Shown here: in pieces, positions 1 through 64,000 of the stretch
Position numbering within the stretch: position 1 is the first letter of the stretch
Layout of the letters: every line of letters starts with the position of its first letter
Assembly (NCBI RefSeq): GCF_017813355.1
Contig: NZ_JAGIYZ010000010.1
Coordinates: 1-64,000 of the forward strand
Length of the DNA: 64,000 nucleotides
Source of the DNA: Roseomonas nitratireducens
Lineage (GTDB): Bacteria > Pseudomonadota > Alphaproteobacteria > Acetobacterales > Acetobacteraceae
Direction: 5' to 3'
The notes under the pieces: generated by a model
Seen by the model: only the letters and a program-made list of their open reading frames with translations
What the model was told of the DNA's origin: nothing
Database searches by the model: none
Translations under genes and position numbers: made by a program

Positions 1-473
1 GGATGGCCCCAGGCGGGCTGTTCGGGCGCCTGGCCCCAGGCGCCGGGCGGCGGCGCGGCCGGGCCGGCGGCCCAGGCGGGGGGTGCGGCCGGCGCCTGCT
101 GTTCCCAGCCGGTGCCGGGCAGCGCGCCACCGGTCCAGCCGCCCGGCTGGGCCCCGGCCATGGCGACATGCACCTCGATCTCATAGGCGCCGAGCCGCAG
201 CCGGTCGCCATCCTCGAGCATCTTGACCTGGTCGCGCCCGACCGGGACGTCGGCATGGTTCACGAAGGTGCCGTTGGTCGACAGGTCGCGCACCTGCCAG
301 CCGCCGTTGCGGAATTCCACGACGCAATGGTGCTTGGACAGCAGCCGGTCAGGGTCGGGCAGCACCCAGCTCGCATCCGCGCCGCGGCCAATGACGTAGT
401 CGCCCCCGGGCACGCGGCGCTGTTCCGGCACCACGGACTCCGGGCAGCGGATCACGGTCAGCGTCAGTTCCAT
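1..473 (-). CDS. FHA-domain protein of a type VI secretion cluster (TagH-like), 3' end outside window
   Basis: The frame begins with ATG at 473 and runs off the left edge, so only about 157 N-terminal residues are visible. Residues about 25-95 form a forkhead-associated domain: YVIGRGADASW, then LLSKHHCVVE and DLSTNGTFVN, the usual phosphothreonine-recognition pattern GR...S.H...N.T. A Pro/Gly/Ala-rich linker follows. FHA proteins of this layout (TagH/Fha) help control assembly of type VI secretion machines through threonine phosphorylation. The context agrees, since a DUF6931 gene and vgrG lie just upstream on the same strand. The C-terminal half, which would settle the subfamily, is not in the window. 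Confidence 0.85.
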   Translation of the reverse strand, partial: MELTLTVIRCPESVVPEQRRVPGGDYVIGRGADASWVLPDPDRLLSKHHCVVEFRNGGWQVRDLSTNGTFVNHADVPVGRDQVKMLEDGDRLRLGAYEIEVHVAMAGAQPGGWTGGALPGTGWEQQAPAAPPAWAAGPAAPPPGAWGQAPEQPAWGH

Positions 474-510
474 CGGCGCCCCCTTCCGGTCGCGGGCCCA
501 GGCCCGGGCG

Positions 511-1194
511 TCATTGCAGCCGCACCGGCGGCGCCGGGGGCGGCGGCGCGGGCGGCTTCGGCGGTACGGGCGGCGGCGGCGGCGGCGGGGCCGCGGCGGG
601 CGCGGGCGGCGGATCCTCCGGCTGCAGGCGGCCGGCGCCGCCCACCGCGATGTCGCGCGCGCTCGCGATGAAGCGCGGCAGCCTGTCCTTCTGCTTCGGC
701 GGCTCGTGCCGGACCGAGGCGAGGATCACCGCGCCGGTCACCGCGGTGCCGGTCAGCGTCTCGGCCGGCGGCACCACGGGCTGGCCCTCGGGCGACATGG
801 ACCCGCCCGACCAGAAGGCGCCCATGGCGGCCCAGGCCTCGGGCGAGGCGAACTTGGTCTTGTCCGCGCTCGCCTGGCAGGCGCGGCGCGCGGCTTCGTC
901 CGGCTTGCGCACCCAGCCCTCGGCGGCGTCGATCGCGACGCGGTCCTCGGGCGGCAGGGCGGCGTCGGGAACCGACCGCGCGCACATGCAGGCCCACCAG
1001 ACGGCTTCGCGCTTCGGCAGGGCGTGGGCGATCAGCCGCACCGCGTCCTGGGCGCGGTCGGCGGCGAGGAGCTTGTCGATCGCGGTGGCGGCGTCGGCCA
1101 CGCCGGCCAGCAGCTTCTGCCCGTCCGCGTCGAGTTCGAGGCGGGGGACGAGAGGCGCGAGGGGGACGGCGAGCTTGGAGGGGGATTGGTTCAT
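511..1194 (-). CDS. DUF6931 family protein, proline-rich C-terminus
   Basis: This 227-residue protein starts one base after the vgrG stop and ends 37 bases before the FHA gene, so all three are probably co-transcribed. The N-terminal two thirds (about residues 10-170) look helical, with conserved-looking VWWACMCAR, EAWAAMGAFWSGGSM and AVILASV stretches that I associate with DUF6931, a family seen beside type VI secretion genes. The last 35 residues are almost only proline and alanine, an unstructured tail that could bind partner proteins. No signal peptide or membrane segment is visible. The biochemical role is unknown; a chaperone, adaptor or immunity role would be a guess. Confidence 0.8.
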   Translation of the reverse strand: MNQSPSKLAVPLAPLVPRLELDADGQKLLAGVADAATAIDKLLAADRAQDAVRLIAHALPKREAVWWACMCARSVPDAALPPEDRVAIDAAEGWVRKPDEAARRACQASADKTKFASPEAWAAMGAFWSGGSMSPEGQPVVPPAETLTGTAVTGAVILASVRHEPPKQKDRLPRFIASARDIAVGGAGRLQPEDPPPAPAAAPPPPPPPVPPKPPAPPPPAPPVRLQ

Positions 1195-1195
1195 C

Positions 1196-3319
1196 TCAGT
1201 TGATCAGGACGACCGCTCCCTTGATCATAGTCGGGCCGCTGCCCTCCACCGTAACCATTGTGCCCTTAAAGGTGGCCGCTAGGCCAGACTCCGCTTTCAG
1301 CGCCGTCTGCGCCTTGATCGTCACCATCGGCGCCTCGATGGTCACGCCCATCGTGTCGATCTTGATCGACGACCCCCCGACCTTCAACGTGATGCTCTGC
1401 GCGGCGGTGATGTCGATCTTGCCCGCCGTCGCGTCCATCGTGATGTTGCCGGTCTTGGCCTTGGTCGTGATGTTGCTGTTGACCTCGGTGAACTGGTCGC
1501 CCTGCTTGACGAAGGTGTTGCTGTCGCCCTGGTCGACCACGAGGGCGCGGTCGCCCTGCTTGACGAAGTCGTTGTAGTCGCCCTGCTCGACGACGGTGCC
1601 CCGGTCGCCCTGCTTGACGAACAGGTTGTCGTCGCCCTCGCCCGTGACGCGCGCGTAGTCGCCCTTGTCGACGAAGGTGTTGAAGTCGCCTTCGGCGACC
1701 GTCACCCACTTGTCGCCCTTCATGATCTTGTAGGTGTCGTCGCCGTCGTTGTCGCCGACGTTGATGAGTTCCGTCCGCGCATCCTCGACGACGACGTTCA
1801 TGTCCTTCTGGGCGCGGAGATACACCTCCTCCGCCCCCTTGTTGTCGTCGAAGTAGATGATGTTCGCGAGGCTGCCGGACCCGCCCTTGGACGACCGCGA
1901 ATGCATCCCCGTGCGCGTCTTCTTGGACGGCATGGGGAAGCTCCCGGCCAGCGGCGCGTCCTCGCTGTAGAGCGAGCCCACCACCACCGGCTTGTCCGGG
2001 TCCCCGTCCACGAAGCCGACCAGCACCTCGTCGCCCATGCGCGGCAGGAAGAAGGTGCCGCCCCACTTGCCCGCCGCGGGCTGCGCCACGCGCACCCAGA
2101 TCTCGCAGGCCGTGTCGTCCTTCTTGGTCAGCCGGTCCCACAGGAAGCGGATCTTGATGCGGCCATAGGCGTCGGTGTGGATTTCCTCCCCCGCCTTGCC
2201 CACGACGATCGCCGACTGCAGCCCCGGCACGACGGGCCTGGGGCGCGGCGAGGAAGGGCGAAAGGGCCGCTCGGCCGGGATCATGGTGATCGCGGCCGTG
2301 TAGGAGGACCCGCCGCCGTCGGTCAGGTGCGTCTCGTCATGCGCGCTGTGGACCACGCGCGTCAGCAGGTATTCCTTGGTGGTGCCCGGCGCGTTCTGGT
2401 CCAGCGCCACCTTGATCTTGCAGCCCGACGTCATCACCGGGTCGAAGGCCACCGCCTGGGCGATGTCGGCCTCGGCCTCGTAGGTCTGCATGGCGCCGAC
2501 ATCGGGCGAGGCCTCGGGCTTCACCTGCTGCCCGCCCGGCCAGGCGCGCATCTCGAAGGACGCGGCGTTCTGGATGTCGGTGATCGCCGTGTTCGTGGTC
2601 GAGGTGAAGGGCTGGCTGTGCTTGATCAGGTTGTAGTCCATCGCGGCGACGGCGCCGGGCTGGACCTGCGTGCGATGGCGGAAGCCCGACAGCGCGTTCC
2701 AGTCGCTCGATCCGGACTTGACGATGTAGTTGCCGCTGATCGGCAGGTAGTCCGCGGCGGCCGAGGCGACCATCATCGTGTGCTCGCCTTCGCCGAACAG
2801 CCAGTAGTAGCCGCAGCCGGTCTCGTCCATCAGCCGCTGGCAGAAGTCGAGGTCGGTCTCGTTGTACTGGATGCAGTAGGGGCGCGGCGTGTCGGGCGCG
2901 GACATGAAGACCGGCGCGTCCGCCCCGCCTTCCTGCACCAGCTTCTTCACGATGGTCGGCACCGATTCGTTCTGGAACACCCGGCAGTCCGATGTGCGCG
3001 ACAGGTTCCAGAACTTGGGCACGATCTCGAGCCCATAGGCGGCGTATTCGGTGCCGAACGACCCGATGACGCGGAAGGCCGAGATGTAGCCGTTGAACCA
3101 GCGCGGTTCCTCGCCCTCGCCCCGCTGGATGCTGACCGAGGCGGTGTGGCCGACGACCTCCGATGCCTTGATCGCCTTGTTCTTGCTCAGGACCTCGACC
3201 TGCACGAGGAAGGGGCGGGAGATCGCCTCCACGGCCTCGACCCGCCGCAGGACGAATTCCTTGCCGGTCGAGGTCGTGATCGCCAGCGTACGCGGTTCCT
3301 GGCTCAGATCGCCGGACAT
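1196..3319 (-). CDS. vgrG: Type VI secretion spike protein VgrG/TssI
   Basis: The 707-residue product is a spike that caps the Hcp tube and pierces target cells. Residues about 10-350 match the gp27-like base, including the typical CQRLMDETGCGYYW-type segment near 165. The gp5-like OB fold follows around 365-460, with HTDAYGRIKIRFLWDR, VRVAQPAAGKWGG and FLPRMGDEVLVGFVDGDPD. From about 520 to 616 come four or so imperfect units of about 21 residues built on QGDxNxFVKQGDRxxVV, then a beta-helical tail ending MIKGAVVLIN. No effector domain extends the C-terminus, so this is not an evolved VgrG. Divergent hemN lies upstream across 178 bases. Downstream genes encode DUF6931 and FHA proteins. Confidence 0.95.
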   Translation of the reverse strand: MSGDLSQEPRTLAITTSTGKEFVLRRVEAVEAISRPFLVQVEVLSKNKAIKASEVVGHTASVSIQRGEGEEPRWFNGYISAFRVIGSFGTEYAAYGLEIVPKFWNLSRTSDCRVFQNESVPTIVKKLVQEGGADAPVFMSAPDTPRPYCIQYNETDLDFCQRLMDETGCGYYWLFGEGEHTMMVASAAADYLPISGNYIVKSGSSDWNALSGFRHRTQVQPGAVAAMDYNLIKHSQPFTSTTNTAITDIQNAASFEMRAWPGGQQVKPEASPDVGAMQTYEAEADIAQAVAFDPVMTSGCKIKVALDQNAPGTTKEYLLTRVVHSAHDETHLTDGGGSSYTAAITMIPAERPFRPSSPRPRPVVPGLQSAIVVGKAGEEIHTDAYGRIKIRFLWDRLTKKDDTACEIWVRVAQPAAGKWGGTFFLPRMGDEVLVGFVDGDPDKPVVVGSLYSEDAPLAGSFPMPSKKTRTGMHSRSSKGGSGSLANIIYFDDNKGAEEVYLRAQKDMNVVVEDARTELINVGDNDGDDTYKIMKGDKWVTVAEGDFNTFVDKGDYARVTGEGDDNLFVKQGDRGTVVEQGDYNDFVKQGDRALVVDQGDSNTFVKQGDQFTEVNSNITTKAKTGNITMDATAGKIDITAAQSITLKVGGSSIKIDTMGVTIEAPMVTIKAQTALKAESGLAATFKGTMVTVEGSGPTMIKGAVVLIN

Positions 3320-3448
3320 CCAGCCGCTCCTTTATTCCAGCCGTATCCTAGCCGGGCTTTCCCGCGGGGTGGAACAGCCGCTCGGGGGGCGACGCGCCGA
3401 CGGCTGAAGCGTTTCATCCTTGCCGGCCGCGATATCCAGCATGGCGAC

Positions 3449-3462
3449 TTGCGCCAGCGCAA
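3449..3462 (+). promoter_or_regulatory. FixK/FNR-type operator upstream of hemN
   Basis: TTGCGCCAGCGCAA is a perfect dyad fitting the FixK2 consensus TTG(A/C)-N6-(T/G)CAA. Its centre lies 42 bases before the hemN ATG at 3498. hemN is a classical low-oxygen target of FixK/FnrL in alphaproteobacteria. A class II position (centre at -41.5) would put the transcription start at the ATG itself, with CAATCT (3486-3491) as the -10 element. No Shine-Dalgarno sequence is visible, which fits a leaderless mRNA. The dyad is seen; the regulator is inferred. Confidence 0.65.
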
Positions 3463-3497
3463 GGCGTGCCCCGGATCACAGCCGCCAATCTGGCGTC

Positions 3498-4847
3498 ATG
3501 AGCGCCACCTCCGCCCCGGCCGAACCCGTCCTCCTCCGCCACGCGGCCACCCCCCTGCCGCGCTACACGAGCTACCCGACGGCGCCGCATTTCGCGCCGA
3601 TCGACCCCGGCACCTATGCCGGGTGGCTTGGCGCGATCGGGGCGGGGGACGCGCTCTCGCTCTATGTCCACGTGCCCTTCTGCCACGCGCTGTGCTGGTA
3701 CTGCGGCTGCCACACCTCGGTCACCCGATCCTCCGCCCGCATCGCGCGCTACCGCGCGGGGCTGGAGCGGGAGGCGGAACTGGTCGCGGGGCTGATCCCC
3801 GCCCATGCCGGCGTCGCCGCGCTGCACCTGGGCGGCGGCACGCCGACCGCGCTCGGTGCCGAGGGCCTGGCCGCGCTCGCCGCGACGCTGCGCCGGCTTT
3901 TCCCCTTCCGCGCGGGGGCGGAGATCGCCGCCGAGCTCGACCCGCGCAGCCTCGACGCGCCGCTGATCGAGGCGCTGGCGTCGCTCGGCCTGACGCGCGC
4001 GAGCCTCGGCGTGCAGGACGTGACGCCATCGGTGCAGGCGCTGATCGGACGCGTGCAGCCGACAGCGCAGGTGGAAGCCGCGGTGGCCGGGCTGCGTGCC
4101 GCCGGCATCTCCCACATCAACATGGACCTGATCTACGGCCTGCCGGGCCAGGGCATCGCGGAGGTCGAGGCCTCCGCCCGCTTCGCCGCCGAATGCGGCG
4201 CGGACCGCATCGCCGTCTTCGGCTATGCGCATGTGCCCTGGATGAAGTCCCACCAGAAGGGCATCCGGGAGGAAGACCTGCCCGGCCCCGCGCTGCGCAT
4301 GCGCCAGCAGGAAGCCGCGGCGCGCGTGCTGGGGCGGGCGGGCTACGCGGCCATCGGCCTCGACCATTTCGCCCGGCCGGACGACCCGATGACGGTCGCG
4401 GCCGTGGCGGGGACGCTGCGGCGCAACTTCCAGGGCTACACGACGGACACCGCCCCGGCGCTGGTCGGCTTCGGCGCCTCGGCGATCGGGCGGTTGCCGC
4501 AGGGTTTCGTGCAGAACGAGCCGGACGAGCGCAAATGGCTCGCCGCCGTCGAGGCCGGCCGCCTGCCCGTCGCGCGCGGCCGCGCCCTGACGGGCGAGGA
4601 CGTGCTGCGCGCGGGGCTGATCGAGCGGGTGATGTGCGACGGCGCGATCGACCTCGCCGCCGTGCCCGACGCCGTCATGCAGGGCGCGGCCGACCGGCTC
4701 GCGGCGCTGGAGACGGACGGGCTGGTGCGGCGGGAACCCTCGCGCATCGTCGCGACCGAGGCCGGCCGCCCCTTCCTGCGCCACTTCGCGGCCTGCTTCG
4801 ACGCCTTCCTGGCGCCACGCCCGGCGCGGCACAGCGCGGCGGTCTAG
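3498..4847 (+). CDS. hemN: Oxygen-independent coproporphyrinogen III oxidase (radical SAM)
   Basis: The 449-residue enzyme decarboxylates coproporphyrinogen III to protoporphyrinogen IX without oxygen, a haem/bacteriochlorophyll step in the cytoplasm. The cluster motif is HVPFCHALCWYCGCH (about residues 56-70), the CX3CX2CXC pattern of true HemN. LHLGGGTPT and INMDLIYGLPGQ are further SAM-binding and core motifs. The N-terminus PRYTSYPTAP is diagnostic and supports ATG 3498 over an in-frame ATG at 3420, which would place the FixK-like dyad inside the gene. Regulation by oxygen limitation is likely. smpB converges on it with 22 bases between. Confidence 0.96.
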   Translation: MSATSAPAEPVLLRHAATPLPRYTSYPTAPHFAPIDPGTYAGWLGAIGAGDALSLYVHVPFCHALCWYCGCHTSVTRSSARIARYRAGLEREAELVAGLIPAHAGVAALHLGGGTPTALGAEGLAALAATLRRLFPFRAGAEIAAELDPRSLDAPLIEALASLGLTRASLGVQDVTPSVQALIGRVQPTAQVEAAVAGLRAAGISHINMDLIYGLPGQGIAEVEASARFAAECGADRIAVFGYAHVPWMKSHQKGIREEDLPGPALRMRQQEAAARVLGRAGYAAIGLDHFARPDDPMTVAAVAGTLRRNFQGYTTDTAPALVGFGASAIGRLPQGFVQNEPDERKWLAAVEAGRLPVARGRALTGEDVLRAGLIERVMCDGAIDLAAVPDAVMQGAADRLAALETDGLVRREPSRIVATEAGRPFLRHFAACFDAFLAPRPARHSAAV

Positions 4848-4869
4848 CGCGGCGCCTGGCCCGGGCGGC

Positions 4870-5349
4870 CTATTCCCGCCCCTTGTTGCGCATCAGCCGG
4901 GACTTGTCGCGCTGCCAATCACGCTCCGCGATGGCGGCGCGCTTGTCGTGCTTCTTCTTGCCCTCGGCCACGCCGAGCAGGATCTTCGCCCGCCCGCGGT
5001 CGTTGAAGTGGATGTCGAGCGGGACGAGCGTCGCCCCTTCGCGCGTGATCGCACCCGTCAGGGTCTGCACCTGCTTGCGGTGCAGCAGCAGCTTGCGCGG
5101 GCGGCGCGGCTCGAACTTCGCCATGAAGGACCCGGCCTGCCATTCGGGGATGTAGCAGTTGAACAGCCACATCTCCCCGTCCCGCTCGCCGGCCCAGGCT
5201 TCGGTCAGCGTGGCGCGGCCGGCGCGCAGGCTTTTCACCTCGGGCCCGATCAGCGCGATGCCGGCCTCGATCGTCTCGCCGATCTTGTAGTCGAAGCGCG
5301 CCTTGCGGTTCTGCGCCGCGATGCCGTGGGAGATAAGCTTGGATGTCAT
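4870..5349 (-). CDS. smpB: SsrA-binding protein SmpB
   Basis: SmpB binds tmRNA and brings it to stalled ribosomes for trans-translation. The 159-residue product has the full family layout: [13 protein letters not shown] near the start, [23 protein letters not shown], the basic HRKQ segment, [15 protein letters not shown], and a lysine-rich tail GKKKHDKR ending LMRNKGRE. Length is normal. It lies downstream of dapA on the same strand, separated by 160 bases holding one copy of the dispersed structured repeat. The smpB ribosome-binding sequence GAGGG sits at the edge of that repeat, three bases before the ATG. Confidence 0.97.
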
Positions 5350-5482
5350 GTGCCCTCAAGCGCCGGGCGGCCGGCATCCGCCGGCCTTGGCTGCGCGCCA
5401 TGCCATGGCGCACCCGGCGCGGAATACAGGTTGGGCGCGGTCGCGCTTCGCGCTCCCGGATCCCGCAGGCGCGGGATCCGCC
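5350..5482 (+). repeat. Dispersed three-hairpin repeat, single copy between dapA and smpB
   Basis: Read on the plus strand, this element starts GCCCTCAAGCGCC and holds three hairpins: 5369-5386 (GGCCGGC, loop ATCC, GCCGGCC), 5443-5453 (GCGC, TTC, GCGC) and 5457-5480 (CGGATCCCGC, AGGC, GCGGGATCCG). The order and loops match the arrays at 50159-50717 and 62213-62590, but the arm sequences differ while staying complementary. In the direction of dapA-smpB transcription it forms the smpB leader and supplies the GAGGG of the ribosome-binding site. Confidence 0.8.
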
Positions 5483-5509
5483 AGGGATGGCGGCCCTCGG
5501 CCGGCGCGC

Positions 5510-6388
5510 TCAGTTCAGCAGCCCCACCGAGACCATCGCCTCGCGCACCCGCGCCTTGCTCGAATCGGCGATCGGCGCCATCGGCAGCCGGCAATGGTCG
5601 GTGCTCTTGCCGAGCAGGCTCGCCGCGTACTTCACCGGGCCGGGGGAGGTCTCGCAGAACAGCGCGTCGTGCAGCGGCACGAGCCGGTCCTGGATCGCCA
5701 TCGCCTCATCCAGCCGCCCGGTCCGCCACGCCTTGTGCATCTCCGCGCACAGGCGCGGGGCGACATTCGCGGTCACGCTGATGCAGCCCACGCCGCCGGC
5801 CGCGTTGAAGGACAGCGCCGTGTGGTCCTCCCCGCTCAGCTGGATGAAATCGGCGCCGCAGGCGCGCTTGGTGTGCAGCGGGCGCGCCAGGTTCGCCGTC
5901 GCGTCCTTCACGCCGACGATGTTCGGGTGCTTCGCGAGCCGCGCCATGGTCTCGACCGACATGTCGACCACGCTGCGGCCGGGGATGTTGTAGACGAACA
6001 TCGGGATGTCGGCGGCGTCGGCGATCGCCGTGAAGTGCAGGAACATCCCTTCCTGCGTCGGCTTGTTGTAGTAGGGCGTCACCACCAGGATCGCATCCGC
6101 CCCCGCCTTGCGGGCGTGGCGCGCGAAGTCGATCGCCTCGGCCGTGCTGTTGCTGCCCGCGCCGGCCATGACGGGGACGCGGCCCTTGGCGGCCTCGACG
6201 CACATCTCGACGACGCGCTTGTGCTCCTCATGGCTCAGCGTCGGGCTTTCGCCGGTGGTGCCGACCGGGATCAGCCCTTCCGTGCCCTCGGCGATCTGCC
6301 ATTCGACCAGGTCCTGGAATGCCTTCTCGTCCACGGAGCCATCCGCGCGCATCGGCGTAATGAGCGCAACCAAGGATCCCCTGAACAT
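5510..6388 (-). CDS. dapA: 4-hydroxy-tetrahydrodipicolinate synthase
   Basis: DapA condenses pyruvate with aspartate semialdehyde, the first committed step to diaminopimelate and lysine. The 292-residue product has the standard TIM-barrel motifs: [12 protein letters not shown] at the N-terminus, [14 protein letters not shown] (substrate loop), [22 protein letters not shown] with the catalytic Tyr, and GVKDATANL with the Schiff-base Lys. Length is typical. It diverges from the lytic transglycosylase gene across 91 bases that must hold both promoters. smpB lies downstream. The pathway link is to cell wall synthesis, which fits the murein enzyme next door. Confidence 0.97.
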
Positions 6389-6479
6389 GACGCTTTCCTC
6401 CGGTGCCGGCGACTGGCGGGCAAACTAGGCGTCGCCCCCCCGCGCGACAAGGCCGGAGGGGATTTGGTAGGTATCGGGG

Positions 6480-8441
6480 ATGCGCCGCCTGATCCTCCTC
6501 GCCGCCCTCCTCCTGCCGGTCCCCGCCGCCGCCCAGCCCTGGGCGCCCGATGGCGCGCGCGCCGCCGGCCGCCAGGCCATCGCCGCCGCCTCCGCCGGCC
6601 GCTGGGGGGAAGCGGAATCCTTCGCCGCCGCGGCCGACCCGCTGGCGGCCAAGCTGGTCCTGTGGATCCGCCTGTCGAACCGCGCCGCCCCGGCCTCGGC
6701 GGCCGAACTCGTCGCCTTCCTGGCCGAAAGCCCCGACTGGCCCTTCCCCGACGCCATGGCACGCCGCGCCGAGGCCGCGCTGGCGGCGGAAGGCGACGAT
6801 GCGCTGGCGCTGCGCCACTTCGCCGGCCAGCCGGCGCGCACGCTGCAGGGCGCGCTGCGGCACGCCGAGGCGCTGGACCGCGCCGGCCGCGCCGCGGATG
6901 CCCGCGCCGCCGCCCGCCGCGGCTGGGCCGAGACGACCGGCGACGCGCTGGCCGAGGAGACGATGCTGCTGCGCTTCGGCTCGGCGCTGACCGAGGAGGA
7001 CCACTGGCTGCGCTTCGACCGGCTGGCCTTCGCGCGCGACGCGGCCGGCGCGGCCCGCGCGGCGCAGCGGCTGTCCGGCGCGCGGCGCTCGGCCGCCGAC
7101 CTCCGCCTCGCCCTGATGCGGGACGACGAGGCCGGGCTCGCGATGCGCCCGTCCGATATCGGCATCGCCTATGAACAGGCCCGCCTGCTGCGCCGCCGGG
7201 ACCGGGATGCCGAGGCCGCCGCCGTCTGGGCCGCGGCCGAACGGCTCCAGCAGGGGCTTGCCGGCGACGCGGCGCGGGCGGTCTGGACCGAGCGCCAGGT
7301 GCTCTCGCGCAAGCTGCTGCGCCTGGGGCAGGAACGCGACGCCTATCGCGTCGCCGCCGCGCATGGCCAGGCGACGCCGGGCGAACCGCGGCAGGAAGGG
7401 GAATTCCTCGCGGGCTTCATCGCGCTGCGGCGGCTGAACGACCCGGCCTCGGCGCAGCGGCACTTCGCCGCCGTGGGGGATGGCAGCCGCTCCGTCATCA
7501 CCCGCGCGCGCAGCTTCTACTGGGAAGGGCGCGCGCTGGCCGCGCGCGGCGACACGAGCGGGGCGCGCACGCGCTTCGCCAACGGCGCCGAGTTGCCGGT
7601 CGCCTTCTACGGCCAGCTCTCCGCGCTGGCGCTGGGGGAGGACGCGGCGCGGGTGTCCGCCCGCATCGCCGCCGCCGCCGTCCCGCCCGTGACGCCGCCG
7701 CGCGCGGCGGATTTCGCGGCGCGGGAACTGGCGCGCGCGGTGCTCACCCTGGCCGATCTCGGCGACCCGCGCCGGGCGCGCATCTTCCTCCTTCGGCTCG
7801 AGGACCTGGCGAATGACGGGACGGACCGGCGGCTCGCCGCGCGGCTCGCCAACCATATCGGCCGGCCCGACCACGCGGTGTGGGTGGCGCGGCGCGCCGG
7901 TGCCGCGGGGGACATGATCCTGCCGGAAGGCTGGCCCGCGCCCTACCGCCCGCCGGTGACGAGCCCCGAGCCCGCCTTCATCCACGCCATCACGCGCCAG
8001 GAGAGCAACTTCGACACCGAGGCGGTGAGCAGCGCCAATGCCCGCGGCCTGATGCAGCTGCTGCCTTCGACCGCGACGCTGGTCGCGCGGCGCATCGGCG
8101 TGCCCTTCCAGGTCGCGCAGCTGACGGCGAGCCCCGAGACCAACATGCGGCTCGGCGCCGCCTATCTCGAGGACATGCTGGCGCGCTACGGCGGCGCGCT
8201 GCCGCTCGCCGCCGCCGCCTACAATGCGGGGCCCGGGCGCGTGGACCAGTGGCTCGGCACCTATGGCGACCCGCGCGGGGGGGATGTCGACATGCTCGAC
8301 TGGATCGAGCAGATCCCTTTCACCGAGACGCGCAACTACGTCCAGCGCGTGATCGAGAACGTCGTCGTCTATCGCGCATCCGACCCCTCGGCCGCGGCGC
8401 GGGAACATCCGCTGGCGCAGTTCCTCCGGCCCGCGCGGTGA
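6480..8441 (+). CDS. Soluble lytic murein transglycosylase (Slt70-type)
   Basis: The 653-residue periplasmic enzyme cleaves peptidoglycan glycan strands to form anhydro-muropeptides. A Sec signal peptide (MRRLILLAALLLPVPAAAQ) precedes a long alpha-helical superhelical region of about 450 residues, as in the Slt70 ring. The C-terminal catalytic domain starts near residue 500 and shows AITRQESNFDTEAVSSANA with the catalytic Glu of QES, GLMQLLPSTA, LGAAYLEDML and AAYNAGPGRV. The stop overlaps the GTG of the next gene as GTGA, so translation of the hydrolase is probably coupled. Four further plus-strand genes follow, probably as one transcript. Confidence 0.93.
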   Translation: MRRLILLAALLLPVPAAAQPWAPDGARAAGRQAIAAASAGRWGEAESFAAAADPLAAKLVLWIRLSNRAAPASAAELVAFLAESPDWPFPDAMARRAEAALAAEGDDALALRHFAGQPARTLQGALRHAEALDRAGRAADARAAARRGWAETTGDALAEETMLLRFGSALTEEDHWLRFDRLAFARDAAGAARAAQRLSGARRSAADLRLALMRDDEAGLAMRPSDIGIAYEQARLLRRRDRDAEAAAVWAAAERLQQGLAGDAARAVWTERQVLSRKLLRLGQERDAYRVAAAHGQATPGEPRQEGEFLAGFIALRRLNDPASAQRHFAAVGDGSRSVITRARSFYWEGRALAARGDTSGARTRFANGAELPVAFYGQLSALALGEDAARVSARIAAAAVPPVTPPRAADFAARELARAVLTLADLGDPRRARIFLLRLEDLANDGTDRRLAARLANHIGRPDHAVWVARRAGAAGDMILPEGWPAPYRPPVTSPEPAFIHAITRQESNFDTEAVSSANARGLMQLLPSTATLVARRIGVPFQVAQLTASPETNMRLGAAYLEDMLARYGGALPLAAAAYNAGPGRVDQWLGTYGDPRGGDVDMLDWIEQIPFTETRNYVQRVIENVVVYRASDPSAAAREHPLAQFLRPAR

Positions 8442-9289
8442 CGCCACGGCGGTTGGAACTGTCCGCGCGCGACGGGCTGCGGCTGTCGGCGCTGGAATGG
8501 CCGGGGCCGGCGGGACGCACGCCGATCCTGTGCCTGAGCGGCATCTGCCGCACCGCGCGCGACTTCACCGCACTCGCCGCGCGCCATGCCTCGCGGCGGC
8601 GGATCGTGGCGCTCGACTATGCCGGGCATGGCGACAGCGCGCGGGCGACCGACCCGCGCCGCTACGCGCCGGAGGCGCTGATCCGCGACGTGCTCGACAT
8701 GATGGCGGCGCTGAACCTGCATCGCGTCGCCCTGGTCGGCACCTCCTTCGGCGGACTCGCGGCCATGGCGATGGGCGTGATGCGGCCGGCGAGCCTCGCC
8801 GCCGTGGCGCTGAACGACATCGGGCCGGTGATCGAGCATGTCGGCCGCGAGGCCGTGGTGGACTTCATCGGCCGTGACCCCGCCTTCGCCTCGCTCGACG
8901 AAGCCGTCGCGTGGCTGCGCGTGCACCATCCGCCGCTGCCCCTGCTAGACGAGGCGGGATGGCGCGACTTCGCCGAGCGCGGCTACGAACCCGGCGCGGA
9001 TGGGCGGCTGCACCCGCGCTGGGACATCCGCGTGGGCCAGCAGGCGGTCGGCGCCGCGGCCGGGCGGCCGCCCGACCTCTGGCCCTTCTTCGGCAGCCTG
9101 TCGCGCCTGCCGCTGATGCTGGTCTGGGGGGAGGAGAGCCGGCTGCTCTCGGCCGCGACCGTCGCGGCGATGCGGCATGCGCGGCCGGACATGGGCGTGG
9201 TCGCGCTGCCGGGCACCGGCCATGCGCCGACGCTGGGGGAACCGGCCGCCGCCGCCGCGCTCGACGCCTTCCTCGAGGCCGTGCCGTGA
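8438..9289 (+). CDS. Alpha/beta-fold hydrolase
   Basis: A 283-residue cytoplasmic alpha/beta hydrolase without signal peptide. The oxyanion region [13 protein letters not shown] lies near residues 30-45, DYAGHGDSA near 63, the nucleophile elbow GTSFGG near residue 103 and the catalytic His in [11 protein letters not shown] near the end. A lid domain lies between about 125 and 215. GTG at 8438 is chosen because it overlaps the upstream stop (GTGA) and gives a family-length product beginning just before the first strand. The substrate cannot be read from sequence. Its stop again overlaps the next GTG at 9286. Confidence 0.9.
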
Positions 9290-9720
9290 GCCCCGCGATG
9301 CTCGTCGCGACGCTGGGCGGGATCGGGAGGATGCGGCCCGGGCCCGGCACCTGGGGTTCGGCCGCGGTGCTGCCGGCCGCGCTGCTCGGCCCCCTCGCCT
9401 GCCTCGGCCTCGCGCTGGCCGTGGCGCTGCTCGGCTGGTGGGCGACGCGCGGGGCGCTGGCGGAAAGCGGCGCGGAGGATCCCGGCTGGATCGTGGTGGA
9501 CGAGGCGGCGGGGATGCTGCTCGCCCTGGCGGGGCTGGCCGGCATCGGGGACTGGCTCGGCGTCGTCCTCGCCTTCGCCGGCTTCCGCCTGCTCGACATC
9601 CTCAAGCCCTGGCCGGTCTCCTGGGCGGATGGGCTGCCGGGGGCGACGGGCGTGATGCTGGACGACATCCTCGCCGGCGCGATCGTCGCGGCGGCGCTGC
9701 TCCTGGCGGGAGGGATCTGA
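9286..9720 (+). CDS. pgpA: Phosphatidylglycerophosphatase A
   Basis: PgpA removes phosphate from phosphatidylglycerophosphate to make phosphatidylglycerol, at the inner membrane. All family motifs are present in 144 residues: [14 protein letters not shown] near the N-terminus, VVDEAAGM, the [14 protein letters not shown] segment and the acidic [10 protein letters not shown] near the C-terminus. Three to four hydrophobic segments fit a membrane protein. GTG at 9286 overlaps the hydrolase stop; ATG 9298 is an alternative start four codons later. The cinA-type gene follows after two bases, a common neighbour of pgpA in alphaproteobacteria. Confidence 0.93.
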
Positions 9721-9722
9721 CC

Positions 9723-10202
9723 ATGCTGCCCGAGGCGACGCTCGACCAGGCACGGCGGCTGCTCGCGGCGCTGGACGCGCGCGGGGAGACGCTGGCGACG
9801 GCGGAATCCTGCACCGGCGGGCTGATCGCCGCGGCGCTGACGGCCATCGCGGGCTCGTCCTCGGTCGTCATGGCGGGCTTCGTCACCTATTCCAACGCCG
9901 CCAAGGTCGCGATGGTCGGCGTGCAGGAGGCGACGCTCACAGCCCATGGCGCGGTCAGCGAGCCGGTCGCGCGGCAGATGGCCGAAGGGGCGCTGGCGCG
10001 CGCGGGCGTCGATGTCGCGGTCTCCTGCACCGGGGTGGCGGGGCCGGGGGGTGGCTCGGCGGAAAAGCCCGTGGGGCTGGTGTTCGTCGCCCGCGCGCGG
10101 CGCGGCCGGCCGACGGTCGTGGAACGGCACGTCTTCCCCGGCGACCGGGCGGCTGTGCGCGCGGCGACGGTGGCCGCGGCGCTGCGCATGGCGATGGATT
10201 GA
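9723..10202 (+). CDS. CinA C-terminal-domain nicotinamide-nucleotide amidase (PncC-like)
   Basis: A 159-residue stand-alone CinA C-terminal domain, which deamidates nicotinamide mononucleotide to nicotinate mononucleotide in pyridine nucleotide recycling. The signature is complete: [17 protein letters not shown] with the catalytic Ser, [16 protein letters not shown] with the Tyr/Lys pair, [16 protein letters not shown], and [20 protein letters not shown]. The N-terminal molybdopterin-binding-like domain of full CinA is absent, as in E. coli YgaD/PncC. It starts two bases after the pgpA stop and ends the compact part of the operon. Confidence 0.94.
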
Positions 10203-10321
10203 CCATCGGCGCGAATCGCGCGGCCGCGCTACACGCGATGCACGAAAAGGCGAGGCTGTTGCTCGCCTCCACCGGCCGGGCGCAAAAGGCGTCCCGGGGG
10301 CTGAGATCGGAGCGCGGCACG

Positions 10322-10861
10322 ATGGCGCGGTTGGTCGGACGGCGGGCCGCATTGGCGGCGGTGGGCGCGGCCCTGGCGGGCACGGGGACGGCACGCGCCG
10401 ATGCGCCGCCGCGCGAGCGCTGGCTGTGGGTGCAGAACGGCGCGGGCGAGGAAGTCGCCACCGCCTATCGCTCGGGCCAGGACTACAACCTCGCCGCGCT
10501 GGCCCGGCTGCAGCACCTGTTCCGCGACCTGCGCGTGCAGGCGCCGGGGCCGATCCCGCCGCTGCTGATCGACATGCTGTCGCTGCTGCAGGAACGCTTC
10601 GGCTACATGCGGCCGATCCGGCTGATCTCCGGCTACCGCACGCCGCAGACCAACGCGATGCTGCCGCATGCCGCGCCGAACAGCCTGCACATGCGCGGCT
10701 GGGCGGCGGACATCATCGTGCCCGGCCTGTCGCAGGCCGATGTCTGCACCCAGGCCATGACCTTCTCCAACATGTTCGGCTTCATGGGCGTGGGCTGGTA
10801 CGGGTCCTTCACGCACATCGACATCGGCCCAAAGGCGTCCTGGGCCCGGTCGATTTCCTGA
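10322..10861 (+). CDS. DUF882/YcbK-family zinc peptidase-like protein, probably Tat-exported
   Basis: The 179-residue product starts MARLVGRRAALAAVGAALAG, a short twin-arginine-like signal with cleavage after ARA. The mature part is a peptidase M15-type fold (DUF882): RLISGYRTPQTNAML, LHMRGWAADI supplying His and Asp zinc ligands, and FTHIDIG supplying the second His. Relatives such as MepK (YcbK) are murein endopeptidases that cut cross-links. ATG 10322 is preferred over upstream in-frame ATGs at 10199 and 10238 because it places the signal peptide at the N-terminus. It follows the murein/lipid operon after 119 bases and may have its own promoter. Confidence 0.88.
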   Translation: MARLVGRRAALAAVGAALAGTGTARADAPPRERWLWVQNGAGEEVATAYRSGQDYNLAALARLQHLFRDLRVQAPGPIPPLLIDMLSLLQERFGYMRPIRLISGYRTPQTNAMLPHAAPNSLHMRGWAADIIVPGLSQADVCTQAMTFSNMFGFMGVGWYGSFTHIDIGPKASWARSIS

Positions 10862-10889
10862 CCCGTCATGCCGGCGGCAGACGCGGCCC

Positions 10890-10934
10890 GCCGGGAGTCC
10901 GGCGAGCCAGGGAAACCGGGGGGTTCCGCCCGGC
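10890..10934 (+). repeat. Copy 1 of a 45-bp direct repeat
   Basis: About 45 bases running from GCCGGGAGTCCGGCGA to TTCCGCCCGG are repeated with few changes at 11008-11052. Both units can form small hairpins, one around AGTCCGG and one pairing GGAAACC with GGTT(T)CC. They flank two longer hairpins between convergent genes. Confidence 0.7.
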
Positions 10935-10963
10935 CCCTGACGGCGCATGAGCACGGATACCGG

Positions 10964-10988
10964 CGGCACGAGTCTTTGACTCGTGCCG
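10964..10988. terminator. Bidirectional terminator hairpin between DUF882 gene and ltaE
   Basis: CGGCACGAGT, loop CTTTG, ACTCGTGCCG gives ten perfect pairs. It lies between two convergent genes. A second hairpin, GCGCCC-GAAT-GGGCGC, occupies 10990-11005. Neither has a long T tract. Confidence 0.7.
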
Positions 10989-11007
10989 AGCGCCCGAATG
11001 GGCGCCG

Positions 11008-11052
11008 CCGGAAGTCCGGCGAAAGCCAGGGAAACCGGAGGTTTCCGCCCGG
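11008..11052 (+). repeat. Copy 2 of the 45-bp direct repeat
   Basis: This matches 10890-10934 over its whole length. Here the hairpin GGAAACC-GGA-GGTTTCC is perfect, while the first copy has one imperfect position. It ends six bases before the ltaE stop. Confidence 0.7.
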
Positions 11053-11057
11053 CGCGA

Positions 11058-12122
11058 TCAGGCGGCGAGCGCCGTCCTGATCTCGGCCACCGCTTCCTCG
11101 ATCATCGGCGCCGTCACGTCCAGATGCGTGCAGGCGCGCACGCGGCCACCCAGGCCGCTGACGGCGATGCCGCGCATCTGCAGCTTCGCCTGCAGCTTCT
11201 CCACCGTCATGCCCGTGCCGGCGATGTCGAAGAAGACAAGGTTCGTGTCCGGGTCCTCCACCACCACGCCGGGGATCTGCGCGAGGCCGCGGGCGAGCGC
11301 CTTGGCGTTCGCGTGGTCATCGGCCAGCCGGTCCACATGGTGGTCGAGCGCATAGAGGCAGGCCGCGGCGCAGATGCCCGCCTGGCGCATCGACCCGCCG
11401 AGCCGCTGCTTCCACCGCCAGGCGCGGCCGATGAATTCCTCGCTGCCGCACAGCACGGCGCCGAGCGGCGCGCCCAATCCCTTGGTGAAGTCGAGCCAGA
11501 CGGAATCGTAGCCCGCGACCATGTCCGCCGGCGCGATGCCCGCGCCCACGCAGGCATTCATCAGCCGCGCGCCGTCCATATGCGTGGACCAGCCCTGTTC
11601 GTGCGCGACATCGGCGACGGCGTTCAACTGCGCCAGCGGCCAGATCGCGCCGCCGCCGATATTCGCGGTCTGCTCGACCTCCAGCAGCCGCTGCGGCGGC
11701 GCGTAGCGCGTCTTGGGGCGGATCGCGGCGCGCACGTCGTCGGCCGTGAACATCCCGCGCGGGCCCTTCATGGGCATGATCTGCACGCCGGTCAGCGCGG
11801 CATGCGTGCCGCCTTCGCTGTGCAGGATGTGGGAGGTCTCGTGCGCGATGACCTCGTCGCCCTTGCCGCAATGGGTGAGGATGGCGATGACGTTGCACAT
11901 GGTGCCGGAGGGCAGGTACATCGCCGCCTCCTTGCCCATCAGCGCCGCCATGCGGTCGCACAGCGCGTGCACCGTGGGGTCGTCGCCATGCTGCTCGTCG
12001 CCGACCTCGGCGCGCATCATCGCGTCCTTCATCGCGGGCGTCGGGCGCGTCTGCGTGTCGGAATAGAGGTTGATGCGAACGGGCGGCGCGCCCGGCGGCG
12101 GGCGGTTGGGGGCGTGGACCAT
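11058..12122 (-). CDS. ltaE: Low-specificity L-threonine aldolase (PLP-dependent)
   Basis: The 354-residue fold-type I PLP enzyme splits L-threonine or L-allo-threonine into glycine and acetaldehyde. Visible motifs are NLYSDTQTRPTPAM at the start, EVGDEQHGDDPTV, AMYLPSGTMCNVIA, HMDGARLMNA with the Asp that contacts PLP, and the Schiff-base lysine in DFTKGLGAPLGA. Length matches the beta-eliminating lyase family. ATG 12122 is the natural start, 14 residues before NLYSDT. It diverges from the next gene over 75 bases. Confidence 0.92.
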   Translation of the reverse strand: MVHAPNRPPPGAPPVRINLYSDTQTRPTPAMKDAMMRAEVGDEQHGDDPTVHALCDRMAALMGKEAAMYLPSGTMCNVIAILTHCGKGDEVIAHETSHILHSEGGTHAALTGVQIMPMKGPRGMFTADDVRAAIRPKTRYAPPQRLLEVEQTANIGGGAIWPLAQLNAVADVAHEQGWSTHMDGARLMNACVGAGIAPADMVAGYDSVWLDFTKGLGAPLGAVLCGSEEFIGRAWRWKQRLGGSMRQAGICAAACLYALDHHVDRLADDHANAKALARGLAQIPGVVVEDPDTNLVFFDIAGTGMTVEKLQAKLQMRGIAVSGLGGRVRACTHLDVTAPMIEEAVAEIRTALAA

Positions 12123-12197
12123 GCGTTTCGTCCTGGCTGCGGTTGCGCGAAGGATGCCGCGTGCGCGACCATCCGGCCAGAGGGGGAGGACAGAAGC

Positions 12198-12725
12198 ATG
12201 GTCGCCATCCGCAAGATCGCCCTGCTGCGCGAGCAGGCCTTCTCCGACATGGGCCAGGACGCGGCGCGGCCGGTGGTGCGCGCCGTGGCGCTCATCGCCA
12301 TCGCCAATCCCTTCGCCGGGCGCTTCGTGCGCGACCTGGCCGAGCTGGTCGAGGCCGGGGGCGCGCTGTCCGCCCGGGTCGCGCCCGACCTGCTGCGCAT
12401 GCTGGACGGGCCGCCGGTCGCCTACGGCAAGGGTGCGATCGTCGGCACGGCGGGGGAGATCGAGCACGGCCACGCCCTGCTCCATCCCAAGATGGGCGCG
12501 CCGCTGCGCGCGGCGATCGGCGGCGGCGCGGCGCTGATCCCCTCCGCGGCCAAGATGGGCGCGCCGGGCACCGCGCTCGACCTGCCGCTGGGGCACAAGG
12601 ACGACGCCTGGTCGCGCGGTCATTTCGACGCGATCACGGTGATGCTGGGGGACGCGCCGCGGGCGGAGGAGATACTTGTCGCCATCGCGCTGGCCGATGG
12701 CGGGCGGGTCCTGCACCGGATCTGA
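12198..12725 (+). CDS. Amino acid synthesis family protein (DUF1185)
   Basis: A 175-residue protein of the family named from its presumed role in amino acid synthesis (Pfam AA_synth/DUF1185). Recognisable stretches are ALIAIANPFAGRFV, VAYGKGAIVGTAGEIEHGHA, HPKMGAPLRAAIGGGAALIPS, and the C-terminal HFDAITVMLGDAPRAEE. No signal peptide or membrane segment is seen. The precise reaction is not established for the family. AGGGGGAGGA just upstream of ATG 12198 is a convincing ribosome-binding site. Confidence 0.85.
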   Translation: MVAIRKIALLREQAFSDMGQDAARPVVRAVALIAIANPFAGRFVRDLAELVEAGGALSARVAPDLLRMLDGPPVAYGKGAIVGTAGEIEHGHALLHPKMGAPLRAAIGGGAALIPSAAKMGAPGTALDLPLGHKDDAWSRGHFDAITVMLGDAPRAEEILVAIALADGGRVLHRI

Positions 12726-12756
12726 CGCCCCGCCCCGCGCGGGGGGGCACAGGGCG

Positions 12757-13602
12757 ATGGAACGCGAGACACTGGCGATCATCCCCGCCAACAGGGGCGG
12801 GTCGGTCGAGCATTTCTACCATTTCCTGTTCGGCTACCTGCTGCCCTTCATCGAGCTGTGCCACCCGCTGCGCGGCCACCGGCGCTTCCTGCTGCGCGAC
12901 TGCGGGCCGATGAACCGGCTGCTGCGGGACCTCGACGGCTTCGAGATCGGCCAGCTGCCCGCCTGGATGGTGTTCGGCAGCCTGGTCGGCACCAACCCGT
13001 CGCTCGGCGCCATCCCGAAGGTGATCGCGCCGGGCTTCGATGCGCCGGACACCTACGACGCGGCACGGTTCCGGCGCCTGCGCGCGCTGGTGGCGGACCT
13101 CTTCGCCGCCCGGCTGGCCGAGGCCGCGGCGCGGCACCCGCGCGCGCAGGCCGACCGGCTGGTGCTGGTGATCGACCGCGCGCAACCGGACGCCTTCTAC
13201 GCGACGCCGCGCGCCGAGCAGCGCGGCGCCGGGGCCGCGCTGCGCAGCATCCCCAACATCGCCGAGGTCCACGCCGCCATCGCCGCGCGGCACGACGCGA
13301 TGCTCGTCCGGCTCGAGGCCCTGCCCTTCTTCGACCAGGTGCACCTGTTCTCCCGCGCCTGGCGCGTGGTGGGGCAGCACGGCGCGGGGCTGGCGCACAT
13401 GATCTGGGCGCGGCAGGACGCGGCGCTGGTCGAGGCCATCCCGAGCCCGGACGGCGTCCCCCCGGACAAGGTCGACTACGCGGTGTTCTTCCGCGGCATC
13501 TGCCACGCGCTGGGGATGCGCTGGCAGGGCATCCTGCAGGACGACAACCACGCGCCGCTGCCCCCCGATCGCGTGCTGCGGGGCCTCGACGCGCTGGGCT
13601 GA
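12757..13602 (+). CDS. Glycosyltransferase family 61-like protein (DUF563)
   Basis: The 281-residue protein shows the C-terminal GT61 pattern, where RVVGQHGAGLAHMIWAR is followed by ALVEAIPS. The first half carries EHFYHFLFGYLLPFIEL, matching the H-F domain motif of these transferases, and LVLVIDRAQPDAF in the centre. GT61 enzymes transfer xylose, arabinose or GlcNAc in eukaryotes; bacterial members are mostly linked to surface polysaccharide and their donors are unknown. No other polysaccharide genes are nearby, so the acceptor cannot be guessed. ATG 12757 sits after AGGGCG. Confidence 0.8.
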   Translation: MERETLAIIPANRGGSVEHFYHFLFGYLLPFIELCHPLRGHRRFLLRDCGPMNRLLRDLDGFEIGQLPAWMVFGSLVGTNPSLGAIPKVIAPGFDAPDTYDAARFRRLRALVADLFAARLAEAAARHPRAQADRLVLVIDRAQPDAFYATPRAEQRGAGAALRSIPNIAEVHAAIAARHDAMLVRLEALPFFDQVHLFSRAWRVVGQHGAGLAHMIWARQDAALVEAIPSPDGVPPDKVDYAVFFRGICHALGMRWQGILQDDNHAPLPPDRVLRGLDALG

Positions 13603-13713
13603 CGCCGGGCGGGCCGCACGCCGGAACCTCCTGCGCCCGGCATGGCCCCCTTCCCCGAATCGCCGGGGCTTGGCACGTGGCCTGCACCGAGACGTTTCTG
13701 GAAGGACCGGGCC

Positions 13714-14274
13714 ATGGCCGGCGGCGCGCATGTCGATCATCACTCCAACCGGGGCGTCGCGCTGCTGATCGCGGTGCTCGCCCTGTTCCTCGCGCTTGCC
13801 GAGACCGGTGCCAAGAGCCAGCAGACCGAGGCGATCAGCCGCAACATCGAGGCGGCGAACCTCTGGGCCTTCTTCCAGGCGCGCACCATCCGCCAGACCA
13901 CGGTGCGCACCGCGGTGGAACAGGCGGAACTCTCCCTGCCCGCCATGCCCGAGGCCGCGCGCGCCGCCGTGCTGCGCCAGCAGGAGACCTGGCGCGGCTT
14001 CGCCGCGCGGTGGGAAAGCGAGCCCGACACCGGCGAGGGCCGGCGCGAATTGATGGCCCGCGCGCGCGCGGCGGAGGAGAAGCGCGACCGGTCGCTGGCG
14101 GCCTACCACCAGTACGAGATCGGTTCGGCGGCCTTCCAGGTGGGCATCGTGCTGGCCTCGGCCAGCGTGATCACCGGGGTGGGGTTGCTGGCCGTCGCCG
14201 GCGGCGTGCTGGGGGTGATCGGCGTGGGCTTCGCCGCGCTCGGCTTCTTCGCCCCGACCCTGATTCATCTGTGA
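13714..14274 (+). CDS. DUF4337 family membrane protein
   Basis: A 186-residue protein with an N-terminal membrane helix (GVALLIAVLALFLALAETG), a soluble helical middle rich in Glu, Arg and Gln (about residues 35-140), and two closely spaced C-terminal helices (VGIVLASASVITGVGLLAVA, then GVLGVIGVGFAALGFF). This is the DUF4337 layout. The sequence after the first helix, QQTEAISRNIEAANLWAFFQ, is typical of the family. Function is unknown. ATG 13714 follows GGAAGGA. A GC-rich hairpin at 14280-14306 closes the gene against the convergent amidohydrolase. Confidence 0.82.
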   Translation: MAGGAHVDHHSNRGVALLIAVLALFLALAETGAKSQQTEAISRNIEAANLWAFFQARTIRQTTVRTAVEQAELSLPAMPEAARAAVLRQQETWRGFAARWESEPDTGEGRRELMARARAAEEKRDRSLAAYHQYEIGSAAFQVGIVLASASVITGVGLLAVAGGVLGVIGVGFAALGFFAPTLIHL

Positions 14275-14279
14275 CGGCG

Positions 14280-14306
14280 GCGGGCGGGGGCCGCGCCCCT
14301 GCCCGC
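14280..14306. terminator. Hairpin terminator between convergent DUF4337 and amidohydrolase genes
   Basis: GCGGGCGGGGGC and GCCCCTGCCCGC pair around a CGC loop with one G-U pair. It fills the 39-base gap between two convergent stops. Confidence 0.6.
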
Positions 14307-14313
14307 CCGCGCA

Positions 14314-15819
14314 TCATCCCGCGAGCACGTAGCCATAGACCTTGTTGCTGCGGTTGCCGCCGGTCGCGGCGTAGTCGCGCTTCACCCGCGCCACGCCGTC
14401 ATCCTCCAGCCCCGCGCGGCGCCAGTCGAAATTGTACATGCGCGCGGAGGTCTCCCCGAAGATCGCGCGCTTGACCGGCCCGTCGGCGGGGCCCAGCGGG
14501 GCGAAGCCGTGCCGGCGCTGCATCTCCTCGGGGATCTCAAGCCGGCGCAGCGCCTCGATCTGCCATTGCGGGGAACCGGTCCAGATCGCATCCGTGCCCC
14601 ACACCACGTGGTCGGCGCCGAGGCCGCGGATCAGCGTGCCCATCAGCGCGGCGCAGAGGCCGGGCTCGATCACCGTGGTCTGGGCGAAGATCTGGCCGAG
14701 GTCGCCGTAGACGTTGGTCACGCCGTACTTGGCGGGGATCTCGGCCAGTTCGGTCGTCCAGTCCACGCGGCCGGTGCGGTTGAACTGCTCCACCCCCATC
14801 CCCGCGCCGCCGCCGCCGGTCCAGCGATAGGCGGAGTGGTAGATGACGAAGTTGATCTGCGGCCAGTCCTTCGCCGCCTTGCCGACATCGTCCACGCCGG
14901 CGAAGGGCAGCAGGTGCGGGAACTGGTTCGTCACCTGCTGCGGGAACAGCCCCTTGTGGACGCAGACGATGTTGTTCCCCGCGCGCAGGATGCGTTCGTA
15001 GAAGGGGTACATCACCCGCTCGTCGTCCATCCGCCAGGGATGGATGGCGAGGTGCTTGTTGGTGTTGTCGCCGATCGTGTAGCCCTTCCAGCTGTCGGGC
15101 TTCAGTTGCTCGATGCAGCGTTCCACCTCGTCCATCCAGCCCGGCTTGCCGGGGGTGAAGATGGCGTGGGACAGGCAGCGCCGCCGGCCCGCGGCGTCGT
15201 TCACCCGCTTGCGGGCGTCGAACTTCATGTCGTTGGTCAGGAACCAGTCGATCGGTTCCTCGGACGGCGCGCCGGAGATCAACGCGACCTTGGTGTCGGA
15301 ATCGAGGAAGACCTCCTTGAACCAGTTGGCCTCCATCAGGTCCTGGATGGTCTGGTCGCGCCCGACCAGGTCGGGGTTCCAGCCGGCCTGGCCGACGGCG
15401 CGGCGGGCGTTCACGAAGGTCATGATGCGCGTGTCGGGGCGCAGGAAATGCGTGTGCACGTCCATCACGAACTGGTCGCGCAGCGCGGCCGCGCGCGCAT
15501 CGGCCGCGCCCGGCGTCTGCGCCTCGGCGCGGGACACGGCGTAGAGCGGCCCGTGCACCTCGTTCATCGCGACGAAGGCGGCAGCCATGCCGGCCGCGGT
15601 CTGCAGGAAGCGCCGGCGGCCCAGGCCCTGCCTGCCGCCGATCTCGTCGGCCATCGCCTTGATGCGCGCCTCGACCTGCTTCTGCTTCTCGGTCTGCGGC
15701 ATCGGCCAGAATTCGTCCGAGGAGGCGACCTGGGTCGGGATCGGGGATGGGAACATCGCATCCTCCTCATCCGCCTGGCGCAACTGGTTGAGGTCGTCCT
15801 CCGTCAGGAAACCGCCCAT
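14314..15819 (-). CDS. Tat-exported amidohydrolase family protein (metal-dependent, amidohydrolase_2)
   Basis: The 501-residue product carries a twin-arginine motif GRRRFLQTAAG at residues about 67-77, after an unusually long 65-residue N-terminal extension, followed by a hydrophobic stretch to about 95. The mature part has VMDVHTHFLRPDT, the HxH metal ligands that open the TIM barrel, NIVCVHKGL, FVIYHSAYRW, and the late Asp in VVWGTDAIW. The ending YNFDW is also typical of this group. Substrates of such exported decarboxylase/hydrolase-type enzymes are generally unknown. It diverges from the adenylyl-cyclase-like gene over 232 bases in which I see no further gene. Confidence 0.88.
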   Translation of the reverse strand: MGGFLTEDDLNQLRQADEEDAMFPSPIPTQVASSDEFWPMPQTEKQKQVEARIKAMADEIGGRQGLGRRRFLQTAAGMAAAFVAMNEVHGPLYAVSRAEAQTPGAADARAAALRDQFVMDVHTHFLRPDTRIMTFVNARRAVGQAGWNPDLVGRDQTIQDLMEANWFKEVFLDSDTKVALISGAPSEEPIDWFLTNDMKFDARKRVNDAAGRRRCLSHAIFTPGKPGWMDEVERCIEQLKPDSWKGYTIGDNTNKHLAIHPWRMDDERVMYPFYERILRAGNNIVCVHKGLFPQQVTNQFPHLLPFAGVDDVGKAAKDWPQINFVIYHSAYRWTGGGGAGMGVEQFNRTGRVDWTTELAEIPAKYGVTNVYGDLGQIFAQTTVIEPGLCAALMGTLIRGLGADHVVWGTDAIWTGSPQWQIEALRRLEIPEEMQRRHGFAPLGPADGPVKRAIFGETSARMYNFDWRRAGLEDDGVARVKRDYAATGGNRSNKVYGYVLAG

Positions 15820-16051
15820 CCTTCCGCTCCCTTCCCTGTCGCCCCGCGCCGGCGGGCGGCTTCGATCCGCGCCGGCAATCGTCGCGCCGCGGCGGCGCGA
15901 AACGCAAGTGCGGGGCGGAAACGCTTCAGGGGGCGAAGCCGCGCGGCGCGGGGTGTGATGTTGATGACGATCAGCGCAGGGGGCGGCCCGCCGGTGCTTC
16001 CATCCCCCGACAGGCCGGGCCTAGGGTTCGGCCGCAGCGACGGAGGACCCC

Positions 16052-16714
16052 ATGGCGGGACTGAACATCAGCAGCGCGGGCGTGGCCGATCTCGCGCTCG
16101 GCAAGGAACGGGAAGCGCGGGCGGCGGGCGCGGACGGGCTCGACATCCTGATGTCGCAGCGCTCCGGCATGGACGCGCGGGACATCATGTACCTGCGCGC
16201 CTTCACCCGCGAGCGCGGGCTGATGATCATCGTGCGCTGCCCCAAGCGGTCCGCGCGCGCCTTCCACGGCACGGTGCCGGCCAAGACCTTCGCCACCAAG
16301 GGCAAGACGAACGAGACGGGCACCGTCTACGGCGCCGGCGGGCACCTGATGGTGTCCGACTACGACATGATGAGCGTCTGGCGCGCGACGGGGACGGGCT
16401 GGCAGAAGATCCACGTCTCGGCGCTGACGCCCGGGGCCGCGCGCGGCCCCTGGTCGGCCGAGGCGCGCGACCTGGTCCGGGAGATGAACAGCCACCTGGT
16501 GACGCGGCTGCAGCATGGCTGCCAGGACGACTTCCATTCCCCGAACAATCCCGGGGTGAAGATGGCCGACCATTTCCTGGCGCTGAAGGCGGGCGAGCCG
16601 ACCTACCTGCCCGACCCGATCCATTGCGAGAACTACTATTCCGCGCACGGGCTGTTCTGGCCCTATGGCGTGGGCGGGAAGCATTGCGGGACGGGGCCCG
16701 CGGGCAGCGCCTGA
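16052..16714 (+). CDS. Compact CyaA/ExoY/edema-factor-like adenylyl cyclase domain protein (candidate toxin)
   Basis: This 220-residue protein lines up with class II (toxin) adenylyl cyclases in motif order. RGLMIIVRCPKRSA (R62) matches the CyaA strand with Arg41. PAKTFATKGKTNETG holds K78 and K85 with the seven-residue spacing of CyaA Lys58 and Lys65. VSDYDMMSV holds D103 and D105, the two metal-binding Asp. RLQHGCQDD and SPNNPG (H155, N166) match the VQHGTEQNNP segment. The catalytic-site His between the two lysines is Lys83 here. No signal peptide, no calmodulin-activated helical domain and no partner gene are visible, and the protein is far shorter than ExoY (378). It may need a host or bacterial activator. 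The assignment rests on motif reading only. Confidence 0.6.
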   Translation: MAGLNISSAGVADLALGKEREARAAGADGLDILMSQRSGMDARDIMYLRAFTRERGLMIIVRCPKRSARAFHGTVPAKTFATKGKTNETGTVYGAGGHLMVSDYDMMSVWRATGTGWQKIHVSALTPGAARGPWSAEARDLVREMNSHLVTRLQHGCQDDFHSPNNPGVKMADHFLALKAGEPTYLPDPIHCENYYSAHGLFWPYGVGGKHCGTGPAGSA

Positions 16715-16721
16715 CCTGGCG

Positions 16722-17201
16722 TCAGCCGCTGGCCGACGGCGCCGGATGCCCCGGCGCCACCGGACCCGCGTTGCGGCCGTAGAGCACCATGGCGCGGCGT
16801 TCGAAGGCGCGCACCATCAGGCGCACCGCCTCGTTGAACACGACGCCGATCGCCATCTGCAGGATGCGCGAGCGGAACTCGAAGTCGACGAAGAAGTCGA
16901 CCTCCGTCCCCTGCGGCACCGGGCGGAAGCGCCAATGGTTGTTCAGGTAGCGGAAGGGCCCTGTCTCGTAGGTGACGTGGACATGGTCCGGCCGTTCCAG
17001 CGCGACGCGGGAGCGGAAGGTCTCCCGGAACATCTTGAAGCCGATCGTCAGGTCGGCGACGAGCTCGGCCTCGCTGCGCGAGAGGATGCGCGCGCCCACG
17101 CACCAGGGCAGGAATTCCGGGTAGCGGCGGACATCCGCGACCAGGTCGAACATCTGCTCGGGCGAATAGCGCAGGATGCGCTTCTCGGCATGCGTCGGCA
17201 T
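16722..17201 (-). CDS. Coenzyme Q-binding protein COQ10-like (START/SRPBCC, RatA family)
   Basis: The 159-residue SRPBCC-fold protein has the family signature EKRILRYSPEQMFDLVADV, YPEFLPWCVGARI and YLNNHWRFRP, ending with a helix covering RLMVRAFERRAMVLYG. In yeast and alphaproteobacteria Coq10-type proteins bind ubiquinone and help electron transport. The E. coli homologue RatA is listed as a toxin acting on ribosomes, but there is no antitoxin gene beside this one. ATG 17201 is placed one base after the lipA stop, so the two are almost certainly co-translated from one mRNA. Confidence 0.9.
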   Translation of the reverse strand: MPTHAEKRILRYSPEQMFDLVADVRRYPEFLPWCVGARILSRSEAELVADLTIGFKMFRETFRSRVALERPDHVHVTYETGPFRYLNNHWRFRPVPQGTEVDFFVDFEFRSRILQMAIGVVFNEAVRLMVRAFERRAMVLYGRNAGPVAPGHPAPSASG

Positions 17202-17202
17202 G

Positions 17203-18186
17203 TCAGGCGCGCACCGCGAGCCGGGCCGCGCGCGCGTCGCGGAGTGCCGCGAAATCGCGGTCGGCATGGTAGCTGCTGCGCGTCAGCGGCGTCGCCGAGA
17301 CCAGCAGGAAGCCCTTGCCGCGGGCGGCGGCGGCGTAGTCCTCGAACTCCTCGGGTGTCACGAAGCGGTCCACCGCCGCGTGCTTGACCGTGGGCTGCAG
17401 GTACTGGCCGATGGTCAGGAAATCGACATCGGCGCTGCGCAGGTCGTCCATCACCTGCAGCACCTCGATCCGCTTTTCCCCAAGGCCCACCATCAGGCCG
17501 GACTTGGTGAAGATGGACGGGTCGAGCTGCTTCACCCGGTCGAGCAGCCGCAGCGACTGGTAGTAGCGCGCGCCGGGGCGGATCGTCGGATACAGCGCCG
17601 GCACGGTCTCGAGGTTGTGGTTGAAGACGTCGGGGCGGGCTTCCACCACCACCTCCAGCGCGCCGTCCTTGCGCAGGAAGTCGGGCGTCAGGATCTCGAT
17701 CGTCGTCTCCGGCGCGCTGGCGCGGATCGCGCGGATCGTCTGCGCGAAGTGCTCCGCGCCGCCATCGGGCAGGTCGTCGCGATCCACCGAGGTGATGACC
17801 ACGTGGCGGAGGCCGAGCGTCGCGACGGCTTCGCCCACCCGCCGCGGCTCGTCAGCGTCGAGCGCCTTGGGCAGGCCGGTCGCGACGTTGCAGAAGGAAC
17901 AGGCGCGCGTGCAGGTGTCGCCCATGATCATCATGGTGGCGTGGCGCTGCGACCAGCATTCGCCGATGTTGGGGCAGGCCGCTTCCTCGCAGACCGTGAC
18001 CAGCTTCTGCTCGCGCATCAGCGCCCGGGTCTCGTGGTAGACCGGGTGGGTCGGCGCCTTCACCCGGATCCAGGCGGGCTTGCGCTGGATGGGGTTGTCC
18101 GGGCGATTGGCCTTTTCCGGATGCCTTTCGGCTCCGGTGCGGGCGGTGGCACCCTTCGCGCGATGGTCGATTTCGATGCGGGCCAT
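17203..18186 (-). CDS. lipA: Lipoyl synthase
   Basis: LipA inserts two sulfurs into protein-bound octanoyl groups, making the lipoyl cofactor used by the dehydrogenase complex encoded just upstream. The 327-residue product has both iron-sulfur motifs: the auxiliary CX4CX5C ([12 protein letters not shown], about residue 65) and the radical SAM CX3CX2C (CTRACSFC, about 92). [17 protein letters not shown], the GLMVGLGE segment and the near-terminal RSSYHAD are conserved. ATG 18186 gives normal family length; an in-frame ATG at 18198 is possible. The COQ10-like gene follows after one base. Confidence 0.97.
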
Positions 18187-18310
18187 GATGCGTCTCATAT
18201 AACGCGGGGCGCGGCAAACACAGCCCCGGGTCGGCGCGATCGCGACAGGGCCGCAGGCCGCACGGAGCCCGGTCGCCGCCGCCCCCCGCCGGCGGCCGTC
18301 GCACCTGCCG

Positions 18311-18721
18311 TCAGCACCCGACCCCGAAGAGGATGCTGTCGCCGGACACGGTCTGGTTCGCGCGGACCATCCGGTAATTGATGCCGTTGTGGGCGACCGT
18401 GACCTCCGGCGAAGACCAGGTGCGCCCATTGCCGGACTCGGCGAAGAAAAAGAGCGGATAGCCCGTCATGTGCATGATGTTGTCACCACGCTCGGTCAGT
18501 CTCGTCGAGGTGTTGGGCCGGATCGTGTAGAAACCGGTGGTGGTGTAGTAGCGCGTATCCTCCGCATGCCGGACCAGCAGGCGGACCTGCGTGCCGCAAT
18601 TGTTGCGAAAGATCAGGCTGCGGAGCTGCGGCTGCTGCGCGTCAGCCACGGGGGCCCCGGCGACGAGCAAGCCTCCGAAGAAGAGGGCGGCCGCCAGCAG
18701 GCGACGGGACAGTCCGAACAT
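18311..18721 (-). CDS. Small secreted protein, DUF1036-like
   Basis: A 136-residue protein with a clear Sec signal peptide (residues 1-28, ending VADAQ). The mature 108 residues are rich in aromatic and polar residues: [32 protein letters not shown] and [15 protein letters not shown]. That order, an Asn-containing first strand, a GFY/GWW-type turn and a late aromatic AE segment, resembles DUF1036, a small beta-rich exported family. Two cysteines (near 43 and the final residue) could form a disulfide. It lies between lpdA and lipA in the same direction. Function is unknown and the family call is tentative. Confidence 0.7.
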
Positions 18722-18815
18722 GGTCTCTCTCCGGAATCTTCGACGCGGCCGGCTATACCGACACCGAACCGATCGGCCGTCAGGTTTCTTGCCCCGGCGG
18801 GGTCATGAACGGCGT

Positions 18816-20210
18816 CTAGATGTGAATCACGCGGCCATAGGCGTCCAGGACGCTCTCATGCATCGCCTCGCTCACCGTCGGGTGGGGGAAGACGGTGTGC
18901 ATCAGCTCCGCCTCGGTCGTCTCCAGCGTGCGGGCGATGCCGTAGCCCTGGATCATCTCCGTCACCTCGGGCCCGACCATGTGGGCCCCGAGCAGCGCGC
19001 CGGTCTTGGCGTCGAAGACCGTCTTCACGAAGCCCTCGGGCTCGCCCATGGCGATGGCCTTGCCGTTGCCGATGAAGGGGAAGCGGCCGACCTTCAGCTC
19101 ATAGCCCTTCGCCTTGGCCGCGGCTTCCGTCAGCCCCACGCTGGCGACCTGCGGGCGGCAATAGGTGCAGCCCGGGATGTTCAGCACGTCCATCGCATGG
19201 GGGTGCATCCCCGCGATGGCCTCGACCGTGATGATGCCTTCATGGCTCGCCTTATGCGCGAGCCAGGGCGGGCCGGTCAGGTCGCCGATGGCATAGACGC
19301 CCGGTTCGCCCGTGCGGCCCATCGCGTCGGTGACGACATGGGTGCGATCCACCTGCACCTTCGTCCCCTCGAGGCCCAGCTCCTCCACGTTGCCGACGAT
19401 GCCCACGGCGCTGATCAGCCGGTCGGCCTTGATCTCCGTCACCTTGCCGCCGGCTTCCACGATGGCGGCCACACCGTCGCCTTCGCGGCGGACGCCCTGC
19501 ACCTTGGCGCCGACGATGACCTTCATCTTCTGCTTCTCGAAGGCCTTCTGGACGAAGGCGGAGACCTCGGCGTCCTCGACCGGCAGGATGCGGTCCATCG
19601 CCTCGATCAGCGTCACCTCGGACCCCATGTTCAGGTAGAAGGAGGCGAATTCCGACCCGATCGCGCCCGAGCCGATGACGATCAGCCGCTTGGGCAGCGC
19701 GGGGGCGACCATCGCCTCCCGGTACGACCAGATGAGCTTGCCGTCCGGCTCCATCCCCGGCAGCACGCGGGCGCGCGCGCCGGTGGCCAGGATGATGTGC
19801 TTCGCCGCGATGTCGGCGACCGGCTTGCCGTCCTTCGTGACGGCGAGCTTGCCGGGCCCGGCGAGCCTGCCATGCCCGTCGAAGACCGTGACCTTGTTCT
19901 TCTTCAGCAGGTGCTTCACGCCGCCGGACAGCTGCGCCGCCACGCCGCGCGACCGCTTGACCACCTTGGCGAAGTCGAAGCGGACATTGTCGGCCGCGAA
20001 GCCATAGGCATCGAGGCTGTGCAGCAGGTGGTTGATCTCGCTCGCGCGCAGCAGCGCCTTGGTCGGGATGCAGCCCCAGTTGAGGCAGATGCCGCCCAGA
20101 TTCTCGCGCTCCACCAGCGCGACCTTCATCTTGAGCTGGCTCGCGCGGATCGCGGCCACATAGCCGCCCGGGCCGCCGCCCACCACCACCAGGTCGAACT
20201 GCTCGGCCAT
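18816..20210 (-). CDS. lpdA: Dihydrolipoyl dehydrogenase (E3)
   Basis: The 464-residue flavoprotein reoxidises the dihydrolipoyl groups of the pyruvate dehydrogenase complex, passing electrons to NAD. It shows the FAD-binding VVVGGGPGGYVAAIRA, the redox-active disulfide in GGICLNWGCIPTKALL, the NAD-binding IVIGSGAIGSEFASFY, GVYAIGDLTG, and the C-terminal catalytic pair in HTVFPHPTVSEAM. Its ATG overlaps the stop of the upstream acetyltransferase gene (ATGA), so translation is coupled. Length is standard. Confidence 0.97.
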   Translation of the reverse strand: MAEQFDLVVVGGGPGGYVAAIRASQLKMKVALVERENLGGICLNWGCIPTKALLRASEINHLLHSLDAYGFAADNVRFDFAKVVKRSRGVAAQLSGGVKHLLKKNKVTVFDGHGRLAGPGKLAVTKDGKPVADIAAKHIILATGARARVLPGMEPDGKLIWSYREAMVAPALPKRLIVIGSGAIGSEFASFYLNMGSEVTLIEAMDRILPVEDAEVSAFVQKAFEKQKMKVIVGAKVQGVRREGDGVAAIVEAGGKVTEIKADRLISAVGIVGNVEELGLEGTKVQVDRTHVVTDAMGRTGEPGVYAIGDLTGPPWLAHKASHEGIITVEAIAGMHPHAMDVLNIPGCTYCRPQVASVGLTEAAAKAKGYELKVGRFPFIGNGKAIAMGEPEGFVKTVFDAKTGALLGAHMVGPEVTEMIQGYGIARTLETTEAELMHTVFPHPTVSEAMHESVLDAYGRVIHI

Positions 20211-20698
20211 CACGCGGCCTCCTTCGCAAGGGTTGCGAGCGCGTCGCCGGCCAGGCGCCGCGTGATCCATTCCTTCAGCGCTTCCGCCCCCATCGCGTCA
20301 TAGGTCGCGATGGCCGGCGTGTTCCAGTCGAGCACGCTCCAGGCGAGCCGCCCGCCGCCTTCGGCCAGCGTGTCGCGCGCAAGCCGCGCGAAGAGCGCCT
20401 TCGCGATGCCCTGGCGGCGGAAGCGCGGTTCCACCCAAAGGTCTTCGAGCCACCTGCCGTGCTTGGCGAGGAAGGTGGAGAAGGTCCAGTGATACAGCGC
20501 GATGCCCGCGGCCTCGCCTTCCACCTCCGCGACGAGGCATCCCGCGCGCTGCGGCGTGCCGAAGATCGCGGCGTGGAAGTCGGCCTCGGTCCCGCGCGCC
20601 TCATGCGCCAGCTTCTCGTATTCGGCCAGCGCGTAGACGAAGCGGGTGATAACCGGCACGTCAGCGGGTGTCGCTTCGCGGATGCGCAGTCCGGACAT
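20210..20698 (-). CDS. GNAT-family N-acetyltransferase (diamine acetyltransferase-like)
   Basis: The 162-residue product has the GNAT core: IREATPADVPVITRFVYALA at the N-terminus, LYHWTFSTFLAKHGRWLEDL in the centre, the acetyl-CoA pyrophosphate-binding RRQGIAKALF, and WSVLDWNTPAIATYDAMGA. This pattern is closest to the spermidine/spermine (SSAT-like) or thialysine acetyltransferase branch. It sits between pdhC and lpdA and overlaps lpdA by ATGA, an odd place for a polyamine enzyme; the substrate may be different. ATG 20698 is preferred; GTG 20707 is three codons earlier. Confidence 0.88.
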   Translation of the reverse strand: MSGLRIREATPADVPVITRFVYALAEYEKLAHEARGTEADFHAAIFGTPQRAGCLVAEVEGEAAGIALYHWTFSTFLAKHGRWLEDLWVEPRFRRQGIAKALFARLARDTLAEGGGRLAWSVLDWNTPAIATYDAMGAEALKEWITRRLAGDALATLAKEAA

Positions 20699-20747
20699 CC
20701 GCGTCACGCCTCCGATGCGGGGCGCCGCGCTGCGATCGGATGCCCGG

Positions 20748-22031
20748 TCACAGCATCAGGCTCAGCGGATCCTCGATGGTGCGCTTCAGCGCCTGCATGA
20801 ACTCCGCCGCCAGCGCCCCGTCGATCACGCGGTGGTCCACCGACAGGGTGCAGGTCATCACCGTCGCGATCGCCAGCGCGCCATCCTTCACCACCGGCTT
20901 CTGCAAGCCCGCGGAGACCGCAAGGATGCCGGCCTGCGGCGGGTTGATGATGGCGCTGAAGTCACTCACGCCATACATCCCCATGTTGGAGATGGAGAAG
21001 CCGCCGCCCTGGAATTCCTCGGGCTTCAGCTTGCCGGACTTCGCCCGCGCGGCGAGGTCCTTCATCTCGTTGCTGATCGCCGCCAGGCCCTTCTTGTCCG
21101 CCCCCCGCACGATCGGCGTGATCAGCCCTTCGGGGATGCTCACCGCCACCGAGATGTCGACATCATGGTACTGGAGGATCGCGTCCTCGGTCCACGTGGC
21201 GTTGCAGGCGGGGAAGCGCCGAAGTGTGGCCGCCGTCGCCTTGATCACCAGGTCGTTGACCGACAGCTTGTACGCACCCGGCCCGTCCTTGGGCGAGCGC
21301 GCGTTGAGGTCGGCGCGCAGCTTCAGCAGCGCGTCGATCTCGATGTCCATCGTCACGTAGAAATGCGGGATCGTCGCCTTGGATTCCGACAGGCGGCGCG
21401 CGATCACCTTGCGCATCGTGCTGTTGGGCACCGCGGTATGCGGCGCGGTGACGACGACCGGCGCGGCCGCGGGCTTCGGCGCGGCGACAGGCGCGGCGGC
21501 GGCGGCAACGGGTGCCGCGGCCGGGCCGCGGGACAGCGCGGCTTCCACATCCGCCTTCACGATCCGCCCGTTCGGGCCGGACCCCTTCACGCGCGTCAGG
21601 TCGAGCCCCGCCTGCTGCGCCATGCGCCGCGCGAGCGGGGAGACGAAGACGCGGTCCCCGCCCGAAGGCGGCAGCGGCTGCGGGTTCAGCGCGACCGGCG
21701 CGACGGCGGCAGGCGCGGGCGCGGCGGGCGCGGGTGCGGCCGCCGGGGCCGGCGCGGGGGCGGGGTCGCCGGATGCGGGCACCGCCTCCCCGGCCTCGAC
21801 CAGCACGGCGATGACGTCGTTCACCTTCACGGCCTGCGTGCCGGCGGGCACGACGATCTTGCCGAGGATGCCCTCATCCACGGCTTCCACTTCCATCGTC
21901 GCCTTGTCGGTCTCGATCTCGGCGATCACGTCGCCGGCCTTGATGCGCTCGCCTTCCTTCTTCAGCCAGCGCGCCAGGTTGCCCTCCGTCATGGTGGGGG
22001 AGAGCGCGGGCATCAGGATGTTCGTGGCCAT
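20748..22031 (-). CDS. pdhC: Pyruvate dehydrogenase complex dihydrolipoamide acetyltransferase (E2)
   Basis: The 427-residue core subunit transfers acetyl groups from lipoamide to CoA. Residues 1-80 form one lipoyl domain with the modification site K43 in [14 protein letters not shown] long Ala/Pro linker follows, then a peripheral subunit-binding domain ([21 protein letters not shown], near 130-150), another Ala/Pro linker, and the catalytic domain from about 200 with [11 protein letters not shown] and the active-site DHRVIDGA near the C-terminus. One lipoyl domain here plus one on E1-beta gives the complex two lipoyl types. Spacing to pdhB is 16 bases. Confidence 0.97.
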
Positions 22032-22047
22032 CGGTGCTTCCCCCGCC

Positions 22048-23430
<1,383 letters not shown>

Positions 23431-23431
23431 G

Positions 23432-24454
23432 TCACTTCGCCTCCACGAGCACGTCGGTCCACAATTCGCTCTCCGGCGGCTCGGGGGAGGCCTGCGCGAA
23501 ATCCGCGCTGTCCTGCACGATCGCCTTCACCTCGTCGTCGATCACCTTCAGCTCGGCCTCGCTCACGCCCAGCTGGTCCAGCAGCATCTTGCGCGCCGTC
23601 TCGATGCAGTCGGACTGCTCGCGCATCTTCTGCACTTCCTCCCGCGTGCGGTACTTCGCCGGGTCGGACATGGAATGGCCGCGGTAGCGGTAGGTCTTCA
23701 TCTCCAGCAGGTACGGCCCCTTGCCCGCGCGGCAGTGGGCGACGGCGCGCTCGCCGGCTTCCCGCACGGCGATCACGTCCATGCCGTTCACCTGCTCGCC
23801 GGGGATGCCCCAGGCTGCGCCGTTCTGCGACAGGTCGCGCGACGCGCTGGCGCGCTCCACGCTCGTGCCCATGCCGTACTTGTTGTTCTCGATGATGAAG
23901 ATGCAGGGCAGCTTGAACAGCGCGGCGAGGTTCAGGCTCTCGAACACCTGGCCCTGGTTCGACGCGCCCTCGCCGAAATAGGTGACGGCGACGTGGCCGT
24001 CCTCGCGGTACCAGTTGGCGAAGGCGAGGCCGGCGCCGAGGCTCACCTGCGCGCCGACGATCCCGTGCCCGCCATAGAAGCCCTTCTCGCGGGAGAACAT
24101 GTGCATGCTCCCGCCCTTGCCCTTGGAATAGCCGCCGATGCGCCCGGTCAGCTCGGCCATGACGCCGCGCGCCTCCATGCCCGTCGCCAGCATGTGCCCG
24201 TGGTCGCGGTAGGACGTGATGACCTGGTCGCCGGGCTTGAGGCACATCTGCATGCCCACCACGACCGCTTCCTGGCCGATGTACAGGTGGCAGAAGCCGC
24301 CGATCAGGCCCATGCCGTACAGCTGGCCTGCCTTCTCCTCGAAGCGGCGAATCAGCAGCATGTCCCGGTAGGCCTTCATCAGGTCCGCCCGGGCGATCGG
24401 CGGTTCCTTGGCCTTCCCGCGGCGCTTCTGTTGGGTCTCTGCGGCCTGGGCCAT
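23432..24454 (-). CDS. pdhA: Pyruvate dehydrogenase E1 alpha subunit
   Basis: The 340-residue thiamine-diphosphate subunit decarboxylates pyruvate. Key motifs are [67 protein letters not shown] and the ThDP motif [15 protein letters not shown], followed by [29 protein letters not shown] is the phosphorylation-loop equivalent. ATG 24454 is preceded by GGGAGGAAA and gives normal family length; upstream in-frame sequence lacks homology. It is the first gene of the pdhA-pdhB-pdhC-GNAT-lpdA run, expressed from the 315-base region upstream. Confidence 0.97.
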
Positions 24455-24769
24455 GCGCGGTTTCCTCCGGGACGACGATCTTTTCCGGACATAGGGCGCC
24501 GCATGGCCGCCGCGCAAGCGGCACCGGTCCGAAAAATCCTTCTTTTGCAATGCAATACGACGATTAACCGAATTGCGGTTAAACGCTTGTCCCCGCCTTC
24601 GAGGCGCCGCGAGGCATCGCGCCGCGACGAAAGGAAGCCCTCTCAAGCCACCGGCGCCGCGCAACTTTCGCAAAGGGAAGCATCGTCCGGCGGAAGCAGC
24701 GGAGCCTGCGGAAGGCGGAAAATTTCCCGTGCGCGGGGCCTCGCCGGGCAGGCCCGCATCGCCCCGCCG
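24455..24769 (-). promoter_or_regulatory. Promoter region of the pdh operon with an inverted repeat
   Basis: These 315 bases hold no gene I can support. The distinctive part is an AT-rich island at about 24535-24590 in otherwise 70% GC DNA. It contains a perfect inverted repeat at 24564-24582, TTAACCG-AATTG-CGGTTAA, and next to it the direct repeat TGCAATGCAA (24546-24555). The dyad centre is about 120 bases upstream of the pdhA start, a plausible site for a repressor or activator of pyruvate metabolism. No known operator (for example PdhR) matches. Confidence 0.5.
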
Positions 24770-25102
24770 CTACTGGTAGAGCCGTCGCTCCGGCCCGTAG
24801 GGCACGACGATCTCGTCCCGCCCGACCATGTTCAGCAGCGCCCGGGCCCGCTCGTCCAGCTGGTCGCGGTCGACACGGTCGCCGCGCAGGCCCGTGACGC
24901 GCCGCTCGATCGCCTCCCGGTCCGCCTCGGCACGGCTCAACTCGGCCCGTGCGGCGGCGATGTCGGCCATCCGGTGCTCGCGCGCGATCAGGCCGCGCTC
25001 GCCGTGCATGGCGTTCCAGATGAAGTATCCGGACAGCGCCAGGAACAGCGACGGCAGGGCGAGAGCCTGGATGACGCGCTTCAGGAAACGCAAAGAGGAC
25101 AA
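24770..25102 (-). CDS. Septum formation initiator family protein (FtsB/DivIC-like)
   Basis: This 110-residue bitopic membrane protein has a membrane helix at about residues 10-28 (VIQALALPSLFLALSGYFIW), the short motif NAMHGERGL, then a coiled coil over residues 35-75 rich in Ala, Glu and Arg, ending with DQLDERARALLNMVGRDEIV. This is the FtsB/DivIC plan; such proteins join FtsL and FtsQ in the divisome. Placement directly after eno on the same strand is the classical eno-ftsB arrangement. Confidence 0.9.
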   Translation of the reverse strand: MSSLRFLKRVIQALALPSLFLALSGYFIWNAMHGERGLIAREHRMADIAAARAELSRAEADREAIERRVTGLRGDRVDRDQLDERARALLNMVGRDEIVVPYGPERRLYQ

Positions 25103-25217
25103 CCCGTGGTGGTGGCGGGACCCGATTCTAGTCGCGCCCGCGAATCCGTGTCACCCGCTTCGTCCAGGAAATCCACGCCGGCGCGTCACTTTTCCGCACC
25201 GGCGCGGCAGAAAGGAC

Positions 25218-26537
<1,320 letters not shown>

Positions 26538-26569
26538 CTACACCGCGGATGGCGGCGCGCCAATCCCCC

Positions 26570-27436
26570 TCAGCGCGCCTGCGCCTCGATCGCCCGCAGC
26601 CGCGCGACGGATGTCGCGAAGGCTTCCACCCCCGCCTCGTCGCCCGCCCCGGCGGCGCGGTGCGCGGCCGGCATGGCGGCGAAGACCTGCGCGAGTTCCG
26701 CCGCCGCGACATCCGGCGCATCGGCCGCGAGCCGGGCCTGGGTGCGGTTCCACAGCGCCATCCGGTCCTGCGGCGAGAGGTTGCGGTCGTTGCGCGCGGC
26801 GGCGAGCACCGCTTCCTGCGCGCCGCGCCAGCCGCGGTGGCGCTCGGCCAGCACCGCGCGCAGGCCGCCGCGCGCGTCGCGCCCGACCAGCGCCTGGAGG
26901 AAGCCCGTGGCCTCGGCGACCGCGCCCTGGCGCCCCGCGGCGAAGCCCGCCGCGTCGCTGCCCTGCGGCGCCGGCGCGGCGAGCGCGCGGAAGGCCCCCG
27001 CCGCGCGCTGGCGGGCCGCTTCCGCCGGCCAGGGGCCGGGTGTCCCGCGCAGGGCGCCGATGGCGGATTCGACCCGCGCGAGCGCGGCCGTCGCCTCGGC
27101 ATCCCCCGCGGCGACGCCGCCGAGCGAGAGGGCCGACAGCCGCTGCGCATGGATCAGCAGCAGGTCCATCGCCGGGTCCATCACCGCCCCGGCCGCGGGC
27201 ACCGCCGGGGGCGGCGGCGTGCGCGGCATGCCGCCGGCGCCGAAGCGCAGCGTCGCGGCCTCCTCCACCTCCCGCCGCTCCCGGAAGGCGAGGTGGTCGA
27301 CGACGCGCCCGGCCGAGGTGTCGGTCAGCGCGACCAGCCCGGCATGGCGCGCGGCCGGGGTGGGCGGCACGGCGGGCGGGCCCGCGGTGCAGCCCGCGGC
27401 GAGCAGGAGCAGGAGGGCGATCATCGGGCGGCGCAT
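26570..27436 (-). CDS. Putative lipoprotein, unknown function
   Basis: The 288-residue product begins MRRPMIALLLLLAAGC, a type II signal with lipobox LAAGC and the lipidated Cys at residue 16. The rest is Ala/Arg-rich and helical, with a Pro-rich patch near 72-80. I recognise no domain. The sequence RLSALSLGGVAAGDAEATAAL and the late NRTQARLAADAPDVAAAELA suggest a helical bundle. ATG 27436 follows GGAAGGAAA. It precedes eno after 71 bases on the same strand and is divergent from maoC. Confidence 0.75.
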   Translation of the reverse strand: MRRPMIALLLLLAAGCTAGPPAVPPTPAARHAGLVALTDTSAGRVVDHLAFRERREVEEAATLRFGAGGMPRTPPPPAVPAAGAVMDPAMDLLLIHAQRLSALSLGGVAAGDAEATAALARVESAIGALRGTPGPWPAEAARQRAAGAFRALAAPAPQGSDAAGFAAGRQGAVAEATGFLQALVGRDARGGLRAVLAERHRGWRGAQEAVLAAARNDRNLSPQDRMALWNRTQARLAADAPDVAAAELAQVFAAMPAAHRAAGAGDEAGVEAFATSVARLRAIEAQAR

Positions 27437-27527
27437 GGCGGTTTCCTTCCCTCGGGGCGCGACGGGGCCGCGCGGGCGCGGGTCAGGGGCAGGACAGACC
27501 CGGAAGGTGGCGGTAGCGTGGCACCCC

Positions 27528-27971
27528 ATGGATCCGATCCGCTCCCTCGACGACCTCGCCCCCGGCATGGCCTGGGATCTCGGCACGCTCAGCCTCCCGC
27601 TCGAGGAGGTGGTGGCCTTCGCCGCGAAATACGACCCGCAATACTTCCACCTCGATGCCGAGGCGGCGCGCGAGAGCATCTTCGGCGAACTCGTGGTCAG
27701 CGGGCTGCACACGCTCTCGGCCGTGTTCGGCCGGGTGATGGGCAGCGGGCTGCTCGCCGGCGTCTCGCTCGGCGGCAACCAGATCGACACGAAATGGCCC
27801 GCGCCGCTCCGCCCGGGGGAGGAGATCGCGGTGCGCACCGAGGTGCTGGAGGTCCGCCCCTCCCGCTCCGGCCGCCCGCTCGGCATCGCGAAGCTCAGGC
27901 ACACCGGCCGGCGCGTCGCCGACGGCGTCGTGGTGATCGAGGCGACGGGGACGCATTTCCTCAGGCGCTGA
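27528..27971 (+). CDS. MaoC-family hot-dog dehydratase
   Basis: A single hot-dog domain of 147 residues. The hydratase-2 motif region is YDPQYFHLDAEAARESIFGE, with the Asp and His of the active site, followed by LVVSGLHTLSAVFG and the C-terminal strand pair. Relatives hydrate enoyl-CoA or act on acyl-CoA side chains. There is no CoA-ligase or dehydrogenase neighbour to suggest a pathway. Its last 11 bases overlap the end of the convergent gene at 27961. Confidence 0.9.
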   Translation: MDPIRSLDDLAPGMAWDLGTLSLPLEEVVAFAAKYDPQYFHLDAEAARESIFGELVVSGLHTLSAVFGRVMGSGLLAGVSLGGNQIDTKWPAPLRPGEEIAVRTEVLEVRPSRSGRPLGIAKLRHTGRRVADGVVVIEATGTHFLRR

Positions 27972-29253
27972 GCGCGAGCTCGGCCACCGCGCCGTCGTCC
28001 AGCGCGACCGAGACGATGCGCGCCCCCGCCGTCGCGACAGTGCCGCGCCAGTCGGCGAGCAGCAGGTGCGCAGCACCCGGCAGCACGCTGCGCACCGCGC
28101 CGACCGGCAGCGCCGCGCGCCAGGCGATGCGCCCATCGGCGCCGATCCGCATCAGCCCGAGCGGCTGGCCCGGCGCGCCATGCAGCAGCAGCAGCGCATC
28201 CGGGGCCGGGCGCAGCGGGTCCGGCGTGCCGGCGGTCAGGAAGCCGGCCAGGTGCAGCCCCGTGGCGCCCGGCACCGCGGCCAGGTCGACCAGGCGCTCG
28301 GCCTCCCCGAAGCGGTTCGGCATGTTGGCGGGCCAGTTCGGCGGCGCGGCCGAGGCCATGCGCACCGCGCCGCGCCAGAGCGCCTGCGGCGCGCCCGGCG
28401 GCGACACGGCCGGGGCGATGAAGCCGCGCCCGCGCGGGGCCATCGGCCCGGCGAGCTTCTCGGTCTCGGCGGGCAGGCCGAACCAGGCCGGGCCGATCCG
28501 CGCCTCGTTCAGCCGGAAGGCGGTGGGGCCGCCCTGCCCGGCCTGGGCCGGGGCGTGCAGCGGCGGCAGCGGCCGAGGCGGGGGCTGGTTGGCCAGGCTC
28601 GCCGCGAAGTCCCGCGGGTCGAGCCGCCAGGGCCCGCCCAGCGTCGGCCCCTCGATCACCAGCGCGTCGGCGGTGCGCAGCGCGCCGCGCGCGCGCAGAT
28701 TGGCGAAGACGACCTGCGGGTTGCGCTCGGCCAGCCCGTCCTGGTCGGCCAGCACGCGCCCATCCACCGCCGAGACGGCGCCGAGGCCGCCGAGCCAGAT
28801 CCAGACCGTCGCCCCCTGCTCGGCAATCAGCGCGGCATCGCCGAGCGCGCCGCGCGGGACGGAGGCGAGATGCACCTCGAAGCGCGGCGCGAGCGTCCCG
28901 GCATCCAGCGCGACCAGCTCGATGCGGTCGCGCGGCGCGGGCGCGTCCGGCGGGTCGGTCGCGTCCTGCTCGGCCCGGCGGGCGAGCATGAACAGCACGT
29001 CCGAGGCGCCGACGCGCGCGCGCAGCAGCGGCGGCACCAGCATGCGCGGGCCGAGCCGCTGCGGCGGCGGCGGGCCTTCATCCAGCAGGAACACCGCCCC
29101 GGCGCCGAGCGCGGTGAGCACGGTGAAGCCCGCGACACCGGCGAGCAGCCAGCGCCGCCCGCCGCCGCCCGATGGCGGCGCGGCGATGCGCGCCGCCGCT
29201 TCGCGCGGCGACACGCGGATGGTCGCGTCGTCGTCGGGCGGCCTGCCCCTCAC
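27961..29253 (-). CDS. Membrane-anchored extracytoplasmic protein, possibly beta-propeller (PA2928-like)
   Basis: The 430-residue protein has a short cytoplasmic N-terminus, one membrane helix at about residues 37-57 (WLLAGVAGFTVLTALGAGAVF) and a large exported domain. That domain repeats short strand-turn elements such as RIELVALDAGTLAPRFEVHL, VWIWLGGLGAVSAVDGRVL and LGLMRIGADGRIAWRAALP, which look like propeller blades. It resembles what I know as PA2928 family, but weakly. GTG 29253 overlaps the stop of the Cys-rich gene upstream (GTGA), so translation is coupled with it. Function is unknown. Confidence 0.75.
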   Translation of the reverse strand: MRGRPPDDDATIRVSPREAAARIAAPPSGGGGRRWLLAGVAGFTVLTALGAGAVFLLDEGPPPPQRLGPRMLVPPLLRARVGASDVLFMLARRAEQDATDPPDAPAPRDRIELVALDAGTLAPRFEVHLASVPRGALGDAALIAEQGATVWIWLGGLGAVSAVDGRVLADQDGLAERNPQVVFANLRARGALRTADALVIEGPTLGGPWRLDPRDFAASLANQPPPRPLPPLHAPAQAGQGGPTAFRLNEARIGPAWFGLPAETEKLAGPMAPRGRGFIAPAVSPPGAPQALWRGAVRMASAAPPNWPANMPNRFGEAERLVDLAAVPGATGLHLAGFLTAGTPDPLRPAPDALLLLHGAPGQPLGLMRIGADGRIAWRAALPVGAVRSVLPGAAHLLLADWRGTVATAGARIVSVALDDGAVAELALSA

Positions 29254-29495
29254 CGGCAGGAGCAGGAGCCGCCGACGCCGCCGAAATTGCGCCGGGCGAA
29301 GTTCTCGGCGTCGGAGCGCGTGCTCATCTGCGGGCCCATCTGGCAGAAGGAGGTGCCGCGCGCGATGCGCATCTGGTCCGGGTCGCGGCCCTCGACCGCG
29401 ATGCGCCCGCGGTCGCAATAGACCCAGTAGTTGGCGAGCGCGGTCGCGGGGGCGAGCAGCGCGAGGCCGAGCAGCAGCGCGGGGATGTGCCGCAT
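29250..29495 (-). CDS. Secreted 81-residue Cys-rich protein, tandem paralogue 2
   Basis: A Sec signal peptide (MRHIPALLLGLALLAPATALA) precedes about 60 mature residues: YWVYCDRGRIAVEGRDPDQM, then IARGTSFCQMGPQMS, then FARRNFGGVGGSCSCR. Four cysteines remain after cleavage, enough for two disulfides. It is roughly 60% identical to the gene just upstream, has exactly the same length, and lies seven bases from it. Its stop overlaps the GTG of the propeller-like gene. No known domain is recognised. Confidence 0.8.
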   Translation of the reverse strand: MRHIPALLLGLALLAPATALANYWVYCDRGRIAVEGRDPDQMRIARGTSFCQMGPQMSTRSDAENFARRNFGGVGGSCSCR

Positions 29496-29502
29496 GGCGC
29501 CC

Positions 29503-29748
29503 TCAGCGGCAGGAACAGGGGCGGCCGGCGCCGCCGAAATTGTTCCGCGCGAAATCCTGCGCCGAGGAGAGGAAGCCGAATTTCGGCCCCATCTGGCACA
29601 CGCCCGAACCGCGCGCGATGCGCATCTGGTTCGGGTCGCGGCTGTCCACCTCGATCCGGTTGTTCGCGCAGTACACGTAGTAGTCGGCAAGGGCGGCGGC
29701 CGGCGCGAACAGCACGGCGGCGACGGCGGCGGCGAGCAGCATCCTCAT
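29503..29748 (-). CDS. Secreted 81-residue Cys-rich protein, tandem paralogue 1
   Basis: First gene of a three-gene unit. The signal peptide MRMLLAAAVAAVLFAPAAALA is followed by YYVYCANNRIEVDSRDPNQM, IARGSGVCQMGPKFG and FARNNFGGAGRPCSCR. The shared frame with its neighbour, Y-V-Y-C, RDP(D/N)QMRIARG, CQMGP, NFGG and CSCR, includes all four cysteines. GGAGACCGCCCC before the ATG holds a weak ribosome-binding site. The 242 bases upstream, to the divergent methyltransferase, show no other gene. Confidence 0.8.
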   Translation of the reverse strand: MRMLLAAAVAAVLFAPAAALADYYVYCANNRIEVDSRDPNQMRIARGSGVCQMGPKFGFLSSAQDFARNNFGGAGRPCSCR

Positions 29749-29990
29749 GGGGCGGTCTCCTCTGCCTTTCGGGCCCGGGAAGCATGGCCCCCCGCCTCGC
29801 TCGCACGCAAGTGACCGGCGATACGCGAGGGGGGCCAAAGCGGCGTCGCGCGCGCCATGCCGTGAAGCGTTTCGCAGCGCGGCGGGGGTCCGGCGCGGCC
29901 GCTCGCTGGAACGCGAGGTGACCGCGCGCCAGCCCGCCGCTACGCCCGGGGGCAAGCGCCCTCGCGGCGCGACACGGTCCCGGACTGGCC

Positions 29991-30743
29991 ATGCAGGGCG
30001 ACGGCTTCCTCCACCGCTACCTCCTCAACAATGGCGGCAAGGTGCTGGACAAATGGGTCCACTACCTCGACGTCTACGAGCGCCATATCGGGCCCTATCG
30101 CGGCCGGTCGCCGGTGATGCTCGAGATCGGCGTCTTCGGCGGCGGGTCGCTGGCGATGTGGAAGGCGTATCTCGGCCCCGGCGCGCGGCTGGTCGGCATC
30201 GACATCGACCCCGCCTGCAAGGCGCATGAGGCCGAGGGGATCGAGATCTTCACCGGCAGCCAGGACGACCCGGCGCTGATCGCCGCGGTGCTGGAGAAAT
30301 ACCCCGCCATCGACATCGTGCTCGACGACGGCAGCCACCGGATGGAGCACCTGCGCGCCAGCTTCGAGCTGCTCTATCCGCGCCTGGCGCCGGACGGGCT
30401 GTATCTGCTGGAGGACCTGCACACCTGCTACTGGCCCGAATATGGTGGCGGGCTGCGCGCGGCGGGCAGCTTCATGGAGTTCGTGAAGGACAAGCTCGAC
30501 GAGCTGAACGCGGCGCATGCGCGCGGCGCGGTGGCGATCACCGACTTCACCGCCGCGACGCAGGCGATCTGCGTCTATGACAGCATCGTCGCCTTCGAGC
30601 GCCGCCCGCAGGGCCGGCGCCAGGCGCTGGTGACCGAGCCGATGCGCCGCGGCGAGGCAGGGCTGCGCCAGATGGAGGACACCCAGGCGCTGCGGCGGAT
30701 GGCGATGAAGGCGACGCTGCGCGACATGGGCGGCAAGGGCTGA
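29991..30743 (+). CDS. Class I SAM-dependent methyltransferase (cephalosporin-hydroxylase/CmcI-like)
   Basis: The 250-residue protein has the motif I glycine loop MLEIGVFGGGSLAMWKAYLG near residues 42-61, the acidic strand end VGIDIDP, and VLDDGSHRMEHL, the DDGSH pattern characteristic of the CmcI and rhamnosyl O-methyltransferase group, followed by GLYLLEDLHTCYW. Members act on sugars or small molecules. The C-terminal third is helical and charged. No neighbours indicate the substrate. It ends against fusA at a strong hairpin. Confidence 0.88.
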   Translation: MQGDGFLHRYLLNNGGKVLDKWVHYLDVYERHIGPYRGRSPVMLEIGVFGGGSLAMWKAYLGPGARLVGIDIDPACKAHEAEGIEIFTGSQDDPALIAAVLEKYPAIDIVLDDGSHRMEHLRASFELLYPRLAPDGLYLLEDLHTCYWPEYGGGLRAAGSFMEFVKDKLDELNAAHARGAVAITDFTAATQAICVYDSIVAFERRPQGRRQALVTEPMRRGEAGLRQMEDTQALRRMAMKATLRDMGGKG

Positions 30744-30778
30744 CCGCGCGCCGGAAACGCCGCGCCTGAAACGCGAAC

Positions 30779-30802
30779 GGCGCGGGGGCTTCCCCCCGCG
30801 CC
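30779..30802. terminator. Bidirectional terminator between the methyltransferase gene and fusA
   Basis: GGCGCGGGGG-CTTC-CCCCCGCGCC is a perfect ten-pair hairpin in the 90 bases between two convergent genes. Confidence 0.8.
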
Positions 30803-30833
30803 GCGTCGCTTCACGCCAGGATCGGGCAGGCGA

Positions 30834-32915
30834 TCAGGCGGACTTCGCCATGATCTCGTCGGCCACGTTGCGCGGCACCGGATCGTAGTGGTGGAACTGC
30901 ATGGAGAAGGAGGCGCGCCCCTTCGTCATGCCGCGCAGGTTGGAGATGTAGCCGAACATCTCCTTCAGCGGGACATGCGCGCGGACGATGACCGAGGTGC
31001 CGGCCATGTCCTGGGACTGGATGACGCCGCGGCGGCGGTTGAGGTCGCCGACCACGTCGCCGACATGGTCCTGCGGCGTCGTGACTTCCACGTCCATGAT
31101 CGGCTCGAGGATGACCGGGCCGGCCTTCTTCATGCCTTCGCGGAAGCAGGCCTTGGCGGCGATTTCGAACGCGAGCGCCGAGGAGTCGACGTCGTGGTAC
31201 TTGCCGTCCACCAGGGAGTACTTGAAGTCCACGGTCGGGAAGCCGGCCAGCACGCCGGTGTCGGCCTGCATCTTGATGCCCTTCTCGACCGCCGGGATGT
31301 ATTCCTTCGGCACCGAGCCGCCGACGACGCCGTTCACGAACTCGATGCCCGTGTTCCGCTCCTTCGGCTCGAAGACGATCTTCACCTCGGCGTACTGGCC
31401 CGAGCCACCCGACTGCTTCTTGTGGGTGTAGGTCTCGGTGTGCGGCTTGGTGATCGTCTCGCGGTAGGCGACCTGCGGGGCGCCGATGTTGGCGTCCACG
31501 CCGTATTCGCGCTTCAGGCGATCGACGATGATCTCGAGGTGCAGCTCGCCCATGCCGGAGAGGATGGTCTGGCCCGTCTCCTGGTCCGTGCGCAGGCGCA
31601 GCGAGGGATCCTCGCCGGCCAGCTTCTGCAGGCCGAGCGTCATCTTCTCGACGCCTTCCTTGGTCTTGGGCTCGACGGAGATGTCGATGACCGGCACCGG
31701 GAAGGCCATGCGCTCGAGCACCACGGGGTCCGCCTGGTCGGCGAGCGTGTCGCCCGTGCCGGTGTCCTTCAGGCCCACGAAGGCGGCGATGTCGCCGGCG
31801 GAGACTTCCTTGATCTCCTCGCGCTTGTCGGCGTGCATCTGGAACATGCGGCCGATGCGCTCGCGCTGCCCCTTCGTGGTGTTCATCACCATGTCGCCCT
31901 GCTTGAGGACGCCGCGGTAGACGCGCACGAAGGTCAGGTTGCCGTACTTGTCGTTGATGATCTTGAAGGCGAGGCCGGCGAAGGGCGCGTTCTCGTCGGC
32001 CGGGATCACGCGGCGGTCCGCGGTCTCGTCCTGGCCTTCCTCCGGCGCCACCTTGATGCCCGGGATGTCGACCGGGGAGGGCAGGTAGTCGATCACCGCA
32101 TCCAGCAGCGGCTGCACGCCCTTGTTCTTGAAGGAGGAGCCGCAGACGACCGGGCGGAACTCGCCGCTGATCGTGCCCTTCTTGATGCAGCGCTTCAGCG
32201 TCTCGACCGTGACGTCGCCCTTGTCGAAGTATTCCTCCATCGCCGTCTCGTCGACGCCGACGCAGGTGTCGATCAGGATCTGGCGGTACTCCGCGGCCTT
32301 CTCCTTGAGGTCGGCCGGGATCTCGACCTCGTCGTACTTCGCGCCGAGGTCGTCGCCTTCCCAGACCAGCGCCTTCATCTCGACCAGGTCGACGACGCCC
32401 TTCAGCGTGTCCTCGATCCCGATCGGGATCTGCAGGGCCACCCAGTTGATGCCGAGCTTCTCGGTCAGCGTCGCCGCCGCGCGGAAGAAGTCCGCGCCCG
32501 TGCGGTCGAGCTTGTTGATGTAGATGATGCGCGGGACGTTGTAGCGGTCGGCCAGGCGCCAGTTGGTCTCGGACTGCGGCTGCACGCCGGCCACGCCCTC
32601 GATCACGAACACCGCGCCGTCGAGCACGCGCAGGGACCGGTTCACCTCGATGTTGAAGTCGATGTGGCCGGGCGTGTCGATGACGTTGATGCGGTGGCCC
32701 TTCCACTCCGCCGTCACGGCGGCGGAGGTGATGGTGATGCCGCGCTCGCGCTCCTGCTCCATGTAGTCGGTCGTCGTGGCACCGTCGTGCACTTCGCCGA
32801 TCTTGTGCGACTTGCCGGTGTAATAGAGGATGCGCTCGGTCGTGGTGGTCTTGCCGGCGTCGATATGCGCCGTGATCCCGATGTTACGGATCTTCTCAAG
32901 CGGGGTGCGCGCCAC
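30834..32915 (-). CDS. fusA: Translation elongation factor G
   Basis: EF-G drives ribosomal translocation and recycling with GTP. The 693-residue product has the P-loop [20 protein letters not shown], switch II in [10 protein letters not shown], and the NKLDRTGAD base-recognition motif; domains III-V follow with [17 protein letters not shown] and [11 protein letters not shown] near the end. GTG at 32915 is chosen because GGAGG stands six bases before it and the product starts [14 protein letters not shown] as in close relatives. The gene is here separated from the str operon: no rpsL, rpsG or tuf is adjacent. Confidence 0.97.
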
Positions 32916-33133
32916 GATGGGCCTCCATAAGCAGAAACGGGCGCCCGCGCCGGAGCATCGGCTCCGCGCCGCCCGCAAGGGTTCACGCCGGTCAGTTGGT
33001 GGGCGCTATCTGCGACGTCCCGGCCCGCTTTGCAAGCGCGGGATGAGGCGATTCGGCTAAGGGCGGCCGATCGGCACCCCCGGCGACGTTCCGTTGCGGA
33101 CGGGAAACACGAAGCCGGGCTAGGCTTGCCCCC

Positions 33134-34432
33134 ATGCAGCCCGCCACCGTCATCGCCGCCGCCCGCTTCGGCTTCGGCCGCCGGCCGCAGGACCCCGAGC
33201 CGGCGGATCCGCGCGCCTGGCTGGCGGGGCAGGTCGCCGCGCCGGCCCCCGCCCCCGCCCTGCCCGAGGGCCACCCGGCCACGCTGCGCGAGATCTTCGC
33301 CCTGCAGGCCGAGGACAACGAGACGATGCGCGCCGGCCAGGGCCGGCCGCACCAGCAGCGCATCTGGCGCGCCGAGGCCGCCGCGCACCTCGCCCTCGCC
33401 GCGACCGAGGAGGCCGGCTTCCGCGAGAGGCTGGTCCATTTCTGGGCCAACCACTTCACCGTCGGGCGCCAGAAGGTCCCCTACACGGTCGGCCACTTCA
33501 TCCGCGACGCGATCCGCCCCCATGTGACCGGGCGGTTCGAGGCGATGCTGCTCGCCGTCATCCGCCACCCGGCCATGCTCGCCTATCTCGACAACGCGAC
33601 CTCGATCGGGCCAGACAGCCGCGCGGGCCAGCGCAGCGGGCGGGGGCTGAACGAGAACCTGGCGCGCGAGATCCTGGAACTGCACACCGTGACACCCGCC
33701 GCCGGCTACACCCAGGCCGATGTCGGGGCGCTGGCGCGGATCATCACCGGCTGGTCCTTCGCCCCGCAGCGGGAGCCCTTCGGCTTCCTGTTCCGACCCG
33801 CCGCCCACGAACCGGGCGAGAAGCGCCTGCTGGGCCGGACCTTCCCCGAAGGCGAGGCCGGCGGCGTCGAGGCGCTGGCCTTCCTCGCCCGCCACCCGGC
33901 GACGCAGCGGCACCTCGCGACCAAGCTGGCGCGGCATTTCGTCGCGGACACGCCCCCACCCATCGCGGTGCGGCGGATCGAGGCGGCGCTGCGCGACAGC
34001 GGGGGCGACCTGGGGGCGGCCGCCCGCGCCCTGGTCGCGCTGCCGGAAGCCTGGGACCCGCCGCTGTCGAAGCTGCGGCCGCCGACCGACTACGTGCTGG
34101 CCGTGCTGCGCGCCCTGGCCGCGCCGCCGGCGGTGGCGGAACGGGCGGTCGGCACGCTGCAATACCTCGGCCAGCCGGTCTGGAACGCCCGCGCGCCGAT
34201 CGGCTGGCCGGATGCCGCCGCCGAATGGGCCTCGCCCGAGGCCATGCTCCGCCGCGTCGAATGGGCCAATGGCCTTGCCGCGCGCGGGGCGGAACGCGAC
34301 GCGGCGGGGCTCGCCGAGGCGGTGCTCGGCCCCCTCGCCCGGCCCGAGACGCTGCGCGCGGCCGCCCGCGCGGGCTCGGCGCGGGAAGCGCTGACGCTTG
34401 TCGTCACCAGCCCGGAGTTCCACCGGCGATGA
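33134..34432 (+). CDS. DUF1800 domain protein
   Basis: The 432-residue protein matches DUF1800: RFGFGRRPQD at the start, LVHFWANHFTVG, HVTGRFEAMLLAVIRHPAML, LNENLAREILELHTV and the C-terminal LVVTSPEFHRR. No signal peptide is apparent. DUF1800 genes are nearly always paired with DUF1501 genes, as here, with an ATGA overlap at 34429. The role is unknown; pairing suggests the two proteins act together at the envelope. Confidence 0.93.
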   Translation: MQPATVIAAARFGFGRRPQDPEPADPRAWLAGQVAAPAPAPALPEGHPATLREIFALQAEDNETMRAGQGRPHQQRIWRAEAAAHLALAATEEAGFRERLVHFWANHFTVGRQKVPYTVGHFIRDAIRPHVTGRFEAMLLAVIRHPAMLAYLDNATSIGPDSRAGQRSGRGLNENLAREILELHTVTPAAGYTQADVGALARIITGWSFAPQREPFGFLFRPAAHEPGEKRLLGRTFPEGEAGGVEALAFLARHPATQRHLATKLARHFVADTPPPIAVRRIEAALRDSGGDLGAAARALVALPEAWDPPLSKLRPPTDYVLAVLRALAAPPAVAERAVGTLQYLGQPVWNARAPIGWPDAAAEWASPEAMLRRVEWANGLAARGAERDAAGLAEAVLGPLARPETLRAAARAGSAREALTLVVTSPEFHRR

Positions 34433-35745
34433 GCAACCCTTCGCGACCGCCGGCCGGGGATGCACGCGGCATGGTCCGTCCCCGCCGGGATGCCGAGGCC
34501 GCCGGGGCGGGACAGGCGCGCGGCGCAGGTGGCCCCGGACCGGCTGGCGGCGCGCATCTCCCCGCCCTCGGCCGCCGCGCGGCGCTGCTCGGCCTGTCCG
34601 CCGCGCTCGCCTTGCCGCAGGCGCGCGTCGCCTTCGCCCAGGCGCCGGGGGATGCGCGGCTGGTCGTCGTGCTGCTGCGCGGCGGGATGGATGGGCTGCA
34701 TGCCGTGCAGCCCTATGGCGACGCGGCCTTCGCCGGGCTGCGCGGGCCGCTCGCCCTGCCCCAGCCGGGGCAGGAGGGCGGGCTGCTCGACCTCGGCGGC
34801 CATTTCGGCCTGCATCCGCGCCTGGCCGCGCTGCACGCCATGTTCGGCGCGGGGGAGGCGACGATCGTCCACGCCGTCGCCGGCCATTGGCGCACGCGCA
34901 GCCATTTCGACGCGCAGGACCTGCTGGAATCAGGCGCCGACCAGCGGCTTTCCAGCGGCTGGCTGAACCGCGCGCTGGCCGCGATACCCGCGCGGCAGGG
35001 CGCGCAGCCCGCGGGGCTGTCGGTCGGCACCGACATGCCGCTGCTGATGCGCGGCGCGACGCCAGTCGGCAATTTCGCCCCGCGCGGCAGCGCGACGCCG
35101 CCGCCGGACCTTTTCGCGCGCGTGGCCGAACTCAACGCCGCCGACCCGGTGACGGGGCCGGCCATCGCCGAAGGGCTGCGCGTGCGCGGCTACGCCACCG
35201 GCACGCTGGGGGAGGACGCGGCGATCCGCCCCGCCCAGGGCGGCGCCTTCCGGGCGCTGGCGCTGGCCGCGGGGCGGCTGCTGTCCCAGCCCGATGGTCC
35301 GCGCGTCGCGGCCTTCGAACTCTCCGGCTGGGACACCCATGCGCAGCAGGCGAACCGGCTGAACGCGCCGCTGTCGCAGTTGGATGAGGGGCTGGCGGCG
35401 CTGAAGGAATCGCTGGGCACGCATTGGCGGCGCACCGCCGTGCTGGTGGTGACGGAATTCGGCCGCACCGTGCGCGTGAACGGCACGGCGGGGACGGACC
35501 ACGGGACGGGCGGCGTCGCCTTCCTCGTCGGCGGCGCGGTGGCCGGCGGGCGCGTCGCCGGCACCTGGCCGGGGCTGGCCGAGGCGCAGCTGTTCCAGGG
35601 GCGGGATCTCGCGCCGACATCGGACCTGCGATCGCTCGCGAAGGGGTTGCTGCGGGACCATCTGCGCCTGCCCGGCCCGGCGGTCGCGCGCGCCTTCCCC
35701 GGCAGCGAGGCGGTCGCGCCGCAGGGCGGGCTGGTCAGGGTGTGA
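34429..35745 (+). CDS. DUF1501 domain protein, Tat-type signal
   Basis: The 438-residue product begins with a 40-residue polar region, then a twin-arginine-like signal (LGRRAALLGLSAALALPQ) ending near AFAQ. The mature part matches DUF1501: LVVVLLRGGMDGLHAVQPYG, AHAVAGHWRTRSHF-type HAVAGHWRTRSHFDAQD, FELSGWDTHAQQ, VVTEFGRTVRVNGTAGTDHG and GTGGVAFLVGG. The alkaline-phosphatase-like metal residues (GWDTH, DHG) are present, consistent with a distant sulfatase/phosphatase fold. Translation is coupled to the DUF1800 gene by ATGA. Confidence 0.93.
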   Translation: MSNPSRPPAGDARGMVRPRRDAEAAGAGQARGAGGPGPAGGAHLPALGRRAALLGLSAALALPQARVAFAQAPGDARLVVVLLRGGMDGLHAVQPYGDAAFAGLRGPLALPQPGQEGGLLDLGGHFGLHPRLAALHAMFGAGEATIVHAVAGHWRTRSHFDAQDLLESGADQRLSSGWLNRALAAIPARQGAQPAGLSVGTDMPLLMRGATPVGNFAPRGSATPPPDLFARVAELNAADPVTGPAIAEGLRVRGYATGTLGEDAAIRPAQGGAFRALALAAGRLLSQPDGPRVAAFELSGWDTHAQQANRLNAPLSQLDEGLAALKESLGTHWRRTAVLVVTEFGRTVRVNGTAGTDHGTGGVAFLVGGAVAGGRVAGTWPGLAEAQLFQGRDLAPTSDLRSLAKGLLRDHLRLPGPAVARAFPGSEAVAPQGGLVRV

Positions 35746-35811
35746 AGCCGGTCACCGCGCGCCCGCGCGCGGCATGGCAGGCTGCCGGCCGCATGTGATG
35801 GAGAAGCGGCG

Positions 35812-36480
35812 ATGCGACCGGCCTGGGTGAAGCGGCAGATCGACGACTTCGTCGCCGCCTTCTGCGCGCGCGCCACGCTGATCGGCGTGGCGGGCCTCGA
35901 GGAACTCCGCCGCGCCCATCCCGGCGTGCCGGGCTGGCCCGGCGGCGTGAAGGAGGCGATGGGCAACCTCGATGAACCGGAAGGCTTCATCTGGCGGCCC
36001 TTCGCCGGCCAGGGCCTGCCGCAGCTCTGGCTCGCGCCGACGAAGACCGGGTATCGCGCGGCGTTCGAACGCTTCGCGCGCCAGGAACTCGGCGCGGCCG
36101 GGCTCGATGGCGCGGATGTTCAGATCGACCACGTGTTCCCGAAGCGCGCGGGCTCGCTCGGCGGGCTCGGCTATGTCCGGATGCTGGCGATCCCGCCGGA
36201 GTCGAACATGGCGGCGGGACGGACGCTCGAGAAGGTGATGGTCGCGCGGAACGAGGAACTCGGCCCGCGCGGAAAGGCGACGCGGGTCGCCAGCTACTTC
36301 AGCATCGGCAAGGCGACGGGCTTCGACGGCTACGACTCGCTCCCCGACGATACGGGGGCCGGCAACCGCGCGATGGTGGGGGCCCTCATGGCCTATCTGC
36401 GACACTGGGGGCTGCCGGCCGGCGTGCTGACCGCGCTCGACCAGAGGCTAACCGAGGACACCGCCGGGCGACTGCGCTGA
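35812..36480 (+). CDS. Unknown protein with HNH-nuclease-like motif
   Basis: I do not recognise the family of this 222-residue cytoplasmic protein. The region VQIDHVFPKRAG (D106, H107) followed 20-odd residues later by PESNMAAGRTLEK (N132) has the order of an HNH nuclease: DH, P-K, then N and a basic helix. Two Cys pairs for a structural zinc are absent. The N-terminal 90 residues are helical and aromatic-rich, the C-terminus ends with a helix LTALDQRLTEDTAG. It stands alone 66 bases after the DUF1501 gene. A nuclease or toxin role is only a possibility. Confidence 0.65.
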   Translation: MRPAWVKRQIDDFVAAFCARATLIGVAGLEELRRAHPGVPGWPGGVKEAMGNLDEPEGFIWRPFAGQGLPQLWLAPTKTGYRAAFERFARQELGAAGLDGADVQIDHVFPKRAGSLGGLGYVRMLAIPPESNMAAGRTLEKVMVARNEELGPRGKATRVASYFSIGKATGFDGYDSLPDDTGAGNRAMVGALMAYLRHWGLPAGVLTALDQRLTEDTAGRLR

Positions 36481-36509
36481 CGGGCGGCCGCCGCGAGCCT
36501 CATGCCCGG

Positions 36510-36523
36510 CCGGCACGTGCCGG
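36510..36523. terminator. Palindrome in the convergent gap before uraH
   Basis: CCGGCACGTGCCGG is a perfect 14-base palindrome in the 150-base gap between two convergent genes. It may be part of a terminator; there is no T tract. Confidence 0.4.
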
Positions 36524-36630
36524 ACCTCCCTCGGCCGCGCGGGAGCCCTGTTCTCGCGCGCGGCCACCCCGTCATCCGCGCGCGCCATCCTGCCGGCCAG
36601 CGGTCGGTCCCTCCCCCCGGCCCGTAGCCC

Positions 36631-36993
36631 TCACGACCCCCGATAGGTCGTGTAGGACCACGGCGTGCACAGCAACGGCACGTGGTAGTGCCCGCGTCCG
36701 TCGGCGAGCCCGACATTCACGCTGACCACATCGAGGAACAGCGGCTCCGGCGCGATGCCGCGGCCCTGGAAATAGGCGCCGATGTGGAAGCGCAGCTCGT
36801 AGCGCCCGGCGCGGAAGGTGCCGGGCGGCAGCAGCGGGTCGCGCGTGCGGCCATCGGCGTTGGTCACCGTCTCGACCACCTGCGCCGGTTCGGGGTCGAG
36901 CCGCCAGAGCTCGACGCGCACGCCTTCGGCGGGCAGCCCCTGGGCGGTGTTGAGCACGTGGGTGGACAGCGTGCCCGGTCCGTTGCCTGCCAT
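36631..36993 (-). CDS. uraH: 5-hydroxyisourate hydrolase
   Basis: UraH, a transthyretin-related enzyme, hydrolyses 5-hydroxyisourate to OHCU in urate breakdown. The 120-residue product has LSTHVLNTAQGLPAEGVRV at the N-terminus, GRYELRFHIGAYF in the centre, HYHVPLLCTPWSYTTYRGS at the C-terminus, including the diagnostic final YRGS. It starts 15 bases after the puuD stop, so urate oxidation and the next step are co-expressed. The following enzyme, OHCU decarboxylase, is not in the window. Confidence 0.97.
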   Translation of the reverse strand: MAGNGPGTLSTHVLNTAQGLPAEGVRVELWRLDPEPAQVVETVTNADGRTRDPLLPPGTFRAGRYELRFHIGAYFQGRGIAPEPLFLDVVSVNVGLADGRGHYHVPLLCTPWSYTTYRGS

Positions 36994-37008
36994 GGTGTCG
37001 TCCTCCGT

Positions 37009-38190
37009 TCAATCTGCCGGCGCGCCGGCCGCGACCCAGGCGAGCAGCTTCGCCCGCTCCTCGGCCGTGATCTCGGTGAGGTTGCCCGGCGGCATCGCCT
37101 CGGTCTGCACCTGCTGGCGCATGGACGCGGCCCAGCGGCGGACCTGCTGCGGCGTTTCCATCATCACGCCCTTGGGCGGGGCGGCGAAGCCTTCCTGCGT
37201 CGGCCGCGCCGCGTGGCAGGACACGCAGCGAGCGGCAACGATGGCCTGCACCTCGGCGAAGGGCGGCGCCTCGGCCGTGCCGCTCGGCCGCTCGGGCGCG
37301 CCAGTCCAGATCAGCAGCGCCACCACGGCCGCCGCGCCGGCGGGCAGCCAGGCCGCGTTCCGCCCCTTCTGCCGCAGCACGAAATACTGCCGCACCAGCG
37401 CCCCCGCCAGCCCCACCGCCAGCAGCACCACCCAGTTCCAGCGCGACTGGTAGGTCATCGGGTAGTGCGGGGAGATCATGATGAACAGCACGGGCAGCGT
37501 CAGGTAGGTGTTGTGCACGCTGCGCTGCTTGCCCCAGCGGCCGTATTTCGGGTCCGGCGCCTCGCCCTTGCCCATCGCCGCGACCATCTTCCGCTGGCCC
37601 GGCATGATCACCATCGCGACGTTCGCGACCATGATGGTGCCCGTCATGGCACCCACCTGCAGGAAGGCGCCGCGGCCGCCGAAGACGTGGCAGGCGACGA
37701 AGGCGACGACCGCGAGCGCCGCCGCGCCGATCGCGCCGAGCAGCGCCTCGTTCTCGCCGATCTTCGACCGGCACACCTGGTCATAGGCGACCCAGCCGCC
37801 CGCCAGCATCGCCGCGCTGATCAGCACCGCGACCCAGGCCGGCATGTCGAGCACCGCGGGGTCGACGAGGTAGGTCGAGGCCTGCCCCCAATAGATCAGC
37901 ACGAACAGCGAGAAGCCGCTGATCCAGGTCCAATAGGCTTCCCATTTGAACCAGTGCAGCTTCTCGGGCAGCCGCTCCGGCGCCACGAGGTATTTCTGCT
38001 TGTGGTAGAAGCCGCCGCCATGGATCGACCATTGCTCCCCGGCCACGCGGGGATTGCCGTCGGCCGGCTTGTCCAGCTGGTTGTCGAGCCCGATGAAGTA
38101 GAAGGACGTGCCGATCCAGGCGACGCCGGCGATCAGGTGCAGCCAGCGCAGCAGAAGGTTCGCCCATTCCGAAAGATAGGCAGCGTCCAT
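37009..38190 (-). CDS. puuD: Membrane urate hydroxylase PuuD with C-terminal cytochrome c domain
   Basis: The 393-residue protein oxidises urate in the membrane. About eight hydrophobic segments cover residues 10-300, opening with LLLRWLHLIAGVAWIGTSFY and containing WKWEAYWTWISGFSLF-type motifs (HWFKWEAYWTW). The C-terminal 80 residues are a class I cytochrome c with the haem site ARCVSCHA and an axial-Met segment QTEAMPPGN. Electrons probably pass from the haem to the respiratory chain, unlike soluble uricases that make peroxide. uraH follows after 15 bases. Confidence 0.96.
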   Translation of the reverse strand: MDAAYLSEWANLLLRWLHLIAGVAWIGTSFYFIGLDNQLDKPADGNPRVAGEQWSIHGGGFYHKQKYLVAPERLPEKLHWFKWEAYWTWISGFSLFVLIYWGQASTYLVDPAVLDMPAWVAVLISAAMLAGGWVAYDQVCRSKIGENEALLGAIGAAALAVVAFVACHVFGGRGAFLQVGAMTGTIMVANVAMVIMPGQRKMVAAMGKGEAPDPKYGRWGKQRSVHNTYLTLPVLFIMISPHYPMTYQSRWNWVVLLAVGLAGALVRQYFVLRQKGRNAAWLPAGAAAVVALLIWTGAPERPSGTAEAPPFAEVQAIVAARCVSCHAARPTQEGFAAPPKGVMMETPQQVRRWAASMRQQVQTEAMPPGNLTEITAEERAKLLAWVAAGAPAD

Positions 38191-38268
38191 GAAGCATCCC
38201 CGGCGGCCCGTTCCGCCGGCCGCTGCGGCGCAGCATGAAGTGCCACGCCGGAACGGTGCAAGGGGGCG

Positions 38269-39837
38269 CTACCAGCTATGCTCCCACCCCTCCTGCGTCA
38301 TGGCGATGCGCGCGCCGCCCGCTCCACCCGGCGCGTTGCGCGCGACGAGGTCGGCGAGCGTCGCCGTCCCCTCGATCGCCGCCATGCCTTCCGCCGTGAA
38401 GGTCTCGGCCCGCCAGACATGCTCCGACAGCAGCGGGTTGGTCAGCGCCTGGGAGAAGGCATCGACCGCGACCATCGTGCGGATCAGCGGCGGCAGCGGC
38501 GTGTTGGGCGTCGGGTCCTCGGCGAACAGGCCCGGGTAGAACTCCACCAGGTCGGGGGACGGATAGAGCCCGCGCAGGATGCGCAGCACATCGGGGTCGG
38601 TGGAGATGTCCTCGAAGCGCCGCGGCGGCTTGAGCCCCACCAGCGCGCGATAGGCGGCGTAGGTGTCGAGCCGCGCGAGCCGCCCCTGGCGGATGGAGGA
38701 TTCCTCGATCCCCAGCAGCGCGTCGGCCGTGTTGCGCGGGCCGAGCACGCCGGTCGCCTGCGCGCTCATGTCCGCGAAGCCGCGCGCCAACCCGCCTTCG
38801 AGCAGCGGCGCGTTGTCGAAGAAGGTGGCGTGGATCGGCACCGTCCGCGTGCCCCAGCGGATCTCGTCCGGCATCAGGGAATGCCAGCGGTAGAGCAGGC
38901 TGAACTCGGTCGTGATCCAGTTGGGCCGGTTCCACGGCGCCCGCCAGGCGACGCGCGGGTCGGCCATCAGCCGGATGGGCACGGGGGAGATGTGGTTGAT
39001 GTACTCCTCCACCACCAGCTTGATGAACATCACGATCACCACGTTGCGCGCGGTCTGGAAGACGCGCTCGTCGTCCCAGTCCGGATGCGCGCGCTCGATC
39101 ATGCCGGCGATGCGGTTGTGCTCGCGCAGGAACAGCGTGTTCATCATCGAGACCTGCGGCACGCTGTTCGCGCGGTCCCCGCCGAAGGCGAAGATGCGAT
39201 CGCGCAGGGCCGGGGCGGCCTCGATCTTGTCCCGCCCGAGCGGCGGGTCGAGCACGGCGAATTCCGCCCGGATCGCCGGCCCGTCATACAGGAAGGGCGC
39301 CCATTCCTCGCCCGCCAGCACCTGGCTCTTCAGCCGCCCGCGCTCGCCCTTCGCCTCGCTCATCAGCCGCAGCGCGCGGGTCTGCTCCCGCGTCCGGCCA
39401 TAGAGCGGGCTGAGGTCGATCTGGTGGTTGGAGGTGTTCTGCAGCCGGATCTCCTCCGACTCCCCCGCGGAGCTGTTGGGCATGCGGGTGCGGATGAAGC
39501 CGTCCGTCAGGTACTGCGCGAAGGCGGGGAACAGGCAGGTGGACTTGGCCGAAAGCCGCTGCCCGCCCGCCGGCCGGCGGAACAGGTCGGCCACGCGGGC
39601 CGTCTCGGGCTGCCCCGGGATGTTCCGGGCCGGCAGGTGCCGGGCGCTGTAGCGCATGTCCGTGAGCGAATCCCAGGACACGTAGTCGTGCACCGTGCTC
39701 CAGGGATGCGGGCGCGTTCGCGTCACGCCGACGGACCGGTTGATGGCGATCCGGTTCACCAGGCGATGGAAGCCCGGGAAGATCTCCGTCAGGCGGACCA
39801 GGGCCTTGAGCGCCCAGGCGGGCAGCAGGTCGAACAT
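38269..39837 (-). CDS. Cyclooxygenase-like haem protein (peroxidase family)
   Basis: The 522-residue protein follows prostaglandin H synthase over most of its length. Examples are HQIDLSPLYGRTREQTRALR-type DLSPLYG (139-147), FLREHNRIAGMIERAHPDW (236-254), RVFQTARNVVIVMFIKLVVE (258-277), EFSLLYRWHSLMPDEI (311-326), VEFYPGLFAEDP (431-442) and VWRAETF with TATLADLV. Tyr316 and His319 match the catalytic Tyr385 and proximal haem ligand His388. Gln108 matches Gln203, but Asp112 stands where the distal His207 should be, so a normal peroxidase cycle is doubtful. No signal peptide. ATG 39837 follows GGGAGG at a good distance; ATG 39855 is possible. Fatty acid dioxygenation is the likely role. Confidence 0.85.
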   Translation of the reverse strand: MFDLLPAWALKALVRLTEIFPGFHRLVNRIAINRSVGVTRTRPHPWSTVHDYVSWDSLTDMRYSARHLPARNIPGQPETARVADLFRRPAGGQRLSAKSTCLFPAFAQYLTDGFIRTRMPNSSAGESEEIRLQNTSNHQIDLSPLYGRTREQTRALRLMSEAKGERGRLKSQVLAGEEWAPFLYDGPAIRAEFAVLDPPLGRDKIEAAPALRDRIFAFGGDRANSVPQVSMMNTLFLREHNRIAGMIERAHPDWDDERVFQTARNVVIVMFIKLVVEEYINHISPVPIRLMADPRVAWRAPWNRPNWITTEFSLLYRWHSLMPDEIRWGTRTVPIHATFFDNAPLLEGGLARGFADMSAQATGVLGPRNTADALLGIEESSIRQGRLARLDTYAAYRALVGLKPPRRFEDISTDPDVLRILRGLYPSPDLVEFYPGLFAEDPTPNTPLPPLIRTMVAVDAFSQALTNPLLSEHVWRAETFTAEGMAAIEGTATLADLVARNAPGGAGGARIAMTQEGWEHSW

Positions 39838-40010
39838 CGGGACGGCCTCCCACATTCTGCGGGCGGCATCGAAACGCCCCGGGCGGCCCCGCCGCAACAA
39901 CGAAACGGTCCGGCCGCGCCGGCGGGTGATCCAGCGCACGGGACCCGCCCCTTGCCTCGGGGCGCCTCCGGGGGCAGGAAGCGCGGCCCAGCCACGGACC
40001 CGGCCCGCCC

Positions 40011-41261
40011 ATGTCCCCTGCCCGCCTCTCCCTCCCCAAGGACAAGATCCGCATCCTGCTGCTGGAAGGCATTTCCGACAGCGCGGTCGAGCGGCTGGCC
40101 GATGCCGGCTACACGAACGTCAAGCGGGAATCGAAGGCGCTGGACGGGGCGGCGCTGATCAAGGCGCTGAAGGGCATCCACATCCTCGGCATCCGGTCCC
40201 GCACCCAGGTGACGGCCGAGGTGATCGAGGCCGCGGACCGGCTGTTCTCCATCGGCTGCTTCTGCATCGGCACCAACCAGGTGGCGCTGGACGAAGCGGC
40301 GATGCGCGGCGTGCCGGTGTTCAACGCGCCGTTTTCGAACACGCGATCGGTCGCCGAGCTCACGCTGGCCGAGATCGTGATGCTGATGCGCGGCATCTTC
40401 CCCAAGTCCAACGCCGCGCACAAAGGGGACTGGGACAAGTCCGCCGCCAATTCCTGGGAGCTGCGCGGCAAGACTCTCGGCATCGTCGGCTACGGCAACA
40501 TCGGCAGCCAGTTGTCCGTGCTGGCCGAGGCCTTCGGCATGCGCGTGATCTACTGGGACCACACCGGCAAGCTGCCGCACGGCAACGCCCAGCCGGTGAC
40601 GTCGCTGCACGCGCTGCTGGCGGAAGCCGACGCGGTGACGCTGCACGTGCCCGAGACGCCGGAGACGATGAACATCATCGGCCCGGCCGAACTGCGCGCT
40701 ATGAAGAAGGGCGCGGTGCTGGTCAACAACGCGCGCGGCACGGTCGTCGACCTCGATGCGCTGGCCGCCGCGCTGCGCGACGGCCACATCCTCGGCGCCG
40801 CCGTGGACGTCTTCCCCGTCGAGCCCGCCCGCAACGGGGAACCCTTCGTGACGCCGCTGCAGGGCCTGCCCAACGTGATCCTGACGCCGCATATCGGCGG
40901 CAGCACGGGGGAGGCGCAGTGGCGCATCGGGGAGGAAGTCAGCCGCAAGCTGATCGAATACTCCGACACGGGGGCGACCTTCGGCGCGGTGAACTTCCCC
41001 CAGGTGCAGCTGCCCGCGCGGCCGTCCGGCGCGCGCTACCTGCACGTGCACCGCAACGTCCCCGGCGTGCTGCGCCAGGTGGACGAGGCCTTCGCGCGCC
41101 GGCACCTCAACATCTCCGCCCAGTTCCTGCAGACCAGCGGCGGCGTCGGCTACGTGGTCATCGACAGCGACAATGCCCGCGACCAGGCGGAGGCGCTGCT
41201 CGAGGACCTGCGCGCGATCGAGGGGACGATCCGCGCGCGGCTGGTCTACGAAAGGCGCTGA
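40011..41261 (+). CDS. serA: D-3-phosphoglycerate dehydrogenase
   Basis: SerA oxidises 3-phosphoglycerate, the first step of serine synthesis. The 416-residue product is of the E. coli type: ILLLEGISDSAVERLADAGY at the start, NAPFSNTRSVAELTL, the NAD-binding GIVGYGNIGSQLSVLAEAFG, LHVPETPETMNIIG and the catalytic-His region VILTPHIGGSTGEAQ. A C-terminal ACT domain (about 345-416, HRNVPGVLRQVDEAF) should bind serine for feedback control. It diverges from the cyclooxygenase-like gene over 173 bases without another gene. Confidence 0.97.
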   Translation: MSPARLSLPKDKIRILLLEGISDSAVERLADAGYTNVKRESKALDGAALIKALKGIHILGIRSRTQVTAEVIEAADRLFSIGCFCIGTNQVALDEAAMRGVPVFNAPFSNTRSVAELTLAEIVMLMRGIFPKSNAAHKGDWDKSAANSWELRGKTLGIVGYGNIGSQLSVLAEAFGMRVIYWDHTGKLPHGNAQPVTSLHALLAEADAVTLHVPETPETMNIIGPAELRAMKKGAVLVNNARGTVVDLDALAAALRDGHILGAAVDVFPVEPARNGEPFVTPLQGLPNVILTPHIGGSTGEAQWRIGEEVSRKLIEYSDTGATFGAVNFPQVQLPARPSGARYLHVHRNVPGVLRQVDEAFARRHLNISAQFLQTSGGVGYVVIDSDNARDQAEALLEDLRAIEGTIRARLVYERR

Positions 41262-41285
41262 GGCCGAGGGCTTCCGCCCCCGGCC
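41262..41285. terminator. Terminator hairpin between serA and terC
   Basis: GGCCGAGGGC-TTCC-GCCCCCGGCC, ten pairs with one A-C mismatch, directly after the serA stop and between convergent genes. Confidence 0.7.
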
Positions 41286-41297
41286 CCGCGCGGCGCG

Positions 41298-42278
41298 TCA
41301 CGCCTGCGCCGCGCCGCCCGTCCGGCGCGTCTTGAACAGCGAGAACACCACGCCGCCGGCGATCAGCGCCGTGGTGACGGACAGCCCGATCGCCGGGTCC
41401 AGCTTCCCGAAGATCTGGTTCCAGAAGATCTTCAGCCCGATGAAGATCAGCACGAGCGACAGCGCGTACTTCAGATAGGCGAAGCGGTGCACCATGGCGG
41501 CCAGCGCGAAGTACAGCGCGCGCAGGCCGAGGATGGCGAAGATGTTGCTCGTGTAGACGATGAACGGGTCCTGCGTGATGGCGAAGATCGCCGGCACGCT
41601 GTCCACCGCGAAGATCAGGTCGGCGATCTCCACCAGCACCAGCGCCAGCATCAGCGGCGTCAGCCACACCGACACCTTGCCGGTCGTGGGGTCCGGCAGG
41701 CGGACGAGGAACTTCTCCCCGTGCAGTTCGTTGGTCACGCGGAAGCGGCGCTTCATGAAGCGCAGCACCGGGTTGTCCTTGATGCTCGGCATGTTGTCGG
41801 CCACCACCAGCATCTTCACGCCGGTGGCCAGCAGGAAGGCGCCGAAGATCCACATCACCCAGGCGAACTGCGACACCAGCGCGGCACCCAGCCCGATCAT
41901 GATCGCGCGCAGCACGATCACGCCGAGGATGCCCCAGAACAGCACCCGGTGCTGGTAGATCGCCGGGATGGCGAAATAGGTGAAGATGAGCGAGATGACG
42001 AAGACGTTGTCGAGCGCGAGCGTCTTCTCCACCGCGAAGCCGGTGAAGTACTCCATGCCGCGCTCGGGCCCGAGTTCCCACCACACCCAGCCGCCGAAGG
42101 CCGCCGCGACGGCGATGTAGAAGGCCGACATCCACAGGGATTGAGAGACAGGGATCTCCCGCACCTTGCGGTTCAGCACGCCCAGGTCGAAGACGAGCAG
42201 CGTGATGACGATGCCGATGAAGGCCAGCCACATCCAGGCGGGCTTGCCCAGCCATTCGGCGAACAGGAACGCATCCAC
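41298..42278 (-). CDS. TerC family integral membrane protein
   Basis: The 326-residue protein has seven to nine membrane helices and the TerC signatures FIGIVITLLVFDLGVLNRK, ALDNVFVISLIFTYF (acidic residue in the membrane), GVKMLVVADN and the second acidic motif DLIFAVDSVPAIFAIT. TerC/Alx proteins export manganese or supply metal to exported enzymes. GTG 42278 is the start, nine bases after GGAGG. It is transcribed from a promoter-plus-leader module (42279-42412) that is duplicated upstream of the neighbouring membrane operon. Confidence 0.94.
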   Translation of the reverse strand: MDAFLFAEWLGKPAWMWLAFIGIVITLLVFDLGVLNRKVREIPVSQSLWMSAFYIAVAAAFGGWVWWELGPERGMEYFTGFAVEKTLALDNVFVISLIFTYFAIPAIYQHRVLFWGILGVIVLRAIMIGLGAALVSQFAWVMWIFGAFLLATGVKMLVVADNMPSIKDNPVLRFMKRRFRVTNELHGEKFLVRLPDPTTGKVSVWLTPLMLALVLVEIADLIFAVDSVPAIFAITQDPFIVYTSNIFAILGLRALYFALAAMVHRFAYLKYALSLVLIFIGLKIFWNQIFGKLDPAIGLSVTTALIAGGVVFSLFKTRRTGGAAQA

Positions 42279-42377
42279 GGGTCAGTTCCTCCAGATGCCG
42301 CGCGCGCGCGGCAGGTGAAGGATCCGACATCGCGGCGGGATGTCTCCCCGCCGCCAGAGGGGCCCGGATCCGGATGG
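42279..42377 (-). ncRNA. Structured 5' leader of terC (riboswitch-like candidate)
   Basis: Read on the minus strand, helix P1 pairs GGATCCG (42371-42365) with CGGATCC (42326-42320). It encloses the junction GGCCCCTCTG, hairpin P2 (GCGGCGGG/CCCGCCGC, loop about GAGACAT) and GATGT. P3 (TGCCGCGCG/CGCGCGGCA) follows just before GGAGG. The leader at 43102-43215 has the same helices with different paired bases and identical junctions. CCTTC at the P1 edge could pair with GGAGG, giving an on/off switch. Structure and covariation are read by eye; ligand and Rfam status are unknown. Confidence 0.6.
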
Positions 42378-42383
42378 CGCGCG

Positions 42384-42412
42384 AGATCGTTCGCCCGCGC
42401 GCCCGATTCAAG
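42384..42412 (-). promoter_or_regulatory. terC promoter, CTTGAA-N17-CGATCT
   Basis: On the minus strand CTTGAA (42412-42407) and CGATCT (42389-42384) are 17 bases apart. The architecture equals that at 43222-43250 and before hsp20 (58236-58264). It resembles sigma-32 (RpoH) promoters. The predicted start near 42377 puts leader helix P1 at about +6. Confidence 0.55.
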
Positions 42413-42421
42413 GGGTGGGGA

Positions 42422-42721
42422 TTAGCTTTCGATCGCCGACCGCGCGGCGTTCAGCACGGGGCCGCATTCCGGGGCGGCCTGGCGCAGCACCGCCTCGGGG
42501 CTCGTCGTGCCGATCCAGGCGCCGAAGGCGGTGCGCATGGCCCACCACGGTTCGGAGGAGGCGCGTTCGACCAGCGCGGGAAGTGCCGCCGTCACGCAGC
42601 CTTCCACCTGCGCGACGATCGCGGCCGGCGCGCGCGCGGCGGACAGCCGGTCCTCCAGCGTCGATTGCAGCGGCGCGACCAGGAAGGTCGCGACGAGGAA
42701 GGCGATGAGGTCGCCGATCAT
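42422..42721 (-). CDS. Small protein with N-terminal membrane segment, unknown
   Basis: This 99-residue protein starts MIGDLIAFLVATFLVAPLQS, one hydrophobic helix, and continues with a soluble helical part: LEDRLSAARAPAAIVAQVEG, CVTAALPALVERA, then ECGPVLNAARSAIES. Two cysteines may pair. I recognise no family. Its ATG overlaps the stop of the upstream membrane protein gene (ATGA), so both are made together. The terC promoter begins immediately after its stop. Confidence 0.7.
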   Translation of the reverse strand: MIGDLIAFLVATFLVAPLQSTLEDRLSAARAPAAIVAQVEGCVTAALPALVERASSEPWWAMRTAFGAWIGTTSPEAVLRQAAPECGPVLNAARSAIES

Positions 42722-43101
42722 GCCGAGGCCCCCCGCGTGTCGCGCCGCAGCGCGAGGACCAGGCCCGCCAGGGCCAGGATCGCGAGCGCGGCGGTCGCCG
42801 CGCGCGACGCGATGGCCGCCCCCGCCTGGCCGTCCAGCAGCGCCGGCACCTGCGCGAGCGCCGATCCGCCCCCGGCGAAGGCCACGGCGCAGAGCAGCGC
42901 CCCGCCCGCCGCGGCAAGGCGCGGGCGCCGCCCGGCGAAGGACAGCAGCAGCGCCGCCGCGCCGAGCCCCGCGGGGATCAGCGCCGTCCAGTGGACGGGC
43001 GGCGGCGGCAGGACATAGCCCGCCAGCCCGACGGCCAGCAGCGCGGCGCCGAAGCCGCGCAGCACGGCGGGCACGCGGGATGGTGTGATGGTGTCGCCCA
43101 T
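42718..43101 (-). CDS. Small four-helix membrane protein, unknown
   Basis: A 127-residue protein, nearly all hydrophobic, with probably four membrane helices: VLRGFGAALLAVGLAGYVLP, WTALIPAGLGAAALLLSFAG, LAAAGGALLCAVAFAGGGSA and TAALAILALAGLVLALRRD. Short loops are Pro- and Arg-rich. No family is recognised. ATG 43101 follows GAGAGGAGG. The 5' leader (43102-43215) and promoter closely match those of terC, which suggests a shared signal, perhaps metal or stress. Confidence 0.75.
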   Translation of the reverse strand: MGDTITPSRVPAVLRGFGAALLAVGLAGYVLPPPPVHWTALIPAGLGAAALLLSFAGRRPRLAAAGGALLCAVAFAGGGSALAQVPALLDGQAGAAIASRAATAALAILALAGLVLALRRDTRGASA

Positions 43102-43215
43102 GGCGAACTGCCTCCTCTCCGCCGCGGGCGCGCATGGGACGCGCCCGCCATGGTGGAGGTCCGACATCGCGCCGCGCCCGATGGGCACGCGGCGCCAGAG
43201 GGGCCCGGACCGTAG
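43102..43215 (-). ncRNA. Structured 5' leader of the small membrane protein operon (second copy)
   Basis: Minus strand: P1 pairs GGTCCG (43211-43206) with CGGACC (43163-43158). The junction GGCCCCTCTG is identical to the terC leader. P2 is GCGCCGC/GCGGCGC capped by GCCC-ATC-GGGC, followed by GATGT. P3 is GCGGGCGCG/CGCGCCCGC just before GGAGAGGAGG. Compared with the terC leader, all three helices changed sequence while keeping their pairing. CCTCC next to P1 is a perfect anti-Shine-Dalgarno candidate. Confidence 0.6.
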
Positions 43216-43221
43216 ACGCGC

Positions 43222-43250
43222 AGATGGCCGCGCCGGGCGCCCCGTTCAAG
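43222..43250 (-). promoter_or_regulatory. Membrane operon promoter, CTTGAA-N17-CCATCT
   Basis: Minus-strand CTTGAA (43250-43245) and CCATCT (43227-43222) with a 17-base spacer. Both hexamers and the spacing are identical to the hsp20 promoter at 58236-58264. The expected start near 43215 lies four bases before leader helix P1. Confidence 0.6.
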
Positions 43251-43262
43251 CCCGCCGGCGCG

Positions 43263-44285
43263 TCAGCGCACCGGCATCGCGTACATCAGCCCGCCGCGCG
43301 TCCACAGATCGTTGACCCCGCGCGGCAGCCCGATCGGTGACCCCCGGCCGAGGTTGCGCTCGAAGACCTCGCCATAGTTCCCGACCGCCTTGATCGCGTT
43401 GTAGGCCCAGCGCCGGTCGATCCCCATCAGCGGCCCGTGGTCGCCGGCGACGCCGAGCAGGCGGCGGATGGCCGGGTTCGGGCTCGTCAGCATCTCGTCC
43501 ACATTGGCCTGGGTGATGCCGAGCTCCTCCGCCTCGATCAGCGCGAAGACGGTCCAGCGCACGATGTCGAACCACTGGTCGTCGCCGTGCCGCACCGCGG
43601 GGGCGAGCGGTTCCTTCGAGATGATGTCGGGCAGGATGATGTGCTCGGCCGGGTTGCGCAGCGCGGTGCGGATGCCGGCGAGCTGCGAGGCGTCCGTCGT
43701 GAAGGCGTCGCAGCGGCCGTTGATGTAGGCGTTGCGCGTCTCCTCGTTCTGGTCGAACACCAGCGGCTGCACCTGCACGTTGTTCGCGCGCGCCCAGTCC
43801 GCGAGGTTCAGTTCATTCGTGGTGCCGGAGGTGACGCAGATCGTAGCCCCCGCGAGGTCCCGCGCCCGCTGGACGTTGGCGGACCGGCGCACCAGGAAGC
43901 CCTGCCCGTCGTAGAAGTTCACCGCGGTGAAGTTCAGCCCGTTCGCGGTGTCGCGCGTCTGCGTCCAGGTCGTGGTGCGCGACAGCACGTCCACCTGCCC
44001 CGATTGCAGCGCGGGCAGCCGCGCCTGGGAAGACAGCACGACCCAGCGCACCTTGTTGCCGTCGCCCAGCACGGCGGCGGCGACGGCGCGGCAGGTGTCG
44101 GCGTCCAGCCCGCGATAGACGCCCTGGCTGTCGAGCACGCCGAAGCCCGGCGCGCCGGGATGCGCGCCGCAGATCAGCGCGTCGCGCGACCGCACGGCAG
44201 AAAGCGTCGGCCCCGGGCTCGCGGTTTGCGCAAGGGCGGGCAGCGCGGCGCAGAACAGGGCTGCGGTGAGTGCGGGCGTTCGCAT
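43263..44285 (-). CDS. Periplasmic amino-acid ABC transporter substrate-binding protein (AapJ/BztA-like)
   Basis: The 340-residue binding protein has a signal peptide (MRTPALTAALFCAALPALAQ), then LSAVRSRDALICGAHPGAPGF, GLDADTCRAVAAAVLGD, DVLSRTTTWTQTRD and the second lobe ATICVTSGTTNELNLADW. The C-terminal RRWAYNAIKAVGNYGEVFERN is typical of general L-amino acid binding proteins such as AapJ/BztA. No permease or ATPase genes are adjacent, so it must work with a transporter encoded elsewhere or act as an orphan. It diverges from the peroxidase gene across 216 bases. Confidence 0.92.
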   Translation of the reverse strand: MRTPALTAALFCAALPALAQTASPGPTLSAVRSRDALICGAHPGAPGFGVLDSQGVYRGLDADTCRAVAAAVLGDGNKVRWVVLSSQARLPALQSGQVDVLSRTTTWTQTRDTANGLNFTAVNFYDGQGFLVRRSANVQRARDLAGATICVTSGTTNELNLADWARANNVQVQPLVFDQNEETRNAYINGRCDAFTTDASQLAGIRTALRNPAEHIILPDIISKEPLAPAVRHGDDQWFDIVRWTVFALIEAEELGITQANVDEMLTSPNPAIRRLLGVAGDHGPLMGIDRRWAYNAIKAVGNYGEVFERNLGRGSPIGLPRGVNDLWTRGGLMYAMPVR

Positions 44286-44392
44286 GTCGGTTCCTCCCGG
44301 AAGCCGCGGCGCGTCGCGCGCCGCTTCGCACGCGCAGCCTAGGCCAGCCGCGCCGCGCTGCCACCCCGCGGCGCGGGCCGAGAATGAATCCG

Positions 44393-44409
44393 CATAACCC
44401 CAGGTTGTG
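44393..44409. promoter_or_regulatory. Inverted repeat in the divergent promoter region
   Basis: CATAACC-CCA-GGTTGTG, six of seven pairs, in an AT-richer patch of the 216 bases between two divergent genes. It could be an operator for either. No regulator gene is nearby. Confidence 0.35.
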
Positions 44410-44501
44410 CAGTTCCTCACATTTCCCCTGCGCGCTTGCGCCTAGGACTCCCGCATCACGGGCGAGGGCAGGCCCGGCCGACAGCCAAGGGAGCCTCTGC
44501 G

Positions 44502-46175
44502 ATGACGAAGCGCCACAACCGCATCCACTACTACCTGGCCAACAAGGGCATGATCTGCGGGGAGGTCGAACGCCCCGCCACGCCGGCCGAGGAAGCGCGC
44601 GCCTTCCGCTTCTCCCGCATCGTGGAAAGCGGCACGCCCGCGGCGTCCGACGCGCTGCTGGAAGCGCTGGCGGACAAGATGGCGGAAGCGGCCCCCGACA
44701 CGGACAGCGCCATCCCCGCGGGCTTCACCTATCTGGGCCAGTTCGTCGACCACGACCTCACGCGCGACCGCACGCAGGTCGGCCTCGGCACCGCGGTGCC
44801 GGTCGAGGACCTGGTGCAGGCGCGCAGCCCGGCGCTCGACCTCGACAGCGTCTATGGCGAAGGCCCGGGCACGGCCTCCTCGGCCGCCTTCTACCAGGCG
44901 GATGGGGTGCGGCTGAAGCTCGGCACGACCAAGTCGTCCGGCCCGCCGGCGACGCCCGTCGCGACGCTCGACCTCGACGGCTTCGACCTGCCGCGCAAGG
45001 GCGCATCGGGCCCCGCGGAGGAAGCGCGCCAGGCGCTGATCGCCGACCCGCGCAACGACGAGAACCTCGCCGTCGCGCAGACGCATCTCGCCTTCCTGCG
45101 CTTCCACAACAAGGTCTGCGACCGGCTGGCCGCCGCCGGCACGCCGTCGGCCGTGCTGTTCGAACGGGCGCGGGAGACGGTGGTCAAGCACTACCAGTGG
45201 ATGCTGCGCTTCGACTTCCTGCCGCGCATCGTCGACCCCGCCATCGTGACGGACGTGTTCAGCGTGGGTCGCCGCTTCTTCGAGGTGGGGGCGACGGGCT
45301 TCCCGACCATGCCCGTGGAATTCTCGGTCGCGGCCTATCGGCTCGGCCATTCCATGATCCGCGACAAGTACGACTGGAACGCGGTCTTCGCCCCCGGTGG
45401 CGCGATCGGCGACTTCGGCACGCTCGACAACCTGTTCCGCTTCTCGGGCACCAGCGGCAACCTCTCGCCCGCATCGGACCTCGACAACCCGATCGACGGC
45501 CCGTTCGAGCGCCTGCCCACCAACTGGGTCTCGGACTGGACGCGCATGTTCGACTTCGCCAACGAAGGCGTGCCCGCCCTCGCCCCGGAACCCGGCCATG
45601 CAGTGAACATGGCGCGGCCCATCGACATCCGGCTGACCGATCCGCTCAAGGTGCTGCCGCTGGGATCCTTCGGCGCGCGGGGCGGCGGCGTGGCCGTGCC
45701 GGCGGCGCAGCGCAACCTCGCCTTCCGCAACCTGGTGCGCGGGCGGATGGTGCGGCTGGCGACCGCGCAGGAAGTGGTGAAGGCGATGCAGGATGCGGGC
45801 ATCGCCATCACGCCGCTGACCTCGGCGCAGATCATCGGCAGCGAGTTCACCGGCCTGCCGCAGGCGCTGCGCGACGAGCTGGTGACCGCGACGCCGCTCT
45901 GGTTCTACGTGCTGCGCGAAGCGGGGCTGAATGGCGGGAAGATGGGCAGCATCGGCGGACGGATCGTCGCCGAGGTCTTCCACCGCGCGATCGAGGGCAG
46001 CCGCATCTCCATCCTGCGGGACCCCTTCTTCACGCCCACGCTGGGGCGCGTGGCAAACATGTTCCGCATGACGGACCTGCTCGGCATCGCCTTCGACGGG
46101 GCGGCGGGGGAATTGCGCCCGCTGTCGCAGAACGCGCCGCGCCCGACGCCGGCGCAGATGCAGCCCGCGCCCTGA
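44502..46175 (+). CDS. Animal-type haem peroxidase family protein
   Basis: The 557-residue protein carries the distal motif TYLGQFVDHDLTRDRT (His84), DPRNDENLAVAQTHLAFLRF-type DPRNDENLAV, HNKVCDRL, and the proximal haem ligand His283 in AYRLGHSMIRDKYDWN. These are the core motifs of the XPO/LPO-type peroxidase superfamily, here with the canonical distal His present, unlike the cyclooxygenase-like protein at 38269. No signal peptide is seen, which is unusual for the family. Such bacterial proteins are often exported by type I systems or fused to Ca-binding repeats; neither is visible here. ATG 44502 follows AAGGGAG. Confidence 0.9.
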   Translation: MTKRHNRIHYYLANKGMICGEVERPATPAEEARAFRFSRIVESGTPAASDALLEALADKMAEAAPDTDSAIPAGFTYLGQFVDHDLTRDRTQVGLGTAVPVEDLVQARSPALDLDSVYGEGPGTASSAAFYQADGVRLKLGTTKSSGPPATPVATLDLDGFDLPRKGASGPAEEARQALIADPRNDENLAVAQTHLAFLRFHNKVCDRLAAAGTPSAVLFERARETVVKHYQWMLRFDFLPRIVDPAIVTDVFSVGRRFFEVGATGFPTMPVEFSVAAYRLGHSMIRDKYDWNAVFAPGGAIGDFGTLDNLFRFSGTSGNLSPASDLDNPIDGPFERLPTNWVSDWTRMFDFANEGVPALAPEPGHAVNMARPIDIRLTDPLKVLPLGSFGARGGGVAVPAAQRNLAFRNLVRGRMVRLATAQEVVKAMQDAGIAITPLTSAQIIGSEFTGLPQALRDELVTATPLWFYVLREAGLNGGKMGSIGGRIVAEVFHRAIEGSRISILRDPFFTPTLGRVANMFRMTDLLGIAFDGAAGELRPLSQNAPRPTPAQMQPAP

Positions 46176-46183
46176 TGCGCGCC

Positions 46184-46206
46184 GGGGCCGGCCGCGCGCC
46201 GGCCCC
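46184..46206. terminator. Bidirectional terminator between the peroxidase and TRAP permease genes
   Basis: GGGGCCGGC-CGCGC-GCCGGCCCC, nine perfect pairs, fills the 33-base gap between convergent stops. Confidence 0.75.
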
Positions 46207-46208
46207 GT

Positions 46209-48107
46209 TCAGGCGGTGCGGTGCCGCGCCGCGCCGAATTGCTGCCAGGCCGCGACGGCGGCGAGCATCCCCACCGCCAGCAGCAGCCGCTGCCAGTCCG
46301 GCATCACATGCGCGAAGGCCGCGGCGAGGCCCACGATGCCGAGCGCCGCGCGCAGCGGCACGCCCATCGGGCGCAGCAGGAAGCCGGCGTAGGAGGATGT
46401 GATGAGCGTCAGCGCCGCGACCTGGATCGAGGTCGCGGTTACGATCTCTACGATCCCGCCGCGCAGCATGATTCCCGGGTCGTAGATGAAGGCGAAGCCC
46501 ACGGTGAAGCCGGCGATGCCGAAGCGCGTCGCGTGCACGCTGGTGATGGTCGGGCCCGACTTGGCGATGGCGGCCGCGGCGAAGGCGGCGGCGGCCACCG
46601 GCGGCGTCGCGTCCGCGATCACCGCGAAGTAGAAGGTGAACATGTGCGCCTGGAGCATGTCCACGCCGAGCGGCCGCCCCAGTTCCAGGATCGCCGGCAC
46701 GCCGATGGCCGCGGCGATGATGTAGGACGGCGTGGTCGGGATGCCGAGGCCGAGCACGAGCACGGTGAGCGCCACCAGCACCAGCAGCAGGCCGAGGTTG
46801 CCGTCCGCCAGTTCCTTGATGATGCCGCCGAAGGCCACGACCATCCCCGTCGCGGTCAGCGCCGAGACCACCACGCCCGCGCCGGCGATGGACACGGCGA
46901 GCGGCGCCATGGTCAGCCCCGCGGCCTCGAGGCTCGACAGGATGGCGCGCCAGCCCATCCGCGTGCGGGCGCGCAGCAGGGAGACGGCGACCATGGCGAG
47001 CGTCGCGCAGAAGGCCGCGTAGTTGCCCGACCAGCGTTCCATCATCAGGTAGACCAGCACGCCGATCGGCAGCACCAGGTGCACATCCGCCAGCACTTCC
47101 CGCCAGGCGGGGATCTCGGACAGCGGCATCGGCTCCATGCCGGCGCGCTTGGCCTCGAAATGCACGGCGGCGAGGATGGTGAAGTAGTACAGCACCGCGC
47201 CGATCGCCGCGGCGACGATGATGTCGCCGTAGGGGATGTTGGTGATCTCCGCCATCACGAAGGCGGCCGCCCCCATCACCGGGGGCATCAGCGCGCCGCC
47301 GACCGACGCCGCGCTCTCGATCCCGCCCGCCACCGCGGGGCGGTAGCCCACCTTGACCATCAGCGGGATGGTCATCGCGCCCGTGGTGATGACGTTGGAG
47401 ACGGAGGATCCGCTCATCGTCCCGAACAGGCCGGAGGTGATGACCGCGACCTTGGCCGGCCCGCCGGAATACCGCCCGGCCGCGACGGCGCCGAGGTTGG
47501 AGAACAGCCGCCCCGTCCCGCTGCCCTGCATGAACGCGCCGAACAGGATGAACACCGCGATGGTGGTGGCCACGATGCCGGTCAGCGGCCCGTAGATGCC
47601 GCCCGCGGTCGGCACCAGCCAGGCGGACTCGATGATCTCGGGCGTGGTGAAGACGCGGGTGTTGAGCACGCCCGGCAGGTGGTGCCCCACGAACATGTAG
47701 AGCAGGCAGCCCGCCACCATCCAGGCGAGGCCCGGTTCGACCGCGCGGCGGATCGCCTCCAGCATCGTGACGATGCAGGTGACGCCGAGCACGATCATCG
47801 TCGTCGTGAACTCGTCCACATACTCCATGCGGTCCGCGACCGCGCCGGCATTCACGAAGACCCAGAGATGCGGCACGGCCGAGGCGATCGCCCAGGCCCA
47901 GTCGAGGATGGTCGGCCGATCGGACGACGCGCCGGAGGCGAAGGCGGGGTAGAGCAGGAACAGCGGGGGCGTGAACACCAGCAGGTGCAGCGATCGCATC
48001 CCGATCGGCTCCGGGAAGCCGAAGCCGCCGAAATACAGGTGCACCGCCGCCCAGCCCGCGAGCCACAGCGTGACCGCGCCCCTCAGCCAGCCCGAGAGTT
48101 CCCGCAC
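46209..48107 (-). CDS. TRAP transporter fused permease (TAXI-type DctQM)
   Basis: The 632-residue inner-membrane protein fuses the small and large permease subunits, with about 16-18 membrane helices. Characteristic parts are LFSNLGAVAAGRYSGGPAKV, TSGLFGTMSGSSVSNVITTG, TIPLMVKVGYRPAVAGGIES, ASVGGALMPPVMGAAAF, and VLGLGIPTTPSYIIAAA. This is the substrate channel partner of the TAXI binding protein encoded 16 bases upstream on the same strand. Energy comes from an ion gradient. Substrates of TAXI systems are poorly known, often dicarboxylates such as 2-oxoglutarate or glutamate. Confidence 0.95.
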   Translation of the reverse strand: MRELSGWLRGAVTLWLAGWAAVHLYFGGFGFPEPIGMRSLHLLVFTPPLFLLYPAFASGASSDRPTILDWAWAIASAVPHLWVFVNAGAVADRMEYVDEFTTTMIVLGVTCIVTMLEAIRRAVEPGLAWMVAGCLLYMFVGHHLPGVLNTRVFTTPEIIESAWLVPTAGGIYGPLTGIVATTIAVFILFGAFMQGSGTGRLFSNLGAVAAGRYSGGPAKVAVITSGLFGTMSGSSVSNVITTGAMTIPLMVKVGYRPAVAGGIESAASVGGALMPPVMGAAAFVMAEITNIPYGDIIVAAAIGAVLYYFTILAAVHFEAKRAGMEPMPLSEIPAWREVLADVHLVLPIGVLVYLMMERWSGNYAAFCATLAMVAVSLLRARTRMGWRAILSSLEAAGLTMAPLAVSIAGAGVVVSALTATGMVVAFGGIIKELADGNLGLLLVLVALTVLVLGLGIPTTPSYIIAAAIGVPAILELGRPLGVDMLQAHMFTFYFAVIADATPPVAAAAFAAAAIAKSGPTITSVHATRFGIAGFTVGFAFIYDPGIMLRGGIVEIVTATSIQVAALTLITSSYAGFLLRPMGVPLRAALGIVGLAAAFAHVMPDWQRLLLAVGMLAAVAAWQQFGAARHRTA

Positions 48108-48123
48108 GCCCCCCGCCCCGCCG

Positions 48124-49125
48124 TCAGGCCGGCGGGTTCACGCCCGCCGCGCGGAACGCAGCCGCCGCGCCGGGGTGGAAGGCGACGCCGCGATAGGTGA
48201 CGGCGTGCTGCGGCGTCCAGCCGGCCATGCTGGCATGGATGTTCGAAAGCCGCTGGCCGCGGTTCTTGATCAGCGTCGCGGTGATCTTCTGCACCACCTC
48301 GGCCGACACGCTCTCATGCACCAGGATGACGCTGTCCATCGTCGTCACCGGCACGTCGGCCGCCTGCAGCTGCGGATAGGTCGCGGCCGGGATGATGCCC
48401 TGGTCGTAGGCGTAGGTCTGGATCAGGTGCTGGCGCACGTCGTCGGGGAACGACACGAGCCGCCCGCCGCGGCGGCCCTGCGCGACCTCGGTCATCATCG
48501 CCGCCGGCTTGGCGAGCGCGACGTAGAGGTAGTCCACCTGCCCGTCATTGTACGCGGCGGCGATGTCGGCGTAGGAGCCGGTCAGGTAGCGCCCGCCATC
48601 GCTGCGGATCTTGTCCGGGCTGGTGCCGAGGAAGCGCAGGATGCGCTGCAGCGTCATCTCGTCCGTCGCGCTGCGCTGCGCGGTGCCGATGCGCAGGCCG
48701 CGCTGCGTCAGGATGGCGCGCATGTCCTCCGGCCCCGCCGCCGTGTGGCGCAGCATGTGGTGCTCGGTCGGCGAATAGCCGGTGCCCAGGCAGCGGATCT
48801 TCTCGTGCTTGCGGTTGTAGGGCTCCACGCCCTGCACCGCGGCGGCCGAGAAAGCGTCGATGCCCCAGCCGATCTGCGACTGGTTGTTGTCCACGCGGGT
48901 CGGGTTGGCGAGGCCGCCGCCGGGGACGACGCGCACCTGGATGTCGGGATTCTCCTCCCGGATCAGGGCGGCGAGGCCGGCGGCCATGGTGTACCAGCCG
49001 CCGCCGAGCGACCCCGCCACCCATTCGACCGTGGTCTGCGCCGAGGCGGTGCGCACCGCCGGTGCCGCGAGCGCGATGCCGATGCCGCCGCGCGCGAGCG
49101 CCCGGCGTCCGATGATGAGGGTCAT
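48124..49125 (-). CDS. TAXI family TRAP transporter substrate-binding protein
   Basis: The 333-residue periplasmic receptor begins with a signal peptide including a twin-Arg (MTLIIGRRALARGGIGIALA), cut near TASAQ. VEWVAGSLGGGWYTMAAGLA, VVPGGGLANPTRVDNNQSQIG, KIRCLGTGY and RIGTAQRSATDEM are typical TAXI features. The C-terminus includes FHPGAAAAFRAAGV. ATG 49125 follows AGGAGG with good spacing. It feeds the fused permease just downstream. Confidence 0.94.
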   Translation of the reverse strand: MTLIIGRRALARGGIGIALAAPAVRTASAQTTVEWVAGSLGGGWYTMAAGLAALIREENPDIQVRVVPGGGLANPTRVDNNQSQIGWGIDAFSAAAVQGVEPYNRKHEKIRCLGTGYSPTEHHMLRHTAAGPEDMRAILTQRGLRIGTAQRSATDEMTLQRILRFLGTSPDKIRSDGGRYLTGSYADIAAAYNDGQVDYLYVALAKPAAMMTEVAQGRRGGRLVSFPDDVRQHLIQTYAYDQGIIPAATYPQLQAADVPVTTMDSVILVHESVSAEVVQKITATLIKNRGQRLSNIHASMAGWTPQHAVTYRGVAFHPGAAAAFRAAGVNPPA

Positions 49126-49299
49126 GGCAGCCTCCTTGCCTTCCTGGATTGTCGCGGAAGTATGGACAGGGTTGTCACGCCCCGGCAACGCCACCGGGCG
49201 TCACGCCGAATTCGCATTGCAACATCATGACCGGGCGGTCTACACGCCATCGCGGTTGAGGCGGGCAGGCACCATTCCGAACGGAAGGGTACCCGCACC

Positions 49300-49719
49300 A
49301 TGGTTGTCGCCACCCTGCTGGAACACCAGCGGACCCCCTGGACCACCCCCGAAACACCGCTGGCGGAAGCCGCGCGCCTGATGGCCGCGACCGGCTACGG
49401 CATGCTGCCCGTGCTCTGCCGCGACGGCAGGCTCATCGGCATGGTCGCGGAACGCGACGTGCTGCGCCTGGCGGCCGAGCGCCGCGCGGGGCTGCGCGGC
49501 CTTGCGGTCGAAGCGGCGATGTCGCGCGACCCGGCCGCCCTGCCGGCGGGGGCGCCGATCGACGCGGCGCTGCGCGCCATCGCCTCGGCCGAGGCGCGCC
49601 ATCTGCCCGTCTGCGACAGCGAAGGACGCGTGCTCGGCCTGGTCGGGCTCGCCGATCTGCTGCGCAGCGGCGCCGCCCTGCCCATTCCCGCCACTACCAA
49701 GGAGGAGTCCCGCCCATGA
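49300..49719 (+). CDS. CBS-domain pair protein
   Basis: A 139-residue protein that is essentially one Bateman module: CBS1 covers about residues 5-60 (WTTPETPLAEAARLMAATGY, then LIGMVAERDVLRLAAE) and CBS2 about 70-130 (LPAGAPIDAALRAIASAEAR, VLGLVGLADLL). Bateman modules bind adenosine nucleotides or related ligands and regulate partners. Its stop overlaps the ATG of a second CBS protein (ATGA), so the two are co-translated. No enzyme is attached. Confidence 0.9.
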   Translation: MVVATLLEHQRTPWTTPETPLAEAARLMAATGYGMLPVLCRDGRLIGMVAERDVLRLAAERRAGLRGLAVEAAMSRDPAALPAGAPIDAALRAIASAEARHLPVCDSEGRVLGLVGLADLLRSGAALPIPATTKEESRP

Positions 49720-50159
49720 CCATCGCCGCCGTGCTGCGCCGCAAGGGCGCGGACATCGTCTCCGTCTCCCCCGAGACCCTCGCCGTCGAGGTCGCGCGCA
49801 TCATCACGTCCCGGCGCATCGGCGCGGTGCTGGTGTGCGAGCCGGATGGCCGCGTCGTCGGCATCATCAGCGAGCGCGACATCGTCCGCGCCGTCGCGGA
49901 CCGCCCGAACGCGACGCATGGCGTCTTCGTGCGCGACATCATGACGCGCGAGGTCGTCATGGTCGGGCCGGAGACGCCCGTCCAGGCCGCGCTCGAGATC
50001 ATGGATGAGGGCTATTTCCGCCATCTGCCCGTGGTCGATGGCGAGGGCCGGCTGCTCGGCATCGTCAGCGTGCGCGACCTGGTGCGCCACCGCTTCGCGC
50101 AGCAGGCGCAGGATGTGGAGAGCCTCAAGGCCTACGTGACGCGCACGTATATGCATTGA
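49716..50159 (+). CDS. CBS-domain pair protein (second of a coupled pair)
   Basis: The 147-residue product is again a bare Bateman module: VSPETLAVEVARIITSRRIG, VVGIISERDIVRAVAD, then the linker FVRDIMTREVVMV and the second CBS with ALEIMDEGYFRHLPVVDGEG and LLGIVSVRDLVRHR. This type is widespread in alphaproteobacteria and often proposed as an energy or redox sensor. It differs clearly from its upstream neighbour, so they may form hetero-oligomers. Four repeat units follow its stop directly. Confidence 0.92.
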   Translation: MTIAAVLRRKGADIVSVSPETLAVEVARIITSRRIGAVLVCEPDGRVVGIISERDIVRAVADRPNATHGVFVRDIMTREVVMVGPETPVQAALEIMDEGYFRHLPVVDGEGRLLGIVSVRDLVRHRFAQQAQDVESLKAYVTRTYMH

Positions 50160-50717
50160 CCCTCAGGCGGCGGGCGCCGGCCATCCGGCCGGCTTGCCTG
50201 CGCGCCATGCGCTGTCCCGCCCGGCGCGACTGAAGGTCTGGGTGCGGTCGCGCCTTGCGCTCCCGGATCGCGGCGGGGCCGCGATCCGAAGATAACATCG
50301 ACCCTCAGGCGGCGGGCGCCGGCCATCCGGCCGGCTTGCCTGCGCGCCGAGCACTGTCCCGCCCGGCGCGACTGAAGGTCTGGGCGCGGTCGCGCCTTGC
50401 GCTCCCGGATCGCGGCAGGGCCGCGATCCGAAGAGAACATCGACCCTCAGGCGGCGGGCGCCGGCCATCCAGCCGGCTTGCCTGCGCGCCGTGCGCTGTC
50501 CCGCCCGGCGCGGCTGAAGGTGTGGGCGCGGTCGCGCCTTGCGCTCCCGGCCCGAGGCCATGCCTCGGGCCGCCTTTATTTGCCCTCAGGCGGCGGGCGC
50601 CGGCCATCCGGCCGGCTTGCCTGCGCGCCGAGCAATGTCCCGCCCGGCGCGACTGAAGGTCTGGGCGCGGTCGCGCCTTGCGCTCCCGGATCGCGGCGTG
50701 GCCGCGATCCGAAAAAG
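50159..50717 (+). repeat. Four tandem copies of the three-hairpin repeat
   Basis: Units start at 50159, 50301, 50443 and 50582 (periods 142, 142, 139). Each holds hairpin 1 (GCCGGCC-ATCC-GGCCGGC; one mismatch in unit 3), hairpin 2 (GCGC-CTT-GCGC) and an 11-pair hairpin 3. Hairpin 3 is CGGATCGCGGC/GCCGCGATCCG in units 1, 2 and 4 but CGGCCCGAGGC-CAT-GCCTCGGGCCG in unit 3: nearly all arm bases changed yet all pairs are kept. The 572 bases between the CBS gene and convergent pdxY hold nothing else; unit 3 ends with CCTTTATTT, a weak T tract. Confidence 0.85.
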
Positions 50718-50731
50718 GGGTCGCGCGCCGC

Positions 50732-51580
50732 TCAGCACGGCTCGGCGGCGAAGCGGCGCGTGGGGCTGACGAATTCCTCCTGCGCCGCGACGGTCAGGAT
50801 CTCGCGTGACCCGGCCTCGGCGGTGCGGCGCAGCAGACCGAAGACCGAGGATGCGGCGGACGAGAGCGCCCCCGCCGCGTCGCCGGCGAGGCGGTGGAAC
50901 AGGAACAGCGCGGCGATCGCATCCCCCGCCCCGTTCACCGACAGCGGCAGCATGGGCGTGGCCAGCCGCCAGAAGCGCCCGCCCTCGCCGGCCAGCATGC
51001 CGATCTCGCCCTCCGGCGTGTCGGCCAGCCGCAGCGAGGTGACGAGCACGCAGCGCGGACCCATCGCCTGCAGCGCCGCGATCGCCGCCTTGGCCTCGGC
51101 CAGCGTCGTCACGGACCGCCCGGTCAGCCATTCCAGCTCGAACTGGTTGGGCGTGATGATGTCGGCCTCCGGCAGCGCGGCGTCGCGCAGGAATTCGGGG
51201 ATGCCCGGGCGGACGAAGACGCCGCGGCCGACATCGCCGATCACCGGGTCGCAGCACCACAGCGCGGCCGGGTTGGCCGCCTTCACCCGCCGTGCCGAAT
51301 CGAGGATCGCCGCGCCGATCTCGGCCGAGCCCATGTAGCCCGACAGCACCGCGTCGCAGCGCGGCAGCGCGCCGCGCTCCTCGATTCCCTCGACGCAGTC
51401 GCGGATCAGCTCCGCCCCGAAGACCTGGCCGCGCCAGGCGCCGTAGCCGGTGTGGTTGGAGAACTGGACGGTGTGGATGCCCCAGACCTCCGCCCCCAGG
51501 CGCTGGAGGGGGAAGATCGCGCTGGCATTCCCGACATGGCCGTAGGCGACCCAGGACTGGATGGAGAGGATCGAAGGCAT
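50732..51580 (-). CDS. pdxY: Pyridoxal kinase
   Basis: The 282-residue ribokinase-fold enzyme phosphorylates pyridoxal in B6 salvage. Motifs: [20 protein letters not shown] at the N-terminus, [49 protein letters not shown] and the anion-hole/catalytic-base loop [19 protein letters not shown] is needed by the threonine aldolase of this window among many others. It converges with the repeat array and diverges from the liv-type operon over 204 bases without another gene. Confidence 0.96.
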
Positions 51581-51784
51581 GGCGCACCGTCGCGGTGAAG
51601 GGCGCGGACGCTAGATCGGCTTCCGCGGGAGTGGAACCCGCCCCCGCCTTCGCGGGCGCGCATCCGCGCGCGCGGGGCCGGATCATTCGGCCGCCACCCG
51701 CTTGCGCGCGGCGGCGATCGGCGTCCATCCTGCCCGCCCGACGCCCGGGATCCAACCCGCGGCGCGCCCGAGGGAGGAACCCAG

Positions 51785-53089
51785 ATGACCGACACGTTCT
51801 CGCGCCGCGAGGTGCTGGCCGCCGGCTTCGGCGCCGTGATGCTGCCCGCGACGCTCTCGGCCCAGCCGGCCGCGCGCCCGGCCGAATTCAAGATCGGCGT
51901 CACCACCTTCCTCTCCGGCCCGGCCTCGGTCTTCGGCGTCCCTTCCCGCCGCGCCTGCGAGATGCTGGTCGACCAGATCAACGCCGCGGGCGGCATCGCC
52001 GGCGTGCCTGTGCGCCCGATCTTCGTCGACGAGGGCCCGGGCACGGACCACCTGGTGGGCGAGATCCGCCGCCTCGTGCAGTCCGAAGGCGTGCACGCGC
52101 TTTTCCAGTCGATCTCCTCGGGCTCCTGCCTCGCCTGCACGCCGCTGTCGCGCGAACTGTCCAAGGTCAATCTTCTCTGGGACTGCGGCACGCAGCGCAT
52201 CTTCGAGGAAGGCCGCTGGGACTACGCCTTCCGCACCCAGGGCTACGCGACGCCGGAAGTGCTCGCGCCGCTGCTGTACCTGCTGCGCACCAAGCCCGAC
52301 ATCCGCACCGTCGCCGTGATCAACCAGGACTACGCCTGGGGCCGCGATTCCTGGGAGATCTGGAAGACCGCGATGGACGCGCTGAAGCCCGGCGTGCGCG
52401 TGGTGGCCGAGATGTTCCCCCGCTTCGGCTCGACCGACTTCTCGACCGAGATCACCCGCCTGCTCGCGCTGCGCCCGGACGTGGTCTACTCCACCTCCTG
52501 GGGCGGGGAACTCGTCACCTTCATCCGGCAGGCGACCGAGCGGCGGCTGCATGAGCGCACCACCTTCGTCCTGCCGGTCGCCGAGGCCTCGCTGCAGATC
52601 CTCGGCCGGTCGATGCCCGAAGGCCACATCATCGGCGCGCGCGGTGACCACTGGAACAACCACCCCGCGCCGCGCGACCCGGCCGCCTTCAACGCCTTCG
52701 TCAACGCCTACCGCCAGCGCTTCAACGAATACCCGATCTACCCCTGCCACCACATGGCCCAAGCCGTCTGGGCGCTGAAGGCCGCGGTGGAGAAGGCCGT
52801 CGCCGCCAAGTCCGGCGGCTGGCCGTCCGATGCCGAACTGGCCGCCGCCTTCCGCGGCCTGACCTTCCCCACGCCGACCTCGACCATCACGCTGCGCGAG
52901 GACGGCCAGGGGCTGGAGGACCAGATCGTCGGCACCTCCTCCTTCAACCCGAACTTCCCCTTCGCGGTGCCGAAGGACATGCGGCTGTATCCCGCGGCGC
53001 AGGTCTCCGCACCGGTCGGGCAGAAGAGCACCGACTGGCTCAAGACGCTGACGCCGGCGCTGATCCAGTCCGCCGGCCAGTCGATCTGA
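51785..53089 (+). CDS. Branched-chain-type ABC transporter substrate-binding protein, Tat-exported
   Basis: The 434-residue periplasmic receptor starts with a Tat signal (SRREVLAAGFGAVMLPATLS). The mature part is a LivJ-like type I fold: FKIGVTTFLSGPASVFGVPS, LVDQINAAGGIAGVPVRPIF, VINQDYAWGRDSWEI, and FPRFGSTDFSTEITRLLALR. It heads a complete five-gene importer on the plus strand. LivJ-type receptors bind hydrophobic amino acids, amides, urea or aromatic acids; the ligand here cannot be told. GGGAGGAA precedes the ATG. Confidence 0.94.
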   Translation: MTDTFSRREVLAAGFGAVMLPATLSAQPAARPAEFKIGVTTFLSGPASVFGVPSRRACEMLVDQINAAGGIAGVPVRPIFVDEGPGTDHLVGEIRRLVQSEGVHALFQSISSGSCLACTPLSRELSKVNLLWDCGTQRIFEEGRWDYAFRTQGYATPEVLAPLLYLLRTKPDIRTVAVINQDYAWGRDSWEIWKTAMDALKPGVRVVAEMFPRFGSTDFSTEITRLLALRPDVVYSTSWGGELVTFIRQATERRLHERTTFVLPVAEASLQILGRSMPEGHIIGARGDHWNNHPAPRDPAAFNAFVNAYRQRFNEYPIYPCHHMAQAVWALKAAVEKAVAAKSGGWPSDAELAAAFRGLTFPTPTSTITLREDGQGLEDQIVGTSSFNPNFPFAVPKDMRLYPAAQVSAPVGQKSTDWLKTLTPALIQSAGQSI

Positions 53090-53102
53090 GCCGGCGCGCG
53101 CC

Positions 53103-54038
53103 ATGGCCGACTGGTTCCAGGACAATGGCCTGCTTCTCGGCCTGGCGCTGCTGGACGGGCTTTCCTCGGCGGGGCTGATCTTCCTCGTCGCGGTGGGGCT
53201 CAACCTGGTGTTCGGGGTGCTGCGCATCGTCAATGTCGCGCATGGCTCCCTCTATGCGATCGGGGCCTATTCGGCGGCCTCGATCGGCCTTTTCGCCGCC
53301 TCGCTCGGCGTGCCGGCCTGGGCCTCGCTGCCGATCCTGCTGCTGTCGGCCGCGCTGGTGGGGGCCATCGTCGGCCCGCTGATCGAACGCTTCCTGCTGC
53401 GCCGCATCTACGCGCAGGAGGAAGTGGTGCAGCTGCTGGTCACCTTCGCCCTGTTCATGATCCTCGAGGACGTCCAGAAGCTCGTCTGGGGCGTGCAGCC
53501 GATCCACCACGACCAGGCGATGAAGCTCCTGGGGACCATCGACGTGCCCTTCGCGGGGGACTTCATCCCCTTCACCAACTACCAGCTGTTCGTGCTGCCG
53601 GGCATCGCGGTCGTCACCCTGGTGGGCCTCGCCTGGTTCCTGCGCCGGACGCTGACCGGGCGCGTCATCGTCGCCGTCACGACCGACCGGGAAGCGGCGA
53701 CGGCGATGGGGATCGACGCGTCCAAGATCTTCCTCCTCACCTTCACCTTCGGCTCGATGCTGGCAGCGCTCGGCGGCGCGCTCTCCTCCCCCACCGCGGC
53801 ACTCGTGCCGGGGATCGGGGCGCAGACCATCGTGCTGTCCTTCGCCGTGGTGGCGACGGCGGGGCTGGGGCAGATCGAAGGGGCGGCGCTGACCTCCCTG
53901 ATGATGGGCCTCGGCCGGTCCATCGCCGTGTATTTCGAGCCGGAGCTGGAAGTCGTCGTGCCCTACATCATCATGGTGCTGGTGCTGCTGGTGCGCCCGC
54001 AGGGCCTGTTCGGCGTGACCGAGACGCGGCGCGTATGA
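53103..54038 (+). CDS. Branched-chain-type ABC transporter permease (LivH-like)
   Basis: A 311-residue inner-membrane permease with about eight helices and the LivH signatures GLNLVFGVLRIVNVAHGSLY, IERFLLRRIYAQEEVVQLLV, and TAMGIDASKIFLLTFTFGSM. The end MVLVLLVRPQGLFG is the usual LivH/LivM closing segment. It follows the binding-protein gene by 13 bases and overlaps the next permease gene by ATGA. Confidence 0.94.
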   Translation: MADWFQDNGLLLGLALLDGLSSAGLIFLVAVGLNLVFGVLRIVNVAHGSLYAIGAYSAASIGLFAASLGVPAWASLPILLLSAALVGAIVGPLIERFLLRRIYAQEEVVQLLVTFALFMILEDVQKLVWGVQPIHHDQAMKLLGTIDVPFAGDFIPFTNYQLFVLPGIAVVTLVGLAWFLRRTLTGRVIVAVTTDREAATAMGIDASKIFLLTFTFGSMLAALGGALSSPTAALVPGIGAQTIVLSFAVVATAGLGQIEGAALTSLMMGLGRSIAVYFEPELEVVVPYIIMVLVLLVRPQGLFGVTETRRV

Positions 54039-54970
54039 AGCGGATAGAACCCTTCCTCGCGCTGGCGCTCGCCGGCGCCATCATCGCCGCCGCCGTGGCC
54101 GCCCCCTGGCTGCGCTTCGTGCTGACCATCGCGCTCGCCAAGGGCATCGCGGTGATGGGGATCCTGCTGCTGCTGCGCGCGGGGCAGGTCTCCTTCGGCC
54201 ATGCGCTGTACATCGCCTTCGGCGCCTACACCGTCGCCTTCCTCGCCCCCCGGGTGGGGGACGCGGCGGTGCTGCTGCCGCTCGCCGCCATCGGCGCGGG
54301 CGCGCTCGGCCTGCTGATCGGGCTGTTCGTCACGCGCTACCGGCAGATCTTCTTCGGCATGCTGAACCTGGCCATGTCCATGGTCTTCTACTCGCTGCTC
54401 GAGAAGCTCTACGCCCTGACCAAGGGCAGCGACGGCATCCGGGTCGAGATCATGCCCGTGGCGGGCCAGGCGCTCGACCGCATCGCCTATGAATGGACGA
54501 TCTTCGGCATCGCCCTGGCGCTGGCATTCGCGCTCGCGCTCCTGCTGCGCCTGTACCTCGCCTCCCCGATGGGGGAAGCGCTGGCGGGCATCAAGACGCG
54601 GGAGACGCGGCTCGAATTCATGGGCGTGCCGGCGCGCGGCGTGCTGCTCTCGGCCTATGTGCTCTCGGCCATGGTGGGCGGGCTGGGCGGGGCGCTGATC
54701 GCGCTGACCTCGCGCCACGTCACGCCGCTGCTCGCCTACTGGACCTCCTCCGGCGAGCTGGTGTTCATCGCCATCCTGGGGGGCGCGGGCGGCGTGCTCG
54801 GGCCCTTCATGGGCGCCATCGCCTATGAGCTGATCCGCGTCTACGCCGCGGCGTCCTTCGCCGATGCCTGGCAGATGATCCTGGGCGCGGCGCTGCTGCT
54901 GGTCATCCTGTTCGCCCCGGGCGGGCTCTGGGGGATGGCCGCGCGGGCGGTCGGGGGGCGCGGGCGATGA
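54035..54970 (+). CDS. Branched-chain-type ABC transporter permease (LivM-like)
   Basis: The second permease, 311 residues, with LAKGIAVMGILLLLRAGQVSF and FGHALYIAFGAYTVAFLAPR at the N-terminal side, LYALTKGSDGIRV, GIKTRETRLEFMGVPARGVL and LGGAGGVLGPFMGAIAYELI, followed by the closing ILFAPGGLWG. It pairs with the LivH-like subunit to form the channel. Start and stop overlap both neighbours by ATGA, showing a tightly coupled operon. Confidence 0.94.
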   Translation: MKRIEPFLALALAGAIIAAAVAAPWLRFVLTIALAKGIAVMGILLLLRAGQVSFGHALYIAFGAYTVAFLAPRVGDAAVLLPLAAIGAGALGLLIGLFVTRYRQIFFGMLNLAMSMVFYSLLEKLYALTKGSDGIRVEIMPVAGQALDRIAYEWTIFGIALALAFALALLLRLYLASPMGEALAGIKTRETRLEFMGVPARGVLLSAYVLSAMVGGLGGALIALTSRHVTPLLAYWTSSGELVFIAILGGAGGVLGPFMGAIAYELIRVYAAASFADAWQMILGAALLLVILFAPGGLWGMAARAVGGRGR

Positions 54971-55743
54971 GCGAGGTGCTGCTCCGCGCCACCGGCCTGC
55001 GGCTCGCCTTCGGCGGCGTGCGCGCGGCCGACGGCATCGACCTCGATGTGATGAAGGGCGAATTCCTCGCCATCATCGGCCCGAACGGCGCCGGCAAGAC
55101 CACCTTCATCAACATGACGACCGGCTACCTCAAGCCCAATGCCGGGGAGATCGCCTACGAGGGCCGCCGCATCACCGGCATGTCGCCCCGCGCCATCGTC
55201 AAGCTCGGCATCGCGCGGTCCTTCCAGCTGCCGCAGCTGTTCCTCGAACACACGGTCGAGCAGAACGTGGCACTCGCCGTCGCGGCGCGGATGGGCATCT
55301 GGTCGCCGCTCGCCCCCCTGCTGCGCCCCGGCCACCGGGACGAGGCGCGCGACATCCTCGAACGCTTCGGCCTGTCCGCCATCGCCGACAGCCGGGCGGA
55401 CGCACTGAACGAGGGCGCGCGCAAGCTCGCCGACATCGCCATGGCCGTGGCACTCAAGCCCCGCCTGCTGCTGATGGACGAACCCACCTCCGGCGTCGCG
55501 GCGTCGGAGAAGATGACGATCGTCGAGACGCTGGTGAACGTGCTGCGCGACGCGAAGGTGACGGCGGTCTTCGTCGAGCACGACATGGACGTGGTCGAAC
55601 GCTTCGCCGACCGCGTCGCGGTCTGGTCCCAGGGGCGCATCGCCGCGCTGGGCCCGCCGGCGGAGGTGCTGGCCGACCCCGCCGTGCAGCGGGAGGTGAT
55701 CGGCATCGAGCGCCACCCGGCCAAGGAGGCGCCCCATGCTTGA
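54967..55743 (+). CDS. ABC transporter ATP-binding protein (LivG-like)
   Basis: The 258-residue ATPase has Walker A GPNGAGKTTFIN, the Liv-type ARSFQLPQLFLEHTVEQN, a signature region LNEGARKLADIAMAVALKPR that deviates from the normal LSGGQ, Walker B LLLMDEPTSGV, and the switch His in VEHDMDVV. The closing segment with VLADPAVQREV is typical of LivG. It overlaps the LivM-like gene by ATGA and the LivF-like gene by eight bases. Confidence 0.94.
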   Translation: MSEVLLRATGLRLAFGGVRAADGIDLDVMKGEFLAIIGPNGAGKTTFINMTTGYLKPNAGEIAYEGRRITGMSPRAIVKLGIARSFQLPQLFLEHTVEQNVALAVAARMGIWSPLAPLLRPGHRDEARDILERFGLSAIADSRADALNEGARKLADIAMAVALKPRLLLMDEPTSGVAASEKMTIVETLVNVLRDAKVTAVFVEHDMDVVERFADRVAVWSQGRIAALGPPAEVLADPAVQREVIGIERHPAKEAPHA

Positions 55744-56392
55744 ACTCGCGGGCGTGTCCGTCGCCATTGCCGGCGTGCCGGTGCTGCGCGGCGTCTCGCT
55801 GAAGGTGCCGGCCGGGGGCCGCGTCGCGCTGATCGGGCGCAACGGCGCGGGCAAGACCACCACGCTGCGCGCGCTGATGGGCCTGGTGCCCGCCAGCACG
55901 GGCAAGGTCGTGATCGACGGGGAGGACGAGACGCGCCTGCCCCCGCACCATCGCCCCCGCCACGGCATCGGCTACGCGCCGGAGGACCGCCGCCTGTTCG
56001 GCTCCTTCACGGTGGAGGACAACATGCTCCTCCCCGCCCAGGTGCTGCGCCTGTCGGAACGGGAGATCGCCGAGCGGCTGTCGCGCGTCTACGGCCTGCT
56101 GCCGGAACTGAAGGACCTCGCGCCGCGCAAGGCGGCGGGGCTGTCGGGCGGCCAGGGCAAGATGGTGGCGCTCGGCCGCGCGCTGATGGTCGGCACCAAG
56201 GCGGTGCTGCTGGACGAACCCTTCCAGGGCCTCGCCCCGGCGCTGGCGCTGCGCTACGCGGAAGCCCTGAAGCGCCTGCGCGCCGCCCTGCCCGACGTCG
56301 CCATCCTGATCACCGAGAGCAACCCGGAACTGCTCCGCCCGCTGGTCGAGCAGACCTATGTGATCGAGCGTGGCGAGATCGCGCCGGATTGA
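55736..56392 (+). CDS. ABC transporter ATP-binding protein (LivF-like)
   Basis: A short 218-residue ATPase with Walker A GRNGAGKTTTLRALMGLVPA, the Liv-type GIGYAPEDRRLFGSFTVEDN, signature LSGGQGKMVALGRALM, Walker B AVLLDEPFQGLAP and the helix after it, then TESNPELLRPLVEQTY where the switch His is replaced by Asn or Ser, as in a number of LivF proteins. It completes the importer. The gene begins eight bases before the LivG-like stop. Confidence 0.93.
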   Translation: MLELAGVSVAIAGVPVLRGVSLKVPAGGRVALIGRNGAGKTTTLRALMGLVPASTGKVVIDGEDETRLPPHHRPRHGIGYAPEDRRLFGSFTVEDNMLLPAQVLRLSEREIAERLSRVYGLLPELKDLAPRKAAGLSGGQGKMVALGRALMVGTKAVLLDEPFQGLAPALALRYAEALKRLRAALPDVAILITESNPELLRPLVEQTYVIERGEIAPD

Positions 56393-56458
56393 TGCCGGCG
56401 GGCTTGCCCGATCCGCGGCGCCGGGGCTTCTGGCGCCGGATGCGCCGCGGGCGGCGGG

Positions 56459-57250
56459 ATGCCGGGCGAGGATGAGGAAGTGCTGCGCGCCGTGACCTAC
56501 CAGGAATACTTCGCGCGCGGCCTCGCCGCCGTGCAGGGCTTCATCACCCCGGGCGCGGCCGCGGCCGTCACCGCGATCCTCGACCTGCAGGCGCGGGCGG
56601 GCATCGGCGGGACGCTCGCGGAAATCGGCACCTTCCACGGCAAGACCTTCGTCGGCCTCGCCCTGGCCGCGCGGCGGGACGAAGCGGTGGTCGGCGTCGA
56701 CCTGTTTGTCCACCAGGGCCAGGATTTCGAGGCGACGCTGCGCGGCCATTGCAGCGCCTTCGGCATCGACGAGACGCGCTACCGCCTGCACCGGGGGCCC
56801 TCCACCGGGCTCGCCGTCTCGGCCTGGCGGCGCCTGCTCGGCACCCCGGCGCGCTTCGTCCATGTGGATGGGGAACACGGCCGCGGCGCCGTGCGCCACG
56901 ACCTCGCCCTGGCGGCGGCGCATCTGGCGCCCGGCGGCGTGATCCTGGTCGACGACGTCTTCCACCCCTGGTTCCCGAACGTCACCGCGGGGGTGATGGA
57001 CGTGCTGGAAGGCCGGGTGGACCTGCGCGCGGTCGCCCTGCTCGACCGCCAGGGGCCGCTGATCGCGGGCGGGCCGAAGCTGCTGGTGACGAGCGCGGAG
57101 GACGAGGCGCTCTACAAGGAGGCGCTGGTCGCGGCCCTGCGCGGCAACCTGGTGGGGGAAGCGGGCTTCCTGACGAGCCGGCCCGCCGTCTTCAACTTCG
57201 ACGAGGGCGTGCGCCCGGCCCCGCCGGCCGCCCCGGCGCCCGGCGCCTGA
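56459..57250 (+). CDS. Class I SAM-dependent methyltransferase-like protein
   Basis: The 263-residue protein has a Rossmann methyltransferase core: [20 protein letters not shown] (glycine motif, about residues 50-70), [40 protein letters not shown] with the VDG-H motif of the Methyltransf_24 group, and [20 protein letters not shown]. An Ala/Pro tail ends it. The DD and H pattern suggests metal-assisted O-methylation. It lies 66 bases after the importer operon and might be co-transcribed with it. Confidence 0.82.
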
Positions 57251-57365
57251 CCCGCGCCCGGGGGGCGGCCGGCCGGCATTGCGCTCGCCGGTCCGCTCCC
57301 CTATACGCCCCGCTTCCCTGCCCGCCGGTCGGTATCGGCGGGCGCCTGAGCATGAGCACCGCCCG

Positions 57366-57596
57366 ATGAAGCCCGACACGCATCCGGACTATCACGTGAT
57401 CAATGTCATCATGACCGACGGGACCGAGTTCAAGACGCGGTCCTGCTACGGCAAGCCGGGCGACACGCTGCGCTTGGACATCGACACGAAGTCGCACCCG
57501 GCCTGGACCGGCCAGCAGCGCGTGCTCGACACCGGCGGCCAGATCGCGAAGTTCAACAAGAAGTTCGCCGGCATCGGCGCCCGCAAGAAGGGCTGA
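57366..57596 (+). CDS. rpmE: 50S ribosomal protein L31, zinc-free form
   Basis: The 76-residue product aligns with L31: [40 protein letters not shown] and [14 protein letters not shown]. The four cysteines that bind zinc in the E. coli form are absent (one Cys remains), as is common in alphaproteobacteria. ATG 57366 gives the normal N-terminus; upstream codons in frame are not conserved. A hairpin terminator follows. Confidence 0.95.
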
Positions 57597-57616
57597 CGCC
57601 CGGCCCGCGACGGGAC

Positions 57617-57633
57617 GGGGGCGTCGCGCCCCC
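57617..57633 (+). terminator. rpmE terminator
   Basis: GGGGGCG-TCG-CGCCCCC, seven GC pairs, starts 21 bases after the rpmE stop and is followed by a C/T-rich stretch. Confidence 0.6.
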
Positions 57634-57715
57634 TCCCCTTCCTCGCCAGGACCGCCGGAGCCCGGCCGCGCGCGGGCCCGAAGCCCGTCGGCCGCTTCGA
57701 ATTCGCGCGACCTGA

Positions 57716-58132
57716 CTATTCGTAGACCGGCTGGGTGAAGCCGCGCGCGCCGGTCGTCGTCATGGCCGCGCCCTCGCACAGGCGGATGTGGCGCTCGAAG
57801 CCCGGCACGATCCGCAGCCGCCCCGCGGCCGGATCCGGCCCCCCATGCAGCGTCCAGACCTCCGAGGCATAGCGCGCCCGGTCCGGCCCCTGGCGCTCGA
57901 TGCCGGACTCCACCACCCGCACTTCCCTCACCTGCCCCGCCGCGTCGGTCGTGCGCGGCACGGCCAGCACCTGCTCGCGCGCCCGATGCGCCTCGAGGGC
58001 CGCGAGGCAGGCCGCGTGGTCGGCAAACGCCTCGGCCTGCGGCATGAGGGGGATGAAGCCGCTCCCGCCCGCCGGCCCCGCGAGGCCGGCAAACAGGACC
58101 CCCGCCAGCCCGAATCCTGTCATCCGCGGCAT
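57716..58132 (-). CDS. Small secreted protein, unknown function
   Basis: A 138-residue protein with a Sec signal (MPRMTGFGLAGVLFAGLAGP, cleavage near residue 22). The mature part contains HAACLAALEAHRAREQ with one Cys, LAVPRTTDAAGQVREVRVVE, WTLHGGPDPAAGRLRIVPGF, and IRLCEGAAMT with a second Cys, so one disulfide is possible. No family is recognised. ATG 58132 is chosen because GGAGG stands six bases upstream; an in-frame ATG at 58153 is less well placed. It is divergent from hsp20. Confidence 0.72.
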   Translation of the reverse strand: MPRMTGFGLAGVLFAGLAGPAGGSGFIPLMPQAEAFADHAACLAALEAHRAREQVLAVPRTTDAAGQVREVRVVESGIERQGPDRARYASEVWTLHGGPDPAAGRLRIVPGFERHIRLCEGAAMTTTGARGFTQPVYE

Positions 58133-58189
58133 TCCGCGCCTCCGTCCCGCCATCCGTCCCGGGCTTCTAGCGGGGCCTGCCCGCGCCGC

Positions 58190-58207
58190 CGCTGAACCGG
58201 TTCAGCG
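58190..58207. promoter_or_regulatory. Perfect 18-bp palindrome between divergent genes
   Basis: CGCTGAACCGGTTCAGCG reads the same on both strands. It lies 29 bases before the hsp20 -35 element and 58 bases before the secreted-protein start, where an operator would act on one or both genes. Confidence 0.5.
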
Positions 58208-58235
58208 CCGGGCGCGCGGGCCCGAAGCGGAGGGT

Positions 58236-58264
58236 CTTGAACCGGCCCGGCGCGGCCGCCATCT
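58236..58264 (+). promoter_or_regulatory. RpoH (sigma-32)-type promoter of hsp20
   Basis: CTTGAA (58236-58241) and CCATCT (58259-58264) fit the heat-shock consensus CTTGAA ... CCCCATNT; the eight-base -10 CGCCATCT has one mismatch. The start should be near 58271, giving a leader of about 120 bases. Confidence 0.7.
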
Positions 58265-58367
58265 CCCCGACTGCCAGGAGGCGCCCCGACGGGGCCTCCG
58301 GCGCGGGTCGGCCAGGGATCGCCCATGCGGGGTCCCAGCGTGCAGCCCCGGCCCGCCGTGCAACGAG

Positions 58368-58385
58368 CCTTGCTGATGCAGGAGG
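58368..58385 (+). promoter_or_regulatory. Hairpin over the hsp20 ribosome-binding site (ROSE-like thermometer candidate)
   Basis: CCTTGC (58368-58373) can pair across TGAT with GCAGGAGG, with a small GG bulge, covering the Shine-Dalgarno GGAGG (58381-58385) eight bases before ATG. A TTGCT motif facing the SD, long leader and small-heat-shock gene are the features of ROSE elements. The rest of the ROSE structure was not verified. Confidence 0.4.
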
Positions 58386-58393
58386 TTCAACTG

Positions 58394-58861
58394 ATGAACG
58401 CGATCGATTTCTCCCCGCTTTTCCGCACCGCGATCGGCTTCGACCGGCTCGCGCGCCTGATGGACACCGCGCGCAACGCGCCGGAGGGCAACGGCTACCC
58501 GCCCTACAACATCGAGCGGACGGGCGAGGACAGCTACGTCCTGACCATGGCGGTCGCCGGCTTCGCCGAATCCGACCTCGAGATCACCGCGCAGGAGAAC
58601 ACGCTGACCATCGCCGGGCGGCCGCAGCCGCAGCCGGAGGATGGGCGCCGCTTCCTCCATCGCGGCATCGCCGGCCGCGCCTTCGAACGCCGCTTCGTCC
58701 TGGCCGACCACATCGTCGTGCAGGGGGCGGATTTGGCCAACGGCCTGCTGCATGTCGCGCTGAAGCGCGTCGTGCCGGAAGCGCTGAAGCCGCGCCGCAT
58801 CCCGGTCCAGGCCGGCCGGCCGGTCATCCAGGCCGAGGCGAATCCCGCCCAGGCGGCCTGA
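58394..58861 (+). CDS. Small heat shock protein Hsp20 (IbpA-like)
   Basis: The 155-residue chaperone holds unfolding proteins during heat stress. The N-terminus DFSPLFRTAIGFDRLARLMD is the class A bacterial form. The alpha-crystallin domain runs from about 33 to 125: YPPYNIERTGEDSYVLTMAV, DLEITAQENTLTIAGR, FLHRGIAGRAFERRFVLAD, and ANGLLHVALKRVVPEALKPR with the I-P-V anchor (RRIPVQ) after it. ATG 58394 follows GGAGG. Heat control is indicated by the RpoH-type promoter and possibly an RNA thermometer. Confidence 0.95.
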   Translation: MNAIDFSPLFRTAIGFDRLARLMDTARNAPEGNGYPPYNIERTGEDSYVLTMAVAGFAESDLEITAQENTLTIAGRPQPQPEDGRRFLHRGIAGRAFERRFVLADHIVVQGADLANGLLHVALKRVVPEALKPRRIPVQAGRPVIQAEANPAQAA

Positions 58862-58890
58862 CGCGCCTCACCCGCGCCGAGACACCCCGG

Positions 58891-58917
58891 GGGCCCGCAT
58901 GCCGCGCATGCGGGCCC
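58891..58917 (+). terminator. hsp20 terminator
   Basis: GGGCCCGCATG-CCGCG-CATGCGGGCCC, eleven perfect pairs, 30 bases after the hsp20 stop; convergent selO begins its stop further on. Confidence 0.75.
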
Positions 58918-59002
58918 TTCGCGTTGCTGGCCCCGGCCGCCGGTCGCCCGCTGCGGCACGACAAGACCGGCTGATCAGATACGGCGCGAAGGCCGTCGCG
59001 GA

Positions 59003-60502
59003 TCAGGTGCCGCAGAAGGTCCGCGTCACGCGTTCCTCGGGCCGCGCCGGGGCCGCGAAGCGCTCGCGCCCGGGCTGCTCCTCGAAGGGGCGCGCCAGGA
59101 CATCGACCAGCGTCTCGAAGGGCGCGAAATCGTCACGCTCGACCGCCGCCGCGATGGCTTCCTCCACCAGGTGGTTGCGCGGGATATACAGCGGGTTCTC
59201 CGCGCGCATCGCCGCCGCGCGGGCCGCCGGCGCCATGCCGTCCTGCGCGAGCCGCGCGCGCCAGCCCTCCGCCCAGCCGTCGAAGGCCGCGGGGTCTGCG
59301 AAGAGCGCGCGCACCGGCGCCGCGTCGCCGTCGATCGCATCGGCCAGGCGACGAAAGGTCAGGGTGAAGTCGGCCTCCGCCTCCATCATCCGGCGCAGCA
59401 GGTCCTCGATCAGCGCCTCGTCCTCGGGCCGTGCCTGGGGCAGGCCGATCTTGCGCGCCATCGCCGCGCGATAGGCGACGCCGAAGCGCGGCGCGAAGCC
59501 GGCGAGCGCGGCCTTCGCGGCCTCCATCGCCGCCTCTTCCTCGGCATCGATCAGCGGCAGCAGGCATTCGGCCAGCCGGGCGAGGTTCCAATGCGCGATG
59601 CCCGGCTGGTTGCCATAGGCGTAGCGCCCCTGGTGGTCGATCGAGGAGAAGACCGTCTCGGGGTGATAGGCCTCCATGAAGGCGCAGGGGCCGTAGTCGA
59701 TCGTCTCTCCGCTGATGGCGCAGTTGTCGGTGTTCATCACCCCGTGCACGAAGCCGAGCGCGAGCCAGCGCGCGACCAGCGCCGCCTGCCGCGCCACCAC
59801 GCCTTCCAGCAGCGCGAGCGCGGGGTTGGGCGCCTCGCCCGCCGCCGGGTCGTGGCGGGCGATGGCGTGGTCCACCAGCGCGCGCACCGCGTCCATGTCC
59901 CGCCGCGCGGCGAAATACTGGAAGGTGCCGACGCGCAGATGGCTCGACGCGACGCGCGTCAGCACGCCGCCGGGCACCGCATCCTCCCGGAACACCCATT
60001 CGCCGGTCGCCACGGCGGCGAGGCTGCGCGTCGTCGGCACGCCGAAGGCCGCCATGGCCTCGCTCACAACGTATTCGCGCAGCACCGGCCCGATCGCCGC
60101 CCGCCCGTCCCCGCGGCGCGACCATGGCGTGGGCCCGGACCCCTTCAGCTGGATGTCGCGCCGCAGGCCGGCGGGCGTGACCACCTCCCCCAGCAGGATC
60201 GCGCGGCCGTCGCCGAGGCTGGGGGAGAAATGGCCGAACTGATGCCCGGCATAGGCCTGGGCGATCGGCTCGGCGCCTTCGGGCATGCGGTTGCCCGCGA
60301 GCATCGCCACCCCGTCCTCCGAGGCGAGCCAGCCCGCATCGAGGCCGAGGTCGCGCGCGAGGCCGAGATTCAGCCGCACCAGCCGCGGCGCCTTGACCGG
60401 GGTCGGCGGCAGGCGCGCGAACAGCCTTTCCGGCAGGCGGGCGTAGGAATTGTCGAAGGCGGGGCCCAGGCCGGCCGCGCGGGGGGAGAGATCGTCCGGC
60501 AT
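59003..60502 (-). CDS. selO: Protein adenylyltransferase SelO (YdiU family)
   Basis: SelO is a pseudokinase-fold enzyme that transfers AMP to Ser, Thr or Tyr of proteins in redox control. The 499-residue product has [100 protein letters not shown] and DYGPCAFME. The antepenultimate residue is Cys (TFCGT), where eukaryotic SELENOO has selenocysteine. ATG 60502 is closest to the family start; an upstream in-frame ATG at 60595 adds a Pro/Arg-rich stretch that looks non-coding. Confidence 0.95.
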
Positions 60503-60704
60503 CCAGCGGAGATCGCGCGCGGCGGGGCGCGGCGCAAGGGGCGGGCGCGGCGCGGCGGGGGGCGGATGGCGATCATCGCCCGGCCGGCGGGTCATGGGCG
60601 GCGCGCCCGGCGGATGCCGGCGACCCGGCCCGCCCGCCCCGCGGTATCGATCGGCCGGTGCGCCGGCCAGCGGGCCAGCCCCGCCCGCCGGGGCCGATGC
60701 GCCC

Positions 60705-60899
60705 CTACCCCTTGCGGAAGAAGGCCTCCGCCGCCGCGCGGTGGCTCTGCCCGGCGGCGATCGCCGCCTCGGCGCGGGCGATCTCGGCCTTCAGGTCGGC
60801 GATGTAGTCCTGCAGCTGCGCGACGTCCCACCCGTCGAAGCGCGGCTTCTCCAGGACCTGGCGCTTGCGCGGCAGGTCCCCTTCCTCAAGCAACGTCAT
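60705..60899 (-). CDS. DUF1192 family small protein
   Basis: A 64-residue protein of the alphaproteobacterial DUF1192 family, recognised from [20 protein letters not shown] and [20 protein letters not shown] followed by AEAFFRKG. It should be a short coiled coil. Function unknown. It is divergent from trcR with 109 bases between, the usual arrangement of small conserved genes around DUF1013 genes. Confidence 0.88.
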
Positions 60900-61008
60900 G
60901 GCTCTCCTGCTCCATCCGGGCTTTGACCCTGCCCGGCCGTCTCATTATAGGGGGCCCATCATATTGCGGGGGTTCGCTTCCGCCCCTCCCGCCTCCCGAG
61001 GTTCGCCC

Positions 61009-61563
61009 ATGCCCCAGCCTCTCATGCCGAAGGCCACCGCCGTGTGGCTGATCGACAAGACGTCGCTTTCCTTCGAGCAGATCGCCGACTTCGTCGGCAT
61101 GCATCCGCTCGAGATCCAGGCCATCGCCGATGGGGAAGTCGCGCAGGGGATCGTCGGCTTCGACCCGGTCGCCTCCGGCCAGCTGACGCGGGAGGAGATC
61201 GCGCGCTGCGAAGCGGATTCCGGTGCGCGCCTGACGCTGCAGGAAAGCACCATCGTGCTCCCCAAGGCGCGGGCCAAGGGTGGGCGCTACACGCCCGTGT
61301 CCAAGCGCAACGACCGGCCGGACGGCATCGCCTGGCTGCTGCGCAACTACCCGATGCTGAGCGACGCGACCGTCGCCAAGCTGCTGGGTACGACCAAGGA
61401 CACCATCGCCAAGGTGCGCGACAAGACCCACTGGAACAGCGCGAACATCAAGCCGCGCGACCCCGTGATCCTCGGCCTGTGCACCCAGTCCGACCTGAAC
61501 GCGGCGGTCTCCGCGGCCGGCGGCAGCATGGCCATCCCCCCGCCCTCCGAGGACGCGGCCTGA
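61009..61563 (+). CDS. trcR: Cell cycle transcriptional regulator TrcR (DUF1013)
   Basis: The 184-residue product matches DUF1013/TrcR closely: MPQPLMPKATAVWLIDKTSL, FEQIADFVGMHPLEIQAIAD, GIVGFDPVASGQLTREEI, YTPVSKRNDRPDGIAWLLRN, YPMLSDATVAKLLGTTKDTI and KVRDKTHWNSANIKPRDPV. Two helix-turn-helix-like regions (about 18-40 and 110-135) support DNA or polymerase binding. In alphaproteobacteria TrcR is a conserved transcription factor linked to the cell cycle. ATG 61009 is placed by the conserved N-terminus. Confidence 0.94.
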   Translation: MPQPLMPKATAVWLIDKTSLSFEQIADFVGMHPLEIQAIADGEVAQGIVGFDPVASGQLTREEIARCEADSGARLTLQESTIVLPKARAKGGRYTPVSKRNDRPDGIAWLLRNYPMLSDATVAKLLGTTKDTIAKVRDKTHWNSANIKPRDPVILGLCTQSDLNAAVSAAGGSMAIPPPSEDAA

Positions 61564-61641
61564 CCCTGGCCGCGCCCATCCGGGGCCGTGATGCGGGGCG
61601 ATGCGCGCTGCCGTGGCCGGGCGGGCCGGCCAGGCCCTTCG

Positions 61642-61818
61642 CTAATGCGGCCGCGACGTCCGCAGCCGCTCCAACTCCTCCTTGAGGCGCAGCTTCTCGC
61701 GCTTCATCCGGGCCAGCTCCGCCTCATCGGGCTTCGGCCGGCGATCCTCGTCCAGGATACGACGCTCGAGGGCCGCGTGGCGTTCCTCGAGGGAGGCGAT
61801 CCGGGGGTTCAAGGGCAT
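61642..61818 (-). CDS. YdcH family (DUF465) small coiled-coil protein
   Basis: A 58-residue, highly charged helical protein: RIASLEERHAALERRILDED, RRPKPDEAELARMKREKLRL, KEELERLRTSRPH. The order, a helix, a P-x-D turn and a K-K/R-x-K-L-x-L-K-(D/E)-E-(I/L) helix, is that of DUF465. Function unknown. A second member of the family is divergent at 62008, with 189 bases between that hold no other gene. Confidence 0.85.
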   Translation of the reverse strand: MPLNPRIASLEERHAALERRILDEDRRPKPDEAELARMKREKLRLKEELERLRTSRPH

Positions 61819-62007
61819 GCGTGACGCATCCTCATCCGTGCTGTGCCCCGCGGCGGGCAGCCGCGGCGGCGTTCTTCCGGCCAGTCGGCCGGTCGGGCAC
61901 CAGGGGGCGCGCATCGTCCGGGATTGGCCTGTCGCGCCCCGGCCCTTGCATGATAAGTGCGTTTTGCGCGCGAATGCATCCACAACTTCGCCCCGGGGCC
62001 GCCGGCC

Positions 62008-62208
62008 ATGATCGCCGACCGTGACGCCATGCTTCGCCGCCTGCACGAATTGCGCAGCGAACACCGCGACCTCGACACCGTCATCGCGCGGCTCGACGGA
62101 TCGCCGGTGGACCAGCTGCAGCTGCAGCGGCTGAAGAAGCGCAAGCTGAAGCTGAAGGACGAGATCGCCTGGCTCGAGGGCCGGCTCGTCCCCGATATCA
62201 TTGCGTGA
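62008..62208 (+). CDS. YdcH family (DUF465) small coiled-coil protein
   Basis: A 66-residue protein with DAMLRRLHELRSEHRDLDTV, the turn GSPVDQLQLQRLKKRKLKL and KDEIAWLEGRLVPDIIA. This matches DUF465 better than the divergent paralogue and is probably the ancestral form. ATG 62008 is the likely start; an in-frame ATG at 61957 adds unconserved residues. The three-unit repeat array begins five bases after the stop. Confidence 0.87.
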   Translation: MIADRDAMLRRLHELRSEHRDLDTVIARLDGSPVDQLQLQRLKKRKLKLKDEIAWLEGRLVPDIIA

Positions 62209-62212
62209 TGTG

Positions 62213-62590
62213 ATGCCCTCAAACGCCGGGCGGGCCGCGTCCGCGGCCCTTGGCTTCGCGCCCTGTGCTGGTGTGCCGCCGGCGGCGGGCAGGCTGGGCG
62301 CGGTCGGGCTTCGCCCTCGCGGATCGAGGCAGGGCCTCGATCCGAAGATGTTGGGTGGCCCCGATCGCCGGCGCGGCCTCCGGCCGCCTGGCTTCGCGCC
62401 GTGTACTCGATCGCCGGCGGCGGCGGGCAGGCTTCGCCCTCGCGGATCGAGGCAGGGCCTCGATCCGAAGATGTTGGGTGGCCCCGATCGCCGGCGCGGC
62501 CTCCGGCCGCCTGGCTTCGCGCCGTGTACTCGATCGCCGGCGGCGGCGGGCAGGCTTCGCCCTCCCGGATCGAGGCAGGGCCTCGATCCG
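62213..62590 (+). repeat. Three tandem copies of the three-hairpin repeat
   Basis: Unit 1 (from 62215) is full length: hairpin 1 at 62232-62249 (GGGCCGC-GTCC-GCGGCCC), hairpin 2 at 62306-62316 (GGGC-TTC-GCCC) and hairpin 3 at 62320-62344 (CGGATCGAGGC-AGG-GCCTCGATCCG). Units 2 and 3 have a 123-base period, hairpin 1 as GCGGCC-TCC-GGCCGC, and lack part of the middle. Arms differ from the copies at 5.4 and 50.2 kb but remain paired. The 441 bases between the DUF465 gene and purE hold nothing else besides the purE promoter. Confidence 0.85.
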
Positions 62591-62649
62591 CATGTCTTCC
62601 GGGCCGCGTGGCGGTCCTCCCCCGTATCTCCGTGCATCGTAGGGTCTGA

Positions 62650-63147
62650 ATGAGCGACGTCGCTTCCGCCGCCCCCCTGGTCGGCATCATCATGGGCAGC
62701 CGGTCGGACTGGGAGACCATGCGCCACGCCGCCGAGACGCTGGCCAACCTCGGCGTGCCGCACGAAACGCGCGTCATCTCGGCCCATCGCACGCCGGAAC
62801 GGCTCTTCGACTACGCCAAGGGCGCAGCCGGGCGCGGGCTCAAGGTCATCATCGCCGGCGCCGGCGGCGCCGCCCACCTGCCGGGCATGGCGGCGTCGAT
62901 GACGGCGCTGCCCGTGCTCGGCGTGCCGGTCGAATCCCACGCGCTCAAGGGCATGGACAGCCTGCTGTCCATCGTCCAGATGCCGGCCGGCATCCCGGTC
63001 GGCACGCTGGCCATCGGCCGCGCCGGGGCGGTCAATGCGGGGCTGCTCGCCGCCGCCATCCTCGCCACGGGGGACGAGGCGCTGGCCCGGCGCCTGGCCG
63101 CCTGGCGCGCGGCGCAGACCGAAAGCGTGCCGGACAGCCCGGCATGA
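62650..63147 (+). CDS. purE: 5-(carboxyamino)imidazole ribonucleotide mutase
   Basis: PurE moves the carboxyl group from N5 to C4 of the imidazole in purine synthesis. The 165-residue product has [20 protein letters not shown], the active-site [57 protein letters not shown] and [17 protein letters not shown]. Length is standard. purK overlaps by ATGA, so the two steps are made together. Confidence 0.97.
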
Positions 63148-64000
63148 CCGGATTCCCCCTGCCGCCCGGCAGCATCATCGGCATCCTCGGCGGCGGACAG
63201 CTCGGCCGCATGTCGGCGCTGGCCGCCGCGCGGCTCGGCTATGCCTGCCACGTCTACGCGCCGGAACCCGACAGCCCGGGGATGCAGGTCGCCGCCCACC
63301 GCACCGTCGCGGCCTATGAGGACCGCGACGCGCTGGCCCGCTTCGCCGGGTCGGTCGCCGTCGTCACCTTCGAGTTCGAGAACGTCCCCGCCGCGGCGCT
63401 CGAGGCGCTGGCCGGCCTGGTGCCCTGCCGGCCCGGCCTCGCCGCGCTCGCCACCTGCCAGGACCGGGTGGCGGAAAAGGCCTTCCTCGGCCGCATCGGC
63501 GTGCCCGTGGCGCCCTGGCGGCCGGTCGAGACGGAAGCCGACCTCGCCGCCGCCGTGGCCGAGCTCGGCCTGCCCGCCGTGCTGAAGACGACGCGACTCG
63601 GCTATGACGGGCGCGGCCAGGCGGTGCTGCGCAGGCCGGAGGACCTCGCCCCCGCCTTCGCGCGGCTGGCCCCCCGGCCGCTGGTGCTGGAAGCCTTCGT
63701 GCCCTTCGCGGCGGAGATCTCGGCCATCGCCGCGCGCGGGGCGGATGGCGCGGTCGCCACCTTCGACCCGGCGGAGAACCGCCACGCGCACCACATCCTC
63801 GACCTCTCCTTCGCCCCCGCCCGGCTGCCGGAGGCCGTCGCGGCCGCCGCCCGCGCCCATGTGGCGGCGGTGGCCGAGGGACTCGACCTGATCGGCCTCG
63901 TGGCGCTGGAGATGTTCCTGCTGCCGGACGGGCGGCTGCTGGGCAACGAGATCGCGCCCAGGCCGCACAATTCCGGGCATTGGACGATGGATGCCTGCGC
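63144..64000 (+). CDS. purK: 5-(carboxyamino)imidazole ribonucleotide synthase, 3' end outside window
   Basis: PurK makes the N5-carboxylated substrate of PurE from AIR, bicarbonate and ATP. About 285 residues are visible: [20 protein letters not shown] (N-terminal Rossmann-like), [32 protein letters not shown], the ATP-grasp segment [20 protein letters not shown], and the metal-site end [20 protein letters not shown] followed by APRPHNSGH. The frame is open at the right edge. ATG 63144 overlaps the purE stop. Confidence 0.97.

What the first reader, a model, noticed from the sequence alone, without database searches (positions are those of the whole stretch)
42279..43215. Twin riboswitch-like leaders upstream of terC and a neighbouring membrane operon
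Seen: the leaders at 42279-42377 and 43102-43215 (minus strand) share helix P1, the unpaired junctions GGCCCCTCTG and GATGT, hairpin P2, and hairpin P3 directly before the Shine-Dalgarno. P1 is GGATCCG/CGGATCC in one and GGTCCG/CGGACC in the other; P2 and P3 also differ in sequence but stay paired. Changed helices with fixed junctions are what an aptamer looks like. CCTTC or CCTCC at the P1 3' edge can pair with GGAGG, so P1 and an SD-blocking helix would exclude each other. Known: terC/alx-type genes in other bacteria are often under manganese-sensing yybP-ykoY RNAs, but I do not see that motif. Inference: a metal- or stress-responsive RNA of possibly undescribed class.
Basis: partly seen in the sequence, partly recalled or inferred. 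Interest (0 to 1): 0.8.

Follow-up and report, generated by a model that had tools for sequence, protein, structure and literature searches.

The report
Twin terC RNA leaders, known family
The two matching RNA leaders belong to an already catalogued but unexplained bacterial RNA family (terC RNA); comparison with relatives suggests that in some leader types the RNA acts as a switch that hides or exposes the ribosome-binding site of membrane genes linked to metal and ion balance.

Summary
Both leaders match Rfam RF03067 (terC RNA) well above its cut-off of 39.9 bits: 42315-42375(-) 61.0, 43152-43216(-) 58.2. A third copy in the genome precedes a second Alx-type TerC gene. P1 and P2 covary in 68 cores. 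My searches found no paper on what this RNA senses; the discovery paper (recalled) was not held. Added here: (1) 98 of 178 copies have a TerC match within 2.5 kb; many others precede DUF475, YjbE-type TerC, TerB, ion exchangers, Bax1-I, lipid kinases and unknown small genes. (2) In the window's terC leader the predicted fold buries the Shine-Dalgarno in a hairpin that uses the P1 3' strand; its arms show compensatory swaps in nine leaders. (3) The third copy's clade has a possible four-strand switch. Against: three family-wide tests of Shine-Dalgarno control failed, and folding shows no switch for leader 2 or this genome's copy 3. Best reading: translational ON-switch, signal an ion, pH or membrane stress; ligand untested.

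The parts
42315..42375 (-). terC RNA (RF03067) copy 1, core: P1 42371-42364/42327-42320, junction GCCCCUCUG 42363-42355, P2 42354-42346/42340-42332, GAUG 42331-42328
   Evidence: cmscan 61.0 bits, E 3.8e-8, gathering 39.9; alignment; sequence and helices
42281..42328 (-). Expression platform of copy 1: alternative hairpin GUCGG.UCCUUCA (42328-42316), inner stem 42313-42307/42302-42296, UGGAGGA.A.CUGAC (42293-42281); holds SD GGAGG 42292-42288 and uses the P1 3' strand
   Evidence: MFE folds; arm covariation in 9 non-redundant leaders of this type
41298..42278 (-). terC/alx-type gene, 326 aa, start GTG
   Evidence: PF03741 1e-49; TIGR03718 R_switched_Alx 390.4 bits, cut-off 246.4
43152..43216 (-). 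terC RNA (RF03067) copy 2, core: P1 43211-43205/43164-43158, junction 43204-43196, P2 43195-43187/43177-43169, GAUG 43168-43165
   Evidence: cmscan 58.2 bits, E 1.6e-7
43111..43159 (-). Expression platform of copy 2: anti-SD CCUCC 43159-43155 touching P1, hairpin P3 about 43149-43122, SD AGGAGG 43116-43111
   Evidence: CGGACCUCCA invariant in all 9 aligned rows (two rows look identical) while P3 varies; folding does not show a switch
42718..43101 (-). gene 1 behind copy 2: hydrophobic protein of 127 aa without a known family
   Evidence: no Pfam or NCBIfam match above cut-off; 46 rows in the protein search, the window's own protein among them; organisms named in four rows: Roseomonas, Falsiroseomonas, an Acetobacteraceae MAG; 73-89% identical to the ORFs behind the same type of leader in L005, L006, L008
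42422..42721 (-). gene 2, 99 aa, start overlaps gene 1 stop; no known family
   Evidence: homologues behind terC RNAs in L005-L008, L010, L016, L067 and, at 28-39% identity, in L041, L073, L163, L171, L178

Best explanation
Both leaders are terC RNAs (RF03067): a conserved two-helix core followed by a clade-specific expression platform. In the terC leader the outer helix P1 and a hairpin that buries the Shine-Dalgarno compete for one strand (UCGGAUCC). When the core is stabilised, presumably by a bound ligand, P1 wins, the hairpin loses its 5' arm and the ribosome-binding site opens: a translational ON-switch. The second leader has an anti-SD (CCUCC) against P1 and may work alike. The genes behind terC RNAs point to an ion (Mn2+, Ca2+, Na+ or H+/pH) or membrane-stress signal. 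Shown: family membership, P1/P2 covariation, SD-blocking arms that change together in relatives of leader 1. Partly supported: alternative helices in the clade of copy 3. Inferred: direction of switching, existence and nature of the ligand, function of leader 2.
For: RF03067 matches. Core covariation. Leader 1: P1 probability 0.001 and SD unpaired 0.00 in the free ensemble; with the core enforced SD unpaired 0.24. 12 of 178 copies fit the ACCUG..CAYYUGG platform, 9 non-redundant; arm positions 0-5 pair in 9 of 9 (the pattern itself fixes the loop side, 0-2 largely), with swaps at position 3 (U-A 6, C-G 3) and 4 (C-G 5, U-A 3, U-G 1): SD GGGAG goes with CUCUC (3 of 3), SD GGAGG with CUUC (5 of 6). 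Short leaders (34, at most 62 nt): P1-3' zone pairs its own SD zone better than permuted ones, -10.06 vs -9.11 kcal/mol, p 0.008; better than shuffled tails in 200 of 200. Clade of copy 3, 16 leaders: 2:3a p 0.0008, 3a:4 0 of 5000, 3b:4 (SD) p 0.006; 3a:4a 15 cells changed on both sides against 5.0 shuffled, 0 of 500. Gene set.
Against: Family-wide, enforcing the core opens the SD no more with native than with swapped platforms (0.136 vs 0.135; 87 leaders). No general downstream mimic of the P1 3' strand (p 0.78, 112 leaders). Junction-SD pairing not above that of other genes' SDs (mean quantile 0.55, 88 of 90 leaders). P1-SD pairing: all 87 leaders p 0.067, 65 less redundant p 0.072, long leaders (31) p 0.75, short terC leaders alone (17) p 0.13 (17 of 200 shuffles as good). 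In one search some shuffles reached full pairing at positions 3 and 4. Leader 2: P1 is 0.78 likely without constraint, SD access hardly changes (0.37 to 0.43); this genome's copy 3: 0.47 to 0.48. On the 23-row alignment the two measures least prone to relatedness are not exceptional: 3a:4a pairs with two-sided change 4 vs 2.3 (32 of 500), further types 386 of 500; 3b:4b 222 and 367 of 500; 2:3a has no two-sided change. Permutations ignore relatedness. No ligand or expression data.
Confidence: 0.5

Rival explanations
1. Protein-bound leader: the core is a binding site for a regulatory protein that controls all these genes; no small ligand is involved.
For: The core is short (59 model positions) and stands before unrelated genes, as a shared protein site would.
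Against: No single gene family follows all copies, which argues against autoregulation by a downstream product; no candidate protein was sought here.
Confidence: 0.2
2. Same family, other logic: OFF-switch, or control at the level of transcription or RNA stability.
For: Long leaders (31 of 65) show no P1-SD relation; family-wide SD tests failed; leader 2 and copy 3 show little SD change.
Against: For leader 1 the predicted geometry sets SD burial against the core.
Confidence: 0.25
3. A new, undescribed riboswitch class.
For: No yybP-ykoY match; fixed junctions with covarying helices.
Against: RF03067 matches at 61.0 and 58.2 bits, cut-off 39.9.
Confidence: 0.02
4. The RNA senses manganese like yybP-ykoY and simply replaces it.
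For: TerC-family proteins are Mn-linked (abstract starts seen); E. coli alx responds to Mn and alkaline pH (PMC9603457, passages).
Against: Both RNAs occur together in 25 of 385 genomes, 7.6 expected, and in 7 of 8 RF00080 loci fetched (of 56 matches) an AEIGDKTQLLA-type membrane gene follows (family not named by a call). Genome size and lineage may inflate the co-occurrence, and a second Mn sensor is not excluded.
Confidence: 0.15

Closest known systems
terC RNA, Rfam RF03067
   Same: Full-length match (model 1-59) for both leaders and the third copy; copies 1 and 3 precede Alx-type terC genes
   Different: Copy 2 precedes two small unknown genes; the two window copies lie 841 bases apart; the 59-position model ends before the expression platforms described here
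yybP-ykoY manganese riboswitch, RF00080 (E. coli alx, mntP)
   Same: Also linked to TerC-family genes; in E. coli responds to Mn and alkaline pH (PMC9603457, passages)
   Different: No RF00080 match in this genome; model of 177 positions against 59; the two often coexist
Four-strand attenuators and translational riboswitches (recalled)
   Same: Mutually exclusive helices, one of which hides the SD
   Different: In part of the clade of copy 3 the competing strands read like a partial copy of the core without P2; I do not recall such a case and made no search for one

Membership tests
terC RNA RF03067 | covariance-model score above the gathering cut-off, full length | tested here: met
   61.0 and 58.2 bits, cut-off 39.9, model 1-59
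terC RNA RF03067 | conserved junctions between P1 and P2 | tested here: met
   both leaders match the consensus there
terC RNA RF03067 | position in the 5' leader of a protein-coding gene | tested here: met
   starts 45 and 59 nt after the core pattern (the second start set by hand); no transcript data
yybP-ykoY RF00080 | match to the RF00080 model | tested here: not met
   no gathering-score match in the window; 0 matches at E 0.001 in the genome (stricter filters)
riboswitch (ligand-binding mRNA) | direct binding of a ligand that changes structure | not testable with these tools
   no binding data
translational switch by SD occlusion | core and SD-blocking helix mutually exclusive and both conserved | tested here: inconclusive
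   supported for the leader 1 type, mixed for the clade of copy 3, not for leader 2, not family-wide

The most novel reading that the evidence does not exclude
terC RNA is an ion- or pH-sensing translational ON-switch that governs a broad set of membrane and ion-homeostasis genes in Alphaproteobacteria and pseudomonads, and in one Roseomonas-type clade the switch was rebuilt by copying the core without its P2 hairpin, so that the copy supplies both the anti-core strand and the anti-SD strand.
Probability: 0.3. Interest if true: 0.65.

Novelty: new member of a known kind. Interest (0 to 1): 0.4.

Why it matters
terC RNA is, to my knowledge, a catalogued RNA without a known signal. The list of genes it precedes narrows the search to ions, pH or membrane stress, and the SD-blocking arms name the mutants that would settle the mechanism. 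If confirmed it would be a second RNA sensor around TerC-type metal proteins that coexists with the manganese riboswitch, and it would tie two unknown small genes (gene 2 also lies beside terC in other bacteria) to that response.

Tried and rejected
New RNA class: rejected by RF03067. The seven other matches are below their cut-offs and taken as chance.

Family-wide SD control: three tests failed, so the claim is limited to leader types. A test of whether the P1 3' strand is engaged downstream was marginal (0.675 vs 0.651, none of 20 shuffle sets as high) and the share above 0.5 was lower than in shuffles (0.78 vs 0.83; 110 leaders).

Replacement of the manganese riboswitch: the two RNAs co-occur.

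Mended errors: terC start calling was off by one base and redone; numbers for terC genes are not used, but some gene-1 starts were set by hand in both. Alignment A3 had rows cut short and was replaced by A4. In A2 the L005 row ends before the SD. A tblastn of gene 1 found only the window's own copies, probably because of masking; pairwise comparison then found 73-89% identity.

Pfam was run on 75 of 98 candidate ORFs; the 23 dropped were further candidates of the same loci, five from gene-1-type loci (four in a wrong frame), one wrong-frame candidate (L102) and contig-end pieces. The leaders called clade of copy 3 were chosen by me by eye before the tests: 24 ids gave 16 after redundancy removal (one start set by hand, L066 left out); A4 holds 23 of the 25 leaders listed (L036 and L066 left out).

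Literature: 'terC motif' with riboswitch and RNA 0 papers; 'terC RNA' 114 papers, the 20 listed concern telomerase; RF03067 0 papers; seen as listings only and nothing on this RNA noticed in them. Passages: PMC9603457, PMC7717549 (DUF475 only as a predicted sRNA target); PMC11109978 has no 'terC'. The Weinberg 2017 paper (recalled as the discovery paper) is not held, so what it says on downstream genes is unknown to me.

Full report
What is there. A scan of the window against 4227 Rfam families gives two matches at gathering score: RF03067 'terC RNA' at 42315-42375(-), 61.0 bits, and 43152-43216(-), 58.2 bits. The genome holds a third copy at G000:C56:161932-162000(+), 56 bits, before a second Alx-type TerC gene, and no RF00080 match at E 0.001. 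It has four PF03741 genes: two stand behind terC RNAs; the other two were not classified.

Neighbourhood. Copy 1 stands 45 nt before the GTG start of a 326-aa Alx-type TerC protein. Copy 2 stands before two small genes without any known family. The order copy 2 - gene 1 - gene 2 - copy 1 - terC recurs in loci L005 and L008 of the same genus. L006, L007, L010, L016 and L067 carry gene 2 behind the same type of leader (gene 1 checked in L006), and L006, L010, L016 and L067 gave no TerC hit in the 1.5 to 2.5 kb examined downstream. Distant homologues of gene 2 (28-39% identity) lie behind a terC RNA in L073, and in L041, L163, L171 and L178 on the strand and side of a TerC gene that itself follows a terC RNA. 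So gene 2 belongs to this gene set beyond the genus.

Core structure. In 68 non-redundant cores P1 pairs +3, +4, +5 are 91, 79, 72% paired against 57, 63, 44% with shuffled partners; P2 pairs 2-6 are 78-99% against 40-73%. P1 +2 is often a mismatch. The innermost P1 pairs and the junctions were fixed by the search pattern.

Distribution. RF03067 matches 52 of 385 genomes drawn from the class at E 0.001 (51 over the cut-off) and 35 of 59 relatives at E 0.01 (31 over the cut-off), own genome included in both.

Gene set. Of 178 distinct copies 98 have a TerC match on the same strand within 2.5 kb, 85 of them within 110 nt; 27 of the 98 are from the window's genus, and four TerC loci count twice because two copies precede one gene. 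For the other 80, Pfam on 75 of 98 candidate ORFs gives TerC 20 (12 match DUF475; three of the rest tested are YjbE-type), TerB 7, DAGK/YegS 7, Zn_ribbon_TFIIB 7, DUF4112 6, DUF465 5, Na_Ca_ex 2, Bax1-I 2, Tim44 2 and single others. Not all are the first gene: a MnhE antiporter subunit (L081, +33 nt) and one exchanger (L119, +42) are close, but NhaA (L153, +345), VIT1 (L049, +646), MrpF (L081, +629) and the second exchanger (L151, +413) lie further down. This mix of metal-linked, cation-exchange and membrane proteins is the main hint to the signal. Whether the discovery paper lists the same genes I could not check.

Manganese riboswitch. RF00080 occurs in 56 of the same 385 genomes; 25 have both, 7.6 expected, Fisher p 2e-10. 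Genome size and lineage probably inflate this, but it speaks against simple replacement.

Leader 1 as a switch. The MFE fold pairs GUCGG and UCCUUCA with UGGAGGA and CUGAC around an inner hairpin, burying the SD and using the P1 3' strand; P1 probability is 0.001. With P1 and P2 enforced the SD is freed in part (0.00 to 0.24 unpaired), in a state about 7 kcal/mol less stable without any ligand or tertiary energy. Twelve of 178 copies share this platform, nine after redundancy removal, among them Microvirga, Azospirillum, an Asaia MAG and a Rhodospirillales MAG (titles). Arm positions 0-5 pair in 9 of 9, with swaps at 3 and 4 that follow the SD sequence. The pattern fixes the loop-side positions. 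If the SD types are permuted as a whole, full pairing has a chance of about 1 in 84 (my arithmetic from the 6:3 split), so support is modest. Among 34 short leaders of all kinds P1-3' zone and SD zone fit better than permuted (p 0.008), but not among short terC leaders alone (p 0.13), nor in all leaders together (p 0.07).

Leader 2. CGGACCUCCA is invariant in all 9 aligned rows while P3 varies, and CCUCC faces SD GGAGG. Folding shows no switch: P1 is 0.78 likely without constraint and SD access hardly changes.

Copy 3 and its clade. Strand 2 (CGGAUCGCG, P1 3' strand) can pair with strand 3a (CGCGCGAUCCG), and 3a with 4a (CGGAUCGCG) just before the SD; 3b (an echo of the junction, such as CCCUCUUUGGC) can pair with GCCAGAGAGG, which holds the SD. 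In L013, L015 and L022 strands 3 and 4 read like the core without P2. In 16 non-redundant leaders native partners beat permuted ones: 2:3a p 0.0008, 3a:4 0 of 5000, 3b:4 p 0.006. On the 23-row alignment 3a:4a has 15 cells changed on both sides (5.0 shuffled, 0 of 500), with A-U 12 and G-C 9 at one pair, and 3b:4b has 12 (6.5 shuffled, 4 of 500); but the counts of pairs and of pair types, which suffer least from relatedness, are not exceptional (32 and 386 of 500; 222 and 367 of 500), and 2:3a varies only through G-U and mismatches. Reading: with the core, 3a:4a forms and the SD is free; without it, 2:3a and 3b:4b form and the SD is hidden. In this genome's own copy 3a:4 is interrupted and enforcing the core leaves SD access unchanged (0.47 to 0.48), so for that copy the model is weak.

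Family-wide tests were negative: native versus swapped platforms 0.136 vs 0.135; downstream mimic of the P1 3' strand p 0.78; junction-SD pairing no excess; long leaders nothing. The expression platform is therefore clade-specific at best, and for many leaders unknown.

Verdict. A known RNA family of unknown signal; two new members; a plausible and partly supported mechanism for one leader type; an unusual four-strand variant in the clade of the third copy. After checking, confidence in the best explanation was lowered from 0.55 to 0.50, because the copy 3 fold and the robust covariation counts speak less clearly than first written.

Noticed in passing
G000:C56:161932-162000(+), locus L003 1500-1643; relatives L013, L015, L022: Third terC RNA of the genome; some leaders of its clade carry a partial echo of the core without P2 between core and SD.
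   Followed up: yes
L041 3459-3749, L163 470-198, L171 2631-2897, L178 2601-2867; L073 4268-3999: Distant homologues of gene 2 (28-39% identity) near TerC genes that follow a terC RNA, and in L073 right behind a terC RNA: an unknown small protein linked to terC.
   Followed up: partly
L172 about 1510-1705; G073:C2:1489503-1489712; G161:C157:2785-3024; G162:C9:125403-125616: Pairs of terC RNAs on opposite strands close together (in L172 a TerC match on one side, a DUF4112 ORF on the other).
   Followed up: no
L134, cores starting at 5350 and 5699: Two terC RNA cores in tandem on one strand about 350 nt apart before one TerC-like gene.
   Followed up: no
L175 (G297:C1:1011761-1011853): Unusually long P2 region; the core pattern spans 75 nt.
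   Followed up: no
385 genomes of the class: terC RNA and the manganese riboswitch RF00080 co-occur more than expected, 25 against 7.6.
   Followed up: partly
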